NCBI GenBank assembly: GCA_035274845.1
Contig: DATENU010000020.1
Span: 1 to 64,000 of the forward strand
Direction: 5' to 3'
DNA length: 64,000 nt
Source of the DNA: Chthoniobacterales bacterium
GTDB taxonomy: Bacteria; Verrucomicrobiota; Verrucomicrobiia; Chthoniobacterales; UBA10450
In this document: in pieces, positions 1-64,000 of the stretch
How positions within the stretch are numbered: the first letter of the stretch is position 1
Layout of the letters: each line of letters opens with the position of its first letter
Translations under genes and position numbers: made by a program
The notes under the pieces: model-generated
What the model was told of the DNA's origin: nothing
What the model saw: the letters and a program-made list of their open reading frames with translations, nothing else
Databases searched by the model: none

Positions 1-878
1 CCAGGCTGCCCGCAGCACTGGCTCAGGCGTGGAAGACGTTTGTTCCGTCCGAGCCCGGCAGCGCTGCGCAAATGAATCCAGCCATCCTGGTGCTGATGAT
101 TCTGTTCCTGTTCCTGGTGATCGCCGGTGTCATCGCCATCACCCAGGGTGTGCGAAAGATTGCGGTACAATACGCCAAGCGAATCGTCGGCCGAAAACAA
201 TATGGCGGCGGCACTCAATACATGCCGTTGAAGGTGAATTACGCGGGTGTCATGCCGATCATTTTTGCCTGGGCGATCCTTTTGTTCCCCACCACGATCG
301 TTGGATTCATGTTTCCCAACAGCCCGACTGCGCGCTGGATCGCGGACATGCTTTCAGTCGGCTGGATGCATTATGTGTTTCTGGCGGCGATGATTTTCTT
401 CTTCAGTTATTTCTGGGTGGCAACCCAATTTCAGCCGTCGCAGATCGCCGACGATCTCAAGAAATACGGCGGTTATATTCCCGGTGTCCGTCCAGGCAAG
501 CCGACGGCGGAGTTTCTCGATTACACGATGACGCGGCTGACTTTCGCGGGGGCAATCTTCCTCACGATCATTGCCGTTCTGCCCAGTTTGCTCAGCCAGT
601 GGCTGAATGTGCCCCAGATCACCGCGCAATTCTTTGGTGGAACCAGCCTGCTGATTATCGTGGGTGTTATTTTGGACACGATGCGGCAGGTGGAGACGCA
701 CCTCATTCAGCGCCATTACGATGGTTTCCTGCGTAAGGGACGCATCCGCGGCGCGCGCTTCGACCGCGCCAGTTACGCTCGCGGAGAGACGGCCCGGAGC
801 ACGACCCTCATGTGGCTTTATGTCGGCATCGCAATTTTGGTGATCGCCGGGGTCGCAATCGCTCTCCACGGACACTAA
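1..878 (+). CDS. secY: Protein translocase subunit SecY (3' part)
   Basis: SecY is the channel subunit of the Sec translocon in the inner membrane. The gene enters from the left edge; the frame is open from base 3 and ends in TAA at 876-878. The part seen covers the last half: a helix rich in Leu/Ile, the cytosolic loop with VQYAKRIVGRKQYGGG and YMPLKVNYAGVMPIIFA, three more helices, and the terminal QRHYDGFLRKGRIRG basic tail, all typical of SecY. Unusually, about 40 residues follow, ending in a further hydrophobic stretch (WLYVGIAILVIAGVAIALHG). adk follows with no gap, as in standard ribosomal-protein operons. Identity is very sure; the number of missing N-terminal residues is unknown. Confidence 0.97.
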   Translation, partial: RLPAALAQAWKTFVPSEPGSAAQMNPAILVLMILFLFLVIAGVIAITQGVRKIAVQYAKRIVGRKQYGGGTQYMPLKVNYAGVMPIIFAWAILLFPTTIVGFMFPNSPTARWIADMLSVGWMHYVFLAAMIFFFSYFWVATQFQPSQIADDLKKYGGYIPGVRPGKPTAEFLDYTMTRLTFAGAIFLTIIAVLPSLLSQWLNVPQITAQFFGGTSLLIIVGVILDTMRQVETHLIQRHYDGFLRKGRIRGARFDRASYARGETARSTTLMWLYVGIAILVIAGVAIALHGH

Positions 879-1532
879 GTGAAAAAGCGACTGGTGCTTC
901 TCGGTGCGCCCGGTTCCGGAAAAGGAACCCAGGCCGAAATGATCACGCGGCACTTTGGGATTCCGGTGACGTCTACGGGAGCAATCCTGCGAAGAGAAGT
1001 GGAATTGGGGACGCTGCTCGGGATCGAGACGGCGGAAAAAACCAAGCACGGCGAGCTCGTTCCCGACAAGATCATCATTGAATTGATCGAGGACTGGGTG
1101 CGCCTCCATGGCGCGCACGGATTCGTGTTCGACGGTTTTCCGCGCACGATTCCGCAGGCTGAAGCGCTCCAGGGAATTTTGCTTCGTCATCACACGCCCT
1201 TGGATCTTGCGATCTGGCTCGACGTTTCGGCGGACACCATCAAGGAACGCATCTCCCATCGACTGCAATGCCAATCCTGCGGGTTCACCACCAGCGAGGG
1301 GGCGGCCGTGTTTTCCGAGCGCGCGATTTGCCCTTATTGCGATGGACCGCTGATCCGGCGGACGGACGACGACGCCGCGGTATTGGAAACGCGCCTCTCA
1401 GAATTCAACAGCAAGACGCAGCCGGTCGCCGACCACTATTCGGGGCTGAGCTGTCTGCGGAAGATCGACGGCAATCGCGATCGCGAAGAGGTTTTTGCCG
1501 ACATCTCGCGGTTGATCGAGCAACCGGCATGA
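879..1532 (+). CDS. adk: Adenylate kinase
   Basis: Catalyses ATP + AMP <-> 2 ADP in the cytosol. The 217-residue protein has the P-loop GAPGSGKGTQ at residues 9-18, the AMP-site DGFPRT motif, and a long-type LID domain. The LID carries a four-cysteine metal site (Cys131, Cys134, Cys151, Cys154), as in zinc-binding Gram-positive-type enzymes. GTG was taken as start because it directly follows the secY stop codon and gives the usual MKKRLVLLGAPG-like beginning. The stop codon overlaps the start of map (ATGA), so the genes are probably translationally coupled. A secY-adk-map-infA order is the common arrangement at the end of the spc operon. Confidence 0.97.
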   Translation: MKKRLVLLGAPGSGKGTQAEMITRHFGIPVTSTGAILRREVELGTLLGIETAEKTKHGELVPDKIIIELIEDWVRLHGAHGFVFDGFPRTIPQAEALQGILLRHHTPLDLAIWLDVSADTIKERISHRLQCQSCGFTTSEGAAVFSERAICPYCDGPLIRRTDDDAAVLETRLSEFNSKTQPVADHYSGLSCLRKIDGNRDREEVFADISRLIEQPA

Positions 1533-2305
1533 TCCCGATCAAAAGTCCGAAGGAGATCGACAAAATGCGGCAGGCTTGCCGCACCGCGAGCGAGATTCTC
1601 GACCGGGTGAGCGAACTGGTGCGGCCCGGCATTTCCACGAAGGAAGTCGACCAGGCTGCCGCGGATCTCATGCAGGAGGCCGGCGTGCAAAGCGCCTTTT
1701 TGGGTTATCGGCTCGGGCACCGGGTGTTCCCCGGCAATATTTGCATCTCGCTCAATGACGAGATCGTGCACGGGATTGGCAGCCAGCGCCGGGTTCAATA
1801 CGGCGATATCGTGAAGCTCGACATCGGCGTGGTCCAGGATGGTTGGGTAGGAGATACCGCTTCCACCGTTCCCGTTGGCATGATCGAGGAACGCACCGAA
1901 CGATTGCTCCGGGTGACGGAGTCGGCTCTACGGCGTGCGATTGAAATTGCCTCCGAAGGGGTCAGGCTTGGCGACGTTTGCGCTGCCATCGAGGAGGTGG
2001 CGACGCGGGAGCGGTTTAATGTGGTACGTGAATTTGTCGGGCACGGGGTCGGCCGCAAGCTGCACGAAGAACCCCAGGTGCCGAATTACGGAAAGCGCGG
2101 CAGCGGCCCTCGGCTGAAGGCGGGGATGACCCTGGCCATCGAGCCGATGATTAATTCCGGGACCGCTTCCGTCAAACTGCTCGATGACGGCTGGACAGTT
2201 TGCACGGCGGACGGAATGCCCTCGGCGCATTTCGAACACACCGTTCTAATTACGAAGGAAGAGCCTGAAATCCTGACATGGCGCGGAAAGACGCAATTGA
2301 AGTAG
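1529..2305 (+). CDS. map: Type I methionine aminopeptidase
   Basis: Removes the N-terminal methionine from nascent proteins. The 258-residue product starts [16 protein letters not shown], a normal type I beginning without a zinc-finger extension. The five metal ligands of the pita-bread fold can be placed: two Asp in [14 protein letters not shown], His in [12 protein letters not shown], Glu in IEPMI and Glu in FEHTVLI. The ATG overlaps the adk stop by four bases. A longer frame opens upstream, but its extra residues run antiparallel to nothing known and lie inside adk, so it was rejected. The 3' end overlaps infA by 28 bases. Confidence 0.96.
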
Positions 2306-2496
2306 AAGGCAAAGTCGTAGAGTTACTGCCCAACACCATGTTTCGCGTCGAGTTGCCCAACGGGCACCGGGTTCTGGCCCACATTTCCGGTAAAATGCGC
2401 CTCCATTTCATTCGTATCTTGCCAGGTGACAAAGTTATGCTAGAGGTTTCTCCCTACGATTTGTCAAAGGGGCGGATCACCTACCGCCAGAAATGA
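2278..2496 (+). CDS. infA: Translation initiation factor IF-1
   Basis: IF-1 binds the 30S A-site during initiation. At 72 residues it has the family's exact usual length and is a single S1-type OB fold with the conserved [21 protein letters not shown] and [10 protein letters not shown] segments. The ATG lies inside the end of map, so expression is probably coupled. A terminator-like hairpin follows the stop codon immediately. Confidence 0.98.
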
Positions 2497-2498
2497 CG

Positions 2499-2524
2499 AC
2501 GCGGAGCCGATCTCCGCGTTTTTT
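2499..2524 (+). terminator. Terminator-like hairpin between infA and rpmJ
   Basis: A perfect 8-bp stem (ACGCGGAG / CTCCGCGT, 2499-2506 with 2512-2519) has a 5-base loop and a run of six T at 2519-2524. It begins three bases after the infA stop. This is the strongest intrinsic-terminator shape in the ribosomal-protein operon, and it lies inside the operon rather than at its end. Confidence 0.75.
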
Positions 2525-2545
2525 GTCCTCCCGAATCGATTTGTT

Positions 2546-2659
2546 ATGAAAGTTCGACCATCAGTAAAAAGGCTTTGTGAAGCGTGCAAGATCGTGAAGC
2601 GGAAGAACGTTGTCCGCGTGATCTGCAAGAACCCGCGTCACAAGCAGCGCCAGGGTTAA
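2546..2659 (+). CDS. rpmJ: 50S ribosomal protein L36
   Basis: A 37-residue protein beginning [20 protein letters not shown] and ending in NPRHKQRQG. It has the C-x2-C...C...H zinc-ribbon pattern of the zinc-binding form of L36 (Cys11, Cys14, Cys27, His32). It lies between infA and rpsM, its normal place. The stop codon is followed six bases later by the rpsM start. Confidence 0.97.
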
Positions 2660-2665
2660 TTTTTT

Positions 2666-3061
2666 ATGCCCAGACTACTAGGAGTTGAGATTCCGGCGGA
2701 CAAACGCATCGAAGCGTCGTTGACTTATATCTACGGCATTGGGCCGAGCACAGCGAAGCGTGTCCTGGAACAGACGAATATCGATCCGAACCTGCGCGCG
2801 AAAGATCTGACTCCGCATCAGATTAACGAAATCATCCAGACGATTACCGGCAACAAGATGCTCATCGAGGGCGATCTTCGCCGCGAGTTGCAGAGCAACT
2901 TGAAGCGGCTTCAGGCGATCAACTGTTATCGCGGCATCCGCCACCGGCGGGGACTCCCCGTCCGCGGGCAGCGCACTTCCACCAACGCCCGGACGCGGAA
3001 GGGGCCGCGAAAGACTGTCGGCGTCATCCGCAATAAGGATGCGAAGGCCGGCAAGGTATAA
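2666..3061 (+). CDS. rpsM: 30S ribosomal protein S13
   Basis: S13 sits at the head of the small subunit and contacts the P-site tRNA. The 131-residue protein begins [20 protein letters not shown] and has the [14 protein letters not shown] helix-two-turns-helix segment. Its Arg/Lys-rich tail is [20 protein letters not shown]. Length and order (rpmJ-rpsM-rpsK-rpsD) are standard. No Shine-Dalgarno site is seen upstream, only a T-rich stretch. Confidence 0.98.
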
Positions 3062-3079
3062 CTTTTAAGAACTTCAGCC

Positions 3080-3760
3080 ATGGCAGATTCCGAAGAAAAA
3101 AATCCCGAAACGCCGAGCAGCGCCGAGAAGCCGAAGGCGAAAACTCCGAAGGCAAAGCCGGAGGCCGCGGAGGCCGCTGCTCCTTCAGCTGACACGCAAG
3201 CTGCGACAGCGGAAACCACTCCAGCGGCGGCAGGCCCCGAGGCGGCGCCGGTCACGGCGGCTGCTCCCGAAGCTCCCGCCAAGCCAGCCAAAAAAGCGGC
3301 CAAAGCGAAGAAGGAAGAGACCGCCGCTCCGGTTGAGGCGCCCAAGGAGAATCTCTCGCTCGACCCGAACGACGTCGAAAAGCCCAAGATCATTAAGGCC
3401 AAGGGGAGCAAGAATGTTCATACCGGGATCGCTCACGTCCTTTCCACTTTTAACAACACGATTGTCACGATTACCGATCTGAAGGGAAACGTGATTGGCT
3501 GGTCGAGTGCCGGCAAAGTTGGCTTCAAAGGCTCGCGCAAAAGCACCGCCTACGCCGCTCAGATGGTGGCCCAGGACGCATCGCGCCAAGCCATGGGTCA
3601 CGGTCTCAAGGAAGTCGAAGTTCTCGTGCGGGGTCCCGGCGCAGGCCGAGAATCCGCCGTCCGCGCTCTTCAGGCTATTGGGCTTGATCTCACCGTCATC
3701 CGCGACGTCACCCCCGTCCCTCACAACGGTTGCCGCCCGCCGAAACAGCGCCGCGTCTGA
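3080..3760 (+). CDS. rpsK: 30S ribosomal protein S11 with long N-terminal extension
   Basis: S11 is a platform protein of the 30S subunit. The conserved domain begins near residue 105 ([13 protein letters not shown]) and runs through [26 protein letters not shown] and the C-terminal [16 protein letters not shown], all standard. The first ~100 residues are unusual: a disordered Ala/Pro/Lys/Glu-rich tail with no cysteine or aromatic motif. S11 is usually about 130 residues; this one is 226. The ATG at 3080 was kept because the frame is open with similar base composition throughout and no good internal start precedes the conserved domain. Confidence 0.95.
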
Positions 3761-3801
3761 TCTTTCTTAATTCTTAATTCCTACTTCTTACTTTTCTTCC
3801 A

Positions 3802-4413
3802 ATGGGCAGATACACCGGACCGAAAACGAAAGTCAGCCGCCGCTATGGCGTGCCGCTCTTTGGACCTGCGAAAGCGCTCGAGCGAAAGAATTATCCTCCG
3901 GGAATGCATGGGCCGAAAGGCTCACGCCGTAAGCAATCCGATTACGCGATCGCGTTGGGGGAAAAGCAGAAGCTTCGGTATCAATACGGCCTCCTCGAGA
4001 AACAATTTCGCCGCATTTTCCAAACTGCTCTGCGCAAGCGCGGCGTCACCGGTGAAACGCTGCTCCAGCTCTTGGAAACGCGACTGGATAACGTCGTCTT
4101 CCGGCTTGGGCTGGCCAATACCCGCAGTTCCGCCCGACAACTGGTTTCTCACGGCCACGTCCAGGTGAATGGCCGCAACGTGAACATCGCTTCCTACAAC
4201 GTCAAAGCAGGCGATGAGGTGACGGTGAAAGACCGGCCGAAATCGCGGCAGCTCGCTTTGCGGAATCTGGAGCTAACCCAGATTGCTCCGGTTCCGGATT
4301 GGCTTGTCGCCAACCGTGACGCCCTTAGCGGCAAAGTTTCTCGCATCCCGACCCGGGATGAGATGCAACCGATGGTCAACGAGCAGTTGATCGTCGAGTT
4401 GTACTCGCGGTAA
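3802..4413 (+). CDS. rpsD: 30S ribosomal protein S4
   Basis: S4 is a primary 16S rRNA-binding protein of the 30S body. The 203-residue product begins MGRYTGPKTKVSRRYGVPLF and contains the S4 RNA-binding domain RLDNVVFRLGLANTRSSARQ-LVSHGHVQVNG around residues 90-125. It lacks the N-terminal zinc cysteines, so it is the C-minus form. It is the last gene of the rightward block: no rpoA or rplQ follows, and the next gene is on the other strand. Confidence 0.97.
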   Translation: MGRYTGPKTKVSRRYGVPLFGPAKALERKNYPPGMHGPKGSRRKQSDYAIALGEKQKLRYQYGLLEKQFRRIFQTALRKRGVTGETLLQLLETRLDNVVFRLGLANTRSSARQLVSHGHVQVNGRNVNIASYNVKAGDEVTVKDRPKSRQLALRNLELTQIAPVPDWLVANRDALSGKVSRIPTRDEMQPMVNEQLIVELYSR

Positions 4414-4421
4414 GAGACTAT

Positions 4422-4658
4422 CTATCCAGGCGGGCGTTCCAGGAGTTCGAGCGCTTTGCTGTAGCTGCGGCGCTGGAGGAAATGGCGCAATTCTGGGTCG
4501 ACTTTCGACGGCAGGCGTTGTTCGAGGCTCTCAATCTTTTCCGACACGTCTCGTAACCGCTCGGTATGGCGATGGGGATCTTGCCTGCTTTGTTCGTCGG
4601 CGATGATCGCCAGGCGTTCGCGTAACGCGGCCTCCAGATCAGTCAGGATATTTTCCAT
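4422..4658 (-). CDS. Small coiled-coil hypothetical protein
   Basis: A 78-residue acidic/basic helical protein (MENILTDLEAALRERLAIIA...). It has heptad-like Leu/Ile spacing over residues 5-50 and a second short helix (LRHFLQRRSYSKALELLE) near the end. No family is recognised. It converges with rpsD and is divergent from the receiver gene at 4704, which suggests the 45-base gap carries both promoters. It may only be a conserved small structural protein; nothing in the sequence shows a function. Confidence 0.6.
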   Translation of the reverse strand: MENILTDLEAALRERLAIIADEQSRQDPHRHTERLRDVSEKIESLEQRLPSKVDPELRHFLQRRSYSKALELLERPPG

Positions 4659-4703
4659 CTATAAAAACTTGAAACGCGCTGCCCTTTGGCGCAAGCGTCC
4701 CTT

Positions 4704-5117
4704 ATGAGCGAGGGAGCAGCAAAGAAAATTCTGATTGTGGACGACGACGTGGCGCTGATGCGGGTGATGCGCGAAGCGCTGACCTCGTTCTTGCGTTGCG
4801 AGGTGGATACGTCGCCCAAGCCGGAATACGGATTCGAGCTCGCCCTGAAAAAGACCTACGACCTGATGCTGTTCGATTTCTCGATGCCGATGATCGACGG
4901 CGCGATGCTGTTCTTTCTCATTGGAAAGGTTTACAATCACTCTATCCCTCCGCGAATTGTCCCGCCGCTTCTGCTCGTGACCGGCAAGGGGGAGGAGAAG
5001 CGTGCCCAGGAACTATTACACGAGGCCGGTGTTCGCGGATTGATCCCGAAGCCGTTCGCCATCAATCGCTTGATCGAGAAGGTGAAAGAGTGTCTGCCGG
5101 GAGTGCAGACCGTGTAA
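4704..5117 (+). CDS. Single-domain response regulator (receiver only)
   Basis: A 137-residue CheY-like receiver without an output domain. The acidic cluster DDD follows ILIV at residues 10-15. The phosphoacceptor Asp is in LMLFDFSMPM, the switch Thr in LLVTGKGEE, and the conserved Lys in IPKPFA. ATG at 4704 was chosen over an in-frame TTG at 4686 because it gives the normal short beginning before the first strand. No histidine kinase is adjacent, so the partner cannot be named. Confidence 0.85.
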   Translation: MSEGAAKKILIVDDDVALMRVMREALTSFLRCEVDTSPKPEYGFELALKKTYDLMLFDFSMPMIDGAMLFFLIGKVYNHSIPPRIVPPLLLVTGKGEEKRAQELLHEAGVRGLIPKPFAINRLIEKVKECLPGVQTV

Positions 5118-5163
5118 CGCCGCGGACGCTGGTTGGCGGCGATGGAGCGCCTTCGCTGAAAGC

Positions 5164-5514
5164 TTAGCGGGCAGCCTCTTCGAGCAATTGACGGCGCGCT
5201 TCGATCCAATCGTGAGCGGAATCTCCCGGAAGGGAAAGCCTGGCTCGCCGCTCGGCGAGAAAGTAGGCGCGCAGGCGGATTGCCTCATCGGAAGGCTCGG
5301 CTGGCGTGGAAGCCGGCGCAGGCTGTGCGGCTGAGCGTGCCGGCGCGGCTTTGGGAGTCTTCTCTTTGGCAGCGGCCTTTTTTGCTTTCGGCTTCGCGGC
5401 GGTGACGCGCGGCTTTTTAGCGGGCCGCGCGGCTGGTTTCGGACCGCTGCCGGAGGCGCTTGGAGCCGGAGTGTCCGCTTGTTTTTCAGGTTCGTTTTTG
5501 GATTTTTTGGCCAC
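5164..5514 (-). CDS. DUF2934-like protein with histone H1-like tail
   Basis: 116 residues. The first ~75 are Lys/Ala/Pro-rich with KPKAKKAAAKEKTPKAAP-type repeats, resembling histone H1 C-tails. The last ~40 (IRLRAYFLAERRARLSLPGD then DWIEARRQLLEE) match the short DUF2934 signature of A-Y-x3-E-x-R...G...D-W-x2-A. The function of DUF2934 is unknown. A DNA-binding role for the basic tail is only an inference from composition. It converges with the receiver gene. Confidence 0.7.
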   Translation of the reverse strand: MAKKSKNEPEKQADTPAPSASGSGPKPAARPAKKPRVTAAKPKAKKAAAKEKTPKAAPARSAAQPAPASTPAEPSDEAIRLRAYFLAERRARLSLPGDSAHDWIEARRQLLEEAAR

Positions 5515-5622
5515 GTTTAGTTGCTTGGAATGCTTGCGAGACCGAATACCGGTCGAGAGGGGGTTGCAAGCGGATTTTGCAAAGCGGTTGCGCGAGGAGA
5601 CTGATTTCGCCTACCGTGCTCC

Positions 5623-6051
5623 ATGCGACACTTTGTGATTCGCTGGTTTATCACGACGGTGGCGGTAATGGTCGCAGCGTCGTTGCTCAGCGGAATTCGA
5701 TATGACAGCGTGGGAGCCCTGATCGGCGCGGCCTTACTCCTCGGCATCCTCAATGCCTTCGTGCGTCCGGTGTTGCTGATTCTGGGCGCCCCCTTGATTT
5801 TGCTGACGCTGGGATTTTTTATCCTGCTCGTGAACGGATTGATGCTGTATTGGGTGGGGAGCGTTGTGGGCGGATTTCACGTGGATGGCTACGGCAGCGC
5901 GTTCTGGGGAGCTATTTGGATCGGCATCGTCAGCTGGTTGTTGAGCGCCTTCTTTCGCGGAAGTGACGGGCGCGTTCATGTGTTGACGCATCATACGCAG
6001 ATAAAACAGGTGCAGGGCCGAGTAATCGAACCGGGAGACAAACTCCAATGA
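5623..6051 (+). CDS. Phage-holin superfamily IV-type membrane protein
   Basis: A 142-residue inner-membrane protein with four hydrophobic segments (about residues 8-24, 31-50, 53-80 and 95-115) and the motif NAFVRPVLLILGAPLILLTL typical of the family named mycobacterial 4-TM phage holin (Phage_holin_4_2). Despite the name these are widespread chromosomal proteins of unknown role, and no phage gene is nearby. The stop overlaps the start of the next gene (ATGA), which suggests a two-gene operon with the proteasome-like peptidase. Confidence 0.85.
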   Translation: MRHFVIRWFITTVAVMVAASLLSGIRYDSVGALIGAALLLGILNAFVRPVLLILGAPLILLTLGFFILLVNGLMLYWVGSVVGGFHVDGYGSAFWGAIWIGIVSWLLSAFFRGSDGRVHVLTHHTQIKQVQGRVIEPGDKLQ

Positions 6052-6818
6052 CTTATTGCCTGGGAATGCTTTGCCGCGCGGGCGCGGTGTTTTTGTCCGA
6101 CTCGAGGACGAGCGCGGGCATGGACAACATCACGATGTGCAGCAAGATGCGAATCTACGAGAAGCCGGGCGAACGGGTGATCTGTATTCTCAGCTCGGGG
6201 AACCTTTCGCTGACTCAAGCCACCATCGCCTTGATCGACGAGGATATTCATGCTGGGAAGCAGGATGAAGCCCGCGAGCGAATCACGAACCGAAAGACGC
6301 TTTACGAGACCGTTTGTTATGTCGGATCAAAGGTCCGCGAAGTCGAGCGGCGAGATCGTGCTGCTCTCGAGAATGACGGATTCGATTTCAACATTCACCT
6401 GATTGTCGGCGGCCAGATCGCCGGGTTCCCGCCCGAGGTGTATCTGGTTTATCCGCAGGGGAATAGCATCCACGCCACGCGCGATTGTCCATTTTTGCAA
6501 ATCGGCGAGCGAAAATATGGAAAACCAATTCTGGATCGCGGTTTCAGCTACGAAACCGGCCTGGCCGATGCGGTGAAGGTTGGAATGATTTCGATCGATT
6601 CGACGATGACCAGCAACGTCGCGGTCGGGCCGCCGATTGATATTCTGTGCTACGAAACCGACTCGTTTCAGGCGAAATTGCGCGCCCATTTGGACGAGGA
6701 CGATCCTTACCTTCAGTCTATCAGCCAAAGGTGGCAGGACGGGATCGTGAAGCTGGTGAACGAAATGCCCGCGCCGGATTTTAGTAAGCCGGCGTTGGGG
6801 TTCGCGACGGCCGCCTAG
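6048..6818 (+). CDS. Anbu-type proteasome-related peptidase
   Basis: 256 residues beginning MTYCLGMLCRAGAVFLSDSRTSAGMDN. This is the Ntn-hydrolase start seen in Anbu/bacterial proteasome homologue proteins: Thr2 as presumed nucleophile, then SD-RT-AG-DN. Further support comes from CILSSGNLSLTQATI and a Gly-rich FNIHLIVGGQIAG strand. Anbu rings are related to HslV and proteasome beta subunits; their substrates are unknown. Known Anbu loci usually carry a transglutaminase-like gene, an alpha-E gene and an ATP-grasp gene, and none is seen here. It overlaps the upstream membrane-protein gene by four bases. Confidence 0.85.
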   Translation: MTYCLGMLCRAGAVFLSDSRTSAGMDNITMCSKMRIYEKPGERVICILSSGNLSLTQATIALIDEDIHAGKQDEARERITNRKTLYETVCYVGSKVREVERRDRAALENDGFDFNIHLIVGGQIAGFPPEVYLVYPQGNSIHATRDCPFLQIGERKYGKPILDRGFSYETGLADAVKVGMISIDSTMTSNVAVGPPIDILCYETDSFQAKLRAHLDEDDPYLQSISQRWQDGIVKLVNEMPAPDFSKPALGFATAA

Positions 6819-6840
6819 GCGAACCGGCGCAAGGAGGCCC

Positions 6841-7497
6841 ATGTTTGACGGCGGGGACGACAAGTTCGTCAGGCCACGCGTCAAAATCTGCGGGTTAACC
6901 CGAGCCGCAGATGCGGTCGCGGCAATTGAGTTTGGAGCCGATGCTCTTGGCTTCAATTTTTTTCCAGGAAGCAGGCGATACGTCCCAATTGGGGAACGAG
7001 ATTGGATTGCCGCGTTGCCAGAAGATGTCGCGAAGGTGGCTGTGCTGGTCGATCCAGATTGGAACGAAGCGATGGCGGCGGCGGCCCTGCCGGGGATTGC
7101 GGCACTTCAGTTGCATGGCCAGGAAACACCCGAGTTTTGCCGCCGGCTGGCAGAAGAGGGAATTCGTTTTGCCAAGGCCCTTCCCGTCTCGGACGAAGCT
7201 TCGGTGGTGGAAGCGCCCTCTTTTTGCACTCGGACGATTTTGCTGGATTCGGCGCGGGCCGGCGAATTCGGAGGAAGTGGGCGAGCCTTCAGGTGGGAGC
7301 TTGCGCGGGAATTCGTCAAAGCGAACCCGAAGCTTCGCGTAATCCTCGCGGGCGGCCTGACGCCGGAAAACGTAGCGGATGCAGTCGCCCTGGTCCGGCC
7401 TTTCGGGGTCGACGTCACCAGCGGAGTCGAGTCCTCGGAACGCGTCAAAGACCACGGCCGTCTCCGAGCGTTTATCGCTGCGGCCCGGGGCGCTTGA
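6841..7497 (+). CDS. trpF: Phosphoribosylanthranilate isomerase
   Basis: Third step of tryptophan synthesis, an Amadori rearrangement of PRA to CdRP in a TIM barrel. The 218-residue protein has the catalytic Cys in VKICGLT (residues 14-20), AIEFGADALGFNFFPGSRRY, LQLHG, the phosphate-binding ILAGGLTPENV, and the catalytic Asp in GVDVTSGVESS. The extra N-terminal ~10 residues are not conserved; the ATG at 6841 has no competing start close by. No other trp gene is adjacent. Confidence 0.95.
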   Translation: MFDGGDDKFVRPRVKICGLTRAADAVAAIEFGADALGFNFFPGSRRYVPIGERDWIAALPEDVAKVAVLVDPDWNEAMAAAALPGIAALQLHGQETPEFCRRLAEEGIRFAKALPVSDEASVVEAPSFCTRTILLDSARAGEFGGSGRAFRWELAREFVKANPKLRVILAGGLTPENVADAVALVRPFGVDVTSGVESSERVKDHGRLRAFIAAARGA

Positions 7498-7617
7498 CCT
7501 CTGGCGAATGCGCTAGGCTGACGAGTCGCGGAAGCCGTGGCGCTGCGGGTTGGCACGGGTTGGGCTGGTCTGCTTCCTGCTTTAATCCGTCCCGCACTCA
7601 ACGTCCCATACATATTT

Positions 7618-9495
7618 ATGCCTAATCGCTTCAAAACATTTGCCTACGCGGCCGCGGCCATATTCGCCGCATTGTCCCTCGTCAAAGCGCAGACCACCTC
7701 TCCTGCGACCGGACCCGCCTCGAGTCCGACGGATTCGCTTCAAAAGGCGCCAATCGCCCCTGTTGCGCCAGTGGCTGACACGAGCACCAAGCCCGTCTCG
7801 CCCAAGCTCCCGACAGCTCCGACTACGAAAAGTGACAGCTCGTTGCTTCTCGTCCAGGCATCGAACCCTAACGCGGCCCCGTCCGCCAGCGTGCCTCCGA
7901 CCAGCGCTACGACCACAACCACGACGCAGACAACCGGCGCGGGCCCAGTCGAGCCAGACAACGTAACGGACAACGGTGGCGTGGGCGTTCGTGAATTTCA
8001 GGGTGACGACGTTGGTGCCGTTCTGCGACTTCTGGCGCGCCAGGCCAAGATCAACATGGTCGTGAGCGAAGCCGTTACCGGAACCGTTACGATGCGGCTT
8101 GAAGACGTGACCGCGTTGCAGGCCGTCACGATCATCGTCAAAGCCAAGGGGCTGTTTCTGGATAAGATCGATAACGTATATTACATAAAAACTGCGGCGG
8201 AACGCACGGCGGAGCCGACCGAGAGCGATAGCTACCAATTCAGCTATTCGCGGGCGAAGGAAACCGCGCCGCTCATCGCAGCGCAACTTTCCAGCAAGGA
8301 TCCGCCGCAAGTCGACGAACGGACTAACACGATTTTCTACCGCGAAACCCGCGGCAATATCGATGCTATCCGCAAGCTTTTGGTTCAGATCGACAAGCCG
8401 ACGAAGCAGGTAATGATCGAAGCGCGCCTCGTGGAAGTGACGGCGAACCCAAGGCAATCATACGGAATCAACTGGGGCGGCGTCTTTGGTGGATCGAATA
8501 ACGCCCAAACTCTAAAATTGGGTGGCAGCACTCTGGCGACCAACGGGACGACTCAAACGGTGATAAACCCGGTAACAGGTTTGCCATACTTGGTAACAAC
8601 TCCCGGACAGCCGCCATCAGTGCCTATTACCAATGGCAAGTTGAATGCGTGGGACTTCATCATGGATAAGGCGGGAAATCCCCTCGGGGGCCAATTCGCA
8701 ATCCTTTCGGCGCCGCAGCTCTCTGTCACGCTCCGCATGCTGAATGAAGACTCGGACGCGGAGTTCCTCGCGAACCCGCGGGTCGTCACGGCGGACAACA
8801 TGCAGGCGAAGATCGAAATCATTCGTGCCCAACCCGTGCCGCAGCTGAATTTCAACGAACAGACCGCCACCGCTGTATTTGGTGGGTTCCAGGACAAGAA
8901 ATTCGGCAACACCCTGGTGGTCAAGCCATCTGTTAACAAAGATAATTTCATCACCCTGGCCGTGAAGCCGGAGATTAGCAATAAGGTGGCAGATCAGCCG
9001 TTCCAATTTGCGGGCGCGACCGTGACCAGCCCGGTTGTTGACACGCGCTCGCTCGATTCAAACGTTCTAATCAAGAGCGGTGACACCCTGGCGATCGGCG
9101 GGTTGCTTCAGGATGAGGTGACCAAGGCACGCACCAAGGTTCCCATTATGGGCGACATCCCCATCCTCGGCTATTTTTTCCAGGAAAAACTAAACGCTCG
9201 GGTGAAGCGGAACCTGCTGGTGTTTGTTACGCCGACCATCATTGATCAACATTATGGCACCGGCCTCGAAGATCAGGTGAGTGGCCTACATCATTCCGGC
9301 GAGGAATACGCCGACCCGAACGGCTGGCGGAACAATGCGAAGGGCGCCGTGCGTCTCGTACCCACCTCGAATCGGCATGTATCGGCGGATTACCCGAAAC
9401 CGGGCACACCACCTGCACCGGCTTCCAGCCGCACCGAGGTGACAACGACGCAATCCGTGGACTTCAAGAGCACCGCAAACGGACGAGATTACTAA
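7618..9495 (+). CDS. Type II/IV pilus-type secretin
   Basis: A 625-residue outer-membrane secretin. A signal peptide (FKTFAYAAAAIFAALSLVKAQ) is followed by a Thr/Pro/Ala-rich linker to about residue 115. Next comes an N0/STN-like domain (VREFQGDDVGAVLRLLARQA... to about 195), then an N1-like KH fold (YSRAKETAPLIAAQLSS... ending at LVQIDKP). The secretin barrel starts near residue 360 and contains LANPRVVTADNMQAKI, IKSGDTLAIGGLLQDE, MGDIPILGYFFQ and VFVTPTII. ATG at 7618 was chosen over an in-frame upstream start because it alone gives a signal peptide. No other secretion or pilus gene is adjacent, so whether it serves type II secretion or pili cannot be decided. Confidence 0.9.
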   Translation: MPNRFKTFAYAAAAIFAALSLVKAQTTSPATGPASSPTDSLQKAPIAPVAPVADTSTKPVSPKLPTAPTTKSDSSLLLVQASNPNAAPSASVPPTSATTTTTTQTTGAGPVEPDNVTDNGGVGVREFQGDDVGAVLRLLARQAKINMVVSEAVTGTVTMRLEDVTALQAVTIIVKAKGLFLDKIDNVYYIKTAAERTAEPTESDSYQFSYSRAKETAPLIAAQLSSKDPPQVDERTNTIFYRETRGNIDAIRKLLVQIDKPTKQVMIEARLVEVTANPRQSYGINWGGVFGGSNNAQTLKLGGSTLATNGTTQTVINPVTGLPYLVTTPGQPPSVPITNGKLNAWDFIMDKAGNPLGGQFAILSAPQLSVTLRMLNEDSDAEFLANPRVVTADNMQAKIEIIRAQPVPQLNFNEQTATAVFGGFQDKKFGNTLVVKPSVNKDNFITLAVKPEISNKVADQPFQFAGATVTSPVVDTRSLDSNVLIKSGDTLAIGGLLQDEVTKARTKVPIMGDIPILGYFFQEKLNARVKRNLLVFVTPTIIDQHYGTGLEDQVSGLHHSGEEYADPNGWRNNAKGAVRLVPTSNRHVSADYPKPGTPPAPASSRTEVTTTQSVDFKSTANGRDY

Positions 9496-9516
9496 CAGCA
9501 TAAAGATGTGGGGTTG

Positions 9517-9553
9517 AGAGGGGGCGGATTCTCGCAAGAGGTCCGCCCTCTTT
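9517..9553. terminator. Bidirectional terminator between secretin and sigma factor genes
   Basis: A stem pairs AGAG..GCGGA (9517-9528, two extra G bulged) with TCCGCCCTCT (9542-9551), followed by TTT. It lies between convergent genes with T-rich or A-rich flanks on both sides, so it may serve both. Confidence 0.6.
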
Positions 9554-9555
9554 GT

Positions 9556-10197
9556 TTATCCCGACAGGTAGCGGCTCAGGCTCGCCCGCAATTCTGTGCG
9601 GGCCCGAAAAAGGAGACTTTTCACCCCGGAGACGGATTGATCGAGCGCCTCTGCGATCTCCTCGTAGCTGAGCTCCTCGTAACGCCGGAGGATGACCGCC
9701 ATTCGTTGAGTTTCGGGCAGGCGCGCGATAGCGGCATCGATCGCCTGCTGCAGCTCCGCCTCCAGCAACGAGGCATCCGGCGCCACCGCCCCTTCGTCCC
9801 TCAACGGCCGCTCTTCCTCCTCCGGGTCAGGGTGCAGCGGCACTTGGGCGTGGCGGGATCGGCGGCGTAACTCGTTGAAAACCAGGTTGCGCGTAATCTT
9901 GAGCAACCAGGTCGTAAACTTCGCCCGGGCGACATAACGGCTCGCGCTTTTCCAGACCCGCACGAAGACCTGCTGGGCGATGTCCTCGGCGTCGGCGTTA
10001 TTGCCCAGCATTCGGGCCACCGTCCCCACCACCAGCCGCTGGTGCCGTTCCACAAGCTTCTCGAACGCAGCCGGATCCCCCCTGCTGACCAACTGCATCA
10101 GCCGGACATCCTCAGCGTCCTCCTGGGCACGCCCCGGCGGGCTTGGTTCATTGCCGGACATGTTGATGAATAAAGCCTCGGGCGTTTGAATGGTCAC
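9556..10197 (-). CDS. ECF-type RNA polymerase sigma factor
   Basis: 213 residues with a sigma-2 region (AFEKLVERHQRLVVGTVARM, NADAEDIAQQVFVRVWK) and a sigma-4 region (LPETQRMAVILRRYEELSYEEIAEALDQSVSGVKSLLFRAR). An acidic linker separates them. An internal ATG (10161, MSGNEPSPPG) is an equally plausible start. Downstream or adjacent anti-sigma genes are not seen, so the signal it answers is unknown. It is divergent from mqnE; the intervening ~100 bases probably hold both promoters. Confidence 0.9.
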   Translation of the reverse strand: MTIQTPEALFINMSGNEPSPPGRAQEDAEDVRLMQLVSRGDPAAFEKLVERHQRLVVGTVARMLGNNADAEDIAQQVFVRVWKSASRYVARAKFTTWLLKITRNLVFNELRRRSRHAQVPLHPDPEEEERPLRDEGAVAPDASLLEAELQQAIDAAIARLPETQRMAVILRRYEELSYEEIAEALDQSVSGVKSLLFRARTELRASLSRYLSG

Positions 10198-10300
10198 GGA
10201 AAGTTAGTTGGTAACGATTCAACCTTCTTCCCTGCTTTCGGTTGCAACAGAACAAGAGCATGTGCATCATGCCTGCGAAATTCGGCGCCGCCACCTTTCG

Positions 10301-11449
10301 ATGAATCTATCCTTTATTCCGCAGGATCTTCGGTCAATCGCCGAAAAGGTCGAGGTCGGGGAGCGCATTTCGGAAGCCGAGGCTCTCCAGCTGTATCGCT
10401 CAAACAATCTCAATGCGCTGGGTCTCATGGCGAGCGAAGTTCGTGCGCGGAAGAACGGAAACTTCGCGACCTACATTCACAATCGCTACATCAATTATTC
10501 GAACATCTGCATTCTCTCCTGTCAGTTCTGCGCTTTTGCCGCACGGAAGCGGGACGCGCATGCCTTTGAGTTCTCGATCGAGGAAATCGTCGGCTCCGTT
10601 CGCGATGCGCTTACGCTCGGAATTACGGAAGTGCACATGGTCGGCGGGCTGCACCCGAGTTTGAAACAGGATTGGTATCTGCGGCTCCTGCGCGAACTGC
10701 GCGCGCTCGATCCGGATTTGGTCATCAAAGCTTTCACCGCGATCGAGGCCCGGCACCTGGCCGAACGCGTCTTCAAGTTGCCAATCAAGACGACGCTGGA
10801 GCTGTTGCGCGAGGCAGGCCTCGGAGCGCTCACCGGCGGCGGCGCGGAGATTTTTGATCCTGCGGTTCGTGACGAAATCTGCCGCGGGAAAGAGACGGCG
10901 GAAGAGTGGGCGGAAGTTCATCGCATTTGGCATGGCATGGGCGGCCGCAGCACGGCGACCATGCTTTACGGGCATATCGAGACCCTGGCGCAGCGGGTCG
11001 ATCATCTGCGCCAACTGCGTGCGCTGCAGGATGAGACCGGCGGGTTCACCGGATTTGTGCCATTTGCTTTCGAGCCGCAAACGCCGGCGCTGGCGCACAT
11101 CAAGCGGGCTTCGGCCATCGAAGAGCTCCGCAATCTCGCGGTCAGCCGAATCTACCTGGATAATTTCGATCACATCACGGCCTACTGGGTTTCGCTTGGA
11201 CTTCCGCTGGCCCAGATCGCGCTCAGTTACGGCGTTGATGATTTGCATGGCACGATCATCGAAGAAAAAATCTTCCACATGGCCGGCGCGACGACGCCGC
11301 AGGAACAAACGGTCGCCACGCTCGAGCACATTATTCGCGAAGCCGGCCGCGAACCGGTCCAGCGAGACAGCTTCTATCGACATCTGCCCAAGAAAAGAAC
11401 GGCCGCGGCGGCTCCACCCGCCGAGGAGTCCGAACTGGTTTACGCCTGA
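10301..11449 (+). CDS. mqnE: Aminofutalosine synthase MqnE
   Basis: Radical-SAM enzyme of the futalosine route to menaquinone; it joins 3-[(1-carboxyvinyl)oxy]benzoate and SAM to make aminofutalosine. The 382-residue product has the CxxxCxxC cluster motif in CILSCQFCAF near residue 69, HMVGGLHPS, and the C-terminal DDLHGTIIEEKIFHMAGA typical of MqnE rather than MqnC. ATG at 10301 was preferred to an upstream TTG (10208) because the added residues are not family-like. mqnA follows three bases after the stop, supporting the pathway assignment. Confidence 0.9.
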   Translation: MNLSFIPQDLRSIAEKVEVGERISEAEALQLYRSNNLNALGLMASEVRARKNGNFATYIHNRYINYSNICILSCQFCAFAARKRDAHAFEFSIEEIVGSVRDALTLGITEVHMVGGLHPSLKQDWYLRLLRELRALDPDLVIKAFTAIEARHLAERVFKLPIKTTLELLREAGLGALTGGGAEIFDPAVRDEICRGKETAEEWAEVHRIWHGMGGRSTATMLYGHIETLAQRVDHLRQLRALQDETGGFTGFVPFAFEPQTPALAHIKRASAIEELRNLAVSRIYLDNFDHITAYWVSLGLPLAQIALSYGVDDLHGTIIEEKIFHMAGATTPQEQTVATLEHIIREAGREPVQRDSFYRHLPKKRTAAAAPPAEESELVYA

Positions 11450-11452
11450 CGC

Positions 11453-12229
11453 GTGGCGGAGCCGGGGCTTCTGCGGATCGGTTGCGTTAAGTACCTCAAC
11501 GCCCGTCCCCTCATCCATGGCTGGCCGGGAGACGTAGTCTTCGATCATCCGAACGTGCTTTGTGACCGGCTGGCCAGCGGCTCGCTCGATGTGGCCCTGG
11601 TTTCCAGTTTCGAGTTTCTCCGCAACCCCGTCTACACCCTCGTCGACGGCATTTCGATTTCCTCGCACGGACCAGTCCACAGCGTTTTCGTAGCGCACTC
11701 CGGCACGCTTGAGGAAATCGAGGAAATCGAGGTCGACCCCGCGTCGCAGACCTCGATCAACCTGTTGCGCTGTCTGATGGCGGAGAATGGATTGTCGCCT
11801 AAATTTGTAGTTCGCTCCCGGCTCATTCAGAGAGCCATCACTCCCCGGCTGGCCAAATTTTTTATTGGCGATCAGGCCATTCGTTTTCGGGATGATTGCG
11901 CCAGCACTTTCAACTTTTGGGACTTGGGGGAAGAATGGGAAAAGCGCACCCAACTCCCGTTTGTCTACGCGCTTTGGCTCATCCGCCCGGAGGTAGCCGC
12001 GCCGAAAGCGATTGCCGACCGGCTGCGCGCCTGCCGCGACAACAACCTGCGTGAATTCGACGTTCTGATTGCGGCGGAAGAAGAATTCAGTCCGGAGTTT
12101 TGCGAATATTATCTCCGCGAATGTTTGAGCTACGAGTTTGGGCTGCGGGAAAAGGAGGGCTTGTCCACCTTTCGCAAACTCTGTGAGAAACACGGCATTC
12201 TGTGGCACGACTCGCGGCTCATCATTTGA
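11453..12229 (+). CDS. mqnA: Chorismate dehydratase MqnA
   Basis: Converts chorismate to 3-[(1-carboxyvinyl)oxy]benzoate, the first futalosine-pathway step and the substrate of MqnE. The 258-residue protein has a periplasmic-binding-protein-like fold beginning LLRIGCVKYLNARPLIHGW, with LASGSLDVALVSSFEFLRNP and FVYALWLIRPE conserved. GTG start three bases after the mqnE stop. The upstream and downstream MqnB/C/D genes are not in the window, as is usual for scattered futalosine genes. Confidence 0.9.
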   Translation: MAEPGLLRIGCVKYLNARPLIHGWPGDVVFDHPNVLCDRLASGSLDVALVSSFEFLRNPVYTLVDGISISSHGPVHSVFVAHSGTLEEIEEIEVDPASQTSINLLRCLMAENGLSPKFVVRSRLIQRAITPRLAKFFIGDQAIRFRDDCASTFNFWDLGEEWEKRTQLPFVYALWLIRPEVAAPKAIADRLRACRDNNLREFDVLIAAEEEFSPEFCEYYLRECLSYEFGLREKEGLSTFRKLCEKHGILWHDSRLII

Positions 12230-13134
12230 CGGCGCCGGCGACGAAATGGCCCCGCCAGGACCTGCGCATCGGAATCTCTGGTTGGACTTATGCGGGCTGG
12301 CGCGGGCGGTTTTACCCCAGGAAGCTGGCCCACCGTCTGGAGCTGCAATTCGCCAGCCGCGAATTTAACTCCATTGAAATCAACGGTTCCTTTTATTCGC
12401 TCCAGCTGCCTTCGAGTTATCAGCGCTGGTTTACTGAAACGCCGCCGGGGTTTGTTTTCAGCGTCAAAGGCGGCCGCTTTATCACGCACATGAAGAAGTT
12501 GCGGAACATCGAAGCGCCGCTGGCCAATTTTTTCGCATCGGGTGTCCTGTGCCTCCGGGAAAAACTTGGACCCATCCTCTGGCAATTTCCCCCGAATTTT
12601 GGCTGGAACGAAGGGCGTTTCAGAGATTTTTTCGAGATGCTGCCGCGCGAGACTCGCGCTGCCGCAAGGCTTGCCCGGAAGCACGACGCAAAAGTGAAAG
12701 GCCGCGCCTGGACAAAGACCGACGCCACGCGGCCAATTCGCCACGCGGTTGAAATCCGGCATCCTAGTTTCATGGTTCCCGAATTTTTTGCGCTTCTGCG
12801 CCGGCATAACATCGCGTTTGTCGTCGCGGATACCGCGGGCAAATGGCCTTATGCGGAGGACATTACCGCCGATTTCGTCTACTGCCGGCTGCACGGCGCA
12901 GAGAAGCTTTACGTGAGCGGTTACAGCGATGAGGAACTCGATTGGTGGGCTGGCCGAATCGCGCATTGGCGAAAAGGGAAACAGCCGAGGGGCGCAACCC
13001 TTGTCTCTGATCAAAAGGCCACCGCCGGCAAACGGGATGTCTACGTTTATTTCGATAACGACGCCAAGGTGCACGCGCCCTTCAATGCCCAAACGCTCGC
13101 GAGGAAGCTTCAACTTCAAGGAGCGGCAGTTTGA
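12202..13134 (+). CDS. DUF72 (YecE-like) TIM-barrel protein
   Basis: About 300 residues with the DUF72 start LRIGISGWTYAGWRGRFYP. It also has FNSIEINGSFYSLQ, GFVFSVKGGRFITH, LGPILWQFPPNF, a VEIRHPSF strand and CRLHGAEKLYVSGYSDEEL. DUF72 proteins are TIM barrels with no established reaction. The start is uncertain: GTG at 12202 overlaps mqnA by 28 bases, while TTG at 12226 would overlap it by only four bases and be the more usual coupling. Spacing suggests it is co-transcribed with mqnA and recJ. Confidence 0.85.
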   Translation: MARLAAHHLTAPATKWPRQDLRIGISGWTYAGWRGRFYPRKLAHRLELQFASREFNSIEINGSFYSLQLPSSYQRWFTETPPGFVFSVKGGRFITHMKKLRNIEAPLANFFASGVLCLREKLGPILWQFPPNFGWNEGRFRDFFEMLPRETRAAARLARKHDAKVKGRAWTKTDATRPIRHAVEIRHPSFMVPEFFALLRRHNIAFVVADTAGKWPYAEDITADFVYCRLHGAEKLYVSGYSDEELDWWAGRIAHWRKGKQPRGATLVSDQKATAGKRDVYVYFDNDAKVHAPFNAQTLARKLQLQGAAV

Positions 13135-13175
13135 AGCCGCCGGCCGAAAATACGGCGGTTTCAAACCGCCGGCCC
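13130..13175. repeat. Palindromic GC-rich repeat pair
   Basis: Two copies of a 17-base element, TTTGAAGCCGCCGGCCG (13130-13146) and TTTCAAACCGCCGGCCC (13159-13175), lie head to tail. The second is part of the palindrome GGCGGTTTCAAACCGCC (13154-13170). The element covers the stop codon of the DUF72 gene and the gap before recJ. It looks like a REP-type intergenic repeat, but no other full copy is seen in the window. Confidence 0.45.
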
Positions 13176-13181
13176 CTGGTC

Positions 13182-14885
13182 ATGGATACGCGCTGGATCG
13201 TCGCGTCCGCTTGCGACAACGGCGGTGCCGAAATCAAATGGCCGGAGATCTGTGGCGTTCCCTGCATTGTTGAGCTGCTCAAACGGAAGGGCTTCAGTTG
13301 TGCGGATGAAGTAACTGCTTTCCTCCAACCGCGGCTCCGCTCGCTGGGCGATCCATTCCTGTTGCCGAATATGCCGGCCGCTGTCGCGCGGATTTTGGCT
13401 GCAATCGACCGCGGGGAGCGCATCGTCCTCTTTGGCGATTACGACGTCGACGGCGTAACCTCCCTGGCGCTCCTCGCTGAAATGCTCCGAAGCTACGGCG
13501 CAGCGCCCGAGTTGTTCCTGCCTCTGCGAATGGAGGAGGGCTACGGGCTGAGTAAGGAAAGCGTCGAGCGTTGTTGCGAGCAGCATCACCCCCAACTCTT
13601 GATCGCGGTCGATTGCGGCACGTCGTCGCTGGCGGAAATCGCGTCGCTGAAAGAGCAAGGCATCGACGTTATCGTCCTCGATCATCACGAACCAAAATCT
13701 GCTCTGCCGGATTGTGTCGCGGTCGTGAATCCGAAAATAGAGACGGATTGCGCCTTTGAATACCTCTGCAGCGTCGGGATCGTTTTCAAGCTTTGCCACG
13801 CACTCTTGAAGACGCGCCCGGCTCCCGGCTTCGATCTAAGGGCGAACCTCGATCTCGTCGCGCTCGGAACGGTGGCTGACATCGTGCCCTTGGAGAAAGA
13901 GAACCGAATTTTTGTTCAGCGTGGAATGCGGGAATTGGCAACGTCGAAAAGGCCGGGCGTGCGGGAGTTAATGGAAGTTGCCGCCGTGCGCGCGCCAGTA
14001 GCCGCGGAGCACATCGGATTTCGCCTCGGGCCACGGCTGAACGCCGCTGGCCGGCTCGCTACCGCGGAGAGAGCGCTGCGGCTCTTGCTTACGAGCGACG
14101 AAGCAGAAGCCGCTGAGCTGGCAACATTTCTTGACGCGCAGAACCGCGAACGCCAGGTGGTGGAACGAACCATCCACGATGAGGCCGAAGAGAAGTTGGC
14201 GACAACATTCGATCCGGAGCGCGACGCGGCAATTGTCCTCGGGTCGCGGGAATGGCATCCGGGCGTGCTGGGGATCGTGGCGTCTCGTCTCGCCCGAAAA
14301 TATCATCGCCCCACACTTCTGGTTGCGTTCGACGCAGCCGGACTTGGAAAAGGAAGCGGGCGCAGCATTGCCGGCTTGTCGCTGGTTGAGGCGCTTGATC
14401 ATTGCGCGGCGCACCTGGAGAAATTCGGCGGACACGAAATGGCGGCTGGCCTGGCGGTGCGTGAAGAAAAGTTCGAGGCTTTCGCCAGTGCGTTTGGACA
14501 GACGGCGCGCGAGCTGTTGTCGGAAGAAGATCTTCAGCCGCGCCTGCAACTCGACCATGAGTTGAGCTTTCCCCAGCTCAACGACGAGCTGCTTCGCTGG
14601 CACCAGGCCCTGGAGCCGTTTGGCAACGCCAATGCCCACCCGTTGTTTTTCGCGCGTGGCGTCGAGCTGGCCGCGGAGCCCCAGGTCCTGAAGGAAAAGC
14701 ATCTGGTCTTGCGTCTGCGACAACAGAACCGTTTTCGGCGCGCGATCTTTTTCGATGGCGCCACTTCGCCCTTGCCGAAGCCGCCCTGGGATATTGCGTT
14801 TCGCCTTAGCGCCGACGAATACGAAGGAGAAACCCGACTCCAGATCCAGGTTGAAGCCGTGCGCACGGCAGTCACCTCCGCATGA
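13182..14885 (+). CDS. recJ: Single-stranded-DNA exonuclease RecJ
   Basis: 5'-3' exonuclease of recombination and mismatch repair. The DHH-domain motifs are clear: FGDYDVDGVTSLAL, IAVDCGTSS, IVLDHHEPK, and LVALGTVADIVPL. The DHHA1 part has HPGVLGIVASRLARKYHRPT, SGRSIAGLSLVEAL and KFGGHEMAAGLAV. The C-terminal OB domain follows. ATG at 13182 (MDTRWIVASA) was chosen; an in-frame TTG at 13131 would translate the palindromic repeat. The stop overlaps the recG start (ATGA). Confidence 0.95.
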   Translation: MDTRWIVASACDNGGAEIKWPEICGVPCIVELLKRKGFSCADEVTAFLQPRLRSLGDPFLLPNMPAAVARILAAIDRGERIVLFGDYDVDGVTSLALLAEMLRSYGAAPELFLPLRMEEGYGLSKESVERCCEQHHPQLLIAVDCGTSSLAEIASLKEQGIDVIVLDHHEPKSALPDCVAVVNPKIETDCAFEYLCSVGIVFKLCHALLKTRPAPGFDLRANLDLVALGTVADIVPLEKENRIFVQRGMRELATSKRPGVRELMEVAAVRAPVAAEHIGFRLGPRLNAAGRLATAERALRLLLTSDEAEAAELATFLDAQNRERQVVERTIHDEAEEKLATTFDPERDAAIVLGSREWHPGVLGIVASRLARKYHRPTLLVAFDAAGLGKGSGRSIAGLSLVEALDHCAAHLEKFGGHEMAAGLAVREEKFEAFASAFGQTARELLSEEDLQPRLQLDHELSFPQLNDELLRWHQALEPFGNANAHPLFFARGVELAAEPQVLKEKHLVLRLRQQNRFRRAIFFDGATSPLPKPPWDIAFRLSADEYEGETRLQIQVEAVRTAVTSA

Positions 14886-16969
14886 TCCAGTACTCGCAAC
14901 CGCTCGAAGAGCTGGACTGGATTCCGAGGCCGAGATTGACGGCGCTCCGGCGTCTCGAGATCGAAACCGCTGAGGACCTCTTGACTCATTACCCCCGCCG
15001 CTACGAAGACCGGTCCCACTTTGCCGCCTTCCCGCGAGAGGAGAGCGACACCCCGGTGCTGGTGTGCGGCGAGGTCGTCAAGACACGGTTGGTTCGGTTC
15101 GGCGGCTGGAAAAAAATCTTCGAAGCCACGCTGGAAGAAACGAATGCGAACGCACTGAGCCAGCCGCTCGTCCTCCGCTGGTTCAATCTGCATTACGTCC
15201 AGAAAATGATCGCGACCGGCCAGCGGCTGGTGGTTTTCGGCAAACCGCGTTTGCGGAAGAATCGAATGTGCCTGGAGCATCCGGAGTTCGAAGTGATCGA
15301 GAACGACGAGGAGGTCTCGGTGCATTTTCGACGGATCACGCCAATCTACCCGGCGACGGAGGGATTGTCGCAGCGGGTCTTTCGCGGGCTGATCTTCAAG
15401 GCGCTGGAGAACCTCGATCCGGAGTCTGTGCCGACCTTATTGCCCAAAAGCATGAAGCTTGGAGCGCGCGAGCACGCACTTCATGAGATTCATTTTCCGT
15501 CCACGACGGCGCAATGCGAGGCCGCGCGGGAGCACCTCGTTTTCTCGGAGTTTTTCGCGATGCAAATGGTGATCGGCTCCCGGCGAAACGAAGCTGTTTT
15601 GCGGAGGGGGCAGCAACACGCCGGGCAAGGTGCGTTACTGGAAAAATTCCTGCGCGGACTGCCTTTCGATCTGACCGCTGCGCAGGAACGCGTGATTGCC
15701 GAGGTTCGCCGCGATCTGGCGTCGAGGCACCCGATGAATCGCCTTTTGCAGGGCGATGTCGGCTCAGGCAAAACCGTCGTCGCGATCGCCGCGATGCTCC
15801 TTGCGGTGGAATCCGGATTCCAGGCCGCGTTGATGGCGCCCACGCAGATCCTCGCCGAGCAGCATTATGCCGTGTTGTGCCGCTGGCTCGAACCATTGGG
15901 AGTGTTGCTGGCGCTGCGGACCGGGGCCCGGCAGGAAGAGAATGCACCTCTGCCCTTGTTTGCGTCTGATGCGTCGGCGGGACCGGAAACAAACAAGGGA
16001 CCGCAGATCATTATCGGAACGCATGCGCTCCTTTATGAAGGCGTTTCTTTCGAACATCTCGGGTTGGTGGTCATCGACGAGCAACACAAGTTTGGAGTCT
16101 CGCAAAGGGCACGGCTGACGGCGCGAGAACCGGCGCCGGACGTTCTGGTCATGACGGCGACACCGATTCCGCGCACCCTGACCATGACGGTATATGGGGA
16201 TCTGGATGTCTCGGTAATCGACGAGATGCCAGCGGATCGCGGGAAGATTGTGACGGCGGCAAGAGACCGCGAAAAGCTGCCCGAGGTCATGATCTTCATG
16301 CGAAAGGAGTTGGAAGCCGGACGTCAGGCCTACGTGGTGTATCCGCTGATCGACGAAAGCGAAAAACTGGAGGCGAAAGCGGCCGCGGCAGAATTCGAGC
16401 AGTGGCGAGAGCGGCTGCGGCCGTTTCGCTGCGAGTTGTTGCACGGGCGCATTCCGGCAGCGGAGAAGCAGGCTATCATGGAACGGTTTCGACGCGGCGA
16501 TACCAGTGTGCTCATCAGCACGACGGTGATCGAAGTTGGCGTGGATGTCGCGAACGCGACGCTGATGCTGATCGAAAATGCGGAGCGTTTCGGGCTCGCG
16601 CAACTACACCAATTGCGCGGCCGGATTGGCCGGGGCAGCCACAAGTCGTATTGCATTTTACTCAGCGACGAGAAGTCGGAGGAGACAGTCGCAAAACTTC
16701 GTGTCCTGGAAGGGACAACGGATGGGTTTAAAGTCGCGGAAGCCGACTGGGAGATGCGCGGCCCGGGGGATTTGCTGGGGACGGCCCAGAGCGGGTTGCC
16801 GGCTTTGAAGCTGGGAAACCTGATCAAAGACGCGGACCTGATGCGACAGGCGCGGGCCGTGGCGACAGGAATCCTGGCCGTCGATCCCGCGCTCGAGACT
16901 CCCGAGAATCAACGTTTTCGAAGATTGATTGTCGAACAACACGGACGAACCTTCTCGAACGTCAGCTGA
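14882..16969 (+). CDS. recG: ATP-dependent DNA helicase RecG
   Basis: Branch-migrating helicase that remodels stalled forks. The 695-residue protein carries an N-terminal wedge/OB domain (to about 220), then superfamily-2 motifs: QGDVGSGKTVVA (Walker A), APTQILAEQH, IGTHALLYEG, the DEQH box in VVIDEQHKFGVSQR, and VMTATPIPRTL. Motifs IV-VI follow (LHGRIPAAEK, STTVIEVGVDVANA, QLRGRIGRGSHKSYC). Length is standard. It overlaps recJ by four bases and degP by one, forming a tight recJ-recG-degP run. Confidence 0.97.
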   Translation: MIQYSQPLEELDWIPRPRLTALRRLEIETAEDLLTHYPRRYEDRSHFAAFPREESDTPVLVCGEVVKTRLVRFGGWKKIFEATLEETNANALSQPLVLRWFNLHYVQKMIATGQRLVVFGKPRLRKNRMCLEHPEFEVIENDEEVSVHFRRITPIYPATEGLSQRVFRGLIFKALENLDPESVPTLLPKSMKLGAREHALHEIHFPSTTAQCEAAREHLVFSEFFAMQMVIGSRRNEAVLRRGQQHAGQGALLEKFLRGLPFDLTAAQERVIAEVRRDLASRHPMNRLLQGDVGSGKTVVAIAAMLLAVESGFQAALMAPTQILAEQHYAVLCRWLEPLGVLLALRTGARQEENAPLPLFASDASAGPETNKGPQIIIGTHALLYEGVSFEHLGLVVIDEQHKFGVSQRARLTAREPAPDVLVMTATPIPRTLTMTVYGDLDVSVIDEMPADRGKIVTAARDREKLPEVMIFMRKELEAGRQAYVVYPLIDESEKLEAKAAAAEFEQWRERLRPFRCELLHGRIPAAEKQAIMERFRRGDTSVLISTTVIEVGVDVANATLMLIENAERFGLAQLHQLRGRIGRGSHKSYCILLSDEKSEETVAKLRVLEGTTDGFKVAEADWEMRGPGDLLGTAQSGLPALKLGNLIKDADLMRQARAVATGILAVDPALETPENQRFRRLIVEQHGRTFSNVS

Positions 16970-18471
16970 TGAAAAATCTCCTTAAATTCCTCTTATTCGT
17001 GTTGCTGGTGAGTGCCGGTATTTCGGCCCTCTATGATTATCGCCTCAAGACGGGCGGCCTGAAATTCCTCGCGACCGCGCCCGAAAAATATTCGCTGGCC
17101 ACGAACGCCAGCGTCGATCCGAAGGACATCCCGGGACTCGAAAACCTTAATCGCGAACGACGGCTCCTGGTCAGCAGCATCCTTCCCGCGGTGGTCAGCA
17201 TCAAGACTTCGAAGAAGGTGGCTATTCGGCGCCAATATCAACTCGATCCCTCGGAGTTTTTTAATCGGAACCCACGCCAGTTTCGCAATCCAAATGAGGA
17301 GGCGATGGTCCAAAATTCCCTCGGTTCCGGTGTGGTCGTTTCGGCGGAAGGCCACATCATTACGAACAATCACGTGGTCGACCAGGTGGACGAAATTGAG
17401 GTGCAATTGAGCGATGGGAAAACCAAAAAGGCGCGGCTGGTGGGCGCCGATTCGGTGGTGGACCTGGCTGTTTTGAAAATCGACGAAGCCGGTCTCAAAC
17501 CGCTCAAGTTTGGCGATTCAGACGCGGTGCAGGCGGGCGATTTCGTTCTCGCGATCGGCAACCCGTTTGGGTTTGAGGAAACGGTCACGGACGGAATTAT
17601 CAGCTCAAGAGGCCGGCCGAATCGGGTCGACGGCTTCGGCGATTACCTGCAAACGAACGCGGCGATCAATCCGGGGAACAGCGGCGGGCCGCTGGTGAAC
17701 CTGCGGGGTGAGATTATCGGCATCAATACGGCGATCATTTCCCGGAGCGGAGGGTCGCAGGGCATCGGGTTTGCCATTCCTTCCAATTCGGTGAAGAGCG
17801 CGCTGGAAAGCTTGCTCAAGAACGGCCGCATCCTTCGCGGATACCTTGGCATCCAGGCGCGACCGTCCACGCCGGGGGTTCCGGATCCTGACGGCGTGGT
17901 AGTTGACGATGTGGTCCCGAATTCTCCCGCAGCGGAAGCGAACCTCAAAAGGGGCGACGTAATCCAGAAGTTTAACGGCCACACGGTGAAGAACATCACG
18001 GAATTGCGCAACCTGGTTTCCCAGGTGGAGCTGAACAAGAAGGTCGAGGTCGAGCTCACCCGAAACGGAAGTGCGCTCAAGTTGACGGCGGAAATTAAGG
18101 AACAACCGGCCGATTATCTGACCTCCCGCGTAAACCCGCGCCAGCCGCAAACGCCCCAGACTCCGGATGAGCCGCAGACCGAACCGGATGACGCTAGCCC
18201 GCTCGGCCCGGTCGAGGTGGCTGAATTGACGCCGGACGCGGTTCGGCGCCTTGACCTTCCCAACCGGATCCGCGGCGTGCTCGTGACCAAGATCGACGGG
18301 GATGCGGGCGAACTGCGGGCCGGCGACGTGATCGAAGAGGTGAATCAGCAGCCGGTCACCTCCGTGGCCGAATACAAAAGGGTGGTGGGTGCGCTCGATC
18401 CGAATGGCACCCACGTTCTCTCCGTCTGCCGGCACCGAACGCGGTCGTTCGTCGTCTTGCGGCCACGGTAA
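16969..18471 (+). CDS. degP: Do-type periplasmic serine protease (HtrA family)
   Basis: 500-residue envelope protease/chaperone. An N-terminal hydrophobic segment (LLKFLLFVLLVSAGISALY) may act as signal peptide or anchor. The trypsin-like domain has the triad His in ITNNHVV, Asp in DLAVLKI and Ser in NPGNSGGPL. Two PDZ domains follow, near residues 285-385 (GYLGIQARPS...) and 405-500. A Pro/Gln-rich linker (RQPQTPQTPDEPQ) joins them. Start overlaps the recG stop by one base. HtrA, DegP, DegQ and MucD cannot be told apart by sequence inspection. Confidence 0.93.
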   Translation: MKNLLKFLLFVLLVSAGISALYDYRLKTGGLKFLATAPEKYSLATNASVDPKDIPGLENLNRERRLLVSSILPAVVSIKTSKKVAIRRQYQLDPSEFFNRNPRQFRNPNEEAMVQNSLGSGVVVSAEGHIITNNHVVDQVDEIEVQLSDGKTKKARLVGADSVVDLAVLKIDEAGLKPLKFGDSDAVQAGDFVLAIGNPFGFEETVTDGIISSRGRPNRVDGFGDYLQTNAAINPGNSGGPLVNLRGEIIGINTAIISRSGGSQGIGFAIPSNSVKSALESLLKNGRILRGYLGIQARPSTPGVPDPDGVVVDDVVPNSPAAEANLKRGDVIQKFNGHTVKNITELRNLVSQVELNKKVEVELTRNGSALKLTAEIKEQPADYLTSRVNPRQPQTPQTPDEPQTEPDDASPLGPVEVAELTPDAVRRLDLPNRIRGVLVTKIDGDAGELRAGDVIEEVNQQPVTSVAEYKRVVGALDPNGTHVLSVCRHRTRSFVVLRPR

Positions 18472-18526
18472 TCAGTGGCCAGGCACGCGAGGCATCGCCC
18501 GTTCCCGATTTACATTGCAGTGAATA

Positions 18527-18545
18527 ACCCTCGGTGGCCGAGGGT
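18527..18545. terminator. Hairpin after degP
   Basis: Perfect 8-bp stem ACCCTCGG / CCGAGGGT with a TGG loop, 56 bases after the degP stop and just upstream of the next gene. There is no T-run, so it may be a Rho-dependent site, an mRNA-stability element or a 5'-UTR structure of the following gene. Confidence 0.4.
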
Positions 18546-18564
18546 CTAACTCCGACACACCTCT

Positions 18565-20088
18565 ATGAAACGACTATTTCTGGCCATTGCGGTGCTGGGA
18601 CTGGTGCTGCCTGCTCCGCGGGAGGTCGAAGCGAGGACAGACATTTCGATCGACTTTTTCTATGACAGCCTTGGATCGGACGGAAACTGGGTCGAGGTAG
18701 CGGACTACGGGTATTGCTGGCAACCGGCGGTTGCGGTCAGCAACTCGAGCTGGCGGCCCTACGCTGATGGTTACTGGGCCTACACGGACGTAGGATGGAC
18801 GTGGGTATCCTACGAAGATTTCGGCTGGGCCACGTACCATTATGGCCGCTGGATCAGATTGCGGGGTCATGGCTGGATTTGGGTTCCCGGGCGCGAATGG
18901 GGGCCCGCCTGGGTTTCCTGGAGAACGGGCGGTGATTATGTGGGGTGGGCGCCTCTTCCCCCACGCGGTGGTGGCGATGTGTTTTACGACAACAGTCCGA
19001 TCAATTCACAGGTCGATGTCCAGTTCGACATCGGCCCTGGCTATTACAATTTCATCGACATTCGCTACATCGGTGAGCCGGTTCTGCGGGAGCGAATTTT
19101 CGCGCCGGAACAGAATGTCACCTACATCACCAAGACGGTGAACGTGACAAATATCACCTACACGAATTCGACGGTTTACAATTATGGGCCGGATTACAAC
19201 TCGTTGAGCCGCTACTCGGCCCGACCGATTCAGCGGCTGACCTTACAGCGGCAAGCCGACGCCGATCCTCTCGCGGCGGCACGCTCAAAATCGGTTATGA
19301 AGGTGCAAGGAGACAAGCTGGTGATCGCGGCCCCGCAGCAATTGCAGAAACCTTCCAAGCCCATCGCTCCGAAAGTCGTGAAGGAAAAACTCGCGCAGGC
19401 GCCGGTTGAACGCGGATGGGAACCCGCAGGGGATGCGAAGGCTCAGGCGGAGTTGAAGCAAAAGATGAAGGCGGAGGATCCCAAGACGGTGCCGCCGCCT
19501 AGTGCGAAGCCGCGCGAGGACGCGGAGCAGAGCCCGGGAGCTTCGTCTGCCGCGCCGGCGGCTACTATTGCGCCGTCGGTCAGAGCAAGCCCGGCGGCTT
19601 CGGCAGGTCCAAAGACAGGGACGACGCCGGCCAGGAGCCCGGGGCCAAAGCGCAATCAGCCGCCCGACGATCGCGACCGGATATCTCCGCCGATCACTCG
19701 ACCGTCTGCTCCGAGCGTGGATGCTCCGCAACCAAACGTCCCGCCCTCGCGAGACAAAGGCGCGAAGAAGCAAAAACCGTCGGCCATGCCCTCCGGCGCG
19801 GCGCCCGTTATTCCAACTCCACCAAGCAACCTGCCGCCCGACAACCGAAAGCAGAAAAACGAACCGACTCCTGGGCCGCCTAATCGCGATGTGCAGGCGG
19901 ACAGTCCGGCCAAACATCCGATGCCACCGCAGCCGGAGATTCCGAGTCGGAGAGGGCCACCTCAGCAGCCGATTGAGCGCGTCGCACCGCCTCCAGGCCC
20001 CGGACCAAACGCACCGGCGCCGCCAGAGCATTCTCGGAAGGGTCCGGACAAAAAGAAATCCGAACCCTCGGCATCGCCTGGTCAATAA
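18565..20088 (+). CDS. Secreted YXWGXW-like protein with Pro-rich tail
   Basis: 507 residues with a signal peptide (KRLFLAIAVLGLVLPAPREVEA). The domain at about 25-175 is extremely rich in Trp, Tyr and Gly (GYCWQPAVAV, SSWRPYADGYWAYTD, GWTWVSYEDFGWATYHYGRW, WIWVPGREWGPAWVSWR). Such Trp-repeat (YXWGXW/DUF6600-like) domains are frequent in Verrucomicrobia, Acidobacteria and Proteobacteria, with unknown role. Residues ~300-507 are a disordered Pro/Ala/Lys-rich tail. Probably periplasmic or surface-exposed. Converges with asd. Confidence 0.8.
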   Translation: MKRLFLAIAVLGLVLPAPREVEARTDISIDFFYDSLGSDGNWVEVADYGYCWQPAVAVSNSSWRPYADGYWAYTDVGWTWVSYEDFGWATYHYGRWIRLRGHGWIWVPGREWGPAWVSWRTGGDYVGWAPLPPRGGGDVFYDNSPINSQVDVQFDIGPGYYNFIDIRYIGEPVLRERIFAPEQNVTYITKTVNVTNITYTNSTVYNYGPDYNSLSRYSARPIQRLTLQRQADADPLAAARSKSVMKVQGDKLVIAAPQQLQKPSKPIAPKVVKEKLAQAPVERGWEPAGDAKAQAELKQKMKAEDPKTVPPPSAKPREDAEQSPGASSAAPAATIAPSVRASPAASAGPKTGTTPARSPGPKRNQPPDDRDRISPPITRPSAPSVDAPQPNVPPSRDKGAKKQKPSAMPSGAAPVIPTPPSNLPPDNRKQKNEPTPGPPNRDVQADSPAKHPMPPQPEIPSRRGPPQQPIERVAPPPGPGPNAPAPPEHSRKGPDKKKSEPSASPGQ

Positions 20089-20158
20089 GACTGGCGAGCT
20101 TGGAATTGCGCGGCCCTGGGGAATTTCGGGGCCATTTCGCTTTAGCGTTTCGGGGGGC

Positions 20159-21166
20159 TCAGAGCAATTCCGCGATCTGAACGGCATTGAGCGCCGCGCC
20201 CTTGAGCAATTGGTCGCCCGAGACCCAGAAGGAAAGCCCGTTTTCGAGCGCACAATCACGGCGGACCCGGCCTACCTCGCAGTTGTCCTTGCCCGCGGTG
20301 AAAAGGGGCATCGGGTAGCGGTTATTCTGCGGCTCATCGACCAGCTCAAGCCCCGGAGCTTTGGCCAGAACTTCGTGCGCCTCTTCCACGGTAACGGTCC
20401 GCTCGAATTCGGCGCTGATCGCCACGGAATGAGCCCGATAAACCGGCACGCGGACACAGGTGACCGAGGCACGGAACTCCGGCAGGTGCATGATCCGGCG
20501 GCCTTCGTTTTGCATTTTCATTTCCTCTTTCGTGTAGCCACTGGGCAAAAAGTGATCGACCTGCGGCAACACGTTGAACGCGATTGGATGAGGATAGATC
20601 TCGGCCTGGGGGGGGCGTTCTGCGGCGTGCGCCTCGACCTGGGACCTTAGTTCCTTGATCGCTCTCGCGCCGCTGCCGGAAACGGCTTGGTAACTCGAGG
20701 CAATCACACGTCGAACGCCAAACGCGCGGTGAAGCGGATAAAGCGCCATGAGCGCGACCGCCGTCGTGCAATTGGGATTTGCAATTAATCCGCGGTGGTC
20801 GCGAACGTCGCTGCCGTTGATCTCCGGGATAACCAGCGGGACGTCGGGTTCCATCCGGAAGACAGAAGAATTGTCGATCACTACTGCGCCCGCCGCTCGC
20901 GCGATGGGTGCAAACGCCCGTGAAATGTCGCCGCCAGCGCTGAAGAACGCCAGATCGATGCCTTGGAATGACGCCGCCGAAAGCACTCTGGCGACGATCT
21001 CTTTTCCCTGGAACGAAACAGTGGTTCCCGCGGAACGCTCCGAACACAAAGGCAACAGCTCCTTCACCGGAAAGGCGCGCCGCTCAAGAACCCGCAGCAA
21101 TTCGAAGCCTACGGCTCCCGTCGCGCCGACAACAGCGATGTGGTAGGGTTTTCTTGCGTTGGCCAC
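20159..21166 (-). CDS. asd: Aspartate-semialdehyde dehydrogenase
   Basis: Reduces aspartyl phosphate to the semialdehyde for lysine, methionine, threonine and diaminopimelate synthesis. The 335-residue protein has the NADP-binding VVGATGAVGFELLRVLE (residues ~12-28), NSSVFRMEPDVPLVIPEIN, the catalytic Cys in ANPNCTTA, SSYQAVSGSG, and a substrate-binding VRVPVYRAHS. No other gene of the pathway is adjacent. Divergent from the L,D-transpeptidase gene by only 23 bases. Confidence 0.96.
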   Translation of the reverse strand: MANARKPYHIAVVGATGAVGFELLRVLERRAFPVKELLPLCSERSAGTTVSFQGKEIVARVLSAASFQGIDLAFFSAGGDISRAFAPIARAAGAVVIDNSSVFRMEPDVPLVIPEINGSDVRDHRGLIANPNCTTAVALMALYPLHRAFGVRRVIASSYQAVSGSGARAIKELRSQVEAHAAERPPQAEIYPHPIAFNVLPQVDHFLPSGYTKEEMKMQNEGRRIMHLPEFRASVTCVRVPVYRAHSVAISAEFERTVTVEEAHEVLAKAPGLELVDEPQNNRYPMPLFTAGKDNCEVGRVRRDCALENGLSFWVSGDQLLKGAALNAVQIAELL

Positions 21167-21189
21167 AGCGCATCCTACCGCCGTTTCGA

Positions 21190-21654
21190 ATGAAGAAAAG
21201 TGTCCAGCCCACGATCCAGATTTCGGTCCCAGCGCAGCGACTCACTTTGAAATCGGGCCGGCAAAAACTGGCTGCCTATCCCGTTTCAACTTCCAAGTTT
21301 GGCCTCGGATCCGAAGAGGGAAGCATGAAAACGCCAACCGGCAGATTTCGAATCTCGGAGAAAATCGGAGGAGCGATGCCCCCGGGAACGGTGTTCAAGA
21401 GTCGCCGCCCAGTAAAGGCGACCAAGAAGATGCTGGCGGCAGACGACCTGATCATGACGCGAATCCTCTGGCTCGATGGGCTCGATCCGGGGAATGCAAA
21501 CACCCACGATCGTTTCATTTATATCCACGGGACGAATCATGAGGAACAAATTGGCCAACCCGCCAGCCACGGCTGTATTCGAATGCGGAGTGCGGACTTA
21601 GTGGAGCTTTTCGACCGCGTGGAGATCGGGACTCCTGTAGTGATCAGGGCGTAA
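21190..21654 (+). CDS. YkuD-family L,D-transpeptidase, no signal peptide
   Basis: A 154-residue YkuD domain. The catalytic stretch is complete: the His of IHGTNHEEQIG followed by SHGCIRM with the nucleophilic Cys. The upstream part has MKTPTGRFRISEKIGG, also typical. The ATG at 21190 is the first after the divergent asd start and gives no signal peptide or membrane helix, which is odd for an enzyme that cross-links peptidoglycan outside the membrane. Extending the frame upstream runs into asd and still gives no leader. Confidence 0.82.
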   Translation: MKKSVQPTIQISVPAQRLTLKSGRQKLAAYPVSTSKFGLGSEEGSMKTPTGRFRISEKIGGAMPPGTVFKSRRPVKATKKMLAADDLIMTRILWLDGLDPGNANTHDRFIYIHGTNHEEQIGQPASHGCIRMRSADLVELFDRVEIGTPVVIRA

Positions 21655-21743
21655 AAAGGGGGTCGGCCTGCCCCGGAAAAAAGTCGAGAAAAGCGTTGCG
21701 TCAGGGGTCTTAACTGCCTAAATGACGGCAGCAACTTGCTCGG

Positions 21744-21751
21744 AAAGGAGG
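21744..21751 (+). promoter_or_regulatory. Shine-Dalgarno site of the small lipoprotein
   Basis: AAAGGAGG, 11 bases before the GTG start at 21763. Most genes in the window lack so complete a site, so it helps fix this very small gene. Confidence 0.7.
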
Positions 21752-21762
21752 CGAAATATTAA

Positions 21763-21879
21763 GTGAAAATTTTAAAAGCGATCATGATCGTGGCCATTGC
21801 GGCCGGTGCGTTGAGCTTGGGGGCTTGCTCTCAACACAAGGAAGCAGCCACCACCACGACCTCGACCTACTCGAAATAA
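21763..21879 (+). CDS. Small lipoprotein (38 residues)
   Basis: GTG start with a strong upstream AAAGGAGG. The product is a short signal peptide (KILKAIMIVAIAAGALSLGA) ending in a lipobox LGAC. Only about 16 residues would remain after processing at Cys22: SQHKEAATTTTSTYSK. This is the size and shape of entericidin-like or spacer lipoproteins, but no family is certain. An intrinsic terminator follows, so it is probably a monocistronic gene. Confidence 0.75.
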   Translation: MKILKAIMIVAIAAGALSLGACSQHKEAATTTTSTYSK

Positions 21880-21912
21880 CCGTCAGTTGTCCGTCTGCGG
21901 ATAGCTTTAACC

Positions 21913-21948
21913 AAAAGGCCAGGTCGTCTCGTCGGCCTGGCCTTTTTT
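21913..21948 (+). terminator. Intrinsic terminator after the small lipoprotein
   Basis: An 11-bp stem AAAAGGCCAGG / CCTGGCCTTTT (21913-21923 with 21936-21946) continues into a run of T. It lies 33 bases past the lipoprotein stop. The remaining ~125 bases before hutH show no gene and should hold the hut promoter. Confidence 0.85.
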
Positions 21949-22072
21949 CTCTTCTTTCCTGGCAGTGCTGCCGACGCCGGGCTGCCGCCGTCTGCGGGCA
22001 GGGTCGGCCCGGTCTGACTTCGCCCAATGACAGCGGCAGCTACACCTTTCTTTTCTCGAACTACTTCATAAG

Positions 22073-23593
22073 ATGCGACCCATGCAGTTGACCGGCCGTC
22101 CCCTGTCACTTTCGGAAATCGCGCAGGTCGCTCATGGCGACGTGAAGCTCGAAGTTGCGGCCTCCGCCCACGCCGCGATCCACGCCTCGCGGAAGGTCAT
22201 CGAGGATATCGTGGCGCGGGGTGGGGTGGTTTACGGGGTCAGCACCGGCTTTGGCAAATTGTCCGACGTCCATGTGGCGGCGGGAGAGTTGCGCCAACTG
22301 CAACTGAACCTTGTTCGCAGCCACGCCTGCGGCATCGGCAATCCGCTCTCGATTCCAGAGGTTCGGGCCATGATTCTTCTCCGGGCGAACGTTCTCGTGC
22401 TCGGTTTGAGCGGCATTCGTCTGGAGGTGATTGAGCTGCTCTGCGAACTCCTCAATCGCGGGGTCATCCCAGTGGTTCCGGAAAAAGGCTCCGTCGGCGC
22501 GAGCGGGGACCTGGCGCCGCTGGCGCACCTTTCTCTCACGCTCATCGGGGAAGGGGAGGCGTTTTACGATGGGGAACGCCTGCCGAGCGGCGAAGCTCTC
22601 GAGAAAGCCGGATTGCAACCAGTCGTCCTGGAGGCAAAAGAAGGGCTTGCCTTATTGAATGGCACCCAGGCGATGCACGCCGTCGGAGGCCTGGCGTTGT
22701 TCCGAGCTAACCGACTGGCACATGTGGCAGACATTGCGGGAGCCATGAGCCTCGAGGCGTTGAAAGGCACGCCAACCGCGTTCGATCCCCGGATTCACAG
22801 CGCGCGGCCCCATCCAGGGCAGCAAGCGGTCGCGGAGCACCTGCGTCAGCTCCTCCAGGACAGCGAAATCCGGCAGTCCCATCTCGCGAACGATCCGCGC
22901 GTCCAGGACGCCTACAGCCTGCGGTGCATGCCTCAGGTGCACGGGGCTGTGCGAGGGGCGCTGGGCCACGGCGAAGAGGTCCTGGAGGTCGAATCGGCCT
23001 CGGCTACGGACAACCCATTGGTCTTTGCCGAGACGGGCGACGTTCTTTCCGGTGGTAATTTTCACGGGGCGCCGCTTGCGCTCGCCCTCGATTACGCGGC
23101 GATCGCAGTGACCGATCTCATGAGCATTAGCGAACGCCGGACCGACCGGCTGGTAAATCCCGACACGAGCGAAGGACTGCCGCCTTTTCTCACTCCCCAT
23201 GCCGGAACGCATTCCGGTTTCATGATTTTGCACGTCGCGGCCGTCGCTTTGTTGAACGACGCGAAAGTCCTGGCGCATCCGGCCAGCGTGGACAATCTGC
23301 CGACCTCGGGCGGAAAAGAGGATCATGTCTCGATGGGAATGACGGCCGCGCTGAAGCTGCGCACTATTGTCGAGAATGCCGAGCACCTGATCGCGATCGA
23401 GCTTCTGGCGGCGGCGGAGGGTCTGGAGTTTCGGCGTCCTCTCAAAAGCGGGGCCGGGGTTGAGCGGGCGTATCAACAAGTGCGATCTCTTTCCGAGGCA
23501 GTGGATGCCGACCGATCGATGTCATCGGACATTGCCCGAGTCGCTCGCGCCATACGCGAGGGAGTGTTCGACAGCGAGACGGAAAAACAATGA
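22073..23593 (+). CDS. hutH: Histidine ammonia-lyase
   Basis: Deaminates histidine to urocanate, the first step of histidine use. The 506-residue protein has the MIO-forming Ala-Ser-Gly in [14 protein letters not shown] (residues ~140-150), [20 protein letters not shown] and [12 protein letters not shown]. The ATG at 22073 or the ATG three codons on (22082) may be used; neither has a good Shine-Dalgarno site. First gene of a five-gene hut operon with four-base or smaller overlaps at most junctions. No hutC-type repressor is seen. Confidence 0.97.
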
Positions 23594-25257
23594 GCAGTCC
23601 ACGACCCATTCGCGCTCCGCGCGGCAACGAAATGAGCTGCAAAGGCTGGCACCAGGAAGCTGCCCTGCGAATGCTCATGAACAATCTCGATCCGGAGGTG
23701 GCCGAGAATCCGGACCGGCTCATTGTGTATGGCGGAACCGGTCGAGCGGCGCGGAGTTGGGAAGCGTTCGACGCGATTGTCCGCTCGCTCCGGGAATTGG
23801 AGAACGACGAGACACTTCTCATCCAATCCGGCAAACCGGTGGGCGTTTTCCGGACCCACGACGAAGCGCCGCGTGTTTTGATCGCGAATTCAAACCTGGT
23901 CGGGCATTGGTCGAACTACGCGGAGTTCAACCGCCTCGAGCGAATGGGGCTCACCATGTATGGCCAAATGACGGCCGGCTCGTGGATCTATATCGGCAGC
24001 CAGGGAATTGTGCAGGGGACGTTTGAAACCTTTGCCGAAGCGGGCCGCAAACATTTCGGCGGCACCCTGGAAGGAAAATTTGTCGTTACCGGCGGCCTCG
24101 GGGGAATGGGCGGGGCCCAACCCCTGGCCGCGACGATGAATGGGGCGCGGTTCCTCGGTGTGGACGTCGATTCAGCGCGGATTGAGAAGCGATTGCAGAG
24201 CGGGTACTGCGATAAATTGGCTACCTCGCTCGATGAGGCGCTGGAATTGCTCGATCGGGCGCGCGCAAAGCAGGAAGCTCTCTCGGTCGGCCTGGTCGGA
24301 AATTGCGCCGATGTTTTGCCCGAGATGGTGAAGCGTGGGGTCGTGCCCGATGTCCTCACCGATCAGACGAGCGCGCACGACGCGCTCAATGGTTATGTCC
24401 CGAACGGGATGTCGCTCGCCGAGGCGCTGGAGTTGCGCGCGAGCGATCCCGAAAAATATGTCGAGAAGTCAATGCGTTCGATGGGAATGCACGTGGAGGC
24501 AATGCTCGCGCTGCAAAAAATGGGCGCGATCACTTTTGATTACGGCAACAACATCCGGACGCAGGCGAAAAAGGCCGGAGTAGAAAACGCGTTCGATATT
24601 CCCGGCTTCGTTCCCGAATACATTCGGCCGCTCTTCTGTGAAGGGAAAGGGCCGTTCCGATGGGTCGCGTTGAGTGGTGATCCGGCGGACATCGCGCGGA
24701 CCGACCAGCTCGCCCTCGAACTCTTCCCAGAGGACAAGACGCTTGCCCGCTGGATCAAGCTGGCCAGGGAGCGGATCCATTTCCAGGGCCTGCCGTCGCG
24801 GATTTGCTGGCTCGGATTTGGCGCGCGAGCCAAATTTGGCGTGGCCATGAACGAATTGGTCAGGCGCGGCGAGATCAAAGCGCCGATCGTTATCGGTCGC
24901 GATCACCTCGACACCGGGTCGGTCGCTTCTCCCTTCCGCGAAACCGAAGGGATGATCGATGGCAGCGACGCGATCGCAGATTGGGCGTTGCTGAACGCCT
25001 TGGTGAATACGGCGGCGGGCGCCTCCTGGATCTCCATTCACAACGGTGGCGGAGTCGGGATCGGTTATTCCCAGCACGCCGGCATGGTAGTAGTGGCGGA
25101 CGGAACTGAGAGCGCGAAACGAAGACTCGAGCGGGTTTTGACCAGCGATCCGGGCATGGGCGTCCTGCGTCACGCCGATGCCGGCTATCAGCGCGCGATT
25201 GATTTTGCCGGGACTCACAGCGTCCGAATTCCAATGGAACCGAAGGCGCGGGATTGA
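23590..25257 (+). CDS. hutU: Urocanate hydratase
   Basis: Converts urocanate to imidazolone propionate using tightly bound NAD. The 555-residue length is normal. Seen are the N-terminal [24 protein letters not shown], the NAD-binding [30 protein letters not shown], and the C-terminal [15 protein letters not shown]. The start overlaps the hutH stop by four bases. Confidence 0.97.
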
Positions 25258-25269
25258 TTTGGTAACGTC

Positions 25270-26955
25270 ATGAAAAAAATCATCGAGTGCGTCCCGAATT
25301 TTTCCGAAGGCCGCAATTTGGACATCATTCGGCAGATCACGGACGCAATCGCATCCGTGGATGGAATCTCGCTGCTGAATGTCGATCCGGGCGCCAGCAC
25401 CAACCGGACAGTGGTCACCTTCGCGGGCAGCCCCGAGGCCGCGGTGGAAGCGGCGTTCCGTGGGATCCAAAAGGCGGCCGTGCTGATCGACATGCGAAAA
25501 CACAAGGGCGCTCACCCGCGGATGGGTGCCACGGATGTTTGCCCGTTTATTCCGGTGAATAACGTGAGCTGGGAAGAAGCGATCGATTGCGCCAGGACCT
25601 TGGGGAAACGCGTCGGCGATGAGCTGGAGATTCCAGTCTATCTCTACGAAAAGGCAGCGAGCGATTCTTCCCGGTCCAATCTCTCGGTCATCCGGGCGGG
25701 AGAGTACGAAGGCTTTTTCGAGAAGATAAAAGAGCCTGCCTGGAAACCGGATTTTGGGCCTGCGGTTTTCAGCGAAAAGTCGGGCGCGACGGTAATCGGG
25801 GCCCGGGATTTTCTCGTGGCCTACAATGCAAACCTGAATACGCGAGCGGTGCGCAGAGCCAATTCCGTCGCTTTTGACGTGCGTGAAAATGGCCGGGTGA
25901 AGACAGACGATGGGACGCCTTCCGGGAAGCCGGTGCTCGATGAGAACGGGGAACCGGTCCGCATTCCCGGAACGTTGAAGCACGTCAAGGCGATTGGCTG
26001 GTATGTGGAGGAATATGGAATGGCGCAGGTTTCCATGAACCTGACCAATCTGGAGGAGACGCCGTTACACGCCGCGTTCGATGCCTGCAGCGAATCAGCC
26101 AGCAACCGCGGGCTGCGCGTCACGGGTTCGGAAATCGTTGGGATGCTCCCAAAGAAATGTCTGGTGGAAGCTGGCCGATATTTTCTTCGGAAACAGAAGT
26201 GGTCGGAAGGCGCATCGGAGGAGGAACTCATCGACGTCGCCGTTCGCTCGATGGGATTAAGTGAGTTGAAACCGTTCGATCCCAAAGAGAAGATCATCGA
26301 ATTCAAGATGGAATCCGCTGCCAAGAAATCGCTGGTGAAGATGGACCTGCGGCAGTTCTGCAACGAGACCTTGAGCGATTCGCCGGCGCCGGGCGGCGGT
26401 TCCGTGGCCGCGTTGATGGGCGCCCTTGGGATTTCGCTTGGCGGGATGGTCGCCAATCTTTCTGCGGGCAAGCGCGGTTGGGACGATAAGCTCAACTATT
26501 TCAGCGACTGGGCGGTGAAGGCGCAGCGGCTGAAGGATGAGCTGCTCTTCCTGGTGGATGAAGATACGGCGGCGTTCAACAAAGTGATGGCGGCATTCGC
26601 TTTGCCCAAGGAATCACCCGAAGAAAAAGCGGCGCGGTCGGCCGCCATCCAATCCGCCAACAAATATGCCGCCGAGATTCCGTTGCGAGTGATGGAGACG
26701 GCGTTCAACGCTTATCAACTCTTGGGCGAGATGGCCGAGAGCGGGAATCCCGCTTCGATTTCTGACGTGGGAGTTGGCCTCCTTGCCTTGCGCGCCTGCA
26801 TTGAAGGCGCGGGCATGAATGTTCGCATTAACCTGGCCGGCTTGAAGGACGAGCAATTCAAATCCGCGCTTCAGGACAAGTTGCAGAAAGTCAGCGCCAG
26901 CTCCGAATCTGAGTTCAGGAAGATTCACTCAATTGTTGAAAGCAAGCTCGGGTGA
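25270..26955 (+). CDS. ftcD: Bifunctional glutamate formimidoyltransferase / formimido-THF cyclodeaminase
   Basis: A 561-residue fusion. The N-terminal half (to ~330), starting KKIIECVPNFSEGRN with HKGAHPRMGATDVCPF, transfers the formimino group of N-formimino-glutamate to tetrahydrofolate. The C-terminal ~200 residues (from MDLRQFCNETLSDSP with APGGGSVAALMGALG) form the cyclodeaminase that releases ammonia. This is the animal-type fused FTCD layout, also common in several bacterial phyla. It sits 12 bases after hutU and overlaps hutG by four bases. Confidence 0.95.
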   Translation: MKKIIECVPNFSEGRNLDIIRQITDAIASVDGISLLNVDPGASTNRTVVTFAGSPEAAVEAAFRGIQKAAVLIDMRKHKGAHPRMGATDVCPFIPVNNVSWEEAIDCARTLGKRVGDELEIPVYLYEKAASDSSRSNLSVIRAGEYEGFFEKIKEPAWKPDFGPAVFSEKSGATVIGARDFLVAYNANLNTRAVRRANSVAFDVRENGRVKTDDGTPSGKPVLDENGEPVRIPGTLKHVKAIGWYVEEYGMAQVSMNLTNLEETPLHAAFDACSESASNRGLRVTGSEIVGMLPKKCLVEAGRYFLRKQKWSEGASEEELIDVAVRSMGLSELKPFDPKEKIIEFKMESAAKKSLVKMDLRQFCNETLSDSPAPGGGSVAALMGALGISLGGMVANLSAGKRGWDDKLNYFSDWAVKAQRLKDELLFLVDEDTAAFNKVMAAFALPKESPEEKAARSAAIQSANKYAAEIPLRVMETAFNAYQLLGEMAESGNPASISDVGVGLLALRACIEGAGMNVRINLAGLKDEQFKSALQDKLQKVSASSESEFRKIHSIVESKLG

Positions 26956-27860
26956 GCCGCGAAGATCCTAACTGGCCACGCGCTTCTCAGTGGCTGGCCC
27001 AACGAAAGTCAGGCCCCGCCGCCCTGTCAGTTCTCGGCCTTCCGCTGAACAGCGGCGGAACGCCCGGCCAGTGCGAGCTGGCGCCCGCCGCGATTCGGCA
27101 GGCCCTCGATCGCTACAGCCTTTACGATCCCGGCGACGGGATCGACCTCGCCTCGTTGTCGGTCCTGGACTTTGGGGATGCCCCCCTGGCGGATGGATCG
27201 GTTGAAGAAATATTCTTTCGCACGGTTCAGAGCATCAAGAAAGCGGCGACGGAGAGCGTTGCCAACGTGCTCTTCGGCGGAGACAGCGCGATCACCTACC
27301 CGGCTGTGCACGCGCTCAACCTTCCGTTCGCGCGCTGCGGCCTGCTCACTTTCGATGCGCATCACGACGTGCGCGATCTCCAAGGCGGGCCGACGCCGGA
27401 CAACCCAATTCGCGCTTTGCTGCGCGCGGGACTCCCGGGAACGAACATTATCCAAATCGGGATTCAGCCTTTTACCAATTCGCCGGCCTGCGCCCAGGTG
27501 GCGCACGACTCTGCGATCACCATCCTCACGGCAGACGAGGCCCAGACGCGGGGAATTGAGTCGGCGGTGTCGGATGCCCTGGAATTGCTGGCTGCAAAAA
27601 CCGACGCCATTTATGTGAATCTCGATCTGGATGTGCTCGATCGCGCCTTTGCCCCTGCGTGTGCCGGTTCCCGGCCGGGCGGGCTTTCGCCGTGGATGTT
27701 GAGGAGAGGAGCCTATCTGTGCGGGGCGCATCCGTTAGTTCGGATCATCGATATTGTTGAAGTCGATCCGACCAAAGACGTCGCCGATTGCACCGTCCTG
27801 GCGGCAGCGTCGTTTTTCCTGGCTTTCGCCTCGGGGGTTGCACAACGGCTAAAAAGTTGA
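26952..27860 (+). CDS. hutG: Arginase-family protein, putative formimidoylglutamase
   Basis: 302 residues in the ureohydrolase fold. Motifs are LFGGDSAITYP (~107-117), LLTFDAHHDVRD (~132-143), NLDLDVLDRAFAPAC and IVEVDPTKDV. In metal-active members the first motif is GGDHS; here the metal-ligand His is a Ser. The other Asp/His ligands (DAHHD, DLDVLD) remain. Operon position suggests HutG (formiminoglutamate to glutamate plus formamide), but FtcD next door does the same job by another route. GTG start overlaps ftcD; a TTGA overlap leads into hutI. Confidence 0.75.
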   Translation: MSREDPNWPRASQWLAQRKSGPAALSVLGLPLNSGGTPGQCELAPAAIRQALDRYSLYDPGDGIDLASLSVLDFGDAPLADGSVEEIFFRTVQSIKKAATESVANVLFGGDSAITYPAVHALNLPFARCGLLTFDAHHDVRDLQGGPTPDNPIRALLRAGLPGTNIIQIGIQPFTNSPACAQVAHDSAITILTADEAQTRGIESAVSDALELLAAKTDAIYVNLDLDVLDRAFAPACAGSRPGGLSPWMLRRGAYLCGAHPLVRIIDIVEVDPTKDVADCTVLAAASFFLAFASGVAQRLKS

Positions 27861-29104
27861 AAACGCTCGCTGTTCTTCACGCAACCCAACTCGTTACCCT
27901 GGCTGGTCCAAAGCGGCCCAGGGTGGGGGAGGAAATGGGTGAGCTGGCCGTCTTAAGAAACGGGGGGATGCTCGTGGAAGACGGTCAGGTCGTGAAGACC
28001 GGCCACTCGGACGAAATCGAGAAGGGGCTGCCGGCTGACACGCTCATTGTGGAGGCCGAGGGGAAAGTTGTGTTGCCAGGGTTCGTGGATGCTCACGCCC
28101 ATCCCGTTTTTGGTGGAAATCGGGTGGATGAATTTGAAATGCGAGCGCGCGGCGCCACCTACGAGGAAATCGCGGCCGGGGGAGGCGGGATTCGCTCGAC
28201 GGTGCGCAAAACCCGGGCCGCGTCGGAAGATGAGCTTCTCGCGCAGGCGAAGAAGCATGCGAATTGGTTTCTTCAGGGCGGGACGACAACCGTCGAAGCC
28301 AAGTCCGGTTATGGATTAACGTTAGAGGACGAGTTGAAGATTCTGCGCGTGATTAGCCGCTTGAGTCGAGAGACGCCGATCGAATTCGTGCCGACCTTTC
28401 TCGGCGCCCACGCGATTCCGGACGAATTCCAAAACGCCCCCGGGCAGTATGTCGCGCTCGTTATCCACAAAATGCTGCCGCGGGTTGCCGAAGAACAACT
28501 GGCCGAAAGCTGCGATATTTTCTGCGAGCGCGGCTATTTCGACATAGCCGATTCGGAAAGGATTCTCCGGGCGGCCCAGGAGCATGGTCTCCGGCTGCGG
28601 ATGCACGTCGATCAATTAGCGAATTCGGGGGGAGCTTTTCTGGCGGCTCGGCTCCGGGCGGCAACAGCGGATCACCTCGAGCAGGTGAACGCGGCCGAAA
28701 TTACCGCACTGGCCGAGGCAGGCGTTCAACCTGTGCTGCTGCCGGGGTCGGTCTACGCGTTGGGCAAAACCCGTTATCCGCCCGCGCGGGAAATGATTCA
28801 GGCCGGCCTGGGCGTGGTTCTCGCCACGGATTTCAATCCGGGTTCGTCTCCGACGCCCTCGATGCCGATGGTGCTATCGCTCGCCAGCACGCAAATGAAG
28901 ATGACGCCGGCGGAAAGCGTGACCGCGGCGACAATAAACGCCGCTTACAGTCTGAACCGCGGCGACCGGATCGGTTCGCTCGAGTCCGGCAAGGACGCGA
29001 ATTTTGTCGTCTACGATTGTCCCGATTATCGGGAGCTGTCGTATTACTTTGGAGTCTCGCGGACGCACGCTGTTTACGTGCGCGGCGAACAGGTGGATTG
29101 GTAG
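27857..29104 (+). CDS. hutI: Imidazolonepropionase
   Basis: Amidohydrolase that opens imidazolone propionate to formiminoglutamate. 415 residues: metal-site HxH in VDAHAHPVFGGNRVDEF, KSGYGL, FLGAHAIP, HVDQLANSGGA, the metal Asp in LATDFNPGSSPTPS and the C-terminal GSLESGKDANFVVYD. TTG at 27857, overlapping the hutG stop as TTGA, gives the normal start; the longer open frame upstream lies inside hutG. Its stop codon lies within an inverted repeat. Confidence 0.93.
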   Translation: MKTLAVLHATQLVTLAGPKRPRVGEEMGELAVLRNGGMLVEDGQVVKTGHSDEIEKGLPADTLIVEAEGKVVLPGFVDAHAHPVFGGNRVDEFEMRARGATYEEIAAGGGGIRSTVRKTRAASEDELLAQAKKHANWFLQGGTTTVEAKSGYGLTLEDELKILRVISRLSRETPIEFVPTFLGAHAIPDEFQNAPGQYVALVIHKMLPRVAEEQLAESCDIFCERGYFDIADSERILRAAQEHGLRLRMHVDQLANSGGAFLAARLRAATADHLEQVNAAEITALAEAGVQPVLLPGSVYALGKTRYPPAREMIQAGLGVVLATDFNPGSSPTPSMPMVLSLASTQMKMTPAESVTAATINAAYSLNRGDRIGSLESGKDANFVVYDCPDYRELSYYFGVSRTHAVYVRGEQVDW

Positions 29105-29151
29105 GGACGGTGCGCGGCGCCGTCCGGACGCCTCAAGCGCGGCGTCCCTAC
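29101..29151. repeat. Imperfect inverted repeat GTAGGGACG...CGTCCCTAC
   Basis: The arms GTAGGGACG (29101-29109) and CGTCCCTAC (29143-29151) enclose a second set of matching blocks (GTGCGCGGCGCCGTCC against GGACGCCTCAAGCGCGGC), so both halves look like copies of one ~25-base element in opposite orientation. It starts in the last codon of hutI and fills most of the gap before tig. It resembles a mobile REP-type element and may also form a strong mRNA hairpin. Confidence 0.6.
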
Positions 29152-29191
29152 CTTGCGCATCACGCGGCACGCCCGTAACGTCGCTGCGCAA

Positions 29192-30532
29192 ATGAAAGTA
29201 GAAGTCGAGAATCAACCGCAAGGCGTCGCCACCCTGCGGATAGAATTACCTCCCGAAGACGTGCGCAAAGAATGGGACGCCATCGCGGCCAATTACTCGC
29301 GTTATGCCCGGATTCCGGGATATCGCGCCGGCAAAGCGCCCCGTCAGGTCATCGAAAAGAAGTTTCGCAAGGAAATTCAGGAGGAGCTGACCAAGGCGCT
29401 CGTTTCCAAGAGCTACCACGAGGCGATTGCGGAAAAGCAGTTGCGGGTCGTTTCCCTGACCGACGTGGGTGACGTCGAATTTGGCGAAGACCGCTCGATG
29501 CGCTTCCGCGCGACGATCGTGACGGCCCCGGAATTCGAGCTTCCGGAATACAAAAACATTCCCGTGCAATTGCCGAGCACAGCGGTCACCGAGGCCGAAA
29601 TCGATACCGCCATCGAGCGTCTACGCGATCAGTCAGCCGATTTCGTCGACGTCGCGGAGCGCGAGCTGGCCATGGGAGACTTTGCCGTCATCGACTTCAC
29701 CGGCGCGATCGACGGTGTGCCGGTGAGCGAGATCGTGCCGGAGGCGAGCAAGAATCTTCATGGCGGGAGGAAATTCTGGCTGCACCTCGCGCCAGAGAAT
29801 TTTCTTCCGAAATTCTGCGAGCAAATCGTCGGGATGAAGCCCGGGGATACCCGAAGCGTGCAGGTTCTCTTTCCCGACGATTTTCCCGTCACCGAACTCG
29901 GCGGGAAGAAAGCGGACTACGCGGTAACCTTGAATGAGATCAAGGAGAAGGTCCTGCCCGCGGTGGACGACGCTTTTGCGGCGAAGCTCATGCCGGACAA
30001 GACGCTGGCCGACTTGCGGCACACGATCGAGCACAATCTCGAGCACGAGAAGGAGCATGAGATCGAACGCGTCAAGGAACAACAGGTCGTAACGTTCCTG
30101 CACGAACGGATCAGTTTCGACCTGCCGCCGAGCCTGCTCAAAAACGAGACGCGGCGGGCGCTCAATGAATTGGTGCATCGGAATCGTGAGCGAGGCGTGC
30201 CCGACGAATTACTCAAAGGCAAAGAGAAGGAGCTGATCGAGGGGGCTGGTTCACTCGCCGCGCACCGTCTGAAAACGAACTTCATTCTTCACCGGATCGC
30301 CGAACAGGAGAAGTTCGAGGTGAGCCGGCAGGAACTGGACGAACGCATCCGCGCGCAGGCCGCGCATTACAACGTTTCCGTGGAAAAAATGAGGAAAGAA
30401 TTTGAAGAAAACGACCGGATGAACGGCCTCGCGGAAGAGATCCTGCTGGGTAAGACCCTTGATTTCCTAAAGTCGAATGTTAGCGTTGAAACGACCTCCG
30501 AAGCACCGGCGGCCGACGCGCCGACGGAATAA
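29192..30532 (+). CDS. tig: Trigger factor
   Basis: Ribosome-bound chaperone with peptidyl-prolyl isomerase activity. 446 residues. The N-terminal domain has the ribosome-docking signature as RIPGYRAGKAPRQVIEKKF (usual GFRxGK). The FKBP-like domain lies at about 155-245 (GDFAVIDFTGAIDGVPV). The C-terminal helical arms follow and end in an acidic tail. ATG at 29192 gives the normal MKVEVENQ start. The tig-clpP-clpX order is widely conserved and supports the call. Confidence 0.95.
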   Translation: MKVEVENQPQGVATLRIELPPEDVRKEWDAIAANYSRYARIPGYRAGKAPRQVIEKKFRKEIQEELTKALVSKSYHEAIAEKQLRVVSLTDVGDVEFGEDRSMRFRATIVTAPEFELPEYKNIPVQLPSTAVTEAEIDTAIERLRDQSADFVDVAERELAMGDFAVIDFTGAIDGVPVSEIVPEASKNLHGGRKFWLHLAPENFLPKFCEQIVGMKPGDTRSVQVLFPDDFPVTELGGKKADYAVTLNEIKEKVLPAVDDAFAAKLMPDKTLADLRHTIEHNLEHEKEHEIERVKEQQVVTFLHERISFDLPPSLLKNETRRALNELVHRNRERGVPDELLKGKEKELIEGAGSLAAHRLKTNFILHRIAEQEKFEVSRQELDERIRAQAAHYNVSVEKMRKEFEENDRMNGLAEEILLGKTLDFLKSNVSVETTSEAPAADAPTE

Positions 30533-30535
30533 AAA

Positions 30536-31231
30536 ATGACCGCCACTAACAAAAATTTCTCTCAATCCGTCCTCATTCCGATGGTGGTCGAACAGACCGG
30601 CCGGGGTGAACGGAGCTACGATATTTATTCCCGGTTGCTGAAGGACCGGATCGTTTTCATCGGAACGCCGATAGACGATCACATTGCCAATCTCGTCATT
30701 GCCCAGCTCCTCTTCCTGCAAATGGAGGACGGGAAGAAGGACATCAATATTTACATTAATTCGCCGGGTGGCTCGGTGACCGCGGGCCTTGCGATCTACG
30801 ACACGATGCAATTCCTGACCTGCGATGTGACGACCTATTGCCTTGGTATGGCCGCCAGCATGGGGGCGGTTTTGCTTTGCGCCGGAACCAAGGGGAAGCG
30901 ATTCGCGCTCCCGAACTCGGATATCATGATCCACCAGGTATCGGGTGGGGCGCAGGGGCAGGCGAGCGATGTGGAGCGGCAGGTGGAATACATGTTCAAG
31001 CTCAAGAAGCGCCTGATCAAGATTATCTCCCAGCACACGGGCAAACCGGAGGACCAGGTCCGGCTGGATTCGGATCGCGATTATTACATGTCGGCGGCCG
31101 AAGCGAAGGCGTATGGCCTGGTGGACGAGGTCATCAAATCCCGCAAGGAAGCGAAGCTCCTGGATGGCGCCTCCCCAGAGGGTGCGGCGGCCATCGCCGA
31201 AGCCGCTTTGCCCCGGAAGATCGAGGAATAA
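30536..31231 (+). CDS. clpP: ATP-dependent Clp protease proteolytic subunit
   Basis: Serine peptidase that forms the 14-mer chamber served by ClpX. 231 residues: catalytic Ser in [13 protein letters not shown], His in [10 protein letters not shown] and Asp in [29 protein letters not shown] is also standard. The C-terminus is about 20-30 residues longer than the shortest family members and ends Glu/Ala-rich. Three bases separate it from tig; clpX follows 24 bases later. Confidence 0.97.
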
Positions 31232-31255
31232 AAGCTGCTATTTTAGCCCTTTACC

Positions 31256-32536
31256 ATGGCGCGCGCTTCGAACCTCACAATGTGCTCCTTCTGTGGCAAA
31301 AGCCACGCGGAGGTGCGCAAACTTATCGCCGGCCCGGGCGTCTATATTTGCGATAGCTGCATCAATGTCTGCAAGAGCATCCTGGACAAGGAACTAAACG
31401 AAGATGCGCGCCGGCAGTCTTCAAATATTCGGGTCCCAAAACCGGCGGATATCCGGCGCTCGCTCGACCAATATGTCATCGGGCAGGATATCGCGAAGAA
31501 AACGCTGTCGGTAGCCGTCCACAATCACTTCAAGCGGGTCCTTCAAAGTTCGACGCCCGCCGATACTTCCGCGGCTTTTCAGCCCGATCCTTTCGCGGAC
31601 GTTGAAATCGAGAAGAGCAACATCCTGCTTATTGGCCCGACCGGATCCGGCAAAACCCTTCTGGCCAAGACGCTCGCCAAGATTCTCGATGTGCCCTTTT
31701 GCATCGCGGACGCCACCACCCTCACCGAAGCCGGCTATGTGGGTGAAGACGTCGAAAACATCATTCTGCGATTGCTCCAAAATGCCGATTACGACGTGAA
31801 ACGCGCGGAGATCGGCATCGTCTACATCGATGAGATCGATAAGATTGGCCGCAAGACGGACAACGTCAGCATTACGCGCGACGTCTCAGGTGAAGGCGTC
31901 CAGCAGGCCCTCCTGAAAATTCTCGAAGGCAGCACCTGCAACGTTCCGCCTCAGGGTGGCCGGAAACATCCGCATCAGGAGTACATCCAGGTTAATACCG
32001 AGAAAATTCTGTTTATCTGCGGCGGCGCGTTTGTCGGCCTCGACAAGATCGTGCAGAAGCGGATCGGTCAGCGGATGATGGGTTTCGGCAGCCCCACTTT
32101 GGAAGTCGAGGCTGCGCTGGCGAAAGAAGCTGTCCGGCACGTCGAGCCGGAAGATTTGCTCAGTTTCGGAATGATTCCGGAGTTCATCGGACGTTTGCCC
32201 GTTATCAGCGCCCTCGATGCCCTCACGGAAGAAGAGATGGTCGCGATCCTGACCGACACCAAGAACGCGATGATCAAGCAGTATACCAAGCTGTTCTCGA
32301 TGGAAGGCGTGCGGCTGAGCGTGACCAAGGACGCCTTAAAGGCCCTGGCAGCGCAAGCCGTGACCAAGGGAACCGGGGCGCGCGCCCTGCGATCCATGCT
32401 GGAGCGGATCATGCTCGAGATCATGTACGACGTGCCGAGCCGCGAGGATATCGCCGAGGTCACGATCAATCGGGCCGTGGTGGAAGGGAAGAAGCTTCCG
32501 CTGATTCGGAAGAAGCAGGACAAGGACGCGGCGTAG
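31256..32536 (+). CDS. clpX: ATP-dependent Clp protease ATP-binding subunit ClpX
   Basis: AAA+ unfoldase partner of ClpP. 426 residues. The N-terminal zinc domain is [11 protein letters not shown]...CDSCINVC (residues 10-43). It is followed by [13 protein letters not shown], Walker [14 protein letters not shown], the Walker B region [12 protein letters not shown], the pore-loop GYVGEDV, and the sensor region [12 protein letters not shown]. Adjacent to clpP in the usual order. Confidence 0.98.
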
Positions 32537-32560
32537 CCGTTGCGCGGCCGCTATTCGTTA

Positions 32561-32621
32561 ATCGTTAAGAGCGTTACATCGGCGGAGCTTTCGCTGTAAC
32601 CATTTAACGATGTAACGTTTT
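32561..32621 (+). terminator. Terminator-like hairpin after clpX with alternative pairing
   Basis: CGTTACATC (32572-32580) pairs with GATGTAACG (32609-32617), followed by TTTT. An overlapping alternative pairs ATCGTTAA (32561-32568) with TTAACGAT (32604-32611). The two right arms share three bases, so the structures exclude each other at that point. It lies between clpX and cinA. It could simply end the tig-clpPX transcript or control cinA. Confidence 0.5.
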
Positions 32622-32631
32622 GTGGTTTCTC

Positions 32632-33867
32632 ATGCGCGTCGTCGTCATCAACACCGGCACCGAGCTACTCCTTGGGGATGTCCTGAATTCCCACCTTTCC
32701 CTTATTGCCCGCGAGATTTTTCCTTTGGGCTTGCGCATTGACCGGCAGATTACCGTGCCGGATGGAGAGGCGATTCGAAAGGCTATCGAGGAGTCTTTGG
32801 GCGCGGCCGAGATCATCTTCATCACGGGCGGACTCGGCCCGACGACGGACGACATCACCCGGGAAATTACCGCGGATCTTTTCGGTCTGAAATTGGAACA
32901 CGATCCGGCGATCCTGAGCGCGATCCAGGAAAGGGCGGCGCGGCGCGGATTCCGGCTCACCGATCGGGTGGCGCGGCAGGCCGATGTTCCCGAGGGCGCA
33001 ACGGTCCTCCCCAACGAGCACGGCAGCGCGCCGGGACTTTATTTGCCGGCGAACGGCGAACTGAAGCGCCCCCATCTTTTCCTTTTGCCCGGTCCGCCGC
33101 GGGAATTGCACCCGATGTTTCGCGGTTCGGTCCTGTCGCTTCTGGGCAAAATCGTTCCCCCGGAAAACGCGGCGGTTGAGCGACAGGTGCTGCGGATCGC
33201 GGGAATGGGAGAATCGCTCGTGGAAGAAGCGGTCGGCGAACAATTGCTGAAACTTCCGGGCCTCGAGCTTGGCTATTGTGCTCGCCCCGGAGAGATGGAT
33301 CTTCGTTTGATAGGCCCACCGTCGGTCATTGCGCAGGCCCGGCAAATAGTCACCGAAAAGCTCGGTCCCTCGATCTTTTCGACCGATGGCAGCAACCTGG
33401 AAACGGTCGTCGTGAAAATGCTGACGGAACAGAATCGGACGCTGGCGTTGGTCGAATCGTGCACCGGTGGCTACCTCGCTCACCGCCTGACAAATGTCCC
33501 CGGCGCCTCCGCGGTTCTGCTTGCCGGTTACGTGACCTACTCGAACGAGGCGAAGACTGGCGCCGTGGGAGTCAATCCGGCCCTGATTGCTGAACACGGA
33601 GCCGTGAGCAGGCAGGTCGCCACCGCGATGGCGGAAGGCGCTCGCAAAAAAAGCAGCGCGGATTTCGCTCTGGCGACCACGGGAATTGCAGGCCCTTCCG
33701 GCGGCAGCGACGAGAAACCGGTCGGCACGGTTTTCATCGCGCTCGCGGCCCCGGATCAACCCACGAAGATCCAGAAGCGTTTTTTCCCGGACGATCGGCC
33801 GACGTTCAAAGAGCTGACCGCCCAGGCCGCGCTCGAAATGCTCCGGCGCGCCTTGATCGCGAGTTAG
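32632..33867 (+). CDS. cinA: CinA-like protein (nicotinamide-nucleotide amidase type)
   Basis: 411 residues from ATG 32632. The N-terminal molybdopterin-binding-like domain has VINTGTELLLGDVLNSH and FITGGLGPTTDDITREI. The C-terminal CinA domain has ALVESCTGGYLAHRLTNVPG and TTGIAGPSGGSDEKPVGTVFIAL, the region with nicotinamide-mononucleotide deamidase activity. Two-domain layout is standard. It overlaps the convergent L,D-transpeptidase gene by four bases. Confidence 0.92.
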   Translation: MRVVVINTGTELLLGDVLNSHLSLIAREIFPLGLRIDRQITVPDGEAIRKAIEESLGAAEIIFITGGLGPTTDDITREITADLFGLKLEHDPAILSAIQERAARRGFRLTDRVARQADVPEGATVLPNEHGSAPGLYLPANGELKRPHLFLLPGPPRELHPMFRGSVLSLLGKIVPPENAAVERQVLRIAGMGESLVEEAVGEQLLKLPGLELGYCARPGEMDLRLIGPPSVIAQARQIVTEKLGPSIFSTDGSNLETVVVKMLTEQNRTLALVESCTGGYLAHRLTNVPGASAVLLAGYVTYSNEAKTGAVGVNPALIAEHGAVSRQVATAMAEGARKKSSADFALATTGIAGPSGGSDEKPVGTVFIALAAPDQPTKIQKRFFPDDRPTFKELTAQAALEMLRRALIAS

Positions 33868-34544
33868 GGATCGACGCGGACCGGCGTGCCGACCTTCACG
33901 TGCGCGTAAAAGGCAGCCGCAGCCGGCTCCGGCATGCGAACGCAACCATGCGACGCCGGGTAGCCCGGGAGAATTCCCACGTGCATTCCGACGCCTTCAC
34001 CCGTCAGGCGCATGAACCATTTCATCGAGGCACCGACGAAATGGGTACCGCTGGGCGCCGAATCGATCCGGGCGCTGATTCCGCCCCTCACCGTTCGGCC
34101 CTGGGAATCCTTGTAGTCGCCGTAGAGACTGGAGTGATGATCTTTGTCCTTTTCGAGCACGGTGAAATTGCCGCTCGGAGTGGTGTGGCCCCGTTTCCCG
34201 GAGGAGATTGGGCTGTCGATGGCGATTTCTTCGCCGGTCATCAGATAAGCGCGCTGTTTCGTCAGGGAAACAATGACGTGCGAGTTCTCGGGCGTCGTCT
34301 TCTGAAGCACGGCGTTGTTGGTGCTAATCGGGAGTTGCTTTGAGATCAGGTCGCTGGCTTTTTTCATCGGCTGGGGAGCGGCCGGTGAAGTGGAAGGCGC
34401 GAGCCTGGGAGGGTTTTGGCGCGTCTGGGTCGTTTTGGCCGGGGCGGGTGGCGGAGTCCGCCGTGGGATCTGGCCGGACGCCGAAGCCAGGGCAAAAGCG
34501 ACACACCCTGCGACGAAGCTGGATCGAATAAAAACAGAGCTCAC
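33864..34544 (-). CDS. Exported YkuD-family L,D-transpeptidase
   Basis: 226 residues with a signal peptide (SSFVAGCVAFALASASG). A Pro/Thr-rich linker runs to ~residue 60. The YkuD domain includes KQRAYLMTGEEIAIDSPISSGKRGHTTPSGNF and the catalytic HVGILPGYPASHGCVRMP, with the active-site Cys. Probably makes 3-3 cross-links or anchors proteins to peptidoglycan in the periplasm. It is followed, on the other strand, by cinA and shares direction with the neighbour at 34551. Confidence 0.88.
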   Translation of the reverse strand: MSSVFIRSSFVAGCVAFALASASGQIPRRTPPPAPAKTTQTRQNPPRLAPSTSPAAPQPMKKASDLISKQLPISTNNAVLQKTTPENSHVIVSLTKQRAYLMTGEEIAIDSPISSGKRGHTTPSGNFTVLEKDKDHHSSLYGDYKDSQGRTVRGGISARIDSAPSGTHFVGASMKWFMRLTGEGVGMHVGILPGYPASHGCVRMPEPAAAAFYAHVKVGTPVRVDP

Positions 34545-34550
34545 GTTGAT

Positions 34551-35414
34551 TTAGCTTCCGGTGTAAGTATCGATTCGCTTGAGCCAGCCAGGAAGCCAGC
34601 GTGTTTCGTTCCGCTCCGGTGGCGAATTTCGGACCCGGTTTCTCAAGACGGTTTTAGCTGATTCCGCGAAGCTTTTGACGGCGTCACGTCCATTGGTTTC
34701 CTGCGACATTCCCTGAAGCACTTGTAACAATCCCCAACCCTGTCCTGCGTAACGCTCCGTGGCAAGAACACCTTCTCCTTTAAAATTCACGTAATCGACC
34801 AGCGCATAACATCCCATGGCGGAGCTTGCCACCCGGTCGAAGCGCTGCTGCACCCGGGCGGTGTTGCCTCCCCCGCTTTCTGCCAGCATTTTTGGAAGCG
34901 CCTGTTGCAACCGTTTGACGAGGAATTCCGCCTGAAGATCGATCGTTTTGGCGAGGAAGGCGCGCAATTCCCTCATTGGGGCGCTTTGGGCAGCCTGGTT
35001 GAATTCGGCGCGGGAATTCCAGGGACACTCCCCCCTGGCTTTCAAAACCGCTGGAAGCACCGTGCCTCGCTCGACTGCAAACGCGACAAATTTCGGAAAA
35101 CTTTCCTCGAACGGGCCACGAACGCCTTTCGGGTACCAGATGAAGTGCCCGATGCCGAGCGAGGCAAAATTTTCCCCGGAATTCCAGGAAGTCAGGCCGG
35201 CCACTGTCCCGCCGCATTCGTTTTGCCAGATCCGATTTCCAATCCGGCGGGTTTCGGCGGGCGAGAGATTGATCGCGGCGATGCTGCTCGAGGCTGCGGC
35301 GATCACGAGGGCCGCCACGAGGAGGCTGGGGAGGCTCCGGCGGGGCGGGAGGGCTGCGCTTGACGATCCGGGTTTCCTCTCTAGCGTGCCAGTTCCCGCA
35401 GCGCCTAGATTCAC
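34551..35414 (-). CDS. Exported protein of unknown family, possibly lysozyme-like
   Basis: About 287 residues after a GTG at 35414, which gives a signal-peptide-like start (LPSLLVAALVIAAASSSIAA). In-frame ATGs at 35459 and 35522 are also possible but overlap the divergent FKBP gene and its promoter. The mature part has RIWQNECGGTVAGLTSWNSG-ENFASLGIGHFIWYPKG, whose Glu and G-H-F pattern suggest a muramidase-like fold; this is only a guess. It lies beside a transpeptidase gene, consistent with a cell-wall role. No family is recognised firmly. Confidence 0.6.
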   Translation of the reverse strand: MNLGAAGTGTLERKPGSSSAALPPRRSLPSLLVAALVIAAASSSIAAINLSPAETRRIGNRIWQNECGGTVAGLTSWNSGENFASLGIGHFIWYPKGVRGPFEESFPKFVAFAVERGTVLPAVLKARGECPWNSRAEFNQAAQSAPMRELRAFLAKTIDLQAEFLVKRLQQALPKMLAESGGGNTARVQQRFDRVASSAMGCYALVDYVNFKGEGVLATERYAGQGWGLLQVLQGMSQETNGRDAVKSFAESAKTVLRNRVRNSPPERNETRWLPGWLKRIDTYTGS

Positions 35415-35445
35415 AATCCCAACTGCGCGCGGCCTTCTTCTTTTT

Positions 35446-36258
35446 ATGAAACGTATCATTATTTGCCTGGCCGTTCTTGGCGCGGCTTCGATTGGTTTAG
35501 CCGAGGATAAAGTACAGCTCAAAGATCAAAAGGACAAAGCGAGCTACAGCATTGGCCATGATATTGGCACCACTTTCAAGAAGCAAAGTGTCGAGCTCAA
35601 CTCCGACGTATTTTTTGCCGGCTTCAAGGACGCTCTCGCCGGCAAGGAAGCGATGAAGAAGGAAGATCGGGACAAGGTCCTGCAGGATTTTCAAAAGGAA
35701 ATGATGGAGAAACAGGCGGCAAACACGAAAAAAGCAGCGGAAAAAAACGCCGCCGAAGGGGAGAAATTCCTGGCGGAAAACGCCAAGAAGGACGGAGTGA
35801 AAACGACGGCAAGCGGGCTGCAGTACAAAGTCCTGAAGGAAGGCAGTGGCGATCCGCCCAAGGCGACCGATACGGTGGTGACGAATTATAAAGGGACCCT
35901 GCTCGATGGGACGGAATTCGATAGTTCCTACAAGCGGAATGAGCCTGCGACCTTCCCGGTTAGCCGCGTCATTCCCGGCTGGACGGAAGCGTTGCAGCTG
36001 ATGAAGCCGGGTTCCAAGTACCAGCTTTTTATTCCCGGGAAACTCGCTTACGGCGAACGTGGGGCGGGACGTGATATCGGTCCAAACGCGACCCTGATTT
36101 TTGAAGTGGAGCTTTTAAGCGTCAAACCGCCGGAAGCGCCGGTGACGGTGGCTCCGGGTGCCGTGGCGCCTGGGACAACCCAGGTGAAGCCGTCGCCTGC
36201 CGGGTCCAATGCGCCGACTGCAACGCCGACGGCGCCGGCGAGACCCACCGCGAAGTAA
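35446..36258 (+). CDS. FKBP-type peptidyl-prolyl isomerase (Mip/FkpA-like)
   Basis: 270 residues with a signal peptide (KRIIICLAVLGAASIGLAE). A helical N-terminal dimerisation domain (DKASYSIGHDIGTTFKKQ to ~120, Lys/Glu-rich) precedes the FKBP domain at ~125-225 (ASGLQYKVLKEGSG, DGTEFDSSYKR, VIPGWTEALQLMKPGSKYQL, PGKLAYGERG). A Pro/Ala/Thr tail follows. Periplasmic folding helper. The ATG is 31 bases from the GTG proposed for the divergent gene, so the promoter region is very tight or overlaps it. Confidence 0.9.
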   Translation: MKRIIICLAVLGAASIGLAEDKVQLKDQKDKASYSIGHDIGTTFKKQSVELNSDVFFAGFKDALAGKEAMKKEDRDKVLQDFQKEMMEKQAANTKKAAEKNAAEGEKFLAENAKKDGVKTTASGLQYKVLKEGSGDPPKATDTVVTNYKGTLLDGTEFDSSYKRNEPATFPVSRVIPGWTEALQLMKPGSKYQLFIPGKLAYGERGAGRDIGPNATLIFEVELLSVKPPEAPVTVAPGAVAPGTTQVKPSPAGSNAPTATPTAPARPTAK

Positions 36259-36287
36259 TCGAGGCTGCGCCGGGATTTGGCAAGCTG

Positions 36288-36650
36288 CTATTGCCGTTCT
36301 TCCGCCGGTTCCCAGGCGAGGCGCGGCGCATCGCCCCACAGGTCTTCGAGGCTGTAAAACTCGCGTTTTTCGCGACGAAAAACGTGCACGATGACCTGCA
36401 TGTAATCGAGCACGATCCATTGGCTCGCCGGGAAGCCGTCCACGGAAACGGGGCGCACGCCGTGGTCGTCTTTTAATCTTTCTTCGATTTCAGCAGCGAT
36501 CGCTTTCAGATGCGGCTCCGAGGTCCCCGAGCAAATCACGAAGAAATCCGTGAAGGTCGAGATTCCCTGGAGATCGAGGACGACAATGTCCTCTCCCTTC
36601 TTGTTCGCCGCGAGGTCCGCGCAACTCCTGGCTAGGTTTTCGGCAGTGAT
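36288..36650 (-). CDS. rsfS: Ribosomal silencing factor RsfS, apparent ATC start
   Basis: RsfS binds L14 and blocks subunit joining. The frame encodes a complete 120-residue family member only if read from 36650: TAENLARSCADLAANKKGED, then IVVLDLQGISTFTDFFVICS, GTSEPHLKAIA, QWIVLDYMQVIVHVF and YSLEDLWG. The only ordinary start in frame is GTG at 36539, which would delete the first 37 conserved residues. Upstream there is no ATG, GTG or TTG before the frame runs deep into nadD. An AGGGAG sequence lies about nine bases before ATC at 36650, directly after the nadD stop, so ATC is the likely start. Sequencing error is the alternative. Confidence 0.8.
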   Translation of the reverse strand: MTAENLARSCADLAANKKGEDIVVLDLQGISTFTDFFVICSGTSEPHLKAIAAEIEERLKDDHGVRPVSVDGFPASQWIVLDYMQVIVHVFRREKREFYSLEDLWGDAPRLAWEPAEERQ

Positions 36651-36652
36651 TT

Positions 36653-37216
36653 CTAAGTCTCCCTGTAAAGCTGACGCTCGCGGATGATTTGTTCGACGGC
36701 GGGCGGTACGAGATAACGAATGGATTGCCCGCTGGCAACCCTGTTTCTGATGTCCGTCGCGGAAATATCGATGTGCCGGTGAATTACAGGATACGGGTGC
36801 TCGAACTTCAGGCCGCTCCGATCGAGCACCACGAATTGCACCAACTTCTCCAGTTCCGCGAAACGATGCCAGCTCGGCAGTTGCGCGACATTGTCTTCGC
36901 CGATGAGATAAATGAATTCGGAATCCGGCTCGCGCCGTTTCAGCGCTTCGATGGTTTCCACGCTGTAGGAAGGGGCGGGGCGCGCTAGCTCCAGCTCATC
37001 GAGACATAAGCGCGGCTCGCCTTCGATCGCGGCACGAATCATTTCCACGCGCAGATCGGCCTCGGCCGGTTTCTGCCCTGTCTTGTGGGGAGAGCGCGCG
37101 GCTGGAATGAAAAGCAGGCTGTCCAGCCCAAGTTGCTCCAGGGCATCGCGGGCCAGGAGCAAATGCCCGTGGTGAATGGGGTCGAAGGTGCCTCCGAAGA
37201 TGCCGATCTTTTTCAA
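36653..37216 (-). CDS. nadD: Nicotinate-nucleotide adenylyltransferase
   Basis: Adenylates nicotinate mononucleotide in NAD synthesis. About 187 residues with KKIGIFGGTFDPIHHGHLLL (nucleotidyltransferase GGTFDPxHxGH) and the C-terminal DISATDIRNRVASGQSIRYLVP (ISSTxIR-type motif). TTG at 37216 gives the usual KKIGIFGG beginning; another TTG at 37249 would add 11 residues. The rsfS frame begins two bases after its stop, matching the common nadD-rsfS pairing. Divergent from nagZ. Confidence 0.92.
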   Translation of the reverse strand: MKKIGIFGGTFDPIHHGHLLLARDALEQLGLDSLLFIPAARSPHKTGQKPAEADLRVEMIRAAIEGEPRLCLDELELARPAPSYSVETIEALKRREPDSEFIYLIGEDNVAQLPSWHRFAELEKLVQFVVLDRSGLKFEHPYPVIHRHIDISATDIRNRVASGQSIRYLVPPAVEQIIRERQLYRET

Positions 37217-37256
37217 TGCGTGAAATCTTGTTTCGCAGTTCGACGCCAAAAGTAAA

Positions 37257-38375
37257 GTGGACCTCGTGAAAAGCGCTCCGCTCGGTCAATTGATCCTCAC
37301 TGGCGTTCCCGGCTACGAACTCGATTCCGAAAGCGCCGCCTTGTTTCGGCGAATCCAGCCGGGCGGCTTCATTCTCTTTGGGCGCAACATCCAAAGCGCG
37401 GCGCAGCTTCGGAAGCTGATCGACGATCTGCGGGACCTGAGCGATATCGAGCCGATCATCACGATCGACCAGGAGGGAGGCCGCGTTTCCCGGCTCCGGT
37501 TGATCGGCAACGAGCCGCCAAACGCCCAGCAATTGCGGGATCGCAACGACGTTGCTCTCGTCCAGCGGCACGGGGACATCACCGGTCGGCTTCTGCGGCT
37601 CTTCGGATTCAACCTCGATCTCTGCCCGGTCCTGGATATTTCCTTCGATGACGAGGCGGATAATTCGCTCCGGGGCCGTTGCTACGGCAAGAACGTTGAG
37701 CAGGTGGCGCGGTTGGCCGGGGCTTTCAATGAGGCCATGCGCGAGCAGGGGATCCTGAGCTGCGGCAAACATTTTCCCGGTTACTCGGCCGCAACCGTGG
37801 ACGCGCATCACGATCTGCCGAAGATCGAGCGCAGCCGTGCCGAGCTGGACAGGGAGGAGCTGGCTGTCTTCCGGGCCTTCGCCGGAGGCCCTAACGCGGT
37901 CGATAGCATGATGATCTGCCACGGGTGGTATCCGACCTTTAATTCGGCGAAACGGCCCGCCTCGCTTTCGCGGGAGATCATCACGAATCTGTTGCGAGAC
38001 GAATTTCGGTTCGAGGGCCTGATCATGACCGACGATCTGGATATGGGCGCGATCCTCAACGAGTACGGCCTCGAAGATACGATTCGGTTGGCGATCGAGG
38101 CCGGCAACGATTGGGTCATGATCTGCCATCGCATTGCCGCCATCGACGAGGTCCATTCCGTCCTTGGAAAACTTCCGGCCGACGAAATTCAGCGTGCCCT
38201 CGATAACGTCGCTCGCACAAAAACGAAGCTGGCGGCGCCCGACGCCTTTTCGGAAACGAAGTTCCGGGAAGTCGACCGCGAGATCTGGGACCTGCGGGTG
38301 GCGGTCCTGGGTGAAGAAGAGGCGGCCCGGCGCAGCCCTGAGGATGGCAAGCGTTCGCCGGTGGAGACGTATTGA
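37257..38375 (+). CDS. nagZ: Beta-N-acetylglucosaminidase-like glycoside hydrolase (GH3, NagZ-type)
   Basis: 372 residues in the GH3 TIM barrel. Present are GGFILFGRNIQS, TIDQEGGRVSRLR, GFNLDLCPVLDI, and the KHFPG element followed by DAHHDLP that supplies the Asp-x-His dyad. The nucleophile Asp is in LIMTDDLDMGAI. After KHFPG the usual HGDT is replaced by YSAATV, a variation of the loop. Probably cleaves GlcNAc from recycled muropeptides. No signal peptide, so cytosolic. GTG start 40 bases from the divergent nadD. Confidence 0.88.
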   Translation: MDLVKSAPLGQLILTGVPGYELDSESAALFRRIQPGGFILFGRNIQSAAQLRKLIDDLRDLSDIEPIITIDQEGGRVSRLRLIGNEPPNAQQLRDRNDVALVQRHGDITGRLLRLFGFNLDLCPVLDISFDDEADNSLRGRCYGKNVEQVARLAGAFNEAMREQGILSCGKHFPGYSAATVDAHHDLPKIERSRAELDREELAVFRAFAGGPNAVDSMMICHGWYPTFNSAKRPASLSREIITNLLRDEFRFEGLIMTDDLDMGAILNEYGLEDTIRLAIEAGNDWVMICHRIAAIDEVHSVLGKLPADEIQRALDNVARTKTKLAAPDAFSETKFREVDREIWDLRVAVLGEEEAARRSPEDGKRSPVETY

Positions 38376-38446
38376 GCGAATGGCCTCTTGCCGGCCTTCG
38401 CGCCGATGCGATTGACGGCTCTTGCGTCCGCCCATAACATTCGCGC

Positions 38447-39151
38447 GTGCAAACGGAGCTGGAGCAATTGCTCGTTCTTCAAGAACGGCAGCAAAAGATC
38501 AGGCAAATCCAGGCCGAGATCAAGACCATGCCGCAGCAGCGCCAGGGTCTGGAGGCCCAGCTGGCAGCCAGTGCGGCCGCGGTTGCTGCTCTCAAGAGCA
38601 AGGCCCAGCATCTGGAAATGGACCGGAAAAAGCTCGAGCTGGATGCGGGCACCCGCCAGGAGAGCATCAATCGCCTGAAGACCCAGCAATACGAAACGCG
38701 CAAGAACGATGAGTTTCGCGCCATGGGCAATGAGATCGAGCGTTACGAAAACGAGATTCGCTCAATCGAGGACCAGGAACTCGAACTGATGGATCAGGCC
38801 GAAAAGGCGAAGGCCGAATTGGCCGCGGAGGAAAAGAAGGCCTCCGGCATCCGGGATTCAATTGCCCGCCAAATGGCTGATCTGGACGAGAAAGGGAAAA
38901 CGCTCGAGGGCCGTTTGAACGAACTGACCGCGGAGCGGACGGAGCTTTCCGGCAAAATCGAGGAGGACCTGCTCGGGCGTTTTGAACGGCTGTTTGCCAG
39001 CAAAGGCGACGCGGCGATCGTCGCCCTGGAGCACGAAGTCTGCACCGGTTGCCACATGAAGGTGACGACCCAAACCGCCCATCGGGTGAAGAACGGCAAG
39101 GAAATCGTCAGCTGCGAGCAGTGCGGCCGGATTCTCTACGCCGCGGAATAA
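38447..39151 (+). CDS. Coiled-coil zinc-ribbon protein (C4-type, DUF164)
   Basis: 234 residues from GTG 38447. Residues ~5-185 form a long two-stranded coiled coil with regular Leu/Ala heptads. The end is a C4 zinc ribbon, CTGCHMKVT...CEQCGRILY. This is the family annotated as C4-type zinc ribbon domain proteins, possibly nucleic-acid binding; the exact role is not known. It lies between nagZ and the convergent ychF. Confidence 0.88.
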   Translation: MQTELEQLLVLQERQQKIRQIQAEIKTMPQQRQGLEAQLAASAAAVAALKSKAQHLEMDRKKLELDAGTRQESINRLKTQQYETRKNDEFRAMGNEIERYENEIRSIEDQELELMDQAEKAKAELAAEEKKASGIRDSIARQMADLDEKGKTLEGRLNELTAERTELSGKIEEDLLGRFERLFASKGDAAIVALEHEVCTGCHMKVTTQTAHRVKNGKEIVSCEQCGRILYAAE

Positions 39152-39159
39152 TCGTTGGA

Positions 39160-40263
39160 TCAGACGTTGAACCGGAATTCGACCACGTCGCCGTCTTTGA
39201 CGACGTAATCTTTCCCTTCGATCCGCAGCTTGCCGGATTCGCGCGCTTTCGCGTGGGAACCAAGTCCGACGAGGTCGTCGTAATGAACGACCTCGGCCGC
39301 GATAAAGCCGCGTTCGAAATCCGAGTGAATGACGCCGGCCGCCGCGGGGGCCTTGTCGCCCTCCCGAATGGTCCAGGCGCGCGTTTCCTTTTCACCTGTG
39401 GTCAGGTAAGTGCGCAGGCCTAACAGATGGTAAACGGCCCGGATCAATGCGCTGACCCCACTGCCTTCGACGCCGAGATCGCGCAGATATTCCTGTGCCT
39501 CCGCTTCGCTCAAATCCACCAGCTCGCTCTCGATTTGCGCGCTGATCACCACCGCTTCCGTGGCAAAATGGTTCCGGGCATATTCCTGGACCGCGCCGAC
39601 GAAAGAATTCTTCTCTGCCCTGCCGAGATCGGATTCGGCGACGTTGCAGGCAAATAACGTCGGCTTCGAACTCAGGAGAAAGAACTCGCGCGCGATCTCC
39701 TTTTCTTCCGGCGTCAGTTCGAGAGTGAGCGCCGGTTTTCCGGAATCGAGGTGGGGGAGGAGCTTGTCGATGACGGCGACTTCCGCCTTGGCCGTCTTCG
39801 AGCCGGCGCGCACTTCCTTTTGCAAACGATCATGCCGTTTCTGGAGTGACGCCAGGTCGGCCAGGACGAGCTCCGTGTTGATCACCTCAATGTCGCGCAC
39901 CGGATCGATGGCCCCGCTGACGTGGTGGATGTCAGCGTTCTCAAAACATCGAACCACCTGCACGATCGCGTTTACTTCGCGAATATGACTCAGGAACTGA
40001 TTGCCGAGGCCTTCGCCGGCGCTGGCGCCCTTCACGAGGCCCGCGATGTCCACGAACTCGATCGCCGCCGGGATTATCTTTTGCGAATGCGAAAGTTTCG
40101 AGAGGACCTCAAGGCGGGAATCCGGGACACTGACCACGCCGAGATTCGGGTCAATCGTGCAGAAAGGATAATTGGCGGCCTGCGCTTTTCGGGTGCGCGT
40201 GACAGCATTGAACAGCGTGGATTTCCCCACATTCGGCAAACCCACGATTCCGGCGCTCAGCAT
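39160..40263 (-). CDS. ychF: Redox-regulated ATPase YchF (OLA1 family)
   Basis: 367 residues. G1 motif GIVGLPNVGKSTLFNAVT, G3 VDIAGLVKGASAGEGLGNQFL and G4-like FACNVAES (NxxE instead of NKxD, the mark of ATP preference) are present. The C-terminal TGS-like domain ends GKDYVVKDGDVVEFRFNV. ATG at 40263 gives the normal start; the open frame extends upstream without family similarity. Confidence 0.96.
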   Translation of the reverse strand: MLSAGIVGLPNVGKSTLFNAVTRTRKAQAANYPFCTIDPNLGVVSVPDSRLEVLSKLSHSQKIIPAAIEFVDIAGLVKGASAGEGLGNQFLSHIREVNAIVQVVRCFENADIHHVSGAIDPVRDIEVINTELVLADLASLQKRHDRLQKEVRAGSKTAKAEVAVIDKLLPHLDSGKPALTLELTPEEKEIAREFFLLSSKPTLFACNVAESDLGRAEKNSFVGAVQEYARNHFATEAVVISAQIESELVDLSEAEAQEYLRDLGVEGSGVSALIRAVYHLLGLRTYLTTGEKETRAWTIREGDKAPAAAGVIHSDFERGFIAAEVVHYDDLVGLGSHAKARESGKLRIEGKDYVVKDGDVVEFRFNV

Positions 40264-40343
40264 AAGCGCGGAGGGTAAGGCCGCTGGGAAGGAGTTGCAA
40301 TCCGCGCGGCACGAAGATATCGGACCGGCGGGATCCAATCGCG

Positions 40344-40980
40344 TCAACCGTTGCGACGCGTTCTGCCAAAATTGTGCTCAGCGAGAAAAATTTTTTCTTT
40401 TGGAACGTCCAACATAGTAATCAACTGGTCTCGGATATTCCCCAACGAGGTCTTGGGGCTGTAGATTTCCCATCGCTCGCATTCGCGGGCGTCGGAGAAA
40501 ATCTTCCTAAGATACGGAATGTCTTGGCCCGAGGTCGAATAGCCGATCAACCGAATCACCGTGGCGTGGGCGCAGGTCGTCCGTAAGCGCGCCGTCAGGT
40601 TTCTCGCGTATAATGGCGGAGGCCGGTTGAGTTCTCTTCGCCATCAAACGCTCACGTTCGCAGGGAAAAAGTATGGCGCCGCGCACGAGTTCGTTTTTCG
40701 ACCTCCTAAAATAATCCACGTCATTGGGCGGTTGTGTCCAAGGCCTGAGTGGCGGGCCGGTGTGCATATATCGCTTCTCTATGGGGTCATATTCGGTCAA
40801 TTCCCGTATCGAGCCATGCGCTTTGAGATAAGTGAATCGGTCATCCGCCCAACGAAGCCACTTTTACGCGAGATCTTCAAAGAAGCCATCTCATTCGTAC
40901 TGATCAGAGCCTGCTCGCCGGTAATCGTCTTCCAGTCGCCCCCTGCAGGCCCATGCCAGACAACACTGTCTAATCACTGC
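40344..40980 (-). pseudogene. Broken gene resembling SIR2-like proteins
   Basis: On the minus strand, one frame reads DDRFTYLKAHGSIRELTEYD and continues open to a stop near 40507. It is preceded by two in-frame stops between otherwise protein-like stretches (GRLEDDYRRAGSDQYE). From about 40559 a shifted frame continues with RLIGYSTSGQDIPYLRKIFS and ends at 40344. The pair LKAHGSI and IGYS...D is the usual order of motifs in SIR2-like domains of bacterial defence proteins, though the match is by eye only. At least one frameshift and two stops make it non-functional. The remaining ~270 bases to 41247 show no gene. Confidence 0.4.
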
Positions 40981-41197
40981 TAAGCGCCCATCCGCGCCTC
41001 CATTACCGCAATCGCGATTGAACGTGCCCGCAAAGCCTTTCGGGGTCCGCGCATTATCTGTCTGGGACGTAACTCTTGAGACCTGGCCTTTGTGACAAAC
41101 TCAATCTGGCACAAATCCTGGCATAACGAGTCCGCCCGAGATTCTCGCCGAGAGCGGATTGGGTTCCACATGCAAGACTTACACTCTGGTGAGAATT

Positions 41198-41228
41198 TTG
41201 TGTAACCTGACTGATCTCGGTCTATAAT
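41198..41228 (+). promoter_or_regulatory. Possible sigma-70 promoter
   Basis: TTGTGT at 41198-41203 and a perfect TATAAT at 41223-41228 are separated by 19 bases, 19 bases before the ATG of the secreted modular protein. The spacing is long, so only the -10 box is convincing. Confidence 0.35.
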
Positions 41229-41247
41229 CAATCGCCGATCCTCCCTC

Positions 41248-43119
41248 ATGAGAACATTTGGTATTAAATCAGACATGTTGGTGATTGTCCGCCGCTCGCT
41301 CGCCTCTTGTTTCTGCGGCGCGATCCTCCCGCTTATCGCCTTCAGCCAGGTTCCTGGGCAGGTTGCAGACGAGCTCGATGCAGAGGCGCCTGTGCTGGAG
41401 CCGTCCAATCCTGCTGCGGTCCCGGCGCCAAATAGTAACGCCCGGCGTGGGCGCATCGTGGATCATGCTGGGAATGTCCTTTTTCGTTCATTTGAAGGTT
41501 TCGGCGACGGCACGCCCGAACCAGTTTGGCCAATGGCGCCCGCGGCCTTTGCTTTCGTTCCAGGCCACTACTACAGCTCGAACGAGTCTTCCCGAGTCAT
41601 TACTGAATATGATTCAGTCGGAACTGTCGTGGGTTCATACACGGTCCCATCTGCCTGGGGCGAAGAGGTGAAAGGACTGGCCTTCGGCGCAGACGGACGC
41701 CTTTATGCGACTTTGTCCCGGGGTCCTTCTGGCTTTGTCGTTCTTGCGTTGGAGAGCGACGGCAACGTAGCGGCGAGCTATGCAGGTTCGGTTTATGTCG
41801 CCGGTAATCTTTCCTATGGGAAAATTGCGATGGACAATCAATATCTCTACGTTTGCGGACAGAATAAGTTAACAAGATTTCTGCTAGGGGATCCGTCATC
41901 CGGGACGGCGATCTACACGGAAGAGCAAATCGTCGACGTGAAGCCGCTGCCAAATGGCCACCTGCTCGTTGCCTCGGCAATTTATGTCGATGAAATCACC
42001 ACCAACGGCGCATTCGTGAGGCGTATTCAACTCACCGGCACCGGCAATTTTTTCTACGACATTCGCGGGGTCGAATACAACCCGGCAACGAACATCCTTT
42101 TTGTGACCCATCTCGGATACACTGGATTTTCTGACAGAATCATGCGGGTCAATGCGACAACTGGCGCTTTGCTGAATAGTGTGATCTTTAGCTATGCGGA
42201 TGATCTGTTTCTGGATTCATCCGGGCAACTTCTGGTCGGAAGTCGTATTTATGCGCCGACTTTTTTTTCGCAGGACTTGACACGAGGAAGCAGTCTTCAC
42301 GGCGGGCAGCAATTTTTTGTGACGCAATATGCCCCGGTCCAAGCATTGAATATCTCGACCCGGATGCGAGTGGAAACCGATAACAACGTGCTTATTGGAG
42401 GCTTTATCGTGGCCGGCACTGCATCCAAGAAGGTGGCCTTGCGGGGGATTGGCCCTTCCCTGTCTCAATTCGGCGTGCCAGACCCACTAGCTGATCCCGT
42501 CCTCGATTTGCGGGACAGCACTGGCGCCATGGTGCAACAAAATGACAATTGGCAGGACGATGCCTCGCAAGCGGCTCAACTAACCACTCTGGGTCTCGCC
42601 CTGCAAAATCCAAATGAGTCGGGCATCGTCGCTTCCGTGTCGCCTGCCGCTTATACCGCCATCCTCGGAGGCAAAAACGGAGGAACTGGAGTCGGGCTGG
42701 TGGAAATTTACGATACTCAGTCCGGCAGCGGATCAAGGCTGGCCAATATCAGTACGCGCGGCTTTGTCCGCACCGGCAGCAATGTCATGATCGGCGGGTT
42801 CATTCTTGGCGGTGCCAATATTACTCATGTGGTTATCCGCGGGATTGGACCGTCGCTCACTCAGTTTGGTTTAGATCCCGTCCTGGCTGATCCAACAATT
42901 GAACTGCGCGACAGTAATGGATCCCTCCTAGTTTCAAACGACAACTGGCAGGACGACGCTGTTTCGGCCTCGCAGTTGATCGCCCTTAATCTTGCACCCA
43001 CCAACGCAGCCGAGTCCGGCATCTACGCCGCGTTATGGCCGGGAGGTTTTACGGCTATCTTGGGCGGCAAGAACGGCGGTACTGGGATCGGTCTCGTCGA
43101 GATTTATGATGTCCGTTAA
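41248..43119 (+). CDS. Secreted protein with two tandem RGIGPSL/NDNWQDD modules
   Basis: 623 residues. A signal-like segment (SLASCFCGAILPLIAFSQ) precedes a ~300-residue region with repeated short beta-strand units (GLAFGADGRLYATLSRGPSG, LFLDSSGQLLVGS) that look like an NHL or beta-propeller fold. Two ~125-residue modules follow, about 366-490 and 500-623. Each has NISTR, IGGFI, RGIGPSL, DP-LADP, NDNWQDD, ESGI and ILGGKNGGTG-GLVEIYD. The modules are familiar from verrucomicrobial secreted proteins and may act as sorting or surface-attachment units; this is inference. It lies directly upstream of the Rhs gene. Confidence 0.75.
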   Translation: MRTFGIKSDMLVIVRRSLASCFCGAILPLIAFSQVPGQVADELDAEAPVLEPSNPAAVPAPNSNARRGRIVDHAGNVLFRSFEGFGDGTPEPVWPMAPAAFAFVPGHYYSSNESSRVITEYDSVGTVVGSYTVPSAWGEEVKGLAFGADGRLYATLSRGPSGFVVLALESDGNVAASYAGSVYVAGNLSYGKIAMDNQYLYVCGQNKLTRFLLGDPSSGTAIYTEEQIVDVKPLPNGHLLVASAIYVDEITTNGAFVRRIQLTGTGNFFYDIRGVEYNPATNILFVTHLGYTGFSDRIMRVNATTGALLNSVIFSYADDLFLDSSGQLLVGSRIYAPTFFSQDLTRGSSLHGGQQFFVTQYAPVQALNISTRMRVETDNNVLIGGFIVAGTASKKVALRGIGPSLSQFGVPDPLADPVLDLRDSTGAMVQQNDNWQDDASQAAQLTTLGLALQNPNESGIVASVSPAAYTAILGGKNGGTGVGLVEIYDTQSGSGSRLANISTRGFVRTGSNVMIGGFILGGANITHVVIRGIGPSLTQFGLDPVLADPTIELRDSNGSLLVSNDNWQDDAVSASQLIALNLAPTNAAESGIYAALWPGGFTAILGGKNGGTGIGLVEIYDVR

Positions 43120-43416
43120 CACCGGTCGCCAAGGTTCAATTTGATGGACATCTGCGAATAGAAGTTCGCAGGCGACATCGGGCCTCGCGACCGGTTTGCG
43201 GGTGACTCCAACCGACCGGGGTCCTGGCGGAACCTCGCTGCACGCAGAGGGGTCATTAAAAAAAAGACAATATCTCTTGCCAAGGCATTCGCCGCCTGGC
43301 TTAAATCCCAGCCGTGAAATCCCCGCGTTCAGATTCGACGCAAAAGATTCGAATCCGTTTCAAATACAGGGGAAAGCTCTCCGCGATTCCCCAGTCCTGG
43401 CACACTTAGGAACCTT
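43120..43416. other. Intergenic gap before the Rhs gene
   Basis: 297 bases without a convincing gene. It holds one small perfect hairpin, TGCGAA/TTCGCA at 43153-43170, and an A-run at 43258-43266. The Rhs promoter should be here, but no clear -35/-10 pair is seen. Confidence 0.4.
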
Positions 43417-46400
43417 ATGAAAACCCCATTCGTTTACCGACTCGCCCTTTCCCTTTCTGCCGTAAGTTTTATCACCTTCATAGGCATTTTGCGCGCCGAT
43501 GAGCCTGATTACGGTAACCCGACCGGCGCCTCCGGGCAGTTTAACGGCTCCGTCCAGACCGGTTGTAATTACGATCCGCTGACTGGAAATGCCCGCCGTT
43601 CTCTGGTGGATATCTCCGTTACGGGTGCGGTGACGCCGCTCGCCTTCATTCGCACGATGAACAGCCGGACCAACCTCGGTCCAGCCACCAGCGCGCTCTA
43701 CTATCCATTCGGAAAAGGAGGCGCCTGGCGTCACAACTACCAATGGGAAGTCACTAGCCCCGCGACGCAAGTCATCGGGGATGATCCCTGCTACGTTATG
43801 CCGCCATCCAGCTACACCGTGACATATCCCGACGGCAGAAAAGTGACGTTTCACGCGGATGGATCGAGCGCGACGACGGGTATTGGCGATCGTATGAGCG
43901 GCCTGGAATTTCCCGAGGCGGATGTCGTTACGTGTTCTCTTATTCTGTCCGATGGTAGTCGGATTAAGTTTAACGTCACCACGCACAACTCTCCTCCGGC
44001 CCCACTCTGCATTCCTGTTGGAAATACTATCTATCATACGGGTTACACTTACGCCGTCACCGGGATCATTAACCCCTACGGCCAGGAAACCACGATTGCG
44101 TGGAATAACGGCAAGATCGACACCATCACCGAGCCGGCCGGCCGAAGCCTCAAACTATATTACAACTCTGATAGTACGATCGACCGGGTGGAAGAATGGG
44201 CCCGCAGCCTCCCGACTGTAATTGTGGGAAGAACCGTGCAGTACCACTATTCCAGCTTCAACGACGGCACAACCGTCCTGGACAATGTGGTCTATTTCGG
44301 TGATTCGTCGCTCACCGCCAAATATACCTATCAGGCCAGCAATGAGATCTTCGCGAATCCTCCCAAGCCGCCCCTTATAAGAAGTTGTGACGATCCAATA
44401 TATTCCGGGGCGATGAACCGGATCGTGTACGATTTCGCCAGCGATCGCCCCCATGGGTTCATCGAGAGCGAGCGCTACTTCGATGGAAACTATCCGGTAA
44501 ACCCCGGCCCCAAAGTCTCCAGCCTCGCAATCGATCCCGCGAATTCGAACAAAAGAATCGAAACTCGCGGCGATGGGCCCTCGCGCACCTTCACCTACCA
44601 GGGTGGGCTCCTGAAGAGCTGGACTGATTTCAAGGCGACTCCGAACACGAATACGTTTTCGCAAGAGCACTTCACAAGCGGAGCTACTGGTTTTATCCGT
44701 TACGTCAAGGATGCGCGGCAGAATCAAACCGACTTCGTCCGCGATTCAGTTACAGGGCATATGACCGAGGTGACATTTCCTTTGACACCCTCGGATGATA
44801 ACGCGAACGGCAGCCCGCCAGTCCCGAAAAAACAGATAATCGAATACGACTCGAATCCCGGTGGGTATTATGTGATGAGCACGACTAATGAACGCGAAAA
44901 GCAGACCTTTTACAGGCGTGACACGTCCAGCCGGCGGGTTTCCGACATTGATTACCCTGACGGCGGACACGAAGGATTTCAGTATAACGGCTTCGGGCAG
45001 GTAACGAGATATGAACGGAAGAATGGATACTTCGAGCACGTGAGATACGATCCTCGCGGCTTGCTAGAACATCGTTCAGCTCCGACGGCGAACGGGACGA
45101 TGGAGCTTACGGTGGGTGCCCCACAGACAACACTAACCTACTATCCGTTGGGTGATCCATGGCAAGATCGACTCAAATCCGTCACCGATTTGCGACAAAA
45201 GACAACTATCTACGAATACGAGAGGTCAAATGGCACGGCGATTGCCGGGCGGGGCTTAATTTCGAAAATCATACACCCAGACAACAGTTACGTTTCGTTT
45301 GGCTACGACTCCCGGGGTAATAAGCTCTGGCAGGAAAACGAGTTGCGGCAGAGGACCAGTTTTTCCTACGACGCCTACAATCGTCTTATTACCGTTACGC
45401 TTCCTTTGCCAAACAATCGATCTGGAGTCATGAGTTATGAATACGACCCGAGCGCGAATGTTCATGTCCCCACTTCGCCCAGTTATCGCCACACGTCGTC
45501 GGCAGTTAGTAAGATAACGAGTGCTGAAGGAATTATGACCACGCACCGCTACGACGAAAATTTCCGGCGGATTGAAACAACTGAAGGGGCAGGAAGCAGC
45601 GACGCCGCCACTACGCATTACGATTTTGATCCAGTGGGCAATCTAGAGTTTGTAACCGATCCTCGGACCTACCAAACACACCTTGAGTACGATCAGCGTA
45701 ATCGCCGGAAAAAAGTCACCAGCCCAGAAGTAACAACTGAATCTGGTCCTGCCCGGTATATCACAGAATGGTTTTACGATCCCGTTGGCAATGTGCGCGA
45801 TATCCTACAGGCGGACCAAACTAAAATTCATCGTGAGTACGACGCAATGAATCGCCTTTGGACGCATGACTTGATCAGTCAGGACGGACAACGCCATCGC
45901 ATCTCAACCTTCCAATATTTTCCGTCAGGTCGAGTTTGGAAAGTAAAAGATCCCAAAGATCAGACCACTGAATTCGGCTACGATGGACGCGACTTGAAAT
46001 CGTTAATGAAATATCCCAATGGTGCGATTTTGCAAGGTTGGGAGTATGACGGCAACGAAAACATGACAAAGCGGCCGACTATCGGCTTGCCGACACAGAC
46101 ATTCACTTACGACGATCGAAACCGATTGGAGCATATGCGATGGAGCAATGGCGTTGATTTTAGCGACTTCGGCTATAACGACGCGAGCCAATTGACATGG
46201 GCGGTCAATCCGAACTCAACGATTACTCGGGACTACGACCAGAGGTCGGGACGCATGAACTGGGAACGACAAGTTCTTGCTGCCACCTCGAATCCCGCCG
46301 CGATCACAATTGCTCCGATAGCTATCGCTTCTCGAAAAGCCCACGGAGATGCTGGCGCTTTCGACATTGCTCTGCCTCTAACCGGCGATCCCGGAATCGA

Positions 46401-48663
46401 GTGTCGCAATGGCCCGGCGTACACGATAGTTCTAACTTTTGCGGAGTCTGTAACGGTAGGTGGCGCCTCAGTCAATTCAGGAATTGGTTCGGTGGCGAAC
46501 ACGTCGGCGAATGGGAATACTGTAACCGTTAATCTGACGGATGTCAGCAACGCCCAAGTGTTAACTGTGAAGGTTTTTGGACTATCCAATGGCACGACAA
46601 CGGGAGAATTGATCGTTCCAATGCATATTTTAACCGGCGACATCACCGGGGACGGCGCGATCAACAAAGATGATGTTTTGCAAGTAGAGGAACAGGAGAA
46701 TCAGCATATTGAGTCTAGCAATTTCCGATCGGACGTAAATACTGACGGGGTCATAAACGGCGACGATGTGAACGACGTAAGCGAAACCTCCGGTGAGGAC
46801 GAGCAAGCTGTTGCAGCGGCGGGCCCGCAGGCCACGGTGGAATATAGATATGACGATGATGGAAGGCCCAAGAACCTCTCCGTCTTGCCTATTTACTCGT
46901 ATGATTACACATACGACGGACTTGGACGTCTTGAATGGATTACGGAACCAAACGTTACTCCTGGCAATGAAGGAAGCTACAAATATTCCTACGATCCCGC
47001 CTCCAACGTGACCGCCCGTGTGAATTACACTAATGGCACAACGCTTTCCTTTGCGCCGGACGAACTGAACCGGCCTACCCAAGAAGCCATCCTGTCAGGG
47101 AACGACACCTTGTCACATCTTCACCACGGGTACGATTCGATGGGACGACTCAGTTACACATACCGCGAGGAGGAACCGGGACTGGTCGACACCTTTGTCT
47201 ACGATTTCACGGGCGAGCTAACCCTCCCCCAATATGGCTTGCATGTAAATGAGCATGGCGAAATTGAAAGCCCACAGACTGTCCCAACCTTTGTTTATGA
47301 CTTTGCGGGAAATCGCTTATCGGAGCAGGGCGCGCCGTACGTGCTGAACCCACAGCCACTCAACCAGTATATTCAAACCCCAGGCGGCGCCGTGAGTAAC
47401 GGGCCGCAACACGAGATCATTTCCTACGATAACGCGGGCTACGCGTATCGTGGCGACACGCGCCTCGCGGTAGTAGCGGCACCAGTGTCAGCCGGAGGAG
47501 ACCTCTACCAGCTCGGCTACGACGCGTTAGGCCGCACTGTTAAGCGAAAGATGAACCAAGGCCCGAACCAGGACACGAAGTATTTTATCTATGATGGTGC
47601 CCGGTCGATCATTGAATATGACGGCGCCGGAATTGTAAGGGGACGCTCGCTATATGGATTGGGGCTGGATGAGATTATCGCGCGTGATAACAACGGTCAG
47701 CCGCAGTTCCCGATACAGGATCGACTCGGCAGCACCATCGCGGTAACGGGAGCGAACGGACGGCTGTTGGAGAAATATTGGTACGAGGCCTTTGGCACGC
47801 CTCATTTCATTAGCTTTGATAAAGAGGGGAATCCGTTCGACGTCGCGGCAACACACATTAACAACAATATTCTTTTCGCAGGACGCGAATGGGTGTCTCG
47901 CTTCGGGTTCTATGAAAATCGCGCTCGGGCCTATCATCCCGGTTTGGGACGCTTCATGAGCGAGGATCCGTCGGGTTTCGACGGCGGCGACACAAACCTG
48001 TATCGCTATTGCGGGAATGATCCAGTGAACTTTTATGACGATAGCGGGCTCCAGCCGATTCCCGCTGGCCCCGTTGGCCCGGCGCCCCTCCTCTTTCCCG
48101 GGCGTGGGCCCGTTACGAATTGGCCTAATACCCGCCCACAGTTAGACCAAAACGGGATACGAAACACCATGCAGCCAGACGGCTCAATGATATACTACAA
48201 TGCCGCGTTGGTAGAGACCATCCTTCGGAATTTGGGGATAGAACTCAGAGAGGGCCTGGAATTCTTCGGTCCAAAGTACAAGTACAGAGGTGATGTGAAC
48301 GCCGGCGGGCCAAATGTGAATATGAGTTTTCTAACTCGGCTTAGCTCTGTAGCACCAATGCACACAGTTCCCTCCTTGGAGGTAGGAATCGCGGAGGCGA
48401 TTAGTACGGTAAGTGCCTATGCACTAGACCGCGGGCCGGGAATCGGGGAAATTGCTGTGAACGGGCGTGTCATACTCCGCTGGCATTTGGGAGATTCTTT
48501 TGCCTTCCGTGGAACTTTATACTTCCACGGTATTCCAATTAGGGGGCTGGGTAGCGCTCTGATTTCCACCGGCGGCGGCGGCTGGGAAGAAATCAATCCG
48601 GGCTGGGCCTCCTTTCCAGGCCCTGAGGCGGGCGAAGGATTTCACCCACCCGCTGAACCATGA
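43417..48663 (+). CDS. Secreted Rhs/YD-repeat protein with inserted dockerin-type module
   Basis: 1748 residues with an N-terminal signal peptide (LALSLSAVSFITFIGILRAD). Many YD repeats follow (YDSRGNKLW, YDDRNRLEHMRW, YDGLGRLEW), forming an Rhs cocoon. At about residues 960-1138 the repeats are interrupted by a beta-sandwich-like domain and a dockerin type I-like pair of calcium loops (GDITGDGAINKDDVLQV, SDVNTDGVINGDDVNDV); the YD repeats then resume. The core-ending motif is GLGRFMSEDPSGFDGGDTNL then YRYCGNDPVNF (about 1510-1545). The last ~200 residues are unlike the core and would be the variable toxin tip; no known toxin motif is recognised. Two small membrane proteins downstream could be immunity factors. 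Confidence 0.85.
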   Translation: MKTPFVYRLALSLSAVSFITFIGILRADEPDYGNPTGASGQFNGSVQTGCNYDPLTGNARRSLVDISVTGAVTPLAFIRTMNSRTNLGPATSALYYPFGKGGAWRHNYQWEVTSPATQVIGDDPCYVMPPSSYTVTYPDGRKVTFHADGSSATTGIGDRMSGLEFPEADVVTCSLILSDGSRIKFNVTTHNSPPAPLCIPVGNTIYHTGYTYAVTGIINPYGQETTIAWNNGKIDTITEPAGRSLKLYYNSDSTIDRVEEWARSLPTVIVGRTVQYHYSSFNDGTTVLDNVVYFGDSSLTAKYTYQASNEIFANPPKPPLIRSCDDPIYSGAMNRIVYDFASDRPHGFIESERYFDGNYPVNPGPKVSSLAIDPANSNKRIETRGDGPSRTFTYQGGLLKSWTDFKATPNTNTFSQEHFTSGATGFIRYVKDARQNQTDFVRDSVTGHMTEVTFPLTPSDDNANGSPPVPKKQIIEYDSNPGGYYVMSTTNEREKQTFYRRDTSSRRVSDIDYPDGGHEGFQYNGFGQVTRYERKNGYFEHVRYDPRGLLEHRSAPTANGTMELTVGAPQTTLTYYPLGDPWQDRLKSVTDLRQKTTIYEYERSNGTAIAGRGLISKIIHPDNSYVSFGYDSRGNKLWQENELRQRTSFSYDAYNRLITVTLPLPNNRSGVMSYEYDPSANVHVPTSPSYRHTSSAVSKITSAEGIMTTHRYDENFRRIETTEGAGSSDAATTHYDFDPVGNLEFVTDPRTYQTHLEYDQRNRRKKVTSPEVTTESGPARYITEWFYDPVGNVRDILQADQTKIHREYDAMNRLWTHDLISQDGQRHRISTFQYFPSGRVWKVKDPKDQTTEFGYDGRDLKSLMKYPNGAILQGWEYDGNENMTKRPTIGLPTQTFTYDDRNRLEHMRWSNGVDFSDFGYNDASQLTWAVNPNSTITRDYDQRSGRMNWERQVLAATSNPAAITIAPIAIASRKAHGDAGAFDIALPLTGDPGIECRNGPAYTIVLTFAESVTVGGASVNSGIGSVANTSANGNTVTVNLTDVSNAQVLTVKVFGLSNGTTTGELIVPMHILTGDITGDGAINKDDVLQVEEQENQHIESSNFRSDVNTDGVINGDDVNDVSETSGEDEQAVAAAGPQATVEYRYDDDGRPKNLSVLPIYSYDYTYDGLGRLEWITEPNVTPGNEGSYKYSYDPASNVTARVNYTNGTTLSFAPDELNRPTQEAILSGNDTLSHLHHGYDSMGRLSYTYREEEPGLVDTFVYDFTGELTLPQYGLHVNEHGEIESPQTVPTFVYDFAGNRLSEQGAPYVLNPQPLNQYIQTPGGAVSNGPQHEIISYDNAGYAYRGDTRLAVVAAPVSAGGDLYQLGYDALGRTVKRKMNQGPNQDTKYFIYDGARSIIEYDGAGIVRGRSLYGLGLDEIIARDNNGQPQFPIQDRLGSTIAVTGANGRLLEKYWYEAFGTPHFISFDKEGNPFDVAATHINNNILFAGREWVSRFGFYENRARAYHPGLGRFMSEDPSGFDGGDTNLYRYCGNDPVNFYDDSGLQPIPAGPVGPAPLLFPGRGPVTNWPNTRPQLDQNGIRNTMQPDGSMIYYNAALVETILRNLGIELREGLEFFGPKYKYRGDVNAGGPNVNMSFLTRLSSVAPMHTVPSLEVGIAEAISTVSAYALDRGPGIGEIAVNGRVILRWHLGDSFAFRGTLYFHGIPIRGLGSALISTGGGGWEEINPGWASFPGPEAGEGFHPPAEP

Positions 48664-48790
48664 GGCAGGAATAACGTCGGTCAGCGAACCTTCATTTTGC
48701 ATTGGACGCGTAAGGTCGATCTTTCTAGCTACAGATCCCGTCGAGTTCGCAGGATTGCATGGTCGGTTGAGCAACCGTTGCGGTCTGCAG

Positions 48791-49426
48791 ATGAGTATGG
48801 CTGACAAAATGCAAGGAAAAGGGCCTGACCCCACCGACTCCCCCGTGGATTGGCGACTGTCCAATGGCGCTCCACTTAATGCGTCGCCAGACGACCGTGT
48901 AGAAAGTATCGCCAGTGGCAGCTCTTGGCTTAAGAGATTCGTTCCACGAAGCGAATCAAGATTTGTTTTTCTATTCGCGATGTATTGCTATGCGGTCGCC
49001 CTGGGGGGTATCGCGAGTCAATTGATTGCGCTTGGCGGTCTTTGGGAGATTCGCGTCGATCCGCAAAATGATGTTGCGCACTATGTGCGGCCGGGCTTCG
49101 ATGGCCGCCCGCTACTCGAAGTTTTGCTTCTTGCTCCGGTTATCGAATCACTCATAATGATCGGCATTATCGAGCTGGTGCGCCGGTTTGGATTCAAGGT
49201 GTGTATCCAAGTGGCTGCTTCTGTCGGCGTGAGTTGTTTAATGCACGGCAGACTCTATTGGTTTTCGGCGATCGCGGTTGCCCCCGGCCTGTTCATAATC
49301 GCAGCGACTTATGCTTACTGCCGGCACATCTCATTTTGGACGGGTCTCTGGATGATCATACTATTACATTTTGCCCTCAACTTCCTCCCCGGTTTATCTC
49401 TAATTATCGAACGCGTCCTTAGCTAA
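48791..49426 (+). CDS. Multi-pass membrane protein, CPBP-like
   Basis: 211 residues from ATG 48791 (upstream TTG 48755 also open). After a polar ~55-residue start there are five or six hydrophobic segments. LLLAPVIESLIMIGIIELVRR, SCLMHGRLYWF and LLHFALNFLPG resemble the E-E..R, F..H and H..N motifs of CPBP (Abi) intramembrane proteases, but the first Glu pair is degenerate (IES). It begins 127 bases after the Rhs stop in the same direction, so an immunity or processing role for the Rhs product is possible but unproven. Confidence 0.6.
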   Translation: MSMADKMQGKGPDPTDSPVDWRLSNGAPLNASPDDRVESIASGSSWLKRFVPRSESRFVFLFAMYCYAVALGGIASQLIALGGLWEIRVDPQNDVAHYVRPGFDGRPLLEVLLLAPVIESLIMIGIIELVRRFGFKVCIQVAASVGVSCLMHGRLYWFSAIAVAPGLFIIAATYAYCRHISFWTGLWMIILLHFALNFLPGLSLIIERVLS

Positions 49427-49561
49427 AGGAATTGCCCTGCAAGAGCGTCTCGAGACTCAGGATCAATGCCCATTGACGTGGGACCGCGAAAGGGCTTCGT
49501 ATTCTTCATTAAGACAAAACTATTTCGACATGAATTCTTATCTGTCCCGGAGGGAGGATCG

Positions 49562-49810
49562 TTATCCAATGAGCCCGCTACTATCGTCTTTCTCGTGGGA
49601 ACATGGCTTGGGTGCCTGATAAAAGCCCGCATAGAAAATGAGGCCCAAAATCGGAAGCAGCACGAGAATTACCGACCAAATCAGCTTGCGACCGATAGGA
49701 TCGGCGCGTTTAACGCGCCATAGACGGACAACCAGATAAACGTTAATCAACCAGCAGAGTACTAGAAAGGCTTCACTACACGGCGAATAGAAGACGGCGG
49801 ATTCGGTCAT
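49562..49810 (-). CDS. Small membrane protein with PLDc_N-like domain
   Basis: 82 residues, two predicted helices (AFLVLCWLINVYLVVRLW and KLIWSVILVLLPILGLIFYAG). The second, with K-L-I-W...P-I-L-G...Y, matches the phospholipase D N-terminal-like (PLDc_N) membrane segment found alone in many small proteins of unknown role. Opposite in direction to its neighbours, with no operon partner. Confidence 0.6.
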   Translation of the reverse strand: MTESAVFYSPCSEAFLVLCWLINVYLVVRLWRVKRADPIGRKLIWSVILVLLPILGLIFYAGFYQAPKPCSHEKDDSSGLIG

Positions 49811-50008
49811 CTAGAAGGAGATATTACTGGAAAAATCCAACAGGCCCGTACGGCGACAATTCCGACATTCTCGTGAGCATCAACGGACATCGGTGGCCTT
49901 CACCCTGCAAGGTTCACAGAGTCTCGGCAATAGTCGAATCGTATCGTCGGCCTGGGAGATCGCTGGGTCGGTTCGATTCAAGTATTTGCGTTTTCAATCT
50001 GATGCGCT

Positions 50009-50260
50009 TTAGAAATACACCAGAGCGCTCGATCGTGCGATCGCGTCGGTAATCGCGCCAGCAAACTTTGTGCCCAATCCTATGTCGCGCGGGGCGAAGA
50101 AACAATGGATGTCATAGGCTTCTAAAGCGTCACGAAGTGCGATGGCTTCACCCGTATCTGCCGCGGCATAACTCAAAAATACCCGGCGCTGCATCTTCGC
50201 AGTCAAGCGTTCGTCCTCGGAGAGAGACTCGCGCGATGGTCGTGTGGCTCCATCGCCCAT
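50009..50260 (-). pseudogene. Truncated TIR-domain gene
   Basis: An 83-residue frame. RRVFLSYAAADTGEAIALRD is TIR box 1, and CFFAPRDIGLGTKFAGAITD-AIARSSALVYF leads to the strand that normally starts VLS, where it stops. The second half of the TIR domain (box 3) is missing, and the downstream frames do not supply it. The usual Glu of NADase-active TIR domains is not seen in TKFAGAI. It lies ~550 bases from the large TIR-WD40 gene but is not a copy of its TIR domain. Probably a decayed remnant. Confidence 0.6.
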
Positions 50261-50814
50261 CGGAGCGCTCTGTTGCCGGAAAAAGGTCGAGGAACCGGCG
50301 GGCGGAGAGATCGGTGTTCACACACTACTTTTTCGGAGGCATCAATTAAAAGCATAATCTGGAGCGGCTCATTCCCTGAGAGATTCATAGATAAATGAAT
50401 GGGGGCCGCAATTTGTTGTGTCTTTTGTAGACCCTCTGATGTTGTGTGGTGAGAGGGACCAGTTTGAAGGTGCTTTTGGAGAAAGTAGCATCCAGAGGGG
50501 GGGCAGGCAAATGCACTTACACTCGTGTACCCTTAAGCGCAACGCACTGTCTAGAGCAAGTTTATTGAGCATTCACGTCTACTGCACCCAACTGTGCGTT
50601 TTAACGGGCTGCGTCGACCTCGAAATACGCCGCCTTGGTCGCGGTTCCATTCGGCAAAATAATACACAGATTACGAAAGCCAGGAAACTTGTTGGGGCGC
50701 GCTAGCGCCCCTACGTGGGACCGGTTCTGATCTCACCCAAACACATTTTTGCTGGAGTTCTGCCTCTGCGTTGGATATCCCTAGTCCAGCGCAATAATTA
50801 ACTCCCCTCTTCCT
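50261..50814. other. Intergenic region before the TIR-WD40 gene
   Basis: About 550 bases with no gene that can be supported; several short open frames on both strands have no protein-like character. Base composition is less GC-rich than the housekeeping part of the window. The only structure noted is the palindrome at 50691-50714. Confidence 0.45.
50691..50714. repeat. Palindromic element GGGGCGC-GCTA-GCGCCCC
   Basis: GGGGCGC (50694-50700), loop GCTA, GCGCCCC (50705-50711), with two more outer pairs. A compact GC-rich palindrome isolated in a less GC-rich gap, again of REP-like appearance. No T-run follows, so it is not an obvious terminator. Confidence 0.5.
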
Positions 50815-53800
50815 TTGCCACTGTCAGAGAGCCGAAGCACGTTGGTCGAAAGCATTTGGGATTTTGCTTTCGGATACGACTACTTTGTGTGCCACAGCTG
50901 GAAAGACTCGCACGCGTACGCTGAAGCGATAGTACGCGGATTGGAGCCAGACTTGCGGTGCTTTATCGACTCGCGGGATTTCGAAAAAGGTGCCTCATGG
51001 ACAATCCAAGGAGCGCAAGCATTACGACGCAGCACGATGCTAATTGTCGTGCTGAGCCCAGGCGCTTTATCTTCGGAACCGGTTTATGACGAAGTCACCT
51101 ATTTTGTAGCGAGGAGGCCTCATAGGCGAGTTGTCACGATTAATATAAACGAGACCTATTCCCAACTGCCGAGCGAGCACCGCTTGTACCGGTTGCTGTT
51201 CGCCGAGAGATTGCGGATTCCTGAGATTGTTGCGGGTCCCCTTGAGACTCCGTCTGAGTCGGTTCTGCTTGAACTAAAGCGGAACTTCAGATTCGTCCAT
51301 CAAAATACGAAAAGATTGCGAATCCTAAAAGTAACGATTGCACTTTTGCTGGGGCTGAGCCTCTGCGCATTGTTCGCGGCAGGATATTCCCAAAAGCAGC
51401 GGAACCTGGCGCTTCTTGAACGCAATATCGCTCGCGTGGGCGAGGGCAGATTTTATCTTGAGCGGGCTAAACAATCCATCAGCGGTGGAGTTGGCACTTA
51501 TCCATTGCTGCCGATTTATGCGTCTCGTGCCGTTGGTTTTCCAACAACGGGTCCTGTTGGCGAACGGAGCAAGCGCTTTCCCCAGCTTCTAAGTCCGGAT
51601 GCCACCCCAGACGAATATCAAGACGCTTTGCGTTTGGCCGGTTGGAACCTGGCCGCGCCGGTTCTCATCTGGTCGAGTCCGCTTGTCCGACAGCACGCGA
51701 ATTCCATTACGCTGCTTCAGTCGTTGCCCGGATCGCGCCTGTTCTCTCTGGATGCCTCCGGATATTCGCGTATTTGGAACTTGAAGACAAACACGATGGA
51801 AGGAGCCCGTCGGTTCGAGGGTGACGTCAGCCATGCCTGCGCAAGCTTGGATGAGAAGGTTTGGGCTGTCTGCAGCCACGATGGACAAATTGCCATTTTC
51901 AATGCGGATACTTGGTTTCCCATTCAGTCGTTAGCGGGCGGACTACGAGATATGTATTTGTCGCTGGACGAGCACGGGCGACGGTTAAGCATAACCGGAA
52001 AAGACACGGTGGAAATTTGGGAGAAGAGCACTGGGAATCGGCTTCAGATCATTAGACTACCTCAAACGAATCTTCCACAGTCCGGCCTGCTTAGTCCCAC
52101 GGGGGATTATGTTGCCGTAAAGTCGGACGGAAAAGTGACCGTTTACGATGTCGCAACAGGAAAAATCTTTCCTCACCTACCGTCCATTGCCGATACTGGC
52201 GTAAAGGCTTTTAGTTGGTGTGGCCGGACAGAGCGCCTGTTTCTTGTAGGAAATGACGGTAGCTGCTATATAACTGACATACGCGGAGCGACCGAGCGCA
52301 TCGCACCATCCGAACCGTGGGGCGATGGTTTCAGTTGTTTTGTCAGCCCGTCCGGGCGCTTCGCCGTTTCACGGCCAACTCCCGATTCTCGTTTAGGGAA
52401 AGCGATGCTTTGGGATCTGCCTGCGAAGAAATGTCTTGGTCCTTTGCAGCGCTTTCCTGGGAGAGGTCCGGTCTCGTCGTTTTGGTTCTCAAAGGACGAT
52501 CAATTGCTTTACGGTGGATCCACCTTTGGAACCATTACTGCCTGGCAGCTGCCGTCGGGCCGCTTGGACGCCCGATATGCGCACGGTCACGGCGGTCCTG
52601 TGTACGATGTGGCATTTTCCCCAGATGGGAGCATTTTCGCGAGCGCTGGCACGGATGGAACGATCGAAGTGTGGGATTCGGCAAATGGCTCTATCAAGCA
52701 GTCCGCCGCGTCTCCCCATTGGAATAGCGAGTACCGCCGGGTTACATTCTTGGGCAAGAGCGGCGTGTTGCTGGCACTGGACCGCGCCGGGCTGCTGGTG
52801 CGAATCCAGCTAGGGCACCCCGAGCCAATCCAGGAATCGTTTCAATTGCGACCGGGTCAGGCATTCGCCATGGCCGTCAATCCCGACACTGCGGAGGTCG
52901 CCGTAGGATTCACTTGCGGCCGGATCGAAATTCGCAAGCTTGCTTCGCTGCACGAAGTTGATCGGCAATACGAAATTGGAGCCCGCAACGATCCGGAATT
53001 TCGCGCTCTGGATGCCAAAATAAACCTTCCCCAGACGATCACGGCCTTGAGCTTTAGTCCCGGCGGTCGCCGGCTTGCATGTGCCATATCCGCGGCGCGC
53101 GCGGGGACCGACCAGAAGGTTCTTCTTCTGGATCCGGATGAGCCCGACCATAAGATTTTGATTATCGATCCGGAAACTGGGCAAAAACTCTTTGGCTTTG
53201 AGGGCGACAAGGAGGCGGTCAATGCAATCGTCTTCAGCCCAGTCGGAGACACGGTAGCGAGTGGGGGACTGGATGGAAAGATTCGTTTTTACGGCTGCTC
53301 CCCCACGCCCAAGACTTACCCTACCAAAGAGGTAGACGGAACGCCGATTACCTCCTTGGCCTATAGTATCGACGGACACTTTTTTGCCGCCGGAACGAAA
53401 TCCGGGAAAATTCGTCTTTGGGACACGACAATCAATCAAGCCGTCGCCGATTTATTAGCTCACTCAGATGCGGTGAATCGGATTGAGTTTTCGCCTGACG
53501 GGTCGTACCTGCTATCCAGTTCAGACGACGGCACCGTCAAGGCCTGGGAGATTGCGAGTGACAACGTCACCTTTGGATCTCATGTCCGCGGTCTGCTCGC
53601 CGGAGACTCCCACCATCCCACCATCGCGATCACTATGCACAATGGCGGCACCATGATCAACGTGGTGGGGGAAGAGACAGGAGGCATCACCGGACGGCAA
53701 CTTAGTGCTGTCGGTTTAGCGAGTTCATGGGCATACAATGCACAAGCAGATCTGCTCGTACTGGGAGGGAACGATCTTCCTGGGGACGGTCAAAGTGTCG

Positions 53801-54954
53801 AGCCCGATGAAACCGCAGGACGTTGTGAACTTTGGCGAACGACAGACATGGAAAAGATTGCCACGTGGACGCCACGACACAGGTTGGTAAAAGCGGTCGC
53901 GATATCGCCGTCCGGGCGGCATGTTGCGACCGCGGGTTGGGAGGGCGTCCGCCTCTGGGATACAGCCAATTTGCAGAGGCCGATCTGGGAGACGTCAGAA
54001 GTGCTCTTCGTCGAAACGATCGCCTTCAGTCCCGATGGAAAGCGACTCATCTTTTCGTCGAGCGCTGGAAAGGCGCGTGGCGCCCTCTTCGGTCCCAAAG
54101 CCAAAGCAGATCCGCGCGGCAATTTGTTCCTGGCTGATGCTTCCAATGGTGAAATCTTGCGGGGCGAGCAAGTGCCGACTTACTCGATTTTAGCGCTAGC
54201 CATTAACCCGCGCGGGGATCAACTGGCCGTCGGGACGAACGGGGCCGGAGTATTTACCTATGACCTGAATGAATCCTCTTTTGGATCTCGCGTTCATCAC
54301 GAGCAGTCCGGTTCGGTCGATGCCGTCGCGTTCAACGAGGACGGAACATATCTCGGGAGCAGCTCAAATGAAATGGGGTTGATGTTATGGCCGTGCGGAG
54401 TGAAGTCAGGATTTGTCCGTCAATTCCTCATCAAGGGTTGCAGCTCGATTGCCTTCGGTGCGGATCGGAAGACTTTGTGGCTCAGTGCGGGAAGAGATAT
54501 TCGGAAAGTCGATCTTCGCCCGGCCGATTATCTCCAGTATTTCTACCCAAACCAAACTATCGACCATGAGCCATCCAAGGATTGGTTTCAACTTGCCGGC
54601 GGGGGTTTTAATCCTTTAGACAAAAACAATTTTCTCGATCGCAACCAAGAGTTTGGATTCGTGAACCTGCGCGGAAACACCCTTGGCGAACAATATCGGT
54701 CCGCGGACGGAGAGGAGCTCCGGAATAGACTGTTCTGGCGCTTCTATAATGCTCGAAACTGGCCGGCCGCGTGGGCCCATTGCGATCAGACGAATAGCGA
54801 ACAGCGTACAAGCATGTTGTTGGGACTTGCGGCAGAAAATTTTGTTCCGACTGCGCGAACATTGCTGCAAGGCATATCGATTGAACCAGTTTCGCAGGTT
54901 GAGATTGAAGCAAGCAAAGGTATCAAGACAATGGATAAGGATAAGATTCCTTAA
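50815..54954 (+). CDS. TIR-transmembrane-WD40 repeat protein
   Basis: 1379 residues from TTG 50815. A TIR domain lies at ~20-150 (YDYFVCHSWKDSHAYAEAIV, RCFIDSRDFEKGASW, MLIVVLSPGALSSEPVYDEV). One membrane helix follows at ~168-192 (VTIALLLGLSLCALFAAGY), then a basic helical segment. A long array of WD40 blades runs from ~280 to ~1290, including VYDVAFSPDGSIFASAGTDG and VNRIEFSPDGSYLLSSSDDG, enough for two propellers. A ~90-residue C-terminal part follows. The Glu of NADase-type TIR domains is not obvious in ASWTIQGAQAL. Likely a sensor-type protein: propellers outside or inside the membrane detect a partner and the TIR signals. A defence role is inference from domain types. Confidence 0.8.
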   Translation: MPLSESRSTLVESIWDFAFGYDYFVCHSWKDSHAYAEAIVRGLEPDLRCFIDSRDFEKGASWTIQGAQALRRSTMLIVVLSPGALSSEPVYDEVTYFVARRPHRRVVTININETYSQLPSEHRLYRLLFAERLRIPEIVAGPLETPSESVLLELKRNFRFVHQNTKRLRILKVTIALLLGLSLCALFAAGYSQKQRNLALLERNIARVGEGRFYLERAKQSISGGVGTYPLLPIYASRAVGFPTTGPVGERSKRFPQLLSPDATPDEYQDALRLAGWNLAAPVLIWSSPLVRQHANSITLLQSLPGSRLFSLDASGYSRIWNLKTNTMEGARRFEGDVSHACASLDEKVWAVCSHDGQIAIFNADTWFPIQSLAGGLRDMYLSLDEHGRRLSITGKDTVEIWEKSTGNRLQIIRLPQTNLPQSGLLSPTGDYVAVKSDGKVTVYDVATGKIFPHLPSIADTGVKAFSWCGRTERLFLVGNDGSCYITDIRGATERIAPSEPWGDGFSCFVSPSGRFAVSRPTPDSRLGKAMLWDLPAKKCLGPLQRFPGRGPVSSFWFSKDDQLLYGGSTFGTITAWQLPSGRLDARYAHGHGGPVYDVAFSPDGSIFASAGTDGTIEVWDSANGSIKQSAASPHWNSEYRRVTFLGKSGVLLALDRAGLLVRIQLGHPEPIQESFQLRPGQAFAMAVNPDTAEVAVGFTCGRIEIRKLASLHEVDRQYEIGARNDPEFRALDAKINLPQTITALSFSPGGRRLACAISAARAGTDQKVLLLDPDEPDHKILIIDPETGQKLFGFEGDKEAVNAIVFSPVGDTVASGGLDGKIRFYGCSPTPKTYPTKEVDGTPITSLAYSIDGHFFAAGTKSGKIRLWDTTINQAVADLLAHSDAVNRIEFSPDGSYLLSSSDDGTVKAWEIASDNVTFGSHVRGLLAGDSHHPTIAITMHNGGTMINVVGEETGGITGRQLSAVGLASSWAYNAQADLLVLGGNDLPGDGQSVEPDETAGRCELWRTTDMEKIATWTPRHRLVKAVAISPSGRHVATAGWEGVRLWDTANLQRPIWETSEVLFVETIAFSPDGKRLIFSSSAGKARGALFGPKAKADPRGNLFLADASNGEILRGEQVPTYSILALAINPRGDQLAVGTNGAGVFTYDLNESSFGSRVHHEQSGSVDAVAFNEDGTYLGSSSNEMGLMLWPCGVKSGFVRQFLIKGCSSIAFGADRKTLWLSAGRDIRKVDLRPADYLQYFYPNQTIDHEPSKDWFQLAGGGFNPLDKNNFLDRNQEFGFVNLRGNTLGEQYRSADGEELRNRLFWRFYNARNWPAAWAHCDQTNSEQRTSMLLGLAAENFVPTARTLLQGISIEPVSQVEIEASKGIKTMDKDKIP

Positions 54955-55018
54955 GTCTCTCTCCGCAGATTTCGGCCCTGGCAGCGCCAGACTTACATTC
55001 GCACGCGCTCGAATTCAT

Positions 55019-57496
55019 TTATTCAGCCTGTAGCATCCGCGCCGGATCGATTCTGGTCGCACGCCATGCAGGAATGATAGTTGCCAATGCAGCCGACCCG
55101 ATGAGTACAACGAGTACGGAGCACATTGTCAGAGGATCAAAGGCGGCTACTCCGTAGAATATGTCATCCGAAGGCTGGCCTTGGTAAACGGCCGACCGAA
55201 CAACACGCACAAGTCCCACGGATGCGGGAAGTCCGACGAGAAAGCCGACAAGTAATAGACCGGCGACTTTCCGGAAGACGAGCGACATTACTTGCTGTCG
55301 ATTAGCGCCAATCGCCATTCGCAAAGCGATCTCTCGGGTACGCTGAGCCACCCAAAATGCAAGCGTCCCGTAGATTCCGACGGCCGTCGCGACCAAAGCG
55401 AACATGGCAAAAAGTACCAGCAATGTCCCATTGAACCTTCGTGCCAGTTGTGACGCGCGAATGCGTTCTGCCATCATTTCCATATCATAAACCGGCTGAC
55501 TCGGATCCAGCTTCAAAATGGCGTCGCGCACACGATCTGCCAAGCCCGGCGATTTAGTGCGCGTCTCGGCCACTACAAACATGGACGGCACCGGGCTTTG
55601 CGCGAAAGGAATATACACGACGTTGTGAGGCTGCTCGGTGACATCCCACTGTTTGCCGCTGGCGACAACTCCCACGATTTGCGCAACGCGCGGCTCCACA
55701 TTATCCGGATCGAGGCGCTCGGCCGGTTCGATCTCGAGTTGCTTGCCTATGGGAGACTCTGATGGGAAAAGTTGACGCCCGAGATGTTCGTTAATCATGA
55801 TTACGGGCGGCGCTCCCTGGACGTCCGTAACGGTAAACGATCTGCCGAGGGTGATTCGGACTCCGAGTGTGCGAAAATATTCCGGAGTCACAAGGACGGT
55901 TTGAGCGTCCATTTGCTCGCCGGTATTCTGTGCTCGACCTGGTTGAGTTATGCGATTTCCCATTGCTCCCGAAGTAAATGGCAAGTGGCTGACCGCGGCC
56001 ACCTCGCCTATACCGGGGGTATTCTTGAGGCGGTCGAAGACCATGGCATAAAAGGTGGCGATCTGGTCACCTGTCTTATATCGAGGGCCCTGCGGAAAAA
56101 GATGAAAGCTGAGCAGATTCCCAGACTGGAAGCCGATATCAGTCTGTTGTAACCGCCAAAGGCTCCGAATTAAGAGGCCGGCGCCTGATAATAAAACCAC
56201 GGTTAGCACTACCTGGGAAGTAACAAGGAAACCTCTCAGTCGCTGCCGTCCCAAGCCAGCGCCGCCGGACCGGTCACTCTGGCGCAGCCAGTCGTTGATT
56301 TGAATTCCGCCCGAAAAGAGTAAAGGCACGATGGCAAAAAATATGGCCATGCCTGCCGAAAGCGCTGCGATGCCGAACAATACACTCGTATCAATTCGCA
56401 CCTCAGCCAGACGCGGGATATCAGCCGGGGCAACGGACAAAACAGCCCGCCGAAACCCATCCGCGATCCAGATGCCGAGAACCGTACCACCGAATACAAG
56501 AATGATACTTTCGCTTGCCGAAAGACGCAGGATGCTCCAGCGGGTCGCGCCTAGCGCCGCCCGAATCGCCAACTCTTGTTGGCGGCCTGTCCACCTCGCC
56601 AAGAGAAGGCTGGCTACGTTTGTACAGGCAATGAGCAGAACGAAAACGATCGCCGCTTGGAGTATGACTAGAAGGCCTCGATATCCTCCAATCCGTGTCT
56701 CCAGCAAATCTGTCATCTTAACCTCAGGAACGCCATTCACGCCCGGATAAATCTTCGCGAGCTGTGCGGCAATGTTATTCATTTGGGCTTGAGTCTCCGC
56801 AAGGGTGACTGCCGATTTCAATCTGCCGATGACAGTAAGAAGATGCAGATCGCGGTTCTGCATCTCCTTTGAGTTAAAACGAAGCGGAAGAATGACATCT
56901 GCTGTCCGAAAACCGAAGGATTCGAAAATCGGCGGGGCTACCCCGACGATATTGTAGGTTTCTCGGTCGACCGTAATTTTTTGGCCGATCACATCGTGAC
57001 GTGAAGCAAAATGCCTCTTCCATAAAGCATCGCCGATAATTGCGACGGATCGTTCTTCCGTTCCCAATTCATCCTCGACAAACCAACGACCAAGCCGGGG
57101 CTTAAGTCGCAATATCGAAAACAAACTGCCGCTTACACTCCGCACCCCAATGCGCTCGGCGCCATAATTGGTGGCCAAGGTAGCCTCTGTCGCAGCGGTT
57201 GAAGCGGATAAGCCGTCAAAGACTCGGGCTTGCTCGACCCAGTCCTTATAATTCGGTCCAGACACATCCCAGAGAAGTTCGCGTTGCCTTGAGGGTTTTT
57301 CCCATAAAACGACAAGCCTTCCGGAATCTTCGAAGGGGAGTGGCTTCAGCAATACTCCATTAAGCAAGCTAAAGATCGCAGCGTTCGCACCGATTCCAAT
57401 CGCAAGGGAAAGAACCACTGCGATCGTAAATGTAGGACTCTTCGCAACAAGTCTCGCGCTGTAGAAAAGATCGCGAAGAAAACCGTTCATTGACAT
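55019..57496 (-). CDS. ADOP/MacB-type ABC transporter permease
   Basis: 825 residues with the ADOP-family layout: N-terminal FTIAVVLSLAIGIGANAAIF, a MacB-like periplasmic domain (to ~260), three helices of an FtsX domain (with LARWTGRQQELAIRAALGAT), a second periplasmic domain, and a second FtsX domain ending in WRATRIDPARMLQAE. ADOP permeases usually work with a separate ATPase, and none is adjacent. It starts 23 bases after the subunit-3-like gene in the same direction, so it is probably the last gene of the lasso operon and could help export or self-protection. Confidence 0.88.
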   Translation of the reverse strand: MSMNGFLRDLFYSARLVAKSPTFTIAVVLSLAIGIGANAAIFSLLNGVLLKPLPFEDSGRLVVLWEKPSRQRELLWDVSGPNYKDWVEQARVFDGLSASTAATEATLATNYGAERIGVRSVSGSLFSILRLKPRLGRWFVEDELGTEERSVAIIGDALWKRHFASRHDVIGQKITVDRETYNIVGVAPPIFESFGFRTADVILPLRFNSKEMQNRDLHLLTVIGRLKSAVTLAETQAQMNNIAAQLAKIYPGVNGVPEVKMTDLLETRIGGYRGLLVILQAAIVFVLLIACTNVASLLLARWTGRQQELAIRAALGATRWSILRLSASESIILVFGGTVLGIWIADGFRRAVLSVAPADIPRLAEVRIDTSVLFGIAALSAGMAIFFAIVPLLFSGGIQINDWLRQSDRSGGAGLGRQRLRGFLVTSQVVLTVVLLSGAGLLIRSLWRLQQTDIGFQSGNLLSFHLFPQGPRYKTGDQIATFYAMVFDRLKNTPGIGEVAAVSHLPFTSGAMGNRITQPGRAQNTGEQMDAQTVLVTPEYFRTLGVRITLGRSFTVTDVQGAPPVIMINEHLGRQLFPSESPIGKQLEIEPAERLDPDNVEPRVAQIVGVVASGKQWDVTEQPHNVVYIPFAQSPVPSMFVVAETRTKSPGLADRVRDAILKLDPSQPVYDMEMMAERIRASQLARRFNGTLLVLFAMFALVATAVGIYGTLAFWVAQRTREIALRMAIGANRQQVMSLVFRKVAGLLLVGFLVGLPASVGLVRVVRSAVYQGQPSDDIFYGVAAFDPLTMCSVLVVLIGSAALATIIPAWRATRIDPARMLQAE

Positions 57497-57519
57497 CTAA
57501 AGGGAAACAGCGGCAGCTC

Positions 57520-58038
57520 TTACGGTTCAGGAACTGGTGGGCATCCTTCGAAGGATGACACGTAGTCGTTGCCCATGTACCGCAGATACTGGTATCCAAT
57601 TGCGCTCGTAAAAAACCCATCGAGCGTGAGTCGACGGATTAGAGCGAAAAAGGGAAAACCAGGCTGAAGCGCCGGGTAGCGAGCGGCCTTTTCCCGATGC
57701 GCGAGGATGTCCAGGACCTCGTGTTGTTCCGCCTCGGAACAGTTCGCGAAAACGCGACCGTGGCGCATGGAATAGATGGAATCGAGCCATCGAAGTCCGC
57801 CTGAAATACATAAACCGATTGAAGCCTTTTCGCTCGCAAGTAAACTGATAAACTCTGGTGCGCCAGCCTCTACAGCCCCGGGCGAGTCCGCGTCCGGTGG
57901 GATGATAAGGTCGCAGAGTACCCGCAAGGTCCGCAGCTGATGCTCGTCGAGTTGCTCCGGTTTTGACTCGTGGCTTGTCGTCCCCACAGAAGGAATAGAC
58001 GGTTCAAATCCACTAAGGCGCGGGCCCGACTCAGTCAT
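57520..58038 (-). CDS. Gluconate 2-dehydrogenase subunit 3-like protein
   Basis: 172 residues. The core LRVLCDLIIPPDADSPGAVEAGAPEFI-type start and the helical remainder (GLRWLDSIYSMRHGRVFANC, FFALIRRLTLDGFFTS, IGYQYLRYMGN) fit the family that forms the small subunit of membrane gluconate and related sugar dehydrogenases (PF13618). No Tat or Sec signal is visible; about 30 polar residues precede the domain. Three bases separate it from the GMC gene, its normal partner. Confidence 0.82.
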   Translation of the reverse strand: MTESGPRLSGFEPSIPSVGTTSHESKPEQLDEHQLRTLRVLCDLIIPPDADSPGAVEAGAPEFISLLASEKASIGLCISGGLRWLDSIYSMRHGRVFANCSEAEQHEVLDILAHREKAARYPALQPGFPFFALIRRLTLDGFFTSAIGYQYLRYMGNDYVSSFEGCPPVPEP

Positions 58039-58041
58039 AAA

Positions 58042-59703
58042 CTAGAGATACCCTCTTTTCACCTGGTTAAGCAAGAACTCCGAAGCACGCCAAGCCAGGG
58101 CGAGAATCGTTAACGTAACCGGCTTGTCAGAACTCGAAACGAAAGAACTCGCATCCATTACAAACAGATTTTTTACGTCATGAGCCTGGCAAAAGCCGTT
58201 CAAGGCAGCGGCTCTTGGATCACGGCCCATCCTAATCGTACCCTGCTCCTGAAACCCCTCCCCGCCAGGATTGCCGACTAATTCCCCAGGATCGGGAATG
58301 CAGGTACCGCCTCCCGCCTCCACGATAGCGCGGAACGAACGCTGCATATCGTCTATCATCTTGAACTCATTGTCCCCCAAAGCGAATTGAAAACGGAGTG
58401 TCGGAATCCCCCAACGGTCCATGAGGTTGTTGTTGATCTCGCAATAACTTTCATCGTTCGAAATCATCTCGCCCGCTGCTATGAAATTAATGTAGCAGCC
58501 ATAAACATCGCGGCAACGACGCTTCAATTCAATCCCGTAACCCTCGTGTCTTTCGACCTCAAGGGCGAATGCGCTTACGAGGGGCACGTTTCTTCCTCCA
58601 TTGAAGAGAATGTGATATCCGCGCAAGAAATCGTTCTTGGCTCCAGCTTTCCACCAGGGAATCCAAAGGTGGGGTCTCCCCGTTCCATCGTGATTGTGAG
58701 GCGGAACTCTTGTTAGTTGTGGGAAAAACCCCGCGGCTCTACTCACCACAGAATCGCGAAGGTAACGGCCAACGACCCCAGAGGAATTTGCAACACCATC
58801 GGGAAATATCGTTGACCTCGAGTTTAACAGGAGTCGCGTAGATTCGCAGGTGCCCGCCGCTAAGACAACGACCCGCGCTCGCACCTGTCGCTCAGAATAG
58901 CTCTGCTTGTCGATGTACGACACCGCCCGAATTCGCGCGTCGCTACTCACGAGTAGCTCCCGTGCCATAGCGTTGGTGATCAAGGTTAAGCGGCCGGTTG
59001 CCAACGCCGATGGAATCAAGACCTGGGCCGAGCTAAAGCACGAATTCGATTTGCAGCCTCGATAACATTGGCCGCAATAGTGGCAGGCAGGCCGCCCGCG
59101 ATGCGGCTGAGTTAGAATAGAGGCAGTGCACGGCACGCACGGAATTCCGACTTTCTGGCAGGCCTTTCCGACAAAAAGCTCAGTACACCTCGGTTTAGGT
59201 GGAGGCATGTTACCCGCTCCGAATACCCCAATAAGATCTTCGACCCTGTCGTAGTAGGGCGACAAGTCTTCGTAAGTAATCGGCCAGTCTTCACCATGCC
59301 CGTCAAGTGACCGACCAATAAAGTCATGCGGCTGAAAACGGGCCACGCCTTGGCCCCAGTGGTTCGTTCGACCGCCCACTCCGCGAGCTCGAAACCAATT
59401 AAAGGGCTTGCGCCGGCTACGGGTATACGGTTCTCCTGGAATCGTAAAGCCAGTTTGGGGCGGATATAAATCGTCACCGTCCCCTCCTTTCGACAGACCA
59501 CGGCGCGGAAGTTCGTACACCCACATGTGCTGTTTGAAATCAACTTCAGGGTTGATAGAGGGGCCTGCCTCCAACAACACTACATCAAGGCCGGCCTCGG
59601 TGAGGAGTTTCGCTGACATTCCACCCGCGGCCCCGGAGCCGATAATGCAGACGTCGTAGATCCCAGCGTTCGGACCTGCAAATGACATTGATTGCGAGAT
59701 CAA
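58042..59703 (-). CDS. GMC-family FAD oxidoreductase
   Basis: 553 residues. The dinucleotide-binding VCIIGSGAAGGMSAKLL (residues ~18-34) is followed by LLEAGP, RARGVGGRTNHWGQGVARF, and a Cys-rich stretch CHYCGQCYRGCKSNSC (~215-230). The FAD-closing GTIRMGRDP, AHDVKNLFVMDASSFVSSSD and TLTILALAWRA complete it. It is close to the gluconate-dehydrogenase/sorbose-type large subunits. The His before GT.RMG and the Asn of the NPT motif, usual active-site residues, seem replaced (Q-E-Q-G; DKPVTLT). Substrate unknown. Operon position suggests a tailoring reaction on the lasso peptide, or an unrelated sugar/alcohol oxidation. Confidence 0.85.
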   Translation of the reverse strand: MISQSMSFAGPNAGIYDVCIIGSGAAGGMSAKLLTEAGLDVVLLEAGPSINPEVDFKQHMWVYELPRRGLSKGGDGDDLYPPQTGFTIPGEPYTRSRRKPFNWFRARGVGGRTNHWGQGVARFQPHDFIGRSLDGHGEDWPITYEDLSPYYDRVEDLIGVFGAGNMPPPKPRCTELFVGKACQKVGIPCVPCTASILTQPHRGRPACHYCGQCYRGCKSNSCFSSAQVLIPSALATGRLTLITNAMARELLVSSDARIRAVSYIDKQSYSERQVRARVVVLAAGTCESTRLLLNSRSTIFPDGVANSSGVVGRYLRDSVVSRAAGFFPQLTRVPPHNHDGTGRPHLWIPWWKAGAKNDFLRGYHILFNGGRNVPLVSAFALEVERHEGYGIELKRRCRDVYGCYINFIAAGEMISNDESYCEINNNLMDRWGIPTLRFQFALGDNEFKMIDDMQRSFRAIVEAGGGTCIPDPGELVGNPGGEGFQEQGTIRMGRDPRAAALNGFCQAHDVKNLFVMDASSFVSSSDKPVTLTILALAWRASEFLLNQVKRGYL

Positions 59704-59727
59704 GCTTAATGTAGCTGGCTACCTAGC

Positions 59728-61638
59728 CTAGGACAAGATGCAGGAAAGAGGCCTGGACGCGCGGATCAACGTCAATTCTTGTTCAACTCCGGACGATGAA
59801 GCCTTTCGCCTTTCGACAAGGTTACTTTCGCATATGTTCCGGTACATTTCATTTCGTAGGCTCACTTCGCGGTGCGAGCCCTCATCGACCAGCCGACCAC
59901 CGGTCATGAAAATTATGCGATCTACCGACTTCATCACGACAGGGTTATGGGTCACGAACAGCAACGTCGCCGGCCCTGCCAGGTCAGTGAGGTTTCTTAA
60001 AACGCGCTCTTCGGTCGAAGCATCCAGCGCAGAAGTAGACTCGTCCAGCACCAACATGCGTGGTTCTCGCAGAATGGCTCTCGCGAGAGCCACGCGCTGA
60101 CGTTCCCCACCCGAGAGTTTTGTGGCTCTCGGACCTAACTGCTCGTTCCACCCCCCCCGCAAAGCGGACAAAACGGGCACAAGCTCCGCGACCTCGACGG
60201 CATGCTCCAATTTTCTGGGAGTGATCGCCGAACGCCCGCATAATAAATTGTCGCGAAAAGAACCCTCGAAAAGGATTGGCTCCTGGGGGACGACTAACAC
60301 GCTGGAACGCAGGCTGCGTAGGTCCAAGGAGCGAATGTCGAAGCCGTCGACCTCGATCGAACCTTTCTGAACGTCGTAAAGCCGTGCTAAGAGCCTCGTG
60401 ATTGTACTTTTGCCGCTGCCGGTTCTTCCCACGATCGCCACTCTTTCCCCAGCATCTACCGCGAAGCTCACCGACTCGATTCCGATCCTGCCGTCCTGGT
60501 AGGTAAATGAAACATTCTCAAAATGCACGGTTGCGGCTTCAATTCTCTCTAGTGTTATCGGCGAGACGGGATTCTCAATCGCACTTGGCGTCTCCAAGAC
60601 TTCACGGACGCGCCGAACGCTTACGCGTATCCGTTGCAGCTTTGTATCAAGCTCAATCAATCCGGCGATAGGCTCGAATAGCCTCATCAAATAGCCCCAA
60701 AACGCTACCAATCCACCCACCGTCAAGATTCCAGACATGACTTGAAAGCCACCAGCGACAAGCATCAGACCAATCCCCGCACCCATTACCAGAAGAGAAA
60801 GGCCGGAATAGAGCATCTCCGTTCGTCGTCTGCTCATTTGCGCGATCATGGATCGGCGAGCTGAAAACAAGAAACGCCGTGCTTGGGCGCGCTCGTTACA
60901 AAGAAGCTGCGACTGCGCAATGGCTGGAACTTGTTCCTGGAGGAACGAACTTCGAGCAGCAGATGCGGTTTGCACATTGTCTGACTGTGTCGCAACCAGA
61001 CGCCGATAACGGTAACGCACCAAGACGAAGACTGGTGCTAATGGCAAACAAATTACGGCAAGCCTCGCGTTCAGCATGAACATTGCCGCTAAGTTGAGCA
61101 CAAGGAAGATTGTCGATCGAAATGAGGAGGAAAACAGATCTTCACCCGCCCGGCCGATTTGCTCCACGTCCTGTTCAAGTCGGAAAACGAGCTGGCCCGG
61201 CGGCGTATTATCATGGTACGCACTCGATTGGCGCTGAAGATGTCGCAACGTCTTGAATCGAAGGCGCACCGCCAGCCGTTGCGCCGCCTCGGTTCCGACT
61301 TTTGCGCCTTGGACCCCGAAAAACAGTCTGCCGCCATATGCTAGAAGAAATCCACAGCCCGCCGCCGCCAACGCTGTAGCGTCCCTTCCCGGGATGACCC
61401 TATCAATAACCCATCGCATCAGCAGTGGATCAACTAAGCTGATGAGGCCGCTGCCAGTCGTGTAGAAAAGACTTAGAATGTATAGTGGCAAGTAACGGCG
61501 AGCGTTACCAATTAGCCACTTAATGTCGTTGAACATTTTGAATAAACTGAACCGCTTTGAATAAACTTCAGATACCCATAGCACGGCTAGGTCAAATGCG
61601 TTGAGAACAACTGATGCAGAGTTAGCTACGCTCTGCAC
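59728..61638 (-). CDS. ABC exporter, lasso-peptide type (ATPase-permease fusion)
   Basis: 636 residues from GTG 61638; an internal ATG at 61536 is an equally likely start. The transmembrane domain (~45-335) has the six-helix exporter pattern. The ATPase has Walker A VAIVGRTGSGKSTITRLLAR, Q-loop VVPQEPILFEG, signature KLSGGERQRVALARAIL, Walker B MLVLDESTSALD and His-loop LFVTHNPV. No C39 peptidase domain, consistent with lasso D proteins, where the leader is removed by a separate protein. It begins 20 bases after the second precursor. Confidence 0.9.
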   Translation of the reverse strand: MQSVANSASVVLNAFDLAVLWVSEVYSKRFSLFKMFNDIKWLIGNARRYLPLYILSLFYTTGSGLISLVDPLLMRWVIDRVIPGRDATALAAAGCGFLLAYGGRLFFGVQGAKVGTEAAQRLAVRLRFKTLRHLQRQSSAYHDNTPPGQLVFRLEQDVEQIGRAGEDLFSSSFRSTIFLVLNLAAMFMLNARLAVICLPLAPVFVLVRYRYRRLVATQSDNVQTASAARSSFLQEQVPAIAQSQLLCNERAQARRFLFSARRSMIAQMSRRRTEMLYSGLSLLVMGAGIGLMLVAGGFQVMSGILTVGGLVAFWGYLMRLFEPIAGLIELDTKLQRIRVSVRRVREVLETPSAIENPVSPITLERIEAATVHFENVSFTYQDGRIGIESVSFAVDAGERVAIVGRTGSGKSTITRLLARLYDVQKGSIEVDGFDIRSLDLRSLRSSVLVVPQEPILFEGSFRDNLLCGRSAITPRKLEHAVEVAELVPVLSALRGGWNEQLGPRATKLSGGERQRVALARAILREPRMLVLDESTSALDASTEERVLRNLTDLAGPATLLFVTHNPVVMKSVDRIIFMTGGRLVDEGSHREVSLRNEMYRNICESNLVERRKASSSGVEQELTLIRASRPLSCILS

Positions 61639-61657
61639 CAGCTGTGACAGCCACTGC

Positions 61658-61798
61658 CTAGACGGTGTCGTCGTCGGAGTCTATGTTCGGATCCTTCCTG
61701 CCGCTGCAATTGCAGCAGTCAGAGAACGGTCCGCCAGCTCCCATTACGAGTTCTTCTGCCTGGCCGATCTCGACAATCTCAGGTGCTTCGTATTTCAA
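61658..61798 (-). CDS. Lasso-type RiPP precursor peptide A2
   Basis: 46 residues from a TTG start with a perfect AAAGGAGGTG site eight bases upstream. The leader MKYEAPEIVEIGQAEELVM has the lasso spacing Y-x2-P-x-I-x3-G-x7-G (Val where Thr is usual at -2). The predicted core is GAGGPFSDCCNCSGRKDPN followed by IDSDDDTV: Gly1 and Asp8 could close an eight-residue ring; Cys9, Cys10 and Cys12 follow; the tail is acidic. It differs from A1 at nine positions by eye, only one of them in the leader. Placement between cyclase and exporter supports the call. Confidence 0.82.
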   Translation of the reverse strand: MKYEAPEIVEIGQAEELVMGAGGPFSDCCNCSGRKDPNIDSDDDTV

Positions 61799-61806
61799 TT
61801 GTGTTT

Positions 61807-61816
61807 CACCTCCTTT
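61807..61816 (-). promoter_or_regulatory. Shine-Dalgarno site of precursor A2
   Basis: AAAGGAGGTG on the minus strand, eight bases from the TTG at 61798. It matches the anti-Shine-Dalgarno sequence almost fully and decides the TTG start, for which there is no ATG alternative near the leader. Confidence 0.85.
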
Positions 61817-61841
61817 CGGTCATCGTTCGATAAGCGACTAC

Positions 61842-61982
61842 TTAAATGGTGTCGTCGTCGGAGTCTATGTCCGGAAGTTTTCTGCTGCTGCAAGTGCAGC
61901 AATCAGCGAACGCCCCCCCGGCGCCCATTACGAGTTCTTCCGCCTGGCCGATTTCGACAATCTCTGGTGTTTCGTATTTCAA
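61842..61982 (-). CDS. Lasso-type RiPP precursor peptide A1
   Basis: 46 residues from TTG 61982, which overlaps the cyclase stop as TTGA, with AAAGGAGGTG eight bases upstream. The leader MKYETPEIVEIGQAEELVM is nearly identical to A2. The predicted core is GAGGAFADCCTCSSRKLPD followed by IDSDDDTI: Gly1-Asp8 ring, CCTC just after the ring, acidic C-terminal IDSDDDTI. A longer frame upstream is the cyclase gene read in another frame and was rejected. Alternatives such as sactipeptide or lanthipeptide are not supported because no radical-SAM or Lan enzyme is present. Confidence 0.83.
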   Translation of the reverse strand: MKYETPEIVEIGQAEELVMGAGGAFADCCTCSSRKLPDIDSDDDTI

Positions 61983-63949
61983 TTGTGTTTCACCTCCTTT
62001 CGGTCGTCGTTTGATAAATCTATCCGAGGGCGGAGACTTAGCCCGTTTAGGTCTCGGCATCCGCCTGACGAAAACGCGTCTAACGCCGACTTGGTTCTGT
62101 CGGTCGAGCGCCGTTCGCGCCCGCGCAGCCAAAATTCCAACGAAAGGACGCGCAGCAATGACGGCGTTGCACTGCAGAGTCCATGTTTTGCTCGAAAGAG
62201 TTCGCGGAGGAATGATTCTCCGTGGATGTAGCCCAGTTTGGAGACTTCGGCATCGCTAAACATGTGCACTAAGTCGGACCAAGTACGGGACAGACCCCGC
62301 AATAGTGACTCATCCGGACCTTGTTTGCTTTTACGTAATCGTATGGCCTCCGGCAAAACGCCTTTCATGGCCCGGCGATGAATGGATCGGGATTCGGTCG
62401 GGCGAAGTTTTTGGCCGGCCGGAATGCCGATTAGGAATTCGACAAGGCATCTGTCTAGGAATGGATAGCTAACATCACAACATCCTTGCTCGCGGTAATA
62501 GCATTGGGACGTAAAGGAAATCGCCTCATCAAGCAGTTTACGTTGTTGTCCGCGCACAACGTCGAATAGTAGTCCAGCGGGCTGCCTGTTCACTCCACGC
62601 TCCGGTCGCCCCAGGCGCTCCACTAGAACAGGGCCCATCCACGACCTCGGGAAAATGGTGCTAGGTATTTGCGGTCTCCGTAGGCAAATAGACATCAGCG
62701 GCCCGACCAGGCCTGTCCAGAGCAACTCCATCGTGGTGGCTTTGTGCGCATTAGCCCAGTTTTTGGCTGCGCGGAAAGCTGCGAACGGTTTCCCTCGCTT
62801 CATCAGAGAAATTAGGTCCGGGCAAAGGACCTCCTCGTTCAGGGTTACTTGATCCCCTCCGAAGCCAGATAACAGGCTCGAAGCGCCCAGCGATTCGAGA
62901 GTTCTCTGCAATCCTGCAAACATATCGTGAAAGAGCTCGAGACAGCTCGGTCGGAATGCCATTGACGGAGACAGCCGCACTATATTGTGATCTTCGAGAA
63001 AGAGCGTCCTCGCTTCTCGGAACTGCTCGACTTCCCTGATGAACCGTCGCTCGTCCGATGTTCGCGATCCGTCGTAAAGGTAAGAGACGGTTGCGATTTT
63101 CCCGACGTCCTTCCCCAGCACTCCAGATAACTGATCGGCGACGCAGACAATGGACGAAGAATCCAAGCCGCCACTTAGCTCGGCGATCGACACGCCGGGC
63201 ATTGTTAATCGTCGCTCCACGCTTTGAGTGAACAACTCTCGAAAGCGAGCCTCATAATCGGCGTCGCTTTCCAATCTTACCTCGTCGCATGACTCAGCAC
63301 TCCAGAAACGGCGGTGACTCACATTTTGCTCGCTAATGCACGTGACATGACCGGGCCGTATGGCAAAAATACCACGGTAAGGAGTCTTGCCATGGTCTTC
63401 AGTCGCCAGGAGATAGCTGGCGAGGTATTCCTTATCAAGTTCTGGGGCGCCTCCGAAATGCTCTACGAAATAACTTAATTCCGAACACCAAATCGCCATC
63501 GAATCGTCAATGTAATAATATAATGGTCGGGTGCCGAACGGATCTCGCGCCAGATATAATTGTCTGGTTACCGGATCCCAACAGGCTAGTGCGTAGTCAC
63601 CTATGAGACGCGACCACAGCGCCGGCCCTAGGGCTGAATATGCCTTCGCCACTAACGGAGCGTCTTCGACCCCCTCGTCATGCCATTCACAGGCCGCTGC
63701 AATACTCGATCGGTTATCAAGACGTCCATCCCATGCGAGAAGAACCTTGTTGTCATCGGACACCGGTTGAGTCGGCAACGCCAGATCCCTCATTGTTGTC
63801 ATTGACATTGCGACCCCTGCTGCTCGCGCGCTGCGCACTCGCCGCCGAGGGTCCAAGCGAAGGAGATGCGCTTCCAAGCCGGTACAAAGCTCGTGGGGAT
63901 CCTGCGAGCGTTGCCTAAAGAAAATGCCGCCGTGCCGAGTGACATTCAT
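61979..63949 (-). CDS. Lasso peptide cyclase (asparagine synthetase-like, C protein)
   Basis: 656 residues. An N-terminal Ntn-glutaminase-like domain (~1-190) lacks the Cys at position 2, so it cannot be a glutaminase. The AsnB domain has the PP-loop SIAELSGGLDSSSIVCVAD, LLSGFGGDQVT, and the C-terminal SYPFLDRCLVEFLIGIPAGQ and RKSKQGPD segments. Such cyclases adenylate the ring Asp/Glu and form the isopeptide bond with the core N-terminus. It is coupled to A1 by a TTGA overlap, and its last codons encode the A1 ribosome site. ATG at 63949. The B proteins should lie upstream, past the window edge. Confidence 0.85.
   Translation of the reverse strand: MNVTRHGGIFFRQRSQDPHELCTGLEAHLLRLDPRRRVRSARAAGVAMSMTTMRDLALPTQPVSDDNKVLLAWDGRLDNRSSIAAACEWHDEGVEDAPLVAKAYSALGPALWSRLIGDYALACWDPVTRQLYLARDPFGTRPLYYYIDDSMAIWCSELSYFVEHFGGAPELDKEYLASYLLATEDHGKTPYRGIFAIRPGHVTCISEQNVSHRRFWSAESCDEVRLESDADYEARFRELFTQSVERRLTMPGVSIAELSGGLDSSSIVCVADQLSGVLGKDVGKIATVSYLYDGSRTSDERRFIREVEQFREARTLFLEDHNIVRLSPSMAFRPSCLELFHDMFAGLQRTLESLGASSLLSGFGGDQVTLNEEVLCPDLISLMKRGKPFAAFRAAKNWANAHKATTMELLWTGLVGPLMSICLRRPQIPSTIFPRSWMGPVLVERLGRPERGVNRQPAGLLFDVVRGQQRKLLDEAISFTSQCYYREQGCCDVSYPFLDRCLVEFLIGIPAGQKLRPTESRSIHRRAMKGVLPEAIRLRKSKQGPDESLLRGLSRTWSDLVHMFSDAEVSKLGYIHGESFLRELFRAKHGLCSATPSLLRVLSLEFWLRGRERRSTDRTKSALDAFSSGGCRDLNGLSLRPRIDLSNDDRKEVKHN
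61991..62000 (-). promoter_or_regulatory. Shine-Dalgarno site of precursor A1
   Basis: AAAGGAGGTG inside the last codons of the cyclase gene, eight bases before TTG 61982. The identical site and spacing recur 184 bases downstream for A2, so the duplicated unit includes the ribosome site. Confidence 0.85.
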
Positions 63950-64000
63950 CTGTTCAAAACCGATCTAGCTCGGGGTACAAGCCTTTCACACGAGCGTTGT

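What the first reader, a model, noticed from the sequence alone, without database searches (positions are those of the whole stretch)
43417..48663. Dockerin-type module inserted inside an Rhs cocoon
The YD-repeat shell is interrupted at about residues 960-1138 by a beta-sandwich-like domain plus two calcium-loop repeats of dockerin type, then YD repeats resume. A nested insertion would project from the shell and could tether the toxin capsule to a surface or partner. Such modules normally sit at the C-terminus of secreted proteins.
Basis: partly seen in the sequence, partly recalled or inferred. Interest (0 to 1): 0.62.

Follow-up and report, generated by a model that had tools for sequence, protein, structure and literature searches.

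The report
Calcium-binding module nested in an Rhs shell
A secreted soil-bacterium protein that should fold into a hollow shell carries, in the middle of its shell-forming sequence, an extra calcium-binding module that its relatives otherwise keep at the end of other proteins, probably as a sticky knob on the shell's outside.

Summary
One intact 1748-aa frame (43417-48663) has RHS repeats and an Rhs core, with a 181-residue insert at residues ~957-1137 (window 46285-46827): an Ig-like sandwich (model pLDDT 91) plus a dockerin-type pair with both calcium loops kept. In 38 aligned Rhs homologues of the same bacterial family the same place holds 0-19 residues; the insert lies between two consecutive shell strands. 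The module is common in Chthoniobacterales/Spartobacteria (38 of 213 order genomes), otherwise terminal: 135 of 137 other copies end within 60 residues of a stop, and none is in a protein with an Rhs core. Three other family Rhs shells carry different Ig-like modules at another point of the shell. Best reading: an outward-facing adhesion or receptor module, as in mosquito SGS1, whose published structure has Ig-like domains inserted in the Rhs sequence and decorating the exterior. The cellulosome reading fails: no cohesin in 83 of 83 family genomes. Partner, export route and cargo are unknown; the C-terminal tip matches nothing. Bacterial and dockerin-type it looks new; the principle is known.

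The parts
43417..48663 (+). Rhs/YD-repeat protein, 1748 aa, with a nested sandwich-dockerin module
   Evidence: ORF; RHS_repeat; Rhs_assc_core
43417..43497 (+). N-terminal hydrophobic segment, signal-peptide-like (residues 1-27)
   Evidence: read from the sequence; no signal-peptide predictor was run
43573..43851 (+). DUF6531-type N-terminal domain (residues 53-145)
   Evidence: PF20148 E 5.9e-6, over its cut-off
44464..46284 (+). YD-repeat shell, part before the insert (from about residue 350 to 956)
   Evidence: the N-terminal limit is approximate
46285..46827 (+). inserted module, residues 957-1137
   Evidence: 0-19 residues at this place in 38 of 38 family Rhs homologues
46318..46629 (+). 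Ig-like beta-sandwich of the module (about residues 968-1071)
   Evidence: model mdb03c31c95f7, pLDDT 91, strands 20-122; VIA-align best Z 7.4
46636..46770 (+). dockerin-type pair; calcium loops at residues 1075-1086 and 1106-1117
   Evidence: loop residues counted
46828..47847 (+). YD-repeat shell, part after the insert (from residue 1138)
   Evidence: strand resumes at residue 1138 in the model
47848..48051 (+). Rhs-associated core (residues 1478-1545)
   Evidence: TIGR03696 E 1.5e-19
48082..48660 (+). variable C-terminal tip (residues 1556-1748), function unknown
   Evidence: no match in 82 of 82 other family genomes, none in Pfam; best PDB E 0.28

Best explanation
The gene encodes an exported Rhs/YD-repeat shell protein whose shell carries an extra folded module in a turn between two consecutive beta-strands. 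The module, an Ig-like sandwich with a calcium-loaded dockerin-type pair, comes from the pool of C-terminal modules of its own bacterial order. It most likely folds on its own and stands on the outside of the shell as a calcium-stabilised adhesion or receptor module that holds the shell to a cell envelope, glycan or partner protein. Shown: one open frame, nested position, module identity, retained calcium-ligand positions, empty site in relatives, absence of a recognisable cohesin. Inferred: outward orientation, calcium binding, adhesion, export, and that the shell encloses a toxic tip.
For: Empty site in 16 of 16 chosen and 38 of 38 wider homologues, including the paralogue in the same genome. 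Homology on both sides of the insert in one frame. Module folds confidently alone (pLDDT 91, pTM 0.82). Dockerin and X-module+dockerin homology. Ligand-type residues at loop positions 1, 3, 5 and 12 of both loops. In the shell model the strand before the insert ends at residue 954 and the next begins at 1138 (local pLDDT about 70-80). Other family Rhs shells carry Ig-like modules (CHB_HEX_C_1, Fn3_assoc) behind P/T linkers. Published precedent: SGS1 (PMC9935623, passages).
Against: The shell model is poor overall (pLDDT 54.8, pTM 0.30), so orientation is not shown. No partner found: cohesin 0 of 83. The conserved terminal tail of the module family is absent in the window copy, so whatever that tail does in its relatives is not done here. 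No other nested dockerin-Rhs protein was found, so there is no conservation of the nested state to show that it is selected.
Confidence: 0.62

Rival explanations
1. Passenger insertion: a module was spliced in frame into a tolerant turn by recombination and has no binding role; it only sits there as a calcium-stabilised knob.
For: Single case: 0 of 40 family Rhs proteins of at least 700 aa carry this module and 1 of 138 module copies is nested. The terminal tail is lost. Sister shells carry unrelated modules, so turns may simply tolerate inserts.
Against: Conserved sandwich, open frame over 1748 codons and ligand-type residues in both calcium loops despite about 50% identity to the nearest copy: the fold has been kept.
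Confidence: 0.2
2. The module packs inside the shell or plugs it, as the FN-plug does in teneurins, and regulates closure or release of the tip.
For: Inward modules exist: the teneurin plug lies inside the shell (PMC5851990 and PMC6425310, passages).
Against: The teneurin plug lies N-terminal to the shell, not in a turn between strands. In SGS1 the domains inserted in the Rhs sequence are outside. About 180 residues would compete with the cargo for room.
Confidence: 0.08
3. Cellulosome-like docking: the dockerin binds a cohesin scaffold and hangs the shell on it, as scaffoldins with Rhs repeats and dockerins in Clostridium alkalicellulosi may do.
For: Dockerin homology; Rhs repeats and dockerins occur in one chain in scaffoldins (PMC6780208 and PMC3413522, passages).
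Against: No cohesin PF00963 in 83 of 83 family genomes including its own, while the control rings. This is the only Dockerin_1 match in the genome.
Confidence: 0.04
4. Assembly join or chimera between an Rhs gene and a module-bearing gene.
For: No reads at hand; draft of 24 contigs; the module is unique in this genome.
Against: In frame at both joins, between two strands, same shell on both sides, no shift in G+C; no other module copy in the genome from which a chimera could be built; the flanks show only short imperfect repeats.
Confidence: 0.03

Closest known systems
Mosquito salivary protein SGS1 (PMC9935623; passages read)
   Same: Folded domains, two of them Ig-like sandwiches (CBM, lectin-CRD), are inserted in the sequence of an Rhs/YD shell and decorate its exterior.
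   Different: Animal protein, different modules (no dockerin), other points of the shell, far larger; SGS4 is only a weak PDB match in the core.
Tc toxin TcB (YenB) with its beta-propeller (PMC5851990; figure legend passage)
   Same: A whole domain is inserted in the YD-repeat domain.
   Different: Propeller that docks to TcA; no Ig-like or dockerin module; a Tc component with known partners.
Scaffoldins ScaO/ScaP of Clostridium alkalicellulosi and Acetivibrio cellulolyticus (PMC6780208, PMC3413522; passages)
   Same: Rhs repeats and dockerin in one secreted chain; ScaP2 has an X-dockerin dyad.
   Different: They also have cohesins and peptidases; the passages read do not describe nesting; here no cohesin exists in the family.
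Terminal sandwich-dockerin module of Chthoniobacterales (family defined here)
   Same: Same module: window copy matches the profile at E 1e-62 and shares up to 51% identity.
   Different: 135 of 137 others end within 60 aa of the stop, typically with a short tail in -LP; the window copy has about 611 more residues and no such tail.
Bacterial teneurin-like proteins 9pt5/9ifo (PMC13018210; passages)
   Same: Closest solved shells by sequence (E 8e-14); secreted, variable C-termini.
   Different: Their added adhesion domains are N-terminal and the TIP domain sits between TTR and FN-plug, not in the YD ladder.

Membership tests
Rhs/YD-repeat proteins | RHS repeats | tested here: met
   PF05593 E 3.8e-21, 6 stretches
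Rhs/YD-repeat proteins | Rhs-associated core before a variable tip | tested here: met
   TIGR03696 E 1.5e-19 at 1478-1545; tip not found in 82 of 82 other family genomes
Rhs/YD-repeat proteins | closed hollow shell | tested here: inconclusive
   model of residues 350-1549: pLDDT 54.8, pTM 0.30; strand ladder on both sides of the insert only
Rhs/YD-repeat proteins | toxic C-terminal domain with adjacent immunity gene | tested here: inconclusive
   tip without match; next ORF 48755-49426 has no Pfam match
Rhs/YD-repeat proteins | self-cleavage by the core | not testable with these tools
   needs protein
Dockerin type I | two calcium loops with acidic or polar ligands at 1, 3, 5, 12 | tested here: met
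   window D-T-D-D and D-N-D-D; matching columns in 37 copies
Dockerin type I | Pfam Dockerin_1 over the cut-off | tested here: inconclusive
   24.1 bits, over the cut-off, in the genome search; 18.1 and 22.3 bits, below 22.9, in protein scans
Dockerin type I | sequence relation to solved dockerins | tested here: met
   profile A1 against PDB: 2ccl_B 1.1e-8, 2b59_B 1.7e-7
Dockerin type I | cohesin partner in the organism | tested here: not met
   PF00963 in 0 of 83 family genomes and 0 of 1 own; so it is a dockerin-type module, not filed as a cellulosomal dockerin
Chthoniobacterales terminal sandwich-dockerin module | whole-module profile match | tested here: met
   E 1.0e-62; the window copy was one of the 37 rows of that profile, single-sequence searches also connect them
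Chthoniobacterales terminal sandwich-dockerin module | position at the C-terminus with a short conserved tail | tested here: not met
   window copy is followed by the shell; 113 of 137 others have a tail of 10 aa or less
SGS1-like shells with inserted receptor domains | folded domain inserted in the YD sequence | tested here: met
SGS1-like shells with inserted receptor domains | inserted domain lies on the exterior | not testable with these tools
   no coordinates of a confident shell model

The most novel reading that the evidence does not exclude
Rhs shells of Chthoniobacterales are modular display platforms: turns of the shell accept interchangeable Ig-like adhesion modules drawn from the lineage's secreted proteins, and the window protein shows a calcium-dependent sandwich-dockerin used there to bind a partner that is not a cohesin.
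Probability: 0.35. Interest if true: 0.7.

Novelty: new variant of a known kind. Interest (0 to 1): 0.5.

Why it matters
How secreted Rhs shells that ride no needle machine find their target is largely open. If shell turns carry ready-made binding modules, the target specificity could be read from sequence and tested module by module. It would also give a bacterial counterpart to the inserted receptor domains of mosquito SGS proteins, and show a dockerin-type module at work without cohesins, outside its usual terminal place.

Tried and rejected
Cohesin partner: 0 of 83 genomes. Other nested copies: a query spanning the module end and the next repeats gave no match covering both parts among the matches listed for 83 family genomes, apart from the window itself; the list was cut. 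Foldseek of the module: 0 matches at E 0.001 or better; the VIA second look gave only common Ig-like arrangements, best Z 7.4, so no specific sandwich family is claimed. Shell model: low confidence; it was not searched against structures for that reason. Viral-contig search with the core alignment: nothing confirmed. Boundary repeats: only short imperfect ones, no target-site duplication claimed. Module scan of genome contigs with the single window protein: none confirmed; with a tighter alignment, 28 loci, the last two of them weak and outside the order. Papers: one search found 4 holding both 'Rhs' and 'dockerin' as whole words; I read passages of 2 of them, the other 2 only as listing. Searches showed no description of a dockerin nested in an Rhs shell in what I read (listings, and passages of PMC9935623, PMC13018210, PMC5851990, PMC6425310, PMC11461821, PMC11557425); that is not proof of absence. 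Rows dropped: I chose 16 of the homologues listed; I left out 2 of 40 (L208 very long, L216 cut by the region end); matches whose profile end was below position 150 of 165 were dropped and copies with the same last 70 residues merged; one search did not list all matches and I fetched contexts for a part of them only. One search's table was also cut.

Full report
Observation. The finding coincides with one open frame of 1748 codons (43417-48663). It starts with a hydrophobic, signal-peptide-like segment (read from the sequence, no predictor run), has a DUF6531-type domain, RHS repeats on both sides of the insert (and homology) and an Rhs core at 1478-1545, and ends in a 193-residue tip. Residues 957-1137 differ: a sandwich-like part followed by a dockerin-type pair.

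Is it really nested? The paralogue on another contig of the same genome matches residues 30-939 and then 1138-1550, with only a short gap between the two matches. Aligned with 16 chosen homologues, the insert region holds 2-9 residues in all 16, and in a wider alignment of 38 it holds 0-19 residues in all 38. In the low-confidence shell model the strand before the insert ends at residue 954 and the next one starts at 1138, locally at about 70-80 pLDDT. The insert therefore sits in a turn between two consecutive strands. Base composition does not change abruptly across it and the flanks hold only short imperfect repeats. A frameshifted neighbour is excluded; an assembly join is very unlikely, but reads were not available.

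What is the insert? The module folds with confidence when modelled with 41 relatives (pLDDT 91.0, pTM 0.82): eight strands, then three helices around the two loops. Foldseek gives no significant match, and the second look gives common Ig-like arrangements up to Z 7.4 over model residues 13-125. By sequence, the profile of 37 copies finds solved dockerins (2ccl 1.1e-8) and, over the last sandwich strands plus the dockerin, X-module+dockerin dyads of scaffoldins (2b59 1.7e-7). Positions 1, 3, 5 and 12 of both loops keep ligand-type residues (D, T, D, D and D, N, D, D). Calcium binding itself is inferred.

Where else does it occur? A profile search of the order finds the module in 38 of 213 genomes, a single-protein search of the phylum in 4 of 387 including its own, and of the family in 33 of 83 including its own; two family genomes have more than 20 copies. 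Named loci are Spartobacteria, Chthoniobacterales and Verrucomicrobiota MAGs. In the fetched contexts, of 137 distinct copies outside the window, 113 have a tail of 10 residues or fewer, 22 of 11-60, and 2 longer, both starting with Pro/Thr-rich sequence; 99 of 137 have LP or LS within the first ten tail residues; 0 of 137 lie in a protein with an Rhs core. Conversely 0 of 40 family Rhs proteins of at least 700 aa carry it. The window copy is thus the only nested one seen, and it lacks the terminal tail. In its own genome it is the only copy of the module and the only Dockerin_1 match.

Are other inserts known in these shells? Three further family Rhs proteins (L147, L149, L191) have P/T-rich linkers followed by CHB_HEX_C_1 or Fn3_assoc modules at positions equivalent to window residues about 1274-1324. 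Two of the three exceed the Pfam cut-off for CHB_HEX_C_1; L149 is just below the cut-off for Fn3_assoc. So family shells take folded Ig-like modules at more than one place, and each is rare. L147 ends in a weak Peptidase_M91 match (E 0.00043, below the cut-off), a hint that some tips are effectors.

Function. Cohesins are absent from 83 of 83 family genomes (the control genome rings), so cellulosome-type docking is not supported. The nearest mechanistic precedent is mosquito SGS1: four of its five exterior domains, among them two Ig-like ones, are formed by segments inserted in the Rhs/YD sequence (PMC9935623, passages). In YenB a propeller is inserted in the YD domain (PMC5851990, legend passage). 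By this precedent the window module should stand outside and act in binding. I rate nesting at about 0.95, outward position at about 0.75 and an adhesion role at about 0.5; the stated overall confidence is 0.62. The rivals are a functionless passenger, an internal plug, cohesin docking and an assembly chimera, in falling order.

Novelty. Domains inserted in Rhs shells are known; Rhs repeats and dockerins in one chain are known in scaffoldins (PMC6780208, PMC3413522, passages). A dockerin-type module nested in the shell of a cohesin-free bacterium was not described in anything I read. I file it as a new variant of a known kind.

Noticed in passing
window 50815-54954: 1379-aa protein with an N-terminal TIR domain (PF13676 E 9.3e-13) and many WD40 repeats; possibly a signalling or defence protein.
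   Followed up: no
window 41248-43119: 623-aa ORF upstream with a propeller-like front and two similar copies of a segment of roughly 110 residues at the C-terminus (seen by reading); no Pfam or NCBIfam match.
   Followed up: no
L147 res 870-1099; L149 res 1109-1314; L191 res about 1151-1270: Other family Rhs shells with P/T linkers plus CHB_HEX_C_1 or Fn3_assoc modules inserted near the equivalent of window residues 1274-1324.
   Followed up: partly
G000:C16 and C17 (L021, L023, L024): Short frames (338-528 aa) with an Rhs core near full-length Rhs genes, resembling displaced core-plus-tip cassettes.
   Followed up: no
L208 715-8493: 2593-aa frame with an Rhs core at 2253-2401 in the same genus.
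   Followed up: no
module family, e.g. L090, L093, L101: The terminal sandwich-dockerin module ends in a short conserved tail (often SGT-A/G-LP and stop); with up to 28 copies per genome it may be a secretion or anchoring signal.
   Followed up: partly
window 48755-49426: 223-aa membrane-like ORF just downstream of the Rhs gene, without Pfam match; reads like a membrane protease family by recall only.
   Followed up: no

Follow-up and report, generated by a model that had tools for sequence, protein, structure and literature searches.

In lasso peptide biosynthesis, the RRE captures the leader of the precursor, the B2 peptidase cleaves, the cyclase (C) forms the macrolactam, and the transporter (D) exports the product. 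One described type relies on Ile/Val(-2) precursors, which have a Y(-17)/P(-14) leader, Ile or Val at position -2, and a Gly1-Asp8 ring (PMC10368454); its clusters include bsf of Bradymonas sediminis and predicted examples in Acidobacteriaceae and Sphingomonadales. Lasso peptides of classes I, III, and IV bear disulfides. As far as the account in PMC9266682 goes, disulfides in known lasso peptides often arise without a dedicated enzyme, and the oxidoreductases of disulfide-bearing lasso clusters are either dispensable or still untested. A 2026 review describes the route of disulfide formation in lasso peptides as unknown (PMC13352647). The other kind of system relevant here is the DET-type dehydrogenase module, in which the catalytic subunit carries FAD and a 3Fe-4S cluster and the TAT signal of a “hitchhiker” subunit exports both (PMC6719666). 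Here, we describe a locus in which genes of both kinds lie side by side on one strand.

The window, meaning the whole stretch of DNA that was analyzed, comprises positions 1-64000 (64,000 nucleotides) of contig C20 (DATENU010000020.1), part of a 4.54-Mb, 24-contig assembly of a Chthoniobacterales bacterium. A preliminary description of this DNA had read seven minus-strand genes as a lasso-type operon, running from a cyclase through two precursors, an ABC exporter, and an oxidoreductase pair to an ADOP permease, and all seven were recovered in their places. It had also proposed following the contig to the right in search of B1 (RRE) and B2 genes; both were found, fused into one gene immediately upstream of the cyclase gene. 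This B gene is the eighth of the set and begins the operon, 4 bases upstream of C. Its 3′ end lies in the window (63954..64000, minus strand) and the remainder beyond the window edge, the full-length gene being at contig C20:63954-64808 (L004:3954-4808 in the locus coordinates also used below) and encoding 284 aa. The protein scored above the cut-off for the lasso B2 model (NF033537 lasso_biosyn_B2, 67.8 bits, cut-off 33), which identifies it as a transglutaminase-like leader peptidase, and for PF13471 (67.4 bits, cut-off 26). Its residues 46-111 matched PF05402 PqqD (29.8 bits, cut-off 23.4), indicating that an RRE domain is present. A LuxR-type HTH reading frame (GerE, 65.9 bits) on the plus strand at contig C20:64558-65619 (L004:4558-5619) is divergent to the B gene and overlaps its antisense; if the true gene is shorter, it is a possible regulator of the operon.

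The AsnB-like cyclase (61979..63949, minus strand) has a glutaminase-type domain without Cys at position 2 and keeps the SGGLDSS ATP motif. Its best match was the lasso cyclase model NF033535, at 240 bits, which is below the strict cut-off of that model (525). In a maximum-likelihood tree, it joined four acidobacterial lasso cyclases (support 94/98), and seven Asn-synthetase-like proteins from the host’s own bacterial family formed a separate clade (100/100). The possibility raised earlier that the cyclase might group with true asparagine synthetases was therefore not borne out.

The two precursors, A1 (61842..61982) and A2 (61658..61798), are each 46 aa long, lie on the minus strand, and start with TTG. 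The start of A1 overlaps the stop of C (TTGA), as first described. A near-identical ribosome-binding stretch, AAAGGAGGTGAAACACAATTG, precedes both genes. The leaders, MKYETPEIVEIGQAEELVM in A1 and MKYEAPEIVEIGQAEELVM in A2, share the form MKYE(T/A)PEIVEIGQAEELVM, and both scored just below the cut-off of 19 for NF033521 lasso_leader_L3 (16.2 bits for A1 and 17.3 bits for A2). Both copies have a YxxPxL-type leader and an acidic residue within core positions 7-9: Tyr is at -17, Pro at -14, Ile at -12, and Val at -2, followed by Gly1 and Asp8. Since these residues match the published arrangement (PMC10368454), the cores were predicted as GAGGAFADCCTCSSRKLPDIDSDDDTI and GAGGPFSDCCNCSGRKDPNIDSDDDTV. 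Each core has Cys at positions 9, 10, and 12 (CCxC) after the Gly1-Asp8 segment, and an acidic tail; for both products, we infer the Gly1-Asp8 ring, the threading, and the state of the cysteines. The masses calculated for the two otherwise unmodified lassos are 2714.126 and 2726.064 ([M+2H]2+ 1358.070 and 1364.039), and a single disulfide would lower the doubly charged values to 1357.062 and 1363.032. In common with the Ile/Val(-2) clusters (PMC10368454), this locus has the Y(-17)xxP(-14)x[L/I](-12) leader, the hydrophobic residue at -2, and, by prediction, the Gly1-Asp8 ring. In contrast to them, the operon showed no kinase gene, B1 and B2 form a single fused protein, the core contains CCxC, and a GMC/Gdh3 pair lies downstream. 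Multiple precursors also occur at an acidobacterial lasso locus (L199:4773-5386), where two or three near-identical Ile(-2)-type precursors (MKYETPELVALTPAINAIQ...) stand beside two tandem cyclases.

The ABC exporter D (59728..61536, minus strand) is a fused TMD-NBD protein (PF00664 and PF00005) that scored above no NCBIfam equivalog cut-off. Its likely start is the ATG at 61536 (MFNDIKWLIG...), with a GTG at 61638 as the alternative. The choice matters for the earlier statement that no gap in the operon exceeds 43 bases, which holds with the GTG start but not with the likelier ATG, from which the A2-to-D gap is 121 bases. Within this gap, between the precursors and the exporter, is a minus-strand RNA stem-loop with a 15-bp stem (61607..61645; MFE -33.1, z -3.2), equaled by 2 of 200 shuffles. 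No T-run follows it, and it is possibly an attenuator or a stabilizer of the precursor mRNA. Judged from its sequence, with an RRE-B2 protein upstream and a cyclase that groups with lasso cyclases, the B(RRE-B2 fusion)-C-A1-A2-D set is a genuine lasso peptide operon, and the initial lasso reading was right.

Downstream of the exporter is a GMC flavoprotein of the DET-type FAD-dehydrogenase family (58042..59688, minus strand), which starts at the ATG at 59688 or possibly at a TTG at 59703; residue numbers refer to the TTG-start protein. PF00732 and PF05199 were above cut-off, and the AlphaFold model (pLDDT 84.6, pTM 0.90) matched fructose dehydrogenase (FDH; Z 49) and B. cepacia FAD-GDH (BcGDH; Z 42.5), both of GMC fold. 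We compared the protein with 87 homologues in an alignment with 189 highly conserved columns. The cofactor-binding features are retained: the FAD motif, the FAD-linking His115 (83/87 homologues), and the 3Fe-4S ligands C207, C213, and C217 (87/87), which correspond to Cys212/218/222 of BcGDH. The catalytic His and Asn of DET-type FAD dehydrogenases are not. Gln485 replaces the His and Pro528 the Asn, both of which are present in 86 of the 87 homologues (the other row is truncated); in the alignment, the two positions fall on His476 and Asn519, the catalytic pair of BcGDH. The Gln485 site also corresponds to the His mutated in the FDH structure 8k6j (H1147A). Since the alignment shows a residue other than Asn at the second position of FDH, the loss of the His carries more weight as an argument. 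Three further residues invariant in 87/87 homologues are replaced, namely Glu366 (E366L), Arg410 (R410A), and Pro232, and two cysteines, C192 (creating CVPC) and C222, occur at positions where none of the homologues has one. In total, the protein departs from the consensus at 35 of the 189 highly conserved columns, more than any other full-length homologue, in a reading frame that is unbroken over 553 codons. A second strongly diverged GMC/Gdh3 pair, with 34 deviations at conserved columns, was noted in a Bryobacterales MAG (L049:5109-7411); we rejected it as a second case of an altered pair, as it keeps the catalytic His/Asn and its partner bears a TAT signal.

The partner gene (57520..58038, minus strand) encodes a Gluconate_2-dh3 “hitchhiker” small subunit (Gdh3), the only Gdh3 in the genome. 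It retains 27 of 30 conserved positions, and a sequence search returned no relative of solved structure at E<=1. An RR/KR pattern is present in about 90 of 94 Gdh3 homologues by simple pattern search; here there is no RR motif, and hence no TAT signal that would export the pair. An in-frame stop lies two codons upstream of the ATG, which rules out an N-terminal extension or a missed start. Compared with the gamma-alpha complex of B. cepacia FAD-GDH (6a2u, 8grj; PMC6719666) and Gluconobacter FDH (7w2j, 8k6j), the pair shares the GMC fold, the FAD-linking His, the 3Fe-4S cysteines, and the association with a Gluconate_2-dh3 subunit. It differs from them in having Gln/Pro in place of the catalytic His/Asn and a small subunit without TAT; in addition, no gene for a cytochrome subunit was seen next to the pair.

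The last of the genes originally assigned to the operon, the ADOP permease (55019..57496, minus strand; TIGR03434, 788.8 bits, cut-off 622.3), begins 23 bases after Gdh3. The proposal that it is a member of the cluster very probably does not hold. With this ADOP protein as the query, the genome contains 41 ADOP-type matches at E<=1e-30, and orthologues at 66% and 59% identity (next, 38%) stand among unrelated genes, without lasso genes, in two congeners (G413 and G407). We consequently rejected the permease as a part of the lasso cluster; it is an ordinary member of the ADOP permeases (TIGR03434), not a lasso-specific one, and is most likely, on this comparison, a resident neighbor that may be read through. 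Many of the ADOP matches in the genome form tandem arrays on contigs C10 and C24 (e.g., C10:160477-210207). Beyond the permease, a 1379-aa TIR + WD40 protein is encoded on the plus strand (50815-54954), converging on the operon, and has no match in seven other genomes of the genus. Upstream of the operon, a TIR-TPR protein (L004:8813-10978) and a DUF4062/AAA/TPR protein (L004:11864-15013) are encoded on the plus strand. The lasso genes thus sit among many TIR-/NLR-like genes, and PADLOC recognized no defense system.

Lasso clusters are rare in this lineage. The host is the only one among 213 genomes of the order with a lasso B2 above cut-off; in a sample of the phylum, 13 of 388 genomes had one. 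Among 83 genomes of the family, again only the host gave a close match to the cyclase. From the single B2 in the order and the single close cyclase in the family, the cluster looks imported into the host lineage. The nearest relatives of the GMC/Gdh3 pair are acidobacterial (55-58% identity, versus 42-44% to verrucomicrobial ones), so that the affinities of both the cyclase and the GMC protein point toward Acidobacteria. Plasmid records contained GMC relatives at up to 43.5% and only two B2 matches, both weak.

To what extent the oxidoreductase pair belongs to the operon, as initially described, is a matter of balance. For membership speak the shared strand and the short gaps and, indirectly, the changes in this copy, namely an altered active site and a missing export signal; against it speaks the lack of recurrence, for the same C-A-A-D-GMC-subunit3 order was seen elsewhere neither in the best 80 GMC loci of public genomes nor in about 35 other lasso loci. 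By established lasso biochemistry, the RRE domain of B would capture the precursor leader, the B2 peptidase would cleave after V(-2)-M(-1), the cyclase would link Gly1 to Asp8, and the exporter would carry the products out. It is possible that the oxidoreductase pair is part of the lasso pathway. If so, the GMC/Gdh3 pair would have reached the lasso genes by horizontal transfer and would remain cytosolic, its sugar or alcohol dehydrogenase work lost. It could no longer oxidize alcohols with the help of a base, as its relatives do, and would most likely act as a repurposed flavin/Fe-S redox pair that keeps its electron path and matures the CCxC peptides. Flavin-mediated thiol oxidation requires no His/Asn pair, and for this reason, oxidation of peptide (or carrier) thiols would be the simplest chemistry to propose. 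Taken as a whole, a lasso operon with a transferred, cytosolic GMC/Gdh3 redox pair maturing CCxC peptides, and with the ADOP permease as a resident neighbor, seems to us about evenly poised between right and wrong. A bolder claim is that the pair became a cytosolic redox tailoring enzyme of CCxC lassos, such as a thiol oxidase that introduces a disulfide or a different sulfur cross-link, which would make it the first Fe-S flavoprotein pair to take part in maturing a lasso peptide. We consider this rather unlikely.

The nearest precedent for a maturing role, as far as the account of it goes, is FilE of the felipeptin cluster, a class IV lasso system that likewise combines a gene for a flavin-dependent oxidoreductase with a product that has tail cysteines (PMC9266682); its role is unproven. 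The likeness is one of description only, and that account reports no Fe-S cluster or hitchhiker subunit for FilE, unlike the GMC/Gdh3 pair. Within the scope of the same source, the frequent enzyme-independence of lasso disulfides counts against the proposal of a dedicated pair. Among the papers searched, none joined lasso peptides with GMC oxidoreductase, gluconate 2-dehydrogenase, or glucose-methanol-choline.

The lasso B-C-A-A-D set may instead be complete alone, with GMC/Gdh3 an unrelated same-strand neighbor, either ordinary or a diverged metabolic enzyme, which strikes us as somewhat doubtful. GMC + Gdh3 is a common module in Acidobacteria, Gemmatimonadota, and Bacteroidota, and it behaves as an autonomous two-gene unit: the two genes are adjacent in nearly all of the best 80 GMC loci, none of which has lasso genes nearby. 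Conversely, neither gene was found beside lasso genes in the about 35 other lasso loci among the matches listed (about 15 verrucomicrobial and 20 from GMC-bearing Acidobacteria or Gemmatimonadota genomes, with two lasso matches left out), several of which lie on short contigs. In the loci searched, therefore, the two sets of genes do not make up a cluster type that recurs. Expression downstream of the 121-base gap and its stem-loop may also drop. However, the exporter and GMC genes are separated by only 24 bases (39 with the ATG start of GMC), with no terminator-like site found between them, GMC and Gdh3 are 3 bases apart on the same strand, and this is the sole Gdh3 of the genome. Moreover, the loss of TAT and of the catalytic residues is unseen in free-standing homologues.

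A degenerate passenger has to be taken seriously as a rival: the linkage is an adjacency seen in one genome, and 35 of 189 conserved columns are changed. In this case, the GMC gene would be a decaying or dead copy left after horizontal transfer, or would encode a structural or chaperone pseudo-enzyme, with no redox chemistry. The absence of both catalytic residues and a divergence beyond that of any other full-length homologue fit this account, but the intact 553-codon frame, the retained FAD motif, FAD-linking His, and Fe-S ligands, the conserved partner, and the confidently predicted fold do not, and we regard it as improbable. The idea that there is no lasso system at all, and that an Asn-synthetase-like enzyme merely stands beside two unrelated small peptides, could draw on the sub-threshold scores of the precursors and the cyclase but is close to refuted by the RRE-B2 fusion above curated cut-offs directly upstream, the position of the cyclase in the tree, and a leader/core spacing that fits the characterized Ile/Val(-2) type (PMC10368454).

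The lasso core itself is of a known kind; what would be new, if the pair acts, are the CCxC twin cores together with an altered GMC/hitchhiker pair. A three-cysteine lasso core beside a flavin/Fe-S enzyme stripped of its old function makes the question of disulfide formation testable. A part for the pair in the pathway would give the GMC/hitchhiker module, so far known as an exported sugar dehydrogenase, a new role. Should the GMC/Gdh3 pair prove to be a passenger, there would still be a lasso cluster whose Cys-rich twin precursors are unusual, in a lineage that very rarely carries such clusters.

Follow-up and report, generated by a model that had tools for sequence, protein, structure and literature searches.

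Lasso peptides mature through leader removal, ring closure and export, steps that have been reviewed for the pathway as a whole (PMC9266682). Their classes are defined by disulfides, and the reviewed classes have two or four paired cysteines. In several studied cases these disulfides form without a dedicated enzyme, even where candidate oxidases are deleted or absent (PMC9266682). Ile or Val at leader position -2 is a known rare variant that occurs in Acidobacteriaceae and Sphingomonadales, and in BsfA, which has Ile at this position, cleavage before Gly1 has been proved experimentally (PMC10368454).

The stretch of 64,000 nucleotides analysed here (the window) encodes, on its minus strand, two precursors of 46 residues each that differ at 8 positions: A1 (61842..61982) and A2 (61658..61798). 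Both begin with a TTG codon preceded by AAAGGAGGTGAAACACAA, a strong ribosome site. A1 consists of a leader of 19 residues, MKYETPEIVEIGQAEELVM, followed by the core GAGGAFADCCTCSSRKLPDIDSDDDTI, and A2 of the leader MKYEAPEIVEIGQAEELVM followed by the core GAGGPFSDCCNCSGRKDPNIDSDDDTV. A2 is a tandem duplicate of A1 at a spacing of 184 bp, and a comparison shifted by this distance reveals that the duplication also took in the final ~35 nt of the cyclase gene, the stop codon of which shares bases with the A1 start codon (TTGA). As stated in the preliminary description, Gly1, Asp8, Cys9, Cys10 and Cys12 occupy the same positions in both cores, and the variable positions it named are among the 7/27 core positions that differ (A/P5, A/S7, T/N11, S/G14, L/D17, D/N19 and I/V27). 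The tail is P(D/N)IDSDDDT(I/V), so that the DSDDDT(I/V) ending reported earlier stands, whereas the I/N alternation placed before it does not, Ile20 being constant and the alternation being D/N at position 19. The nucleotide differences between the cores are evenly divided (8 synonymous and 8 non-synonymous), and since dN/dS is 0.19 in the core (0.16 over the whole gene), the core as a whole is, by this sequence measure, under purifying selection. At Gly1, Gly3, Gly4 and Asp8 the codon has changed synonymously between A1 and A2 while the residue was kept, which is direct, though small, evidence for the ring.

Counted back from Gly1, Tyr-17, Pro-14, Ile-12 and Gly-8 match the lasso leader register exactly, and the core is for this reason taken to start at Gly1. 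Both precursors thus carry the Tyr-17, Pro-14 and Leu, Ile or Val at -12 required of a lasso leader, and the acidic residue required at core positions 7-9 is present as Asp8. The usual, non-obligatory Thr(-2) is absent and replaced by Val; a comparison with the published BsfA leader (PMC10368454) finds the two registers to be equal. The NCBIfam lasso leader model matches both leaders weakly, with E values of 0.004-0.008 and scores of 16-17 bits, under its cut-off of 19. Nevertheless, the weak fit to this model, the presence of a lasso cyclase and a B protein as neighbours and the dN/dS of 0.16 together place the observation beyond chance.

The putative lasso cyclase C, a member of the asparagine synthase family (61979..63949, minus strand; Pfam Asn_synthase, E 2e-25), has an SGGLDSS ATP motif at residue 259, and its top NCBIfam match is the lasso cyclase model NF033535 (E 4e-71, under the exact cut-off of that model). 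The window ends within a fused lasso B gene, of which it holds the 3' end (63954..64000, minus strand). The whole gene, most of which lies beyond the window, spans contig positions 63954-64808 (L003:3955-4809, P0001) and encodes 284 residues with a PqqD-like leader-binding domain (E 7e-7) and a transglutaminase-like peptidase (Transglut_core3, E 1e-18); the lasso_biosyn_B2 model exceeds its cut-off. Cys226, His258 and Asp270 are in place and, by analogy, may serve as the Cys-His-Asp residues of the peptidase. The leader-binding domain can be aligned, though weakly, with the solved TbiB1 (E 0.06) and has Phe54 where TbiB1 has Tyr. A general coupling of an aliphatic -2 residue to this Tyr-to-Phe change was considered and rejected, as a Priestia protein has Tyr together with Ile(-2); all the same, a native Val(-2) leader paired with Phe54 lends itself to testing how residue -2 is recognised. 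The exporter D (59728..61536, minus strand) has the membrane and ATPase domains of an ABC exporter and no C39 peptidase domain. Its preferred start is the ATG at 61536; an alternative GTG at 61638 falls inside an RNA hairpin that lies between A2 and D (61607..61645, minus strand). This hairpin has a 15-bp inner stem and no U-tract, its fold z-score is -3.0 with 1/200 shuffles equally stable, and it may lift the level of the precursor mRNA above that of the exporter mRNA. A promoter and terminator scan of the locus gave nothing beyond chance. The order B-C-A-A-D and the short gaps between the genes suggest a single operon, and this gene set amounts to a complete lasso cluster of known kind with a new core.

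Searches for relatives of the precursors returned little. No homologous precursor was found among 197 relatives, where only weak matches, taken in bulk, were obtained, and none was found in viral contigs; phages searched with a Bacillota precursor gave no match. In 387 genomes of the phylum, GGxxxDCCxC with a leader occurred in A1 and A2 only. Across 84,980 species genomes, a collection that may omit the genome of the window itself, the leader register combined with (D/E)8-CCxC gave 17 in-register matches, all attributable to chance (stops or no leader), with the rigid spacing of the CCxC pattern such that variants would be missed. Peptide patterns of the cyclase found nothing in the species genomes, and a scan of the phylum with NF033521 gave nothing above cut-off. 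A search with the B protein gave no match among 386 further genomes of the phylum and only four weak ones among 299 genomes of the phylum to which a Spiribacter record (L098) belongs. Relatives of the B protein in Pseudomonadota (L115-L118) came with one recognisable precursor only, of the ordinary Thr(-2) type. The Asp8-CCxC arrangement therefore appears to be new, in that no second genome among those examined has it.

On plasmids, the cyclase is matched best in Priestia megaterium and Paenibacillus cellulosilyticus, at 25-27% identity. Nine comparator precursors from six loci, the closest relatives that the searches yielded, were assembled from the neighbourhoods of cyclase matches and from a precursor-profile search of 319 Bacilli genomes. 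All nine keep the leader register (with Phe for Tyr in two), have Ile or Val at -2 and carry Gly1 and Glu8 (9/9), so that an acid is found at core position 8 in 11/11 precursors when A1 and A2 are included. Together with the register shared with BsfA and the presence of B, C and D, this supports the earlier proposal that A1 and A2 are lasso-type precursors with a predicted Gly1-Asp8 ring. The cysteines are another matter: each comparator has a single ring cysteine and three to five more in its tail, which makes four or six altogether, and none at positions 9, 10 or 12. The alignment of homologous precursors that had been suggested as a check hence bears out the acid at position 8 in all nine relatives but Cys9, Cys10 and Cys12 in none. 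In the Bacilli clusters the precursors lie beside B1, B2, C, exporter and MauE-like genes, and some of the clusters also have DsbA and VKOR genes. The MauE gene was confirmed in L121 and is annotated in L126, DsbA-like and VKOR genes were confirmed in L121 and L136, and the redox genes of the other loci were read by eye. The core motifs of the group are GCGGWGxE and GxCGWGxE, three of its clusters are on Priestia and Paenibacillus plasmids, and a literature search did not find its core motif.

The GC content is 0.53-0.55 at the cluster and 0.57-0.65 further out on both sides. A low-GC stretch (0.52-0.55) covers window positions 42000-64000 and continues in L003 to about 7500, which suggests that more than the lasso cluster was acquired as one block. 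It contains another large open frame (43417-48663) and the gene (50815-54954) for a protein of 1379 residues that has a TIR domain at its N-terminus as well as WD40 propellers. Upstream of B, on the opposite strand, L003:5769-7259 encodes a Glucose/sorbosone dehydrogenase-family protein and adjoins a frame that, by eye, ends in a LuxR-like DNA-binding region. Downstream of D on the minus strand are a GMC flavin oxidoreductase gene (58042..59703) and its partner, encoding a Gluconate 2-dehydrogenase subunit 3 family protein (PF13618; 57520..58038). An 825-residue MacB/FtsX-type permease (55019-57496) comes right after this pair on the same strand and may or may not be part of the lasso cluster. 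The genome has no PF13618 member other than the partner, and 7 congeners gave no match to it, for which reason the GMC pair seems to be part of the acquired block and probably arrived with the lasso cluster. Among solved structures, the GMC protein is closest to FAD glucose dehydrogenase (6A2U, E 2e-44) and fructose dehydrogenase (7W2J). It is a GMC flavoprotein as they are, with a gluconate-2-dehydrogenase-subunit-3-like partner gene and no cytochrome subunit gene seen alongside; the alignment to 6A2U spans a cysteine-rich segment that differs here, one aligned Cys being His. The preliminary description had mentioned the oxidoreductase of the operon next to the cysteines, which was misleading: its nearest relatives oxidize alcohols, not thiols, and, judged by family, the protein is no thiol oxidase.

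The account that we favour, with somewhat better than even confidence when its proposal for the cysteines is included, is that of a lasso cluster, B-C-A1-A2-D, with a GMC dehydrogenase pair, horizontally acquired and making two lassos. The shared register, Gly1 and acid at position 8, the identification of B, C and D, the dN/dS of 0.16, the low GC and the absence of B from the rest of the phylum all argue for it, and horizontal acquisition of the cluster is, on these grounds, probable. By the known pathway, B would read Val at -2 and cut after Met(-1), C would condense the amine of Gly1 with the side chain of Asp8, closing a ring of 8 residues through which the tail passes, and D would export two lassos of 27 residues with an acidic end. 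Cys9, Cys10 and Cys12 would then lie in the loop directly behind the ring. That three cysteines cannot all pair within one chain, as was pointed out earlier, is correct arithmetic, and is sharpened by the even cysteine counts of the comparators and the thiol-redox genes near them, neither of which this cluster has. A Cys9-Cys12 or Cys10-Cys12 disulfide, formed spontaneously after export, appears most likely; the remaining thiol might then link two chains or a target. One intra-chain disulfide with one remaining thiol, ending as a dimer or a mixed disulfide, is the likeliest reading of the cysteines, although its chances fall slightly short of even. A broader proposal, that the three-thiol CCxC behind the ring leads either to covalent lasso dimers (homo- or heterodimers, given the two paralogues) or to a thiolate metal site, in both cases outside classes I-IV, is put forward more tentatively. 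Against the favoured account as a whole stand the leader score just below the NCBIfam cut-off, the rarity of Val(-2) and the lack of a thiol oxidase gene near the cluster, and the cysteine proposal draws on just two closely related cores.

It may be asked whether the cysteines are a functional unit at all. They could have been preserved by duplication, with incidental thiol chemistry and the activity residing in ring and tail. All three are identical in A1 and A2 and all are encoded by TGC without synonymous change, so that their codons give no internal evidence of selection; seven random changes over the 27 core positions leave any three given positions untouched with P=0.39; and the searches described above found no CCxC homologue. 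On the other hand, the absence of replacements in the cysteine codons (~8 sites) at the synonymous divergence of the pair, 0.38, has a P of about 0.02 (0.007-0.09 over the pS rates in leader and core, with the synonymous rate taken as neutral), and it is unlikely that three cysteines among 27 residues, all beside the ring, would persist without a use. The earlier impression that the cysteines are selected is thus weak, favoured by the synonymous rate but not by position or by codon changes. Selection on them is likely, even though gene conversion or chance could mimic the sparing of their codons, and incidental cysteines are accordingly an improbable explanation. A somewhat less improbable one, and the chief alternative to the disulfide, is that the three cysteines and the acidic tail form a thiolate site for a soft metal such as Cu(I) or Zn, in which case the lasso would stay reduced and act as a metal binder or metallophore. 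The CxxC/CxC spacing in the loop, the six acidic residues, with IDSDDDT unchanged between A1 and A2, and an operon that, unlike those of the Bacillota relatives, is devoid of thiol-oxidation genes would fit such a site; however, neither a transporter or regulator for metals nor a receptor was identified in the cluster, and the characterised lasso peptides in the literature searched offer no precedent, leaving the idea doubtful.

About equally doubtful is the notion that the lasso is tailored by the GMC flavoprotein together with its small partner, through alcohol oxidation at Ser13, Ser22 or Thr26 or through thiol oxidation. The GMC gene is closely spaced to D on the same strand, the two genes seem to move together with the cluster, given that the partner has no second copy in the genome and is missing from 7 congeners, and the felipeptin lasso cluster also has a flavin oxidoreductase, of unproved role (PMC9266682). 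Yet the closest solved relatives act on sugars, and the literature search found no link between GMC oxidoreductases and lasso peptides. Finally, the product might be no lasso but another leader-dependent modified peptide, made with a PqqD-like B protein and an asparagine-synthase-like enzyme. C does fall far under the exact-family cut-off of the lasso-cyclase model it matches and shares just 27% identity with the best of its relatives on plasmids, but the B2 model scores above its cut-off, the leader register with Gly1 and an acid at position 8 recurs in all relatives, and an exporter is present, making this a very remote prospect.

The A1 and A2 cores can be set against the known classes. Class I lassos have four cysteines, one of them at core position 1, and two disulfides, whereas the cores here have three and start with Gly1; class III lassos have a ring cysteine for a ring-tail disulfide, and here the cysteines are at 9, 10 and 12 only. 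In class IV (LP2006, pandonodin and the felipeptins) two tail cysteines are joined in one tail-tail disulfide; A1 and A2, which might form such a bond, have three tail cysteines, all directly behind the ring. BsfA of Bradymonas sediminis and its predicted Ile/Val(-2) kin resemble them in Tyr-17 and Pro-14, the aliphatic -2 residue, Gly1 and the Asp8 ring, but BsfA is phosphorylated on Ser3, while the present cluster has no kinase and its cores have post-ring cysteines and an acidic tail (PMC10368454). The cysteine-rich Ile/Val(-2) group of Bacillota (L121, L122, L126, L136, L137 and L138) has the same leader register, Gly1 and acid at position 8, and its precursors are often paired as well. 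It is set apart by Glu8, a ring cysteine at position 2 or 3, an even cysteine number and cores of 39-59 residues, none of which A1 and A2 have, and by split B1/B2 and MauE-like genes, mostly beside thiol-redox genes, in place of a fused B without thiol-redox genes. No lasso with an odd number of cysteines was found in the reviews and mostly open-access literature searched, and an odd, clustered set such as Cys9, Cys10 and Cys12 would call for a bond between chains, an unpaired thiol or a bound metal; according to that literature, any of the three would be new for the family.
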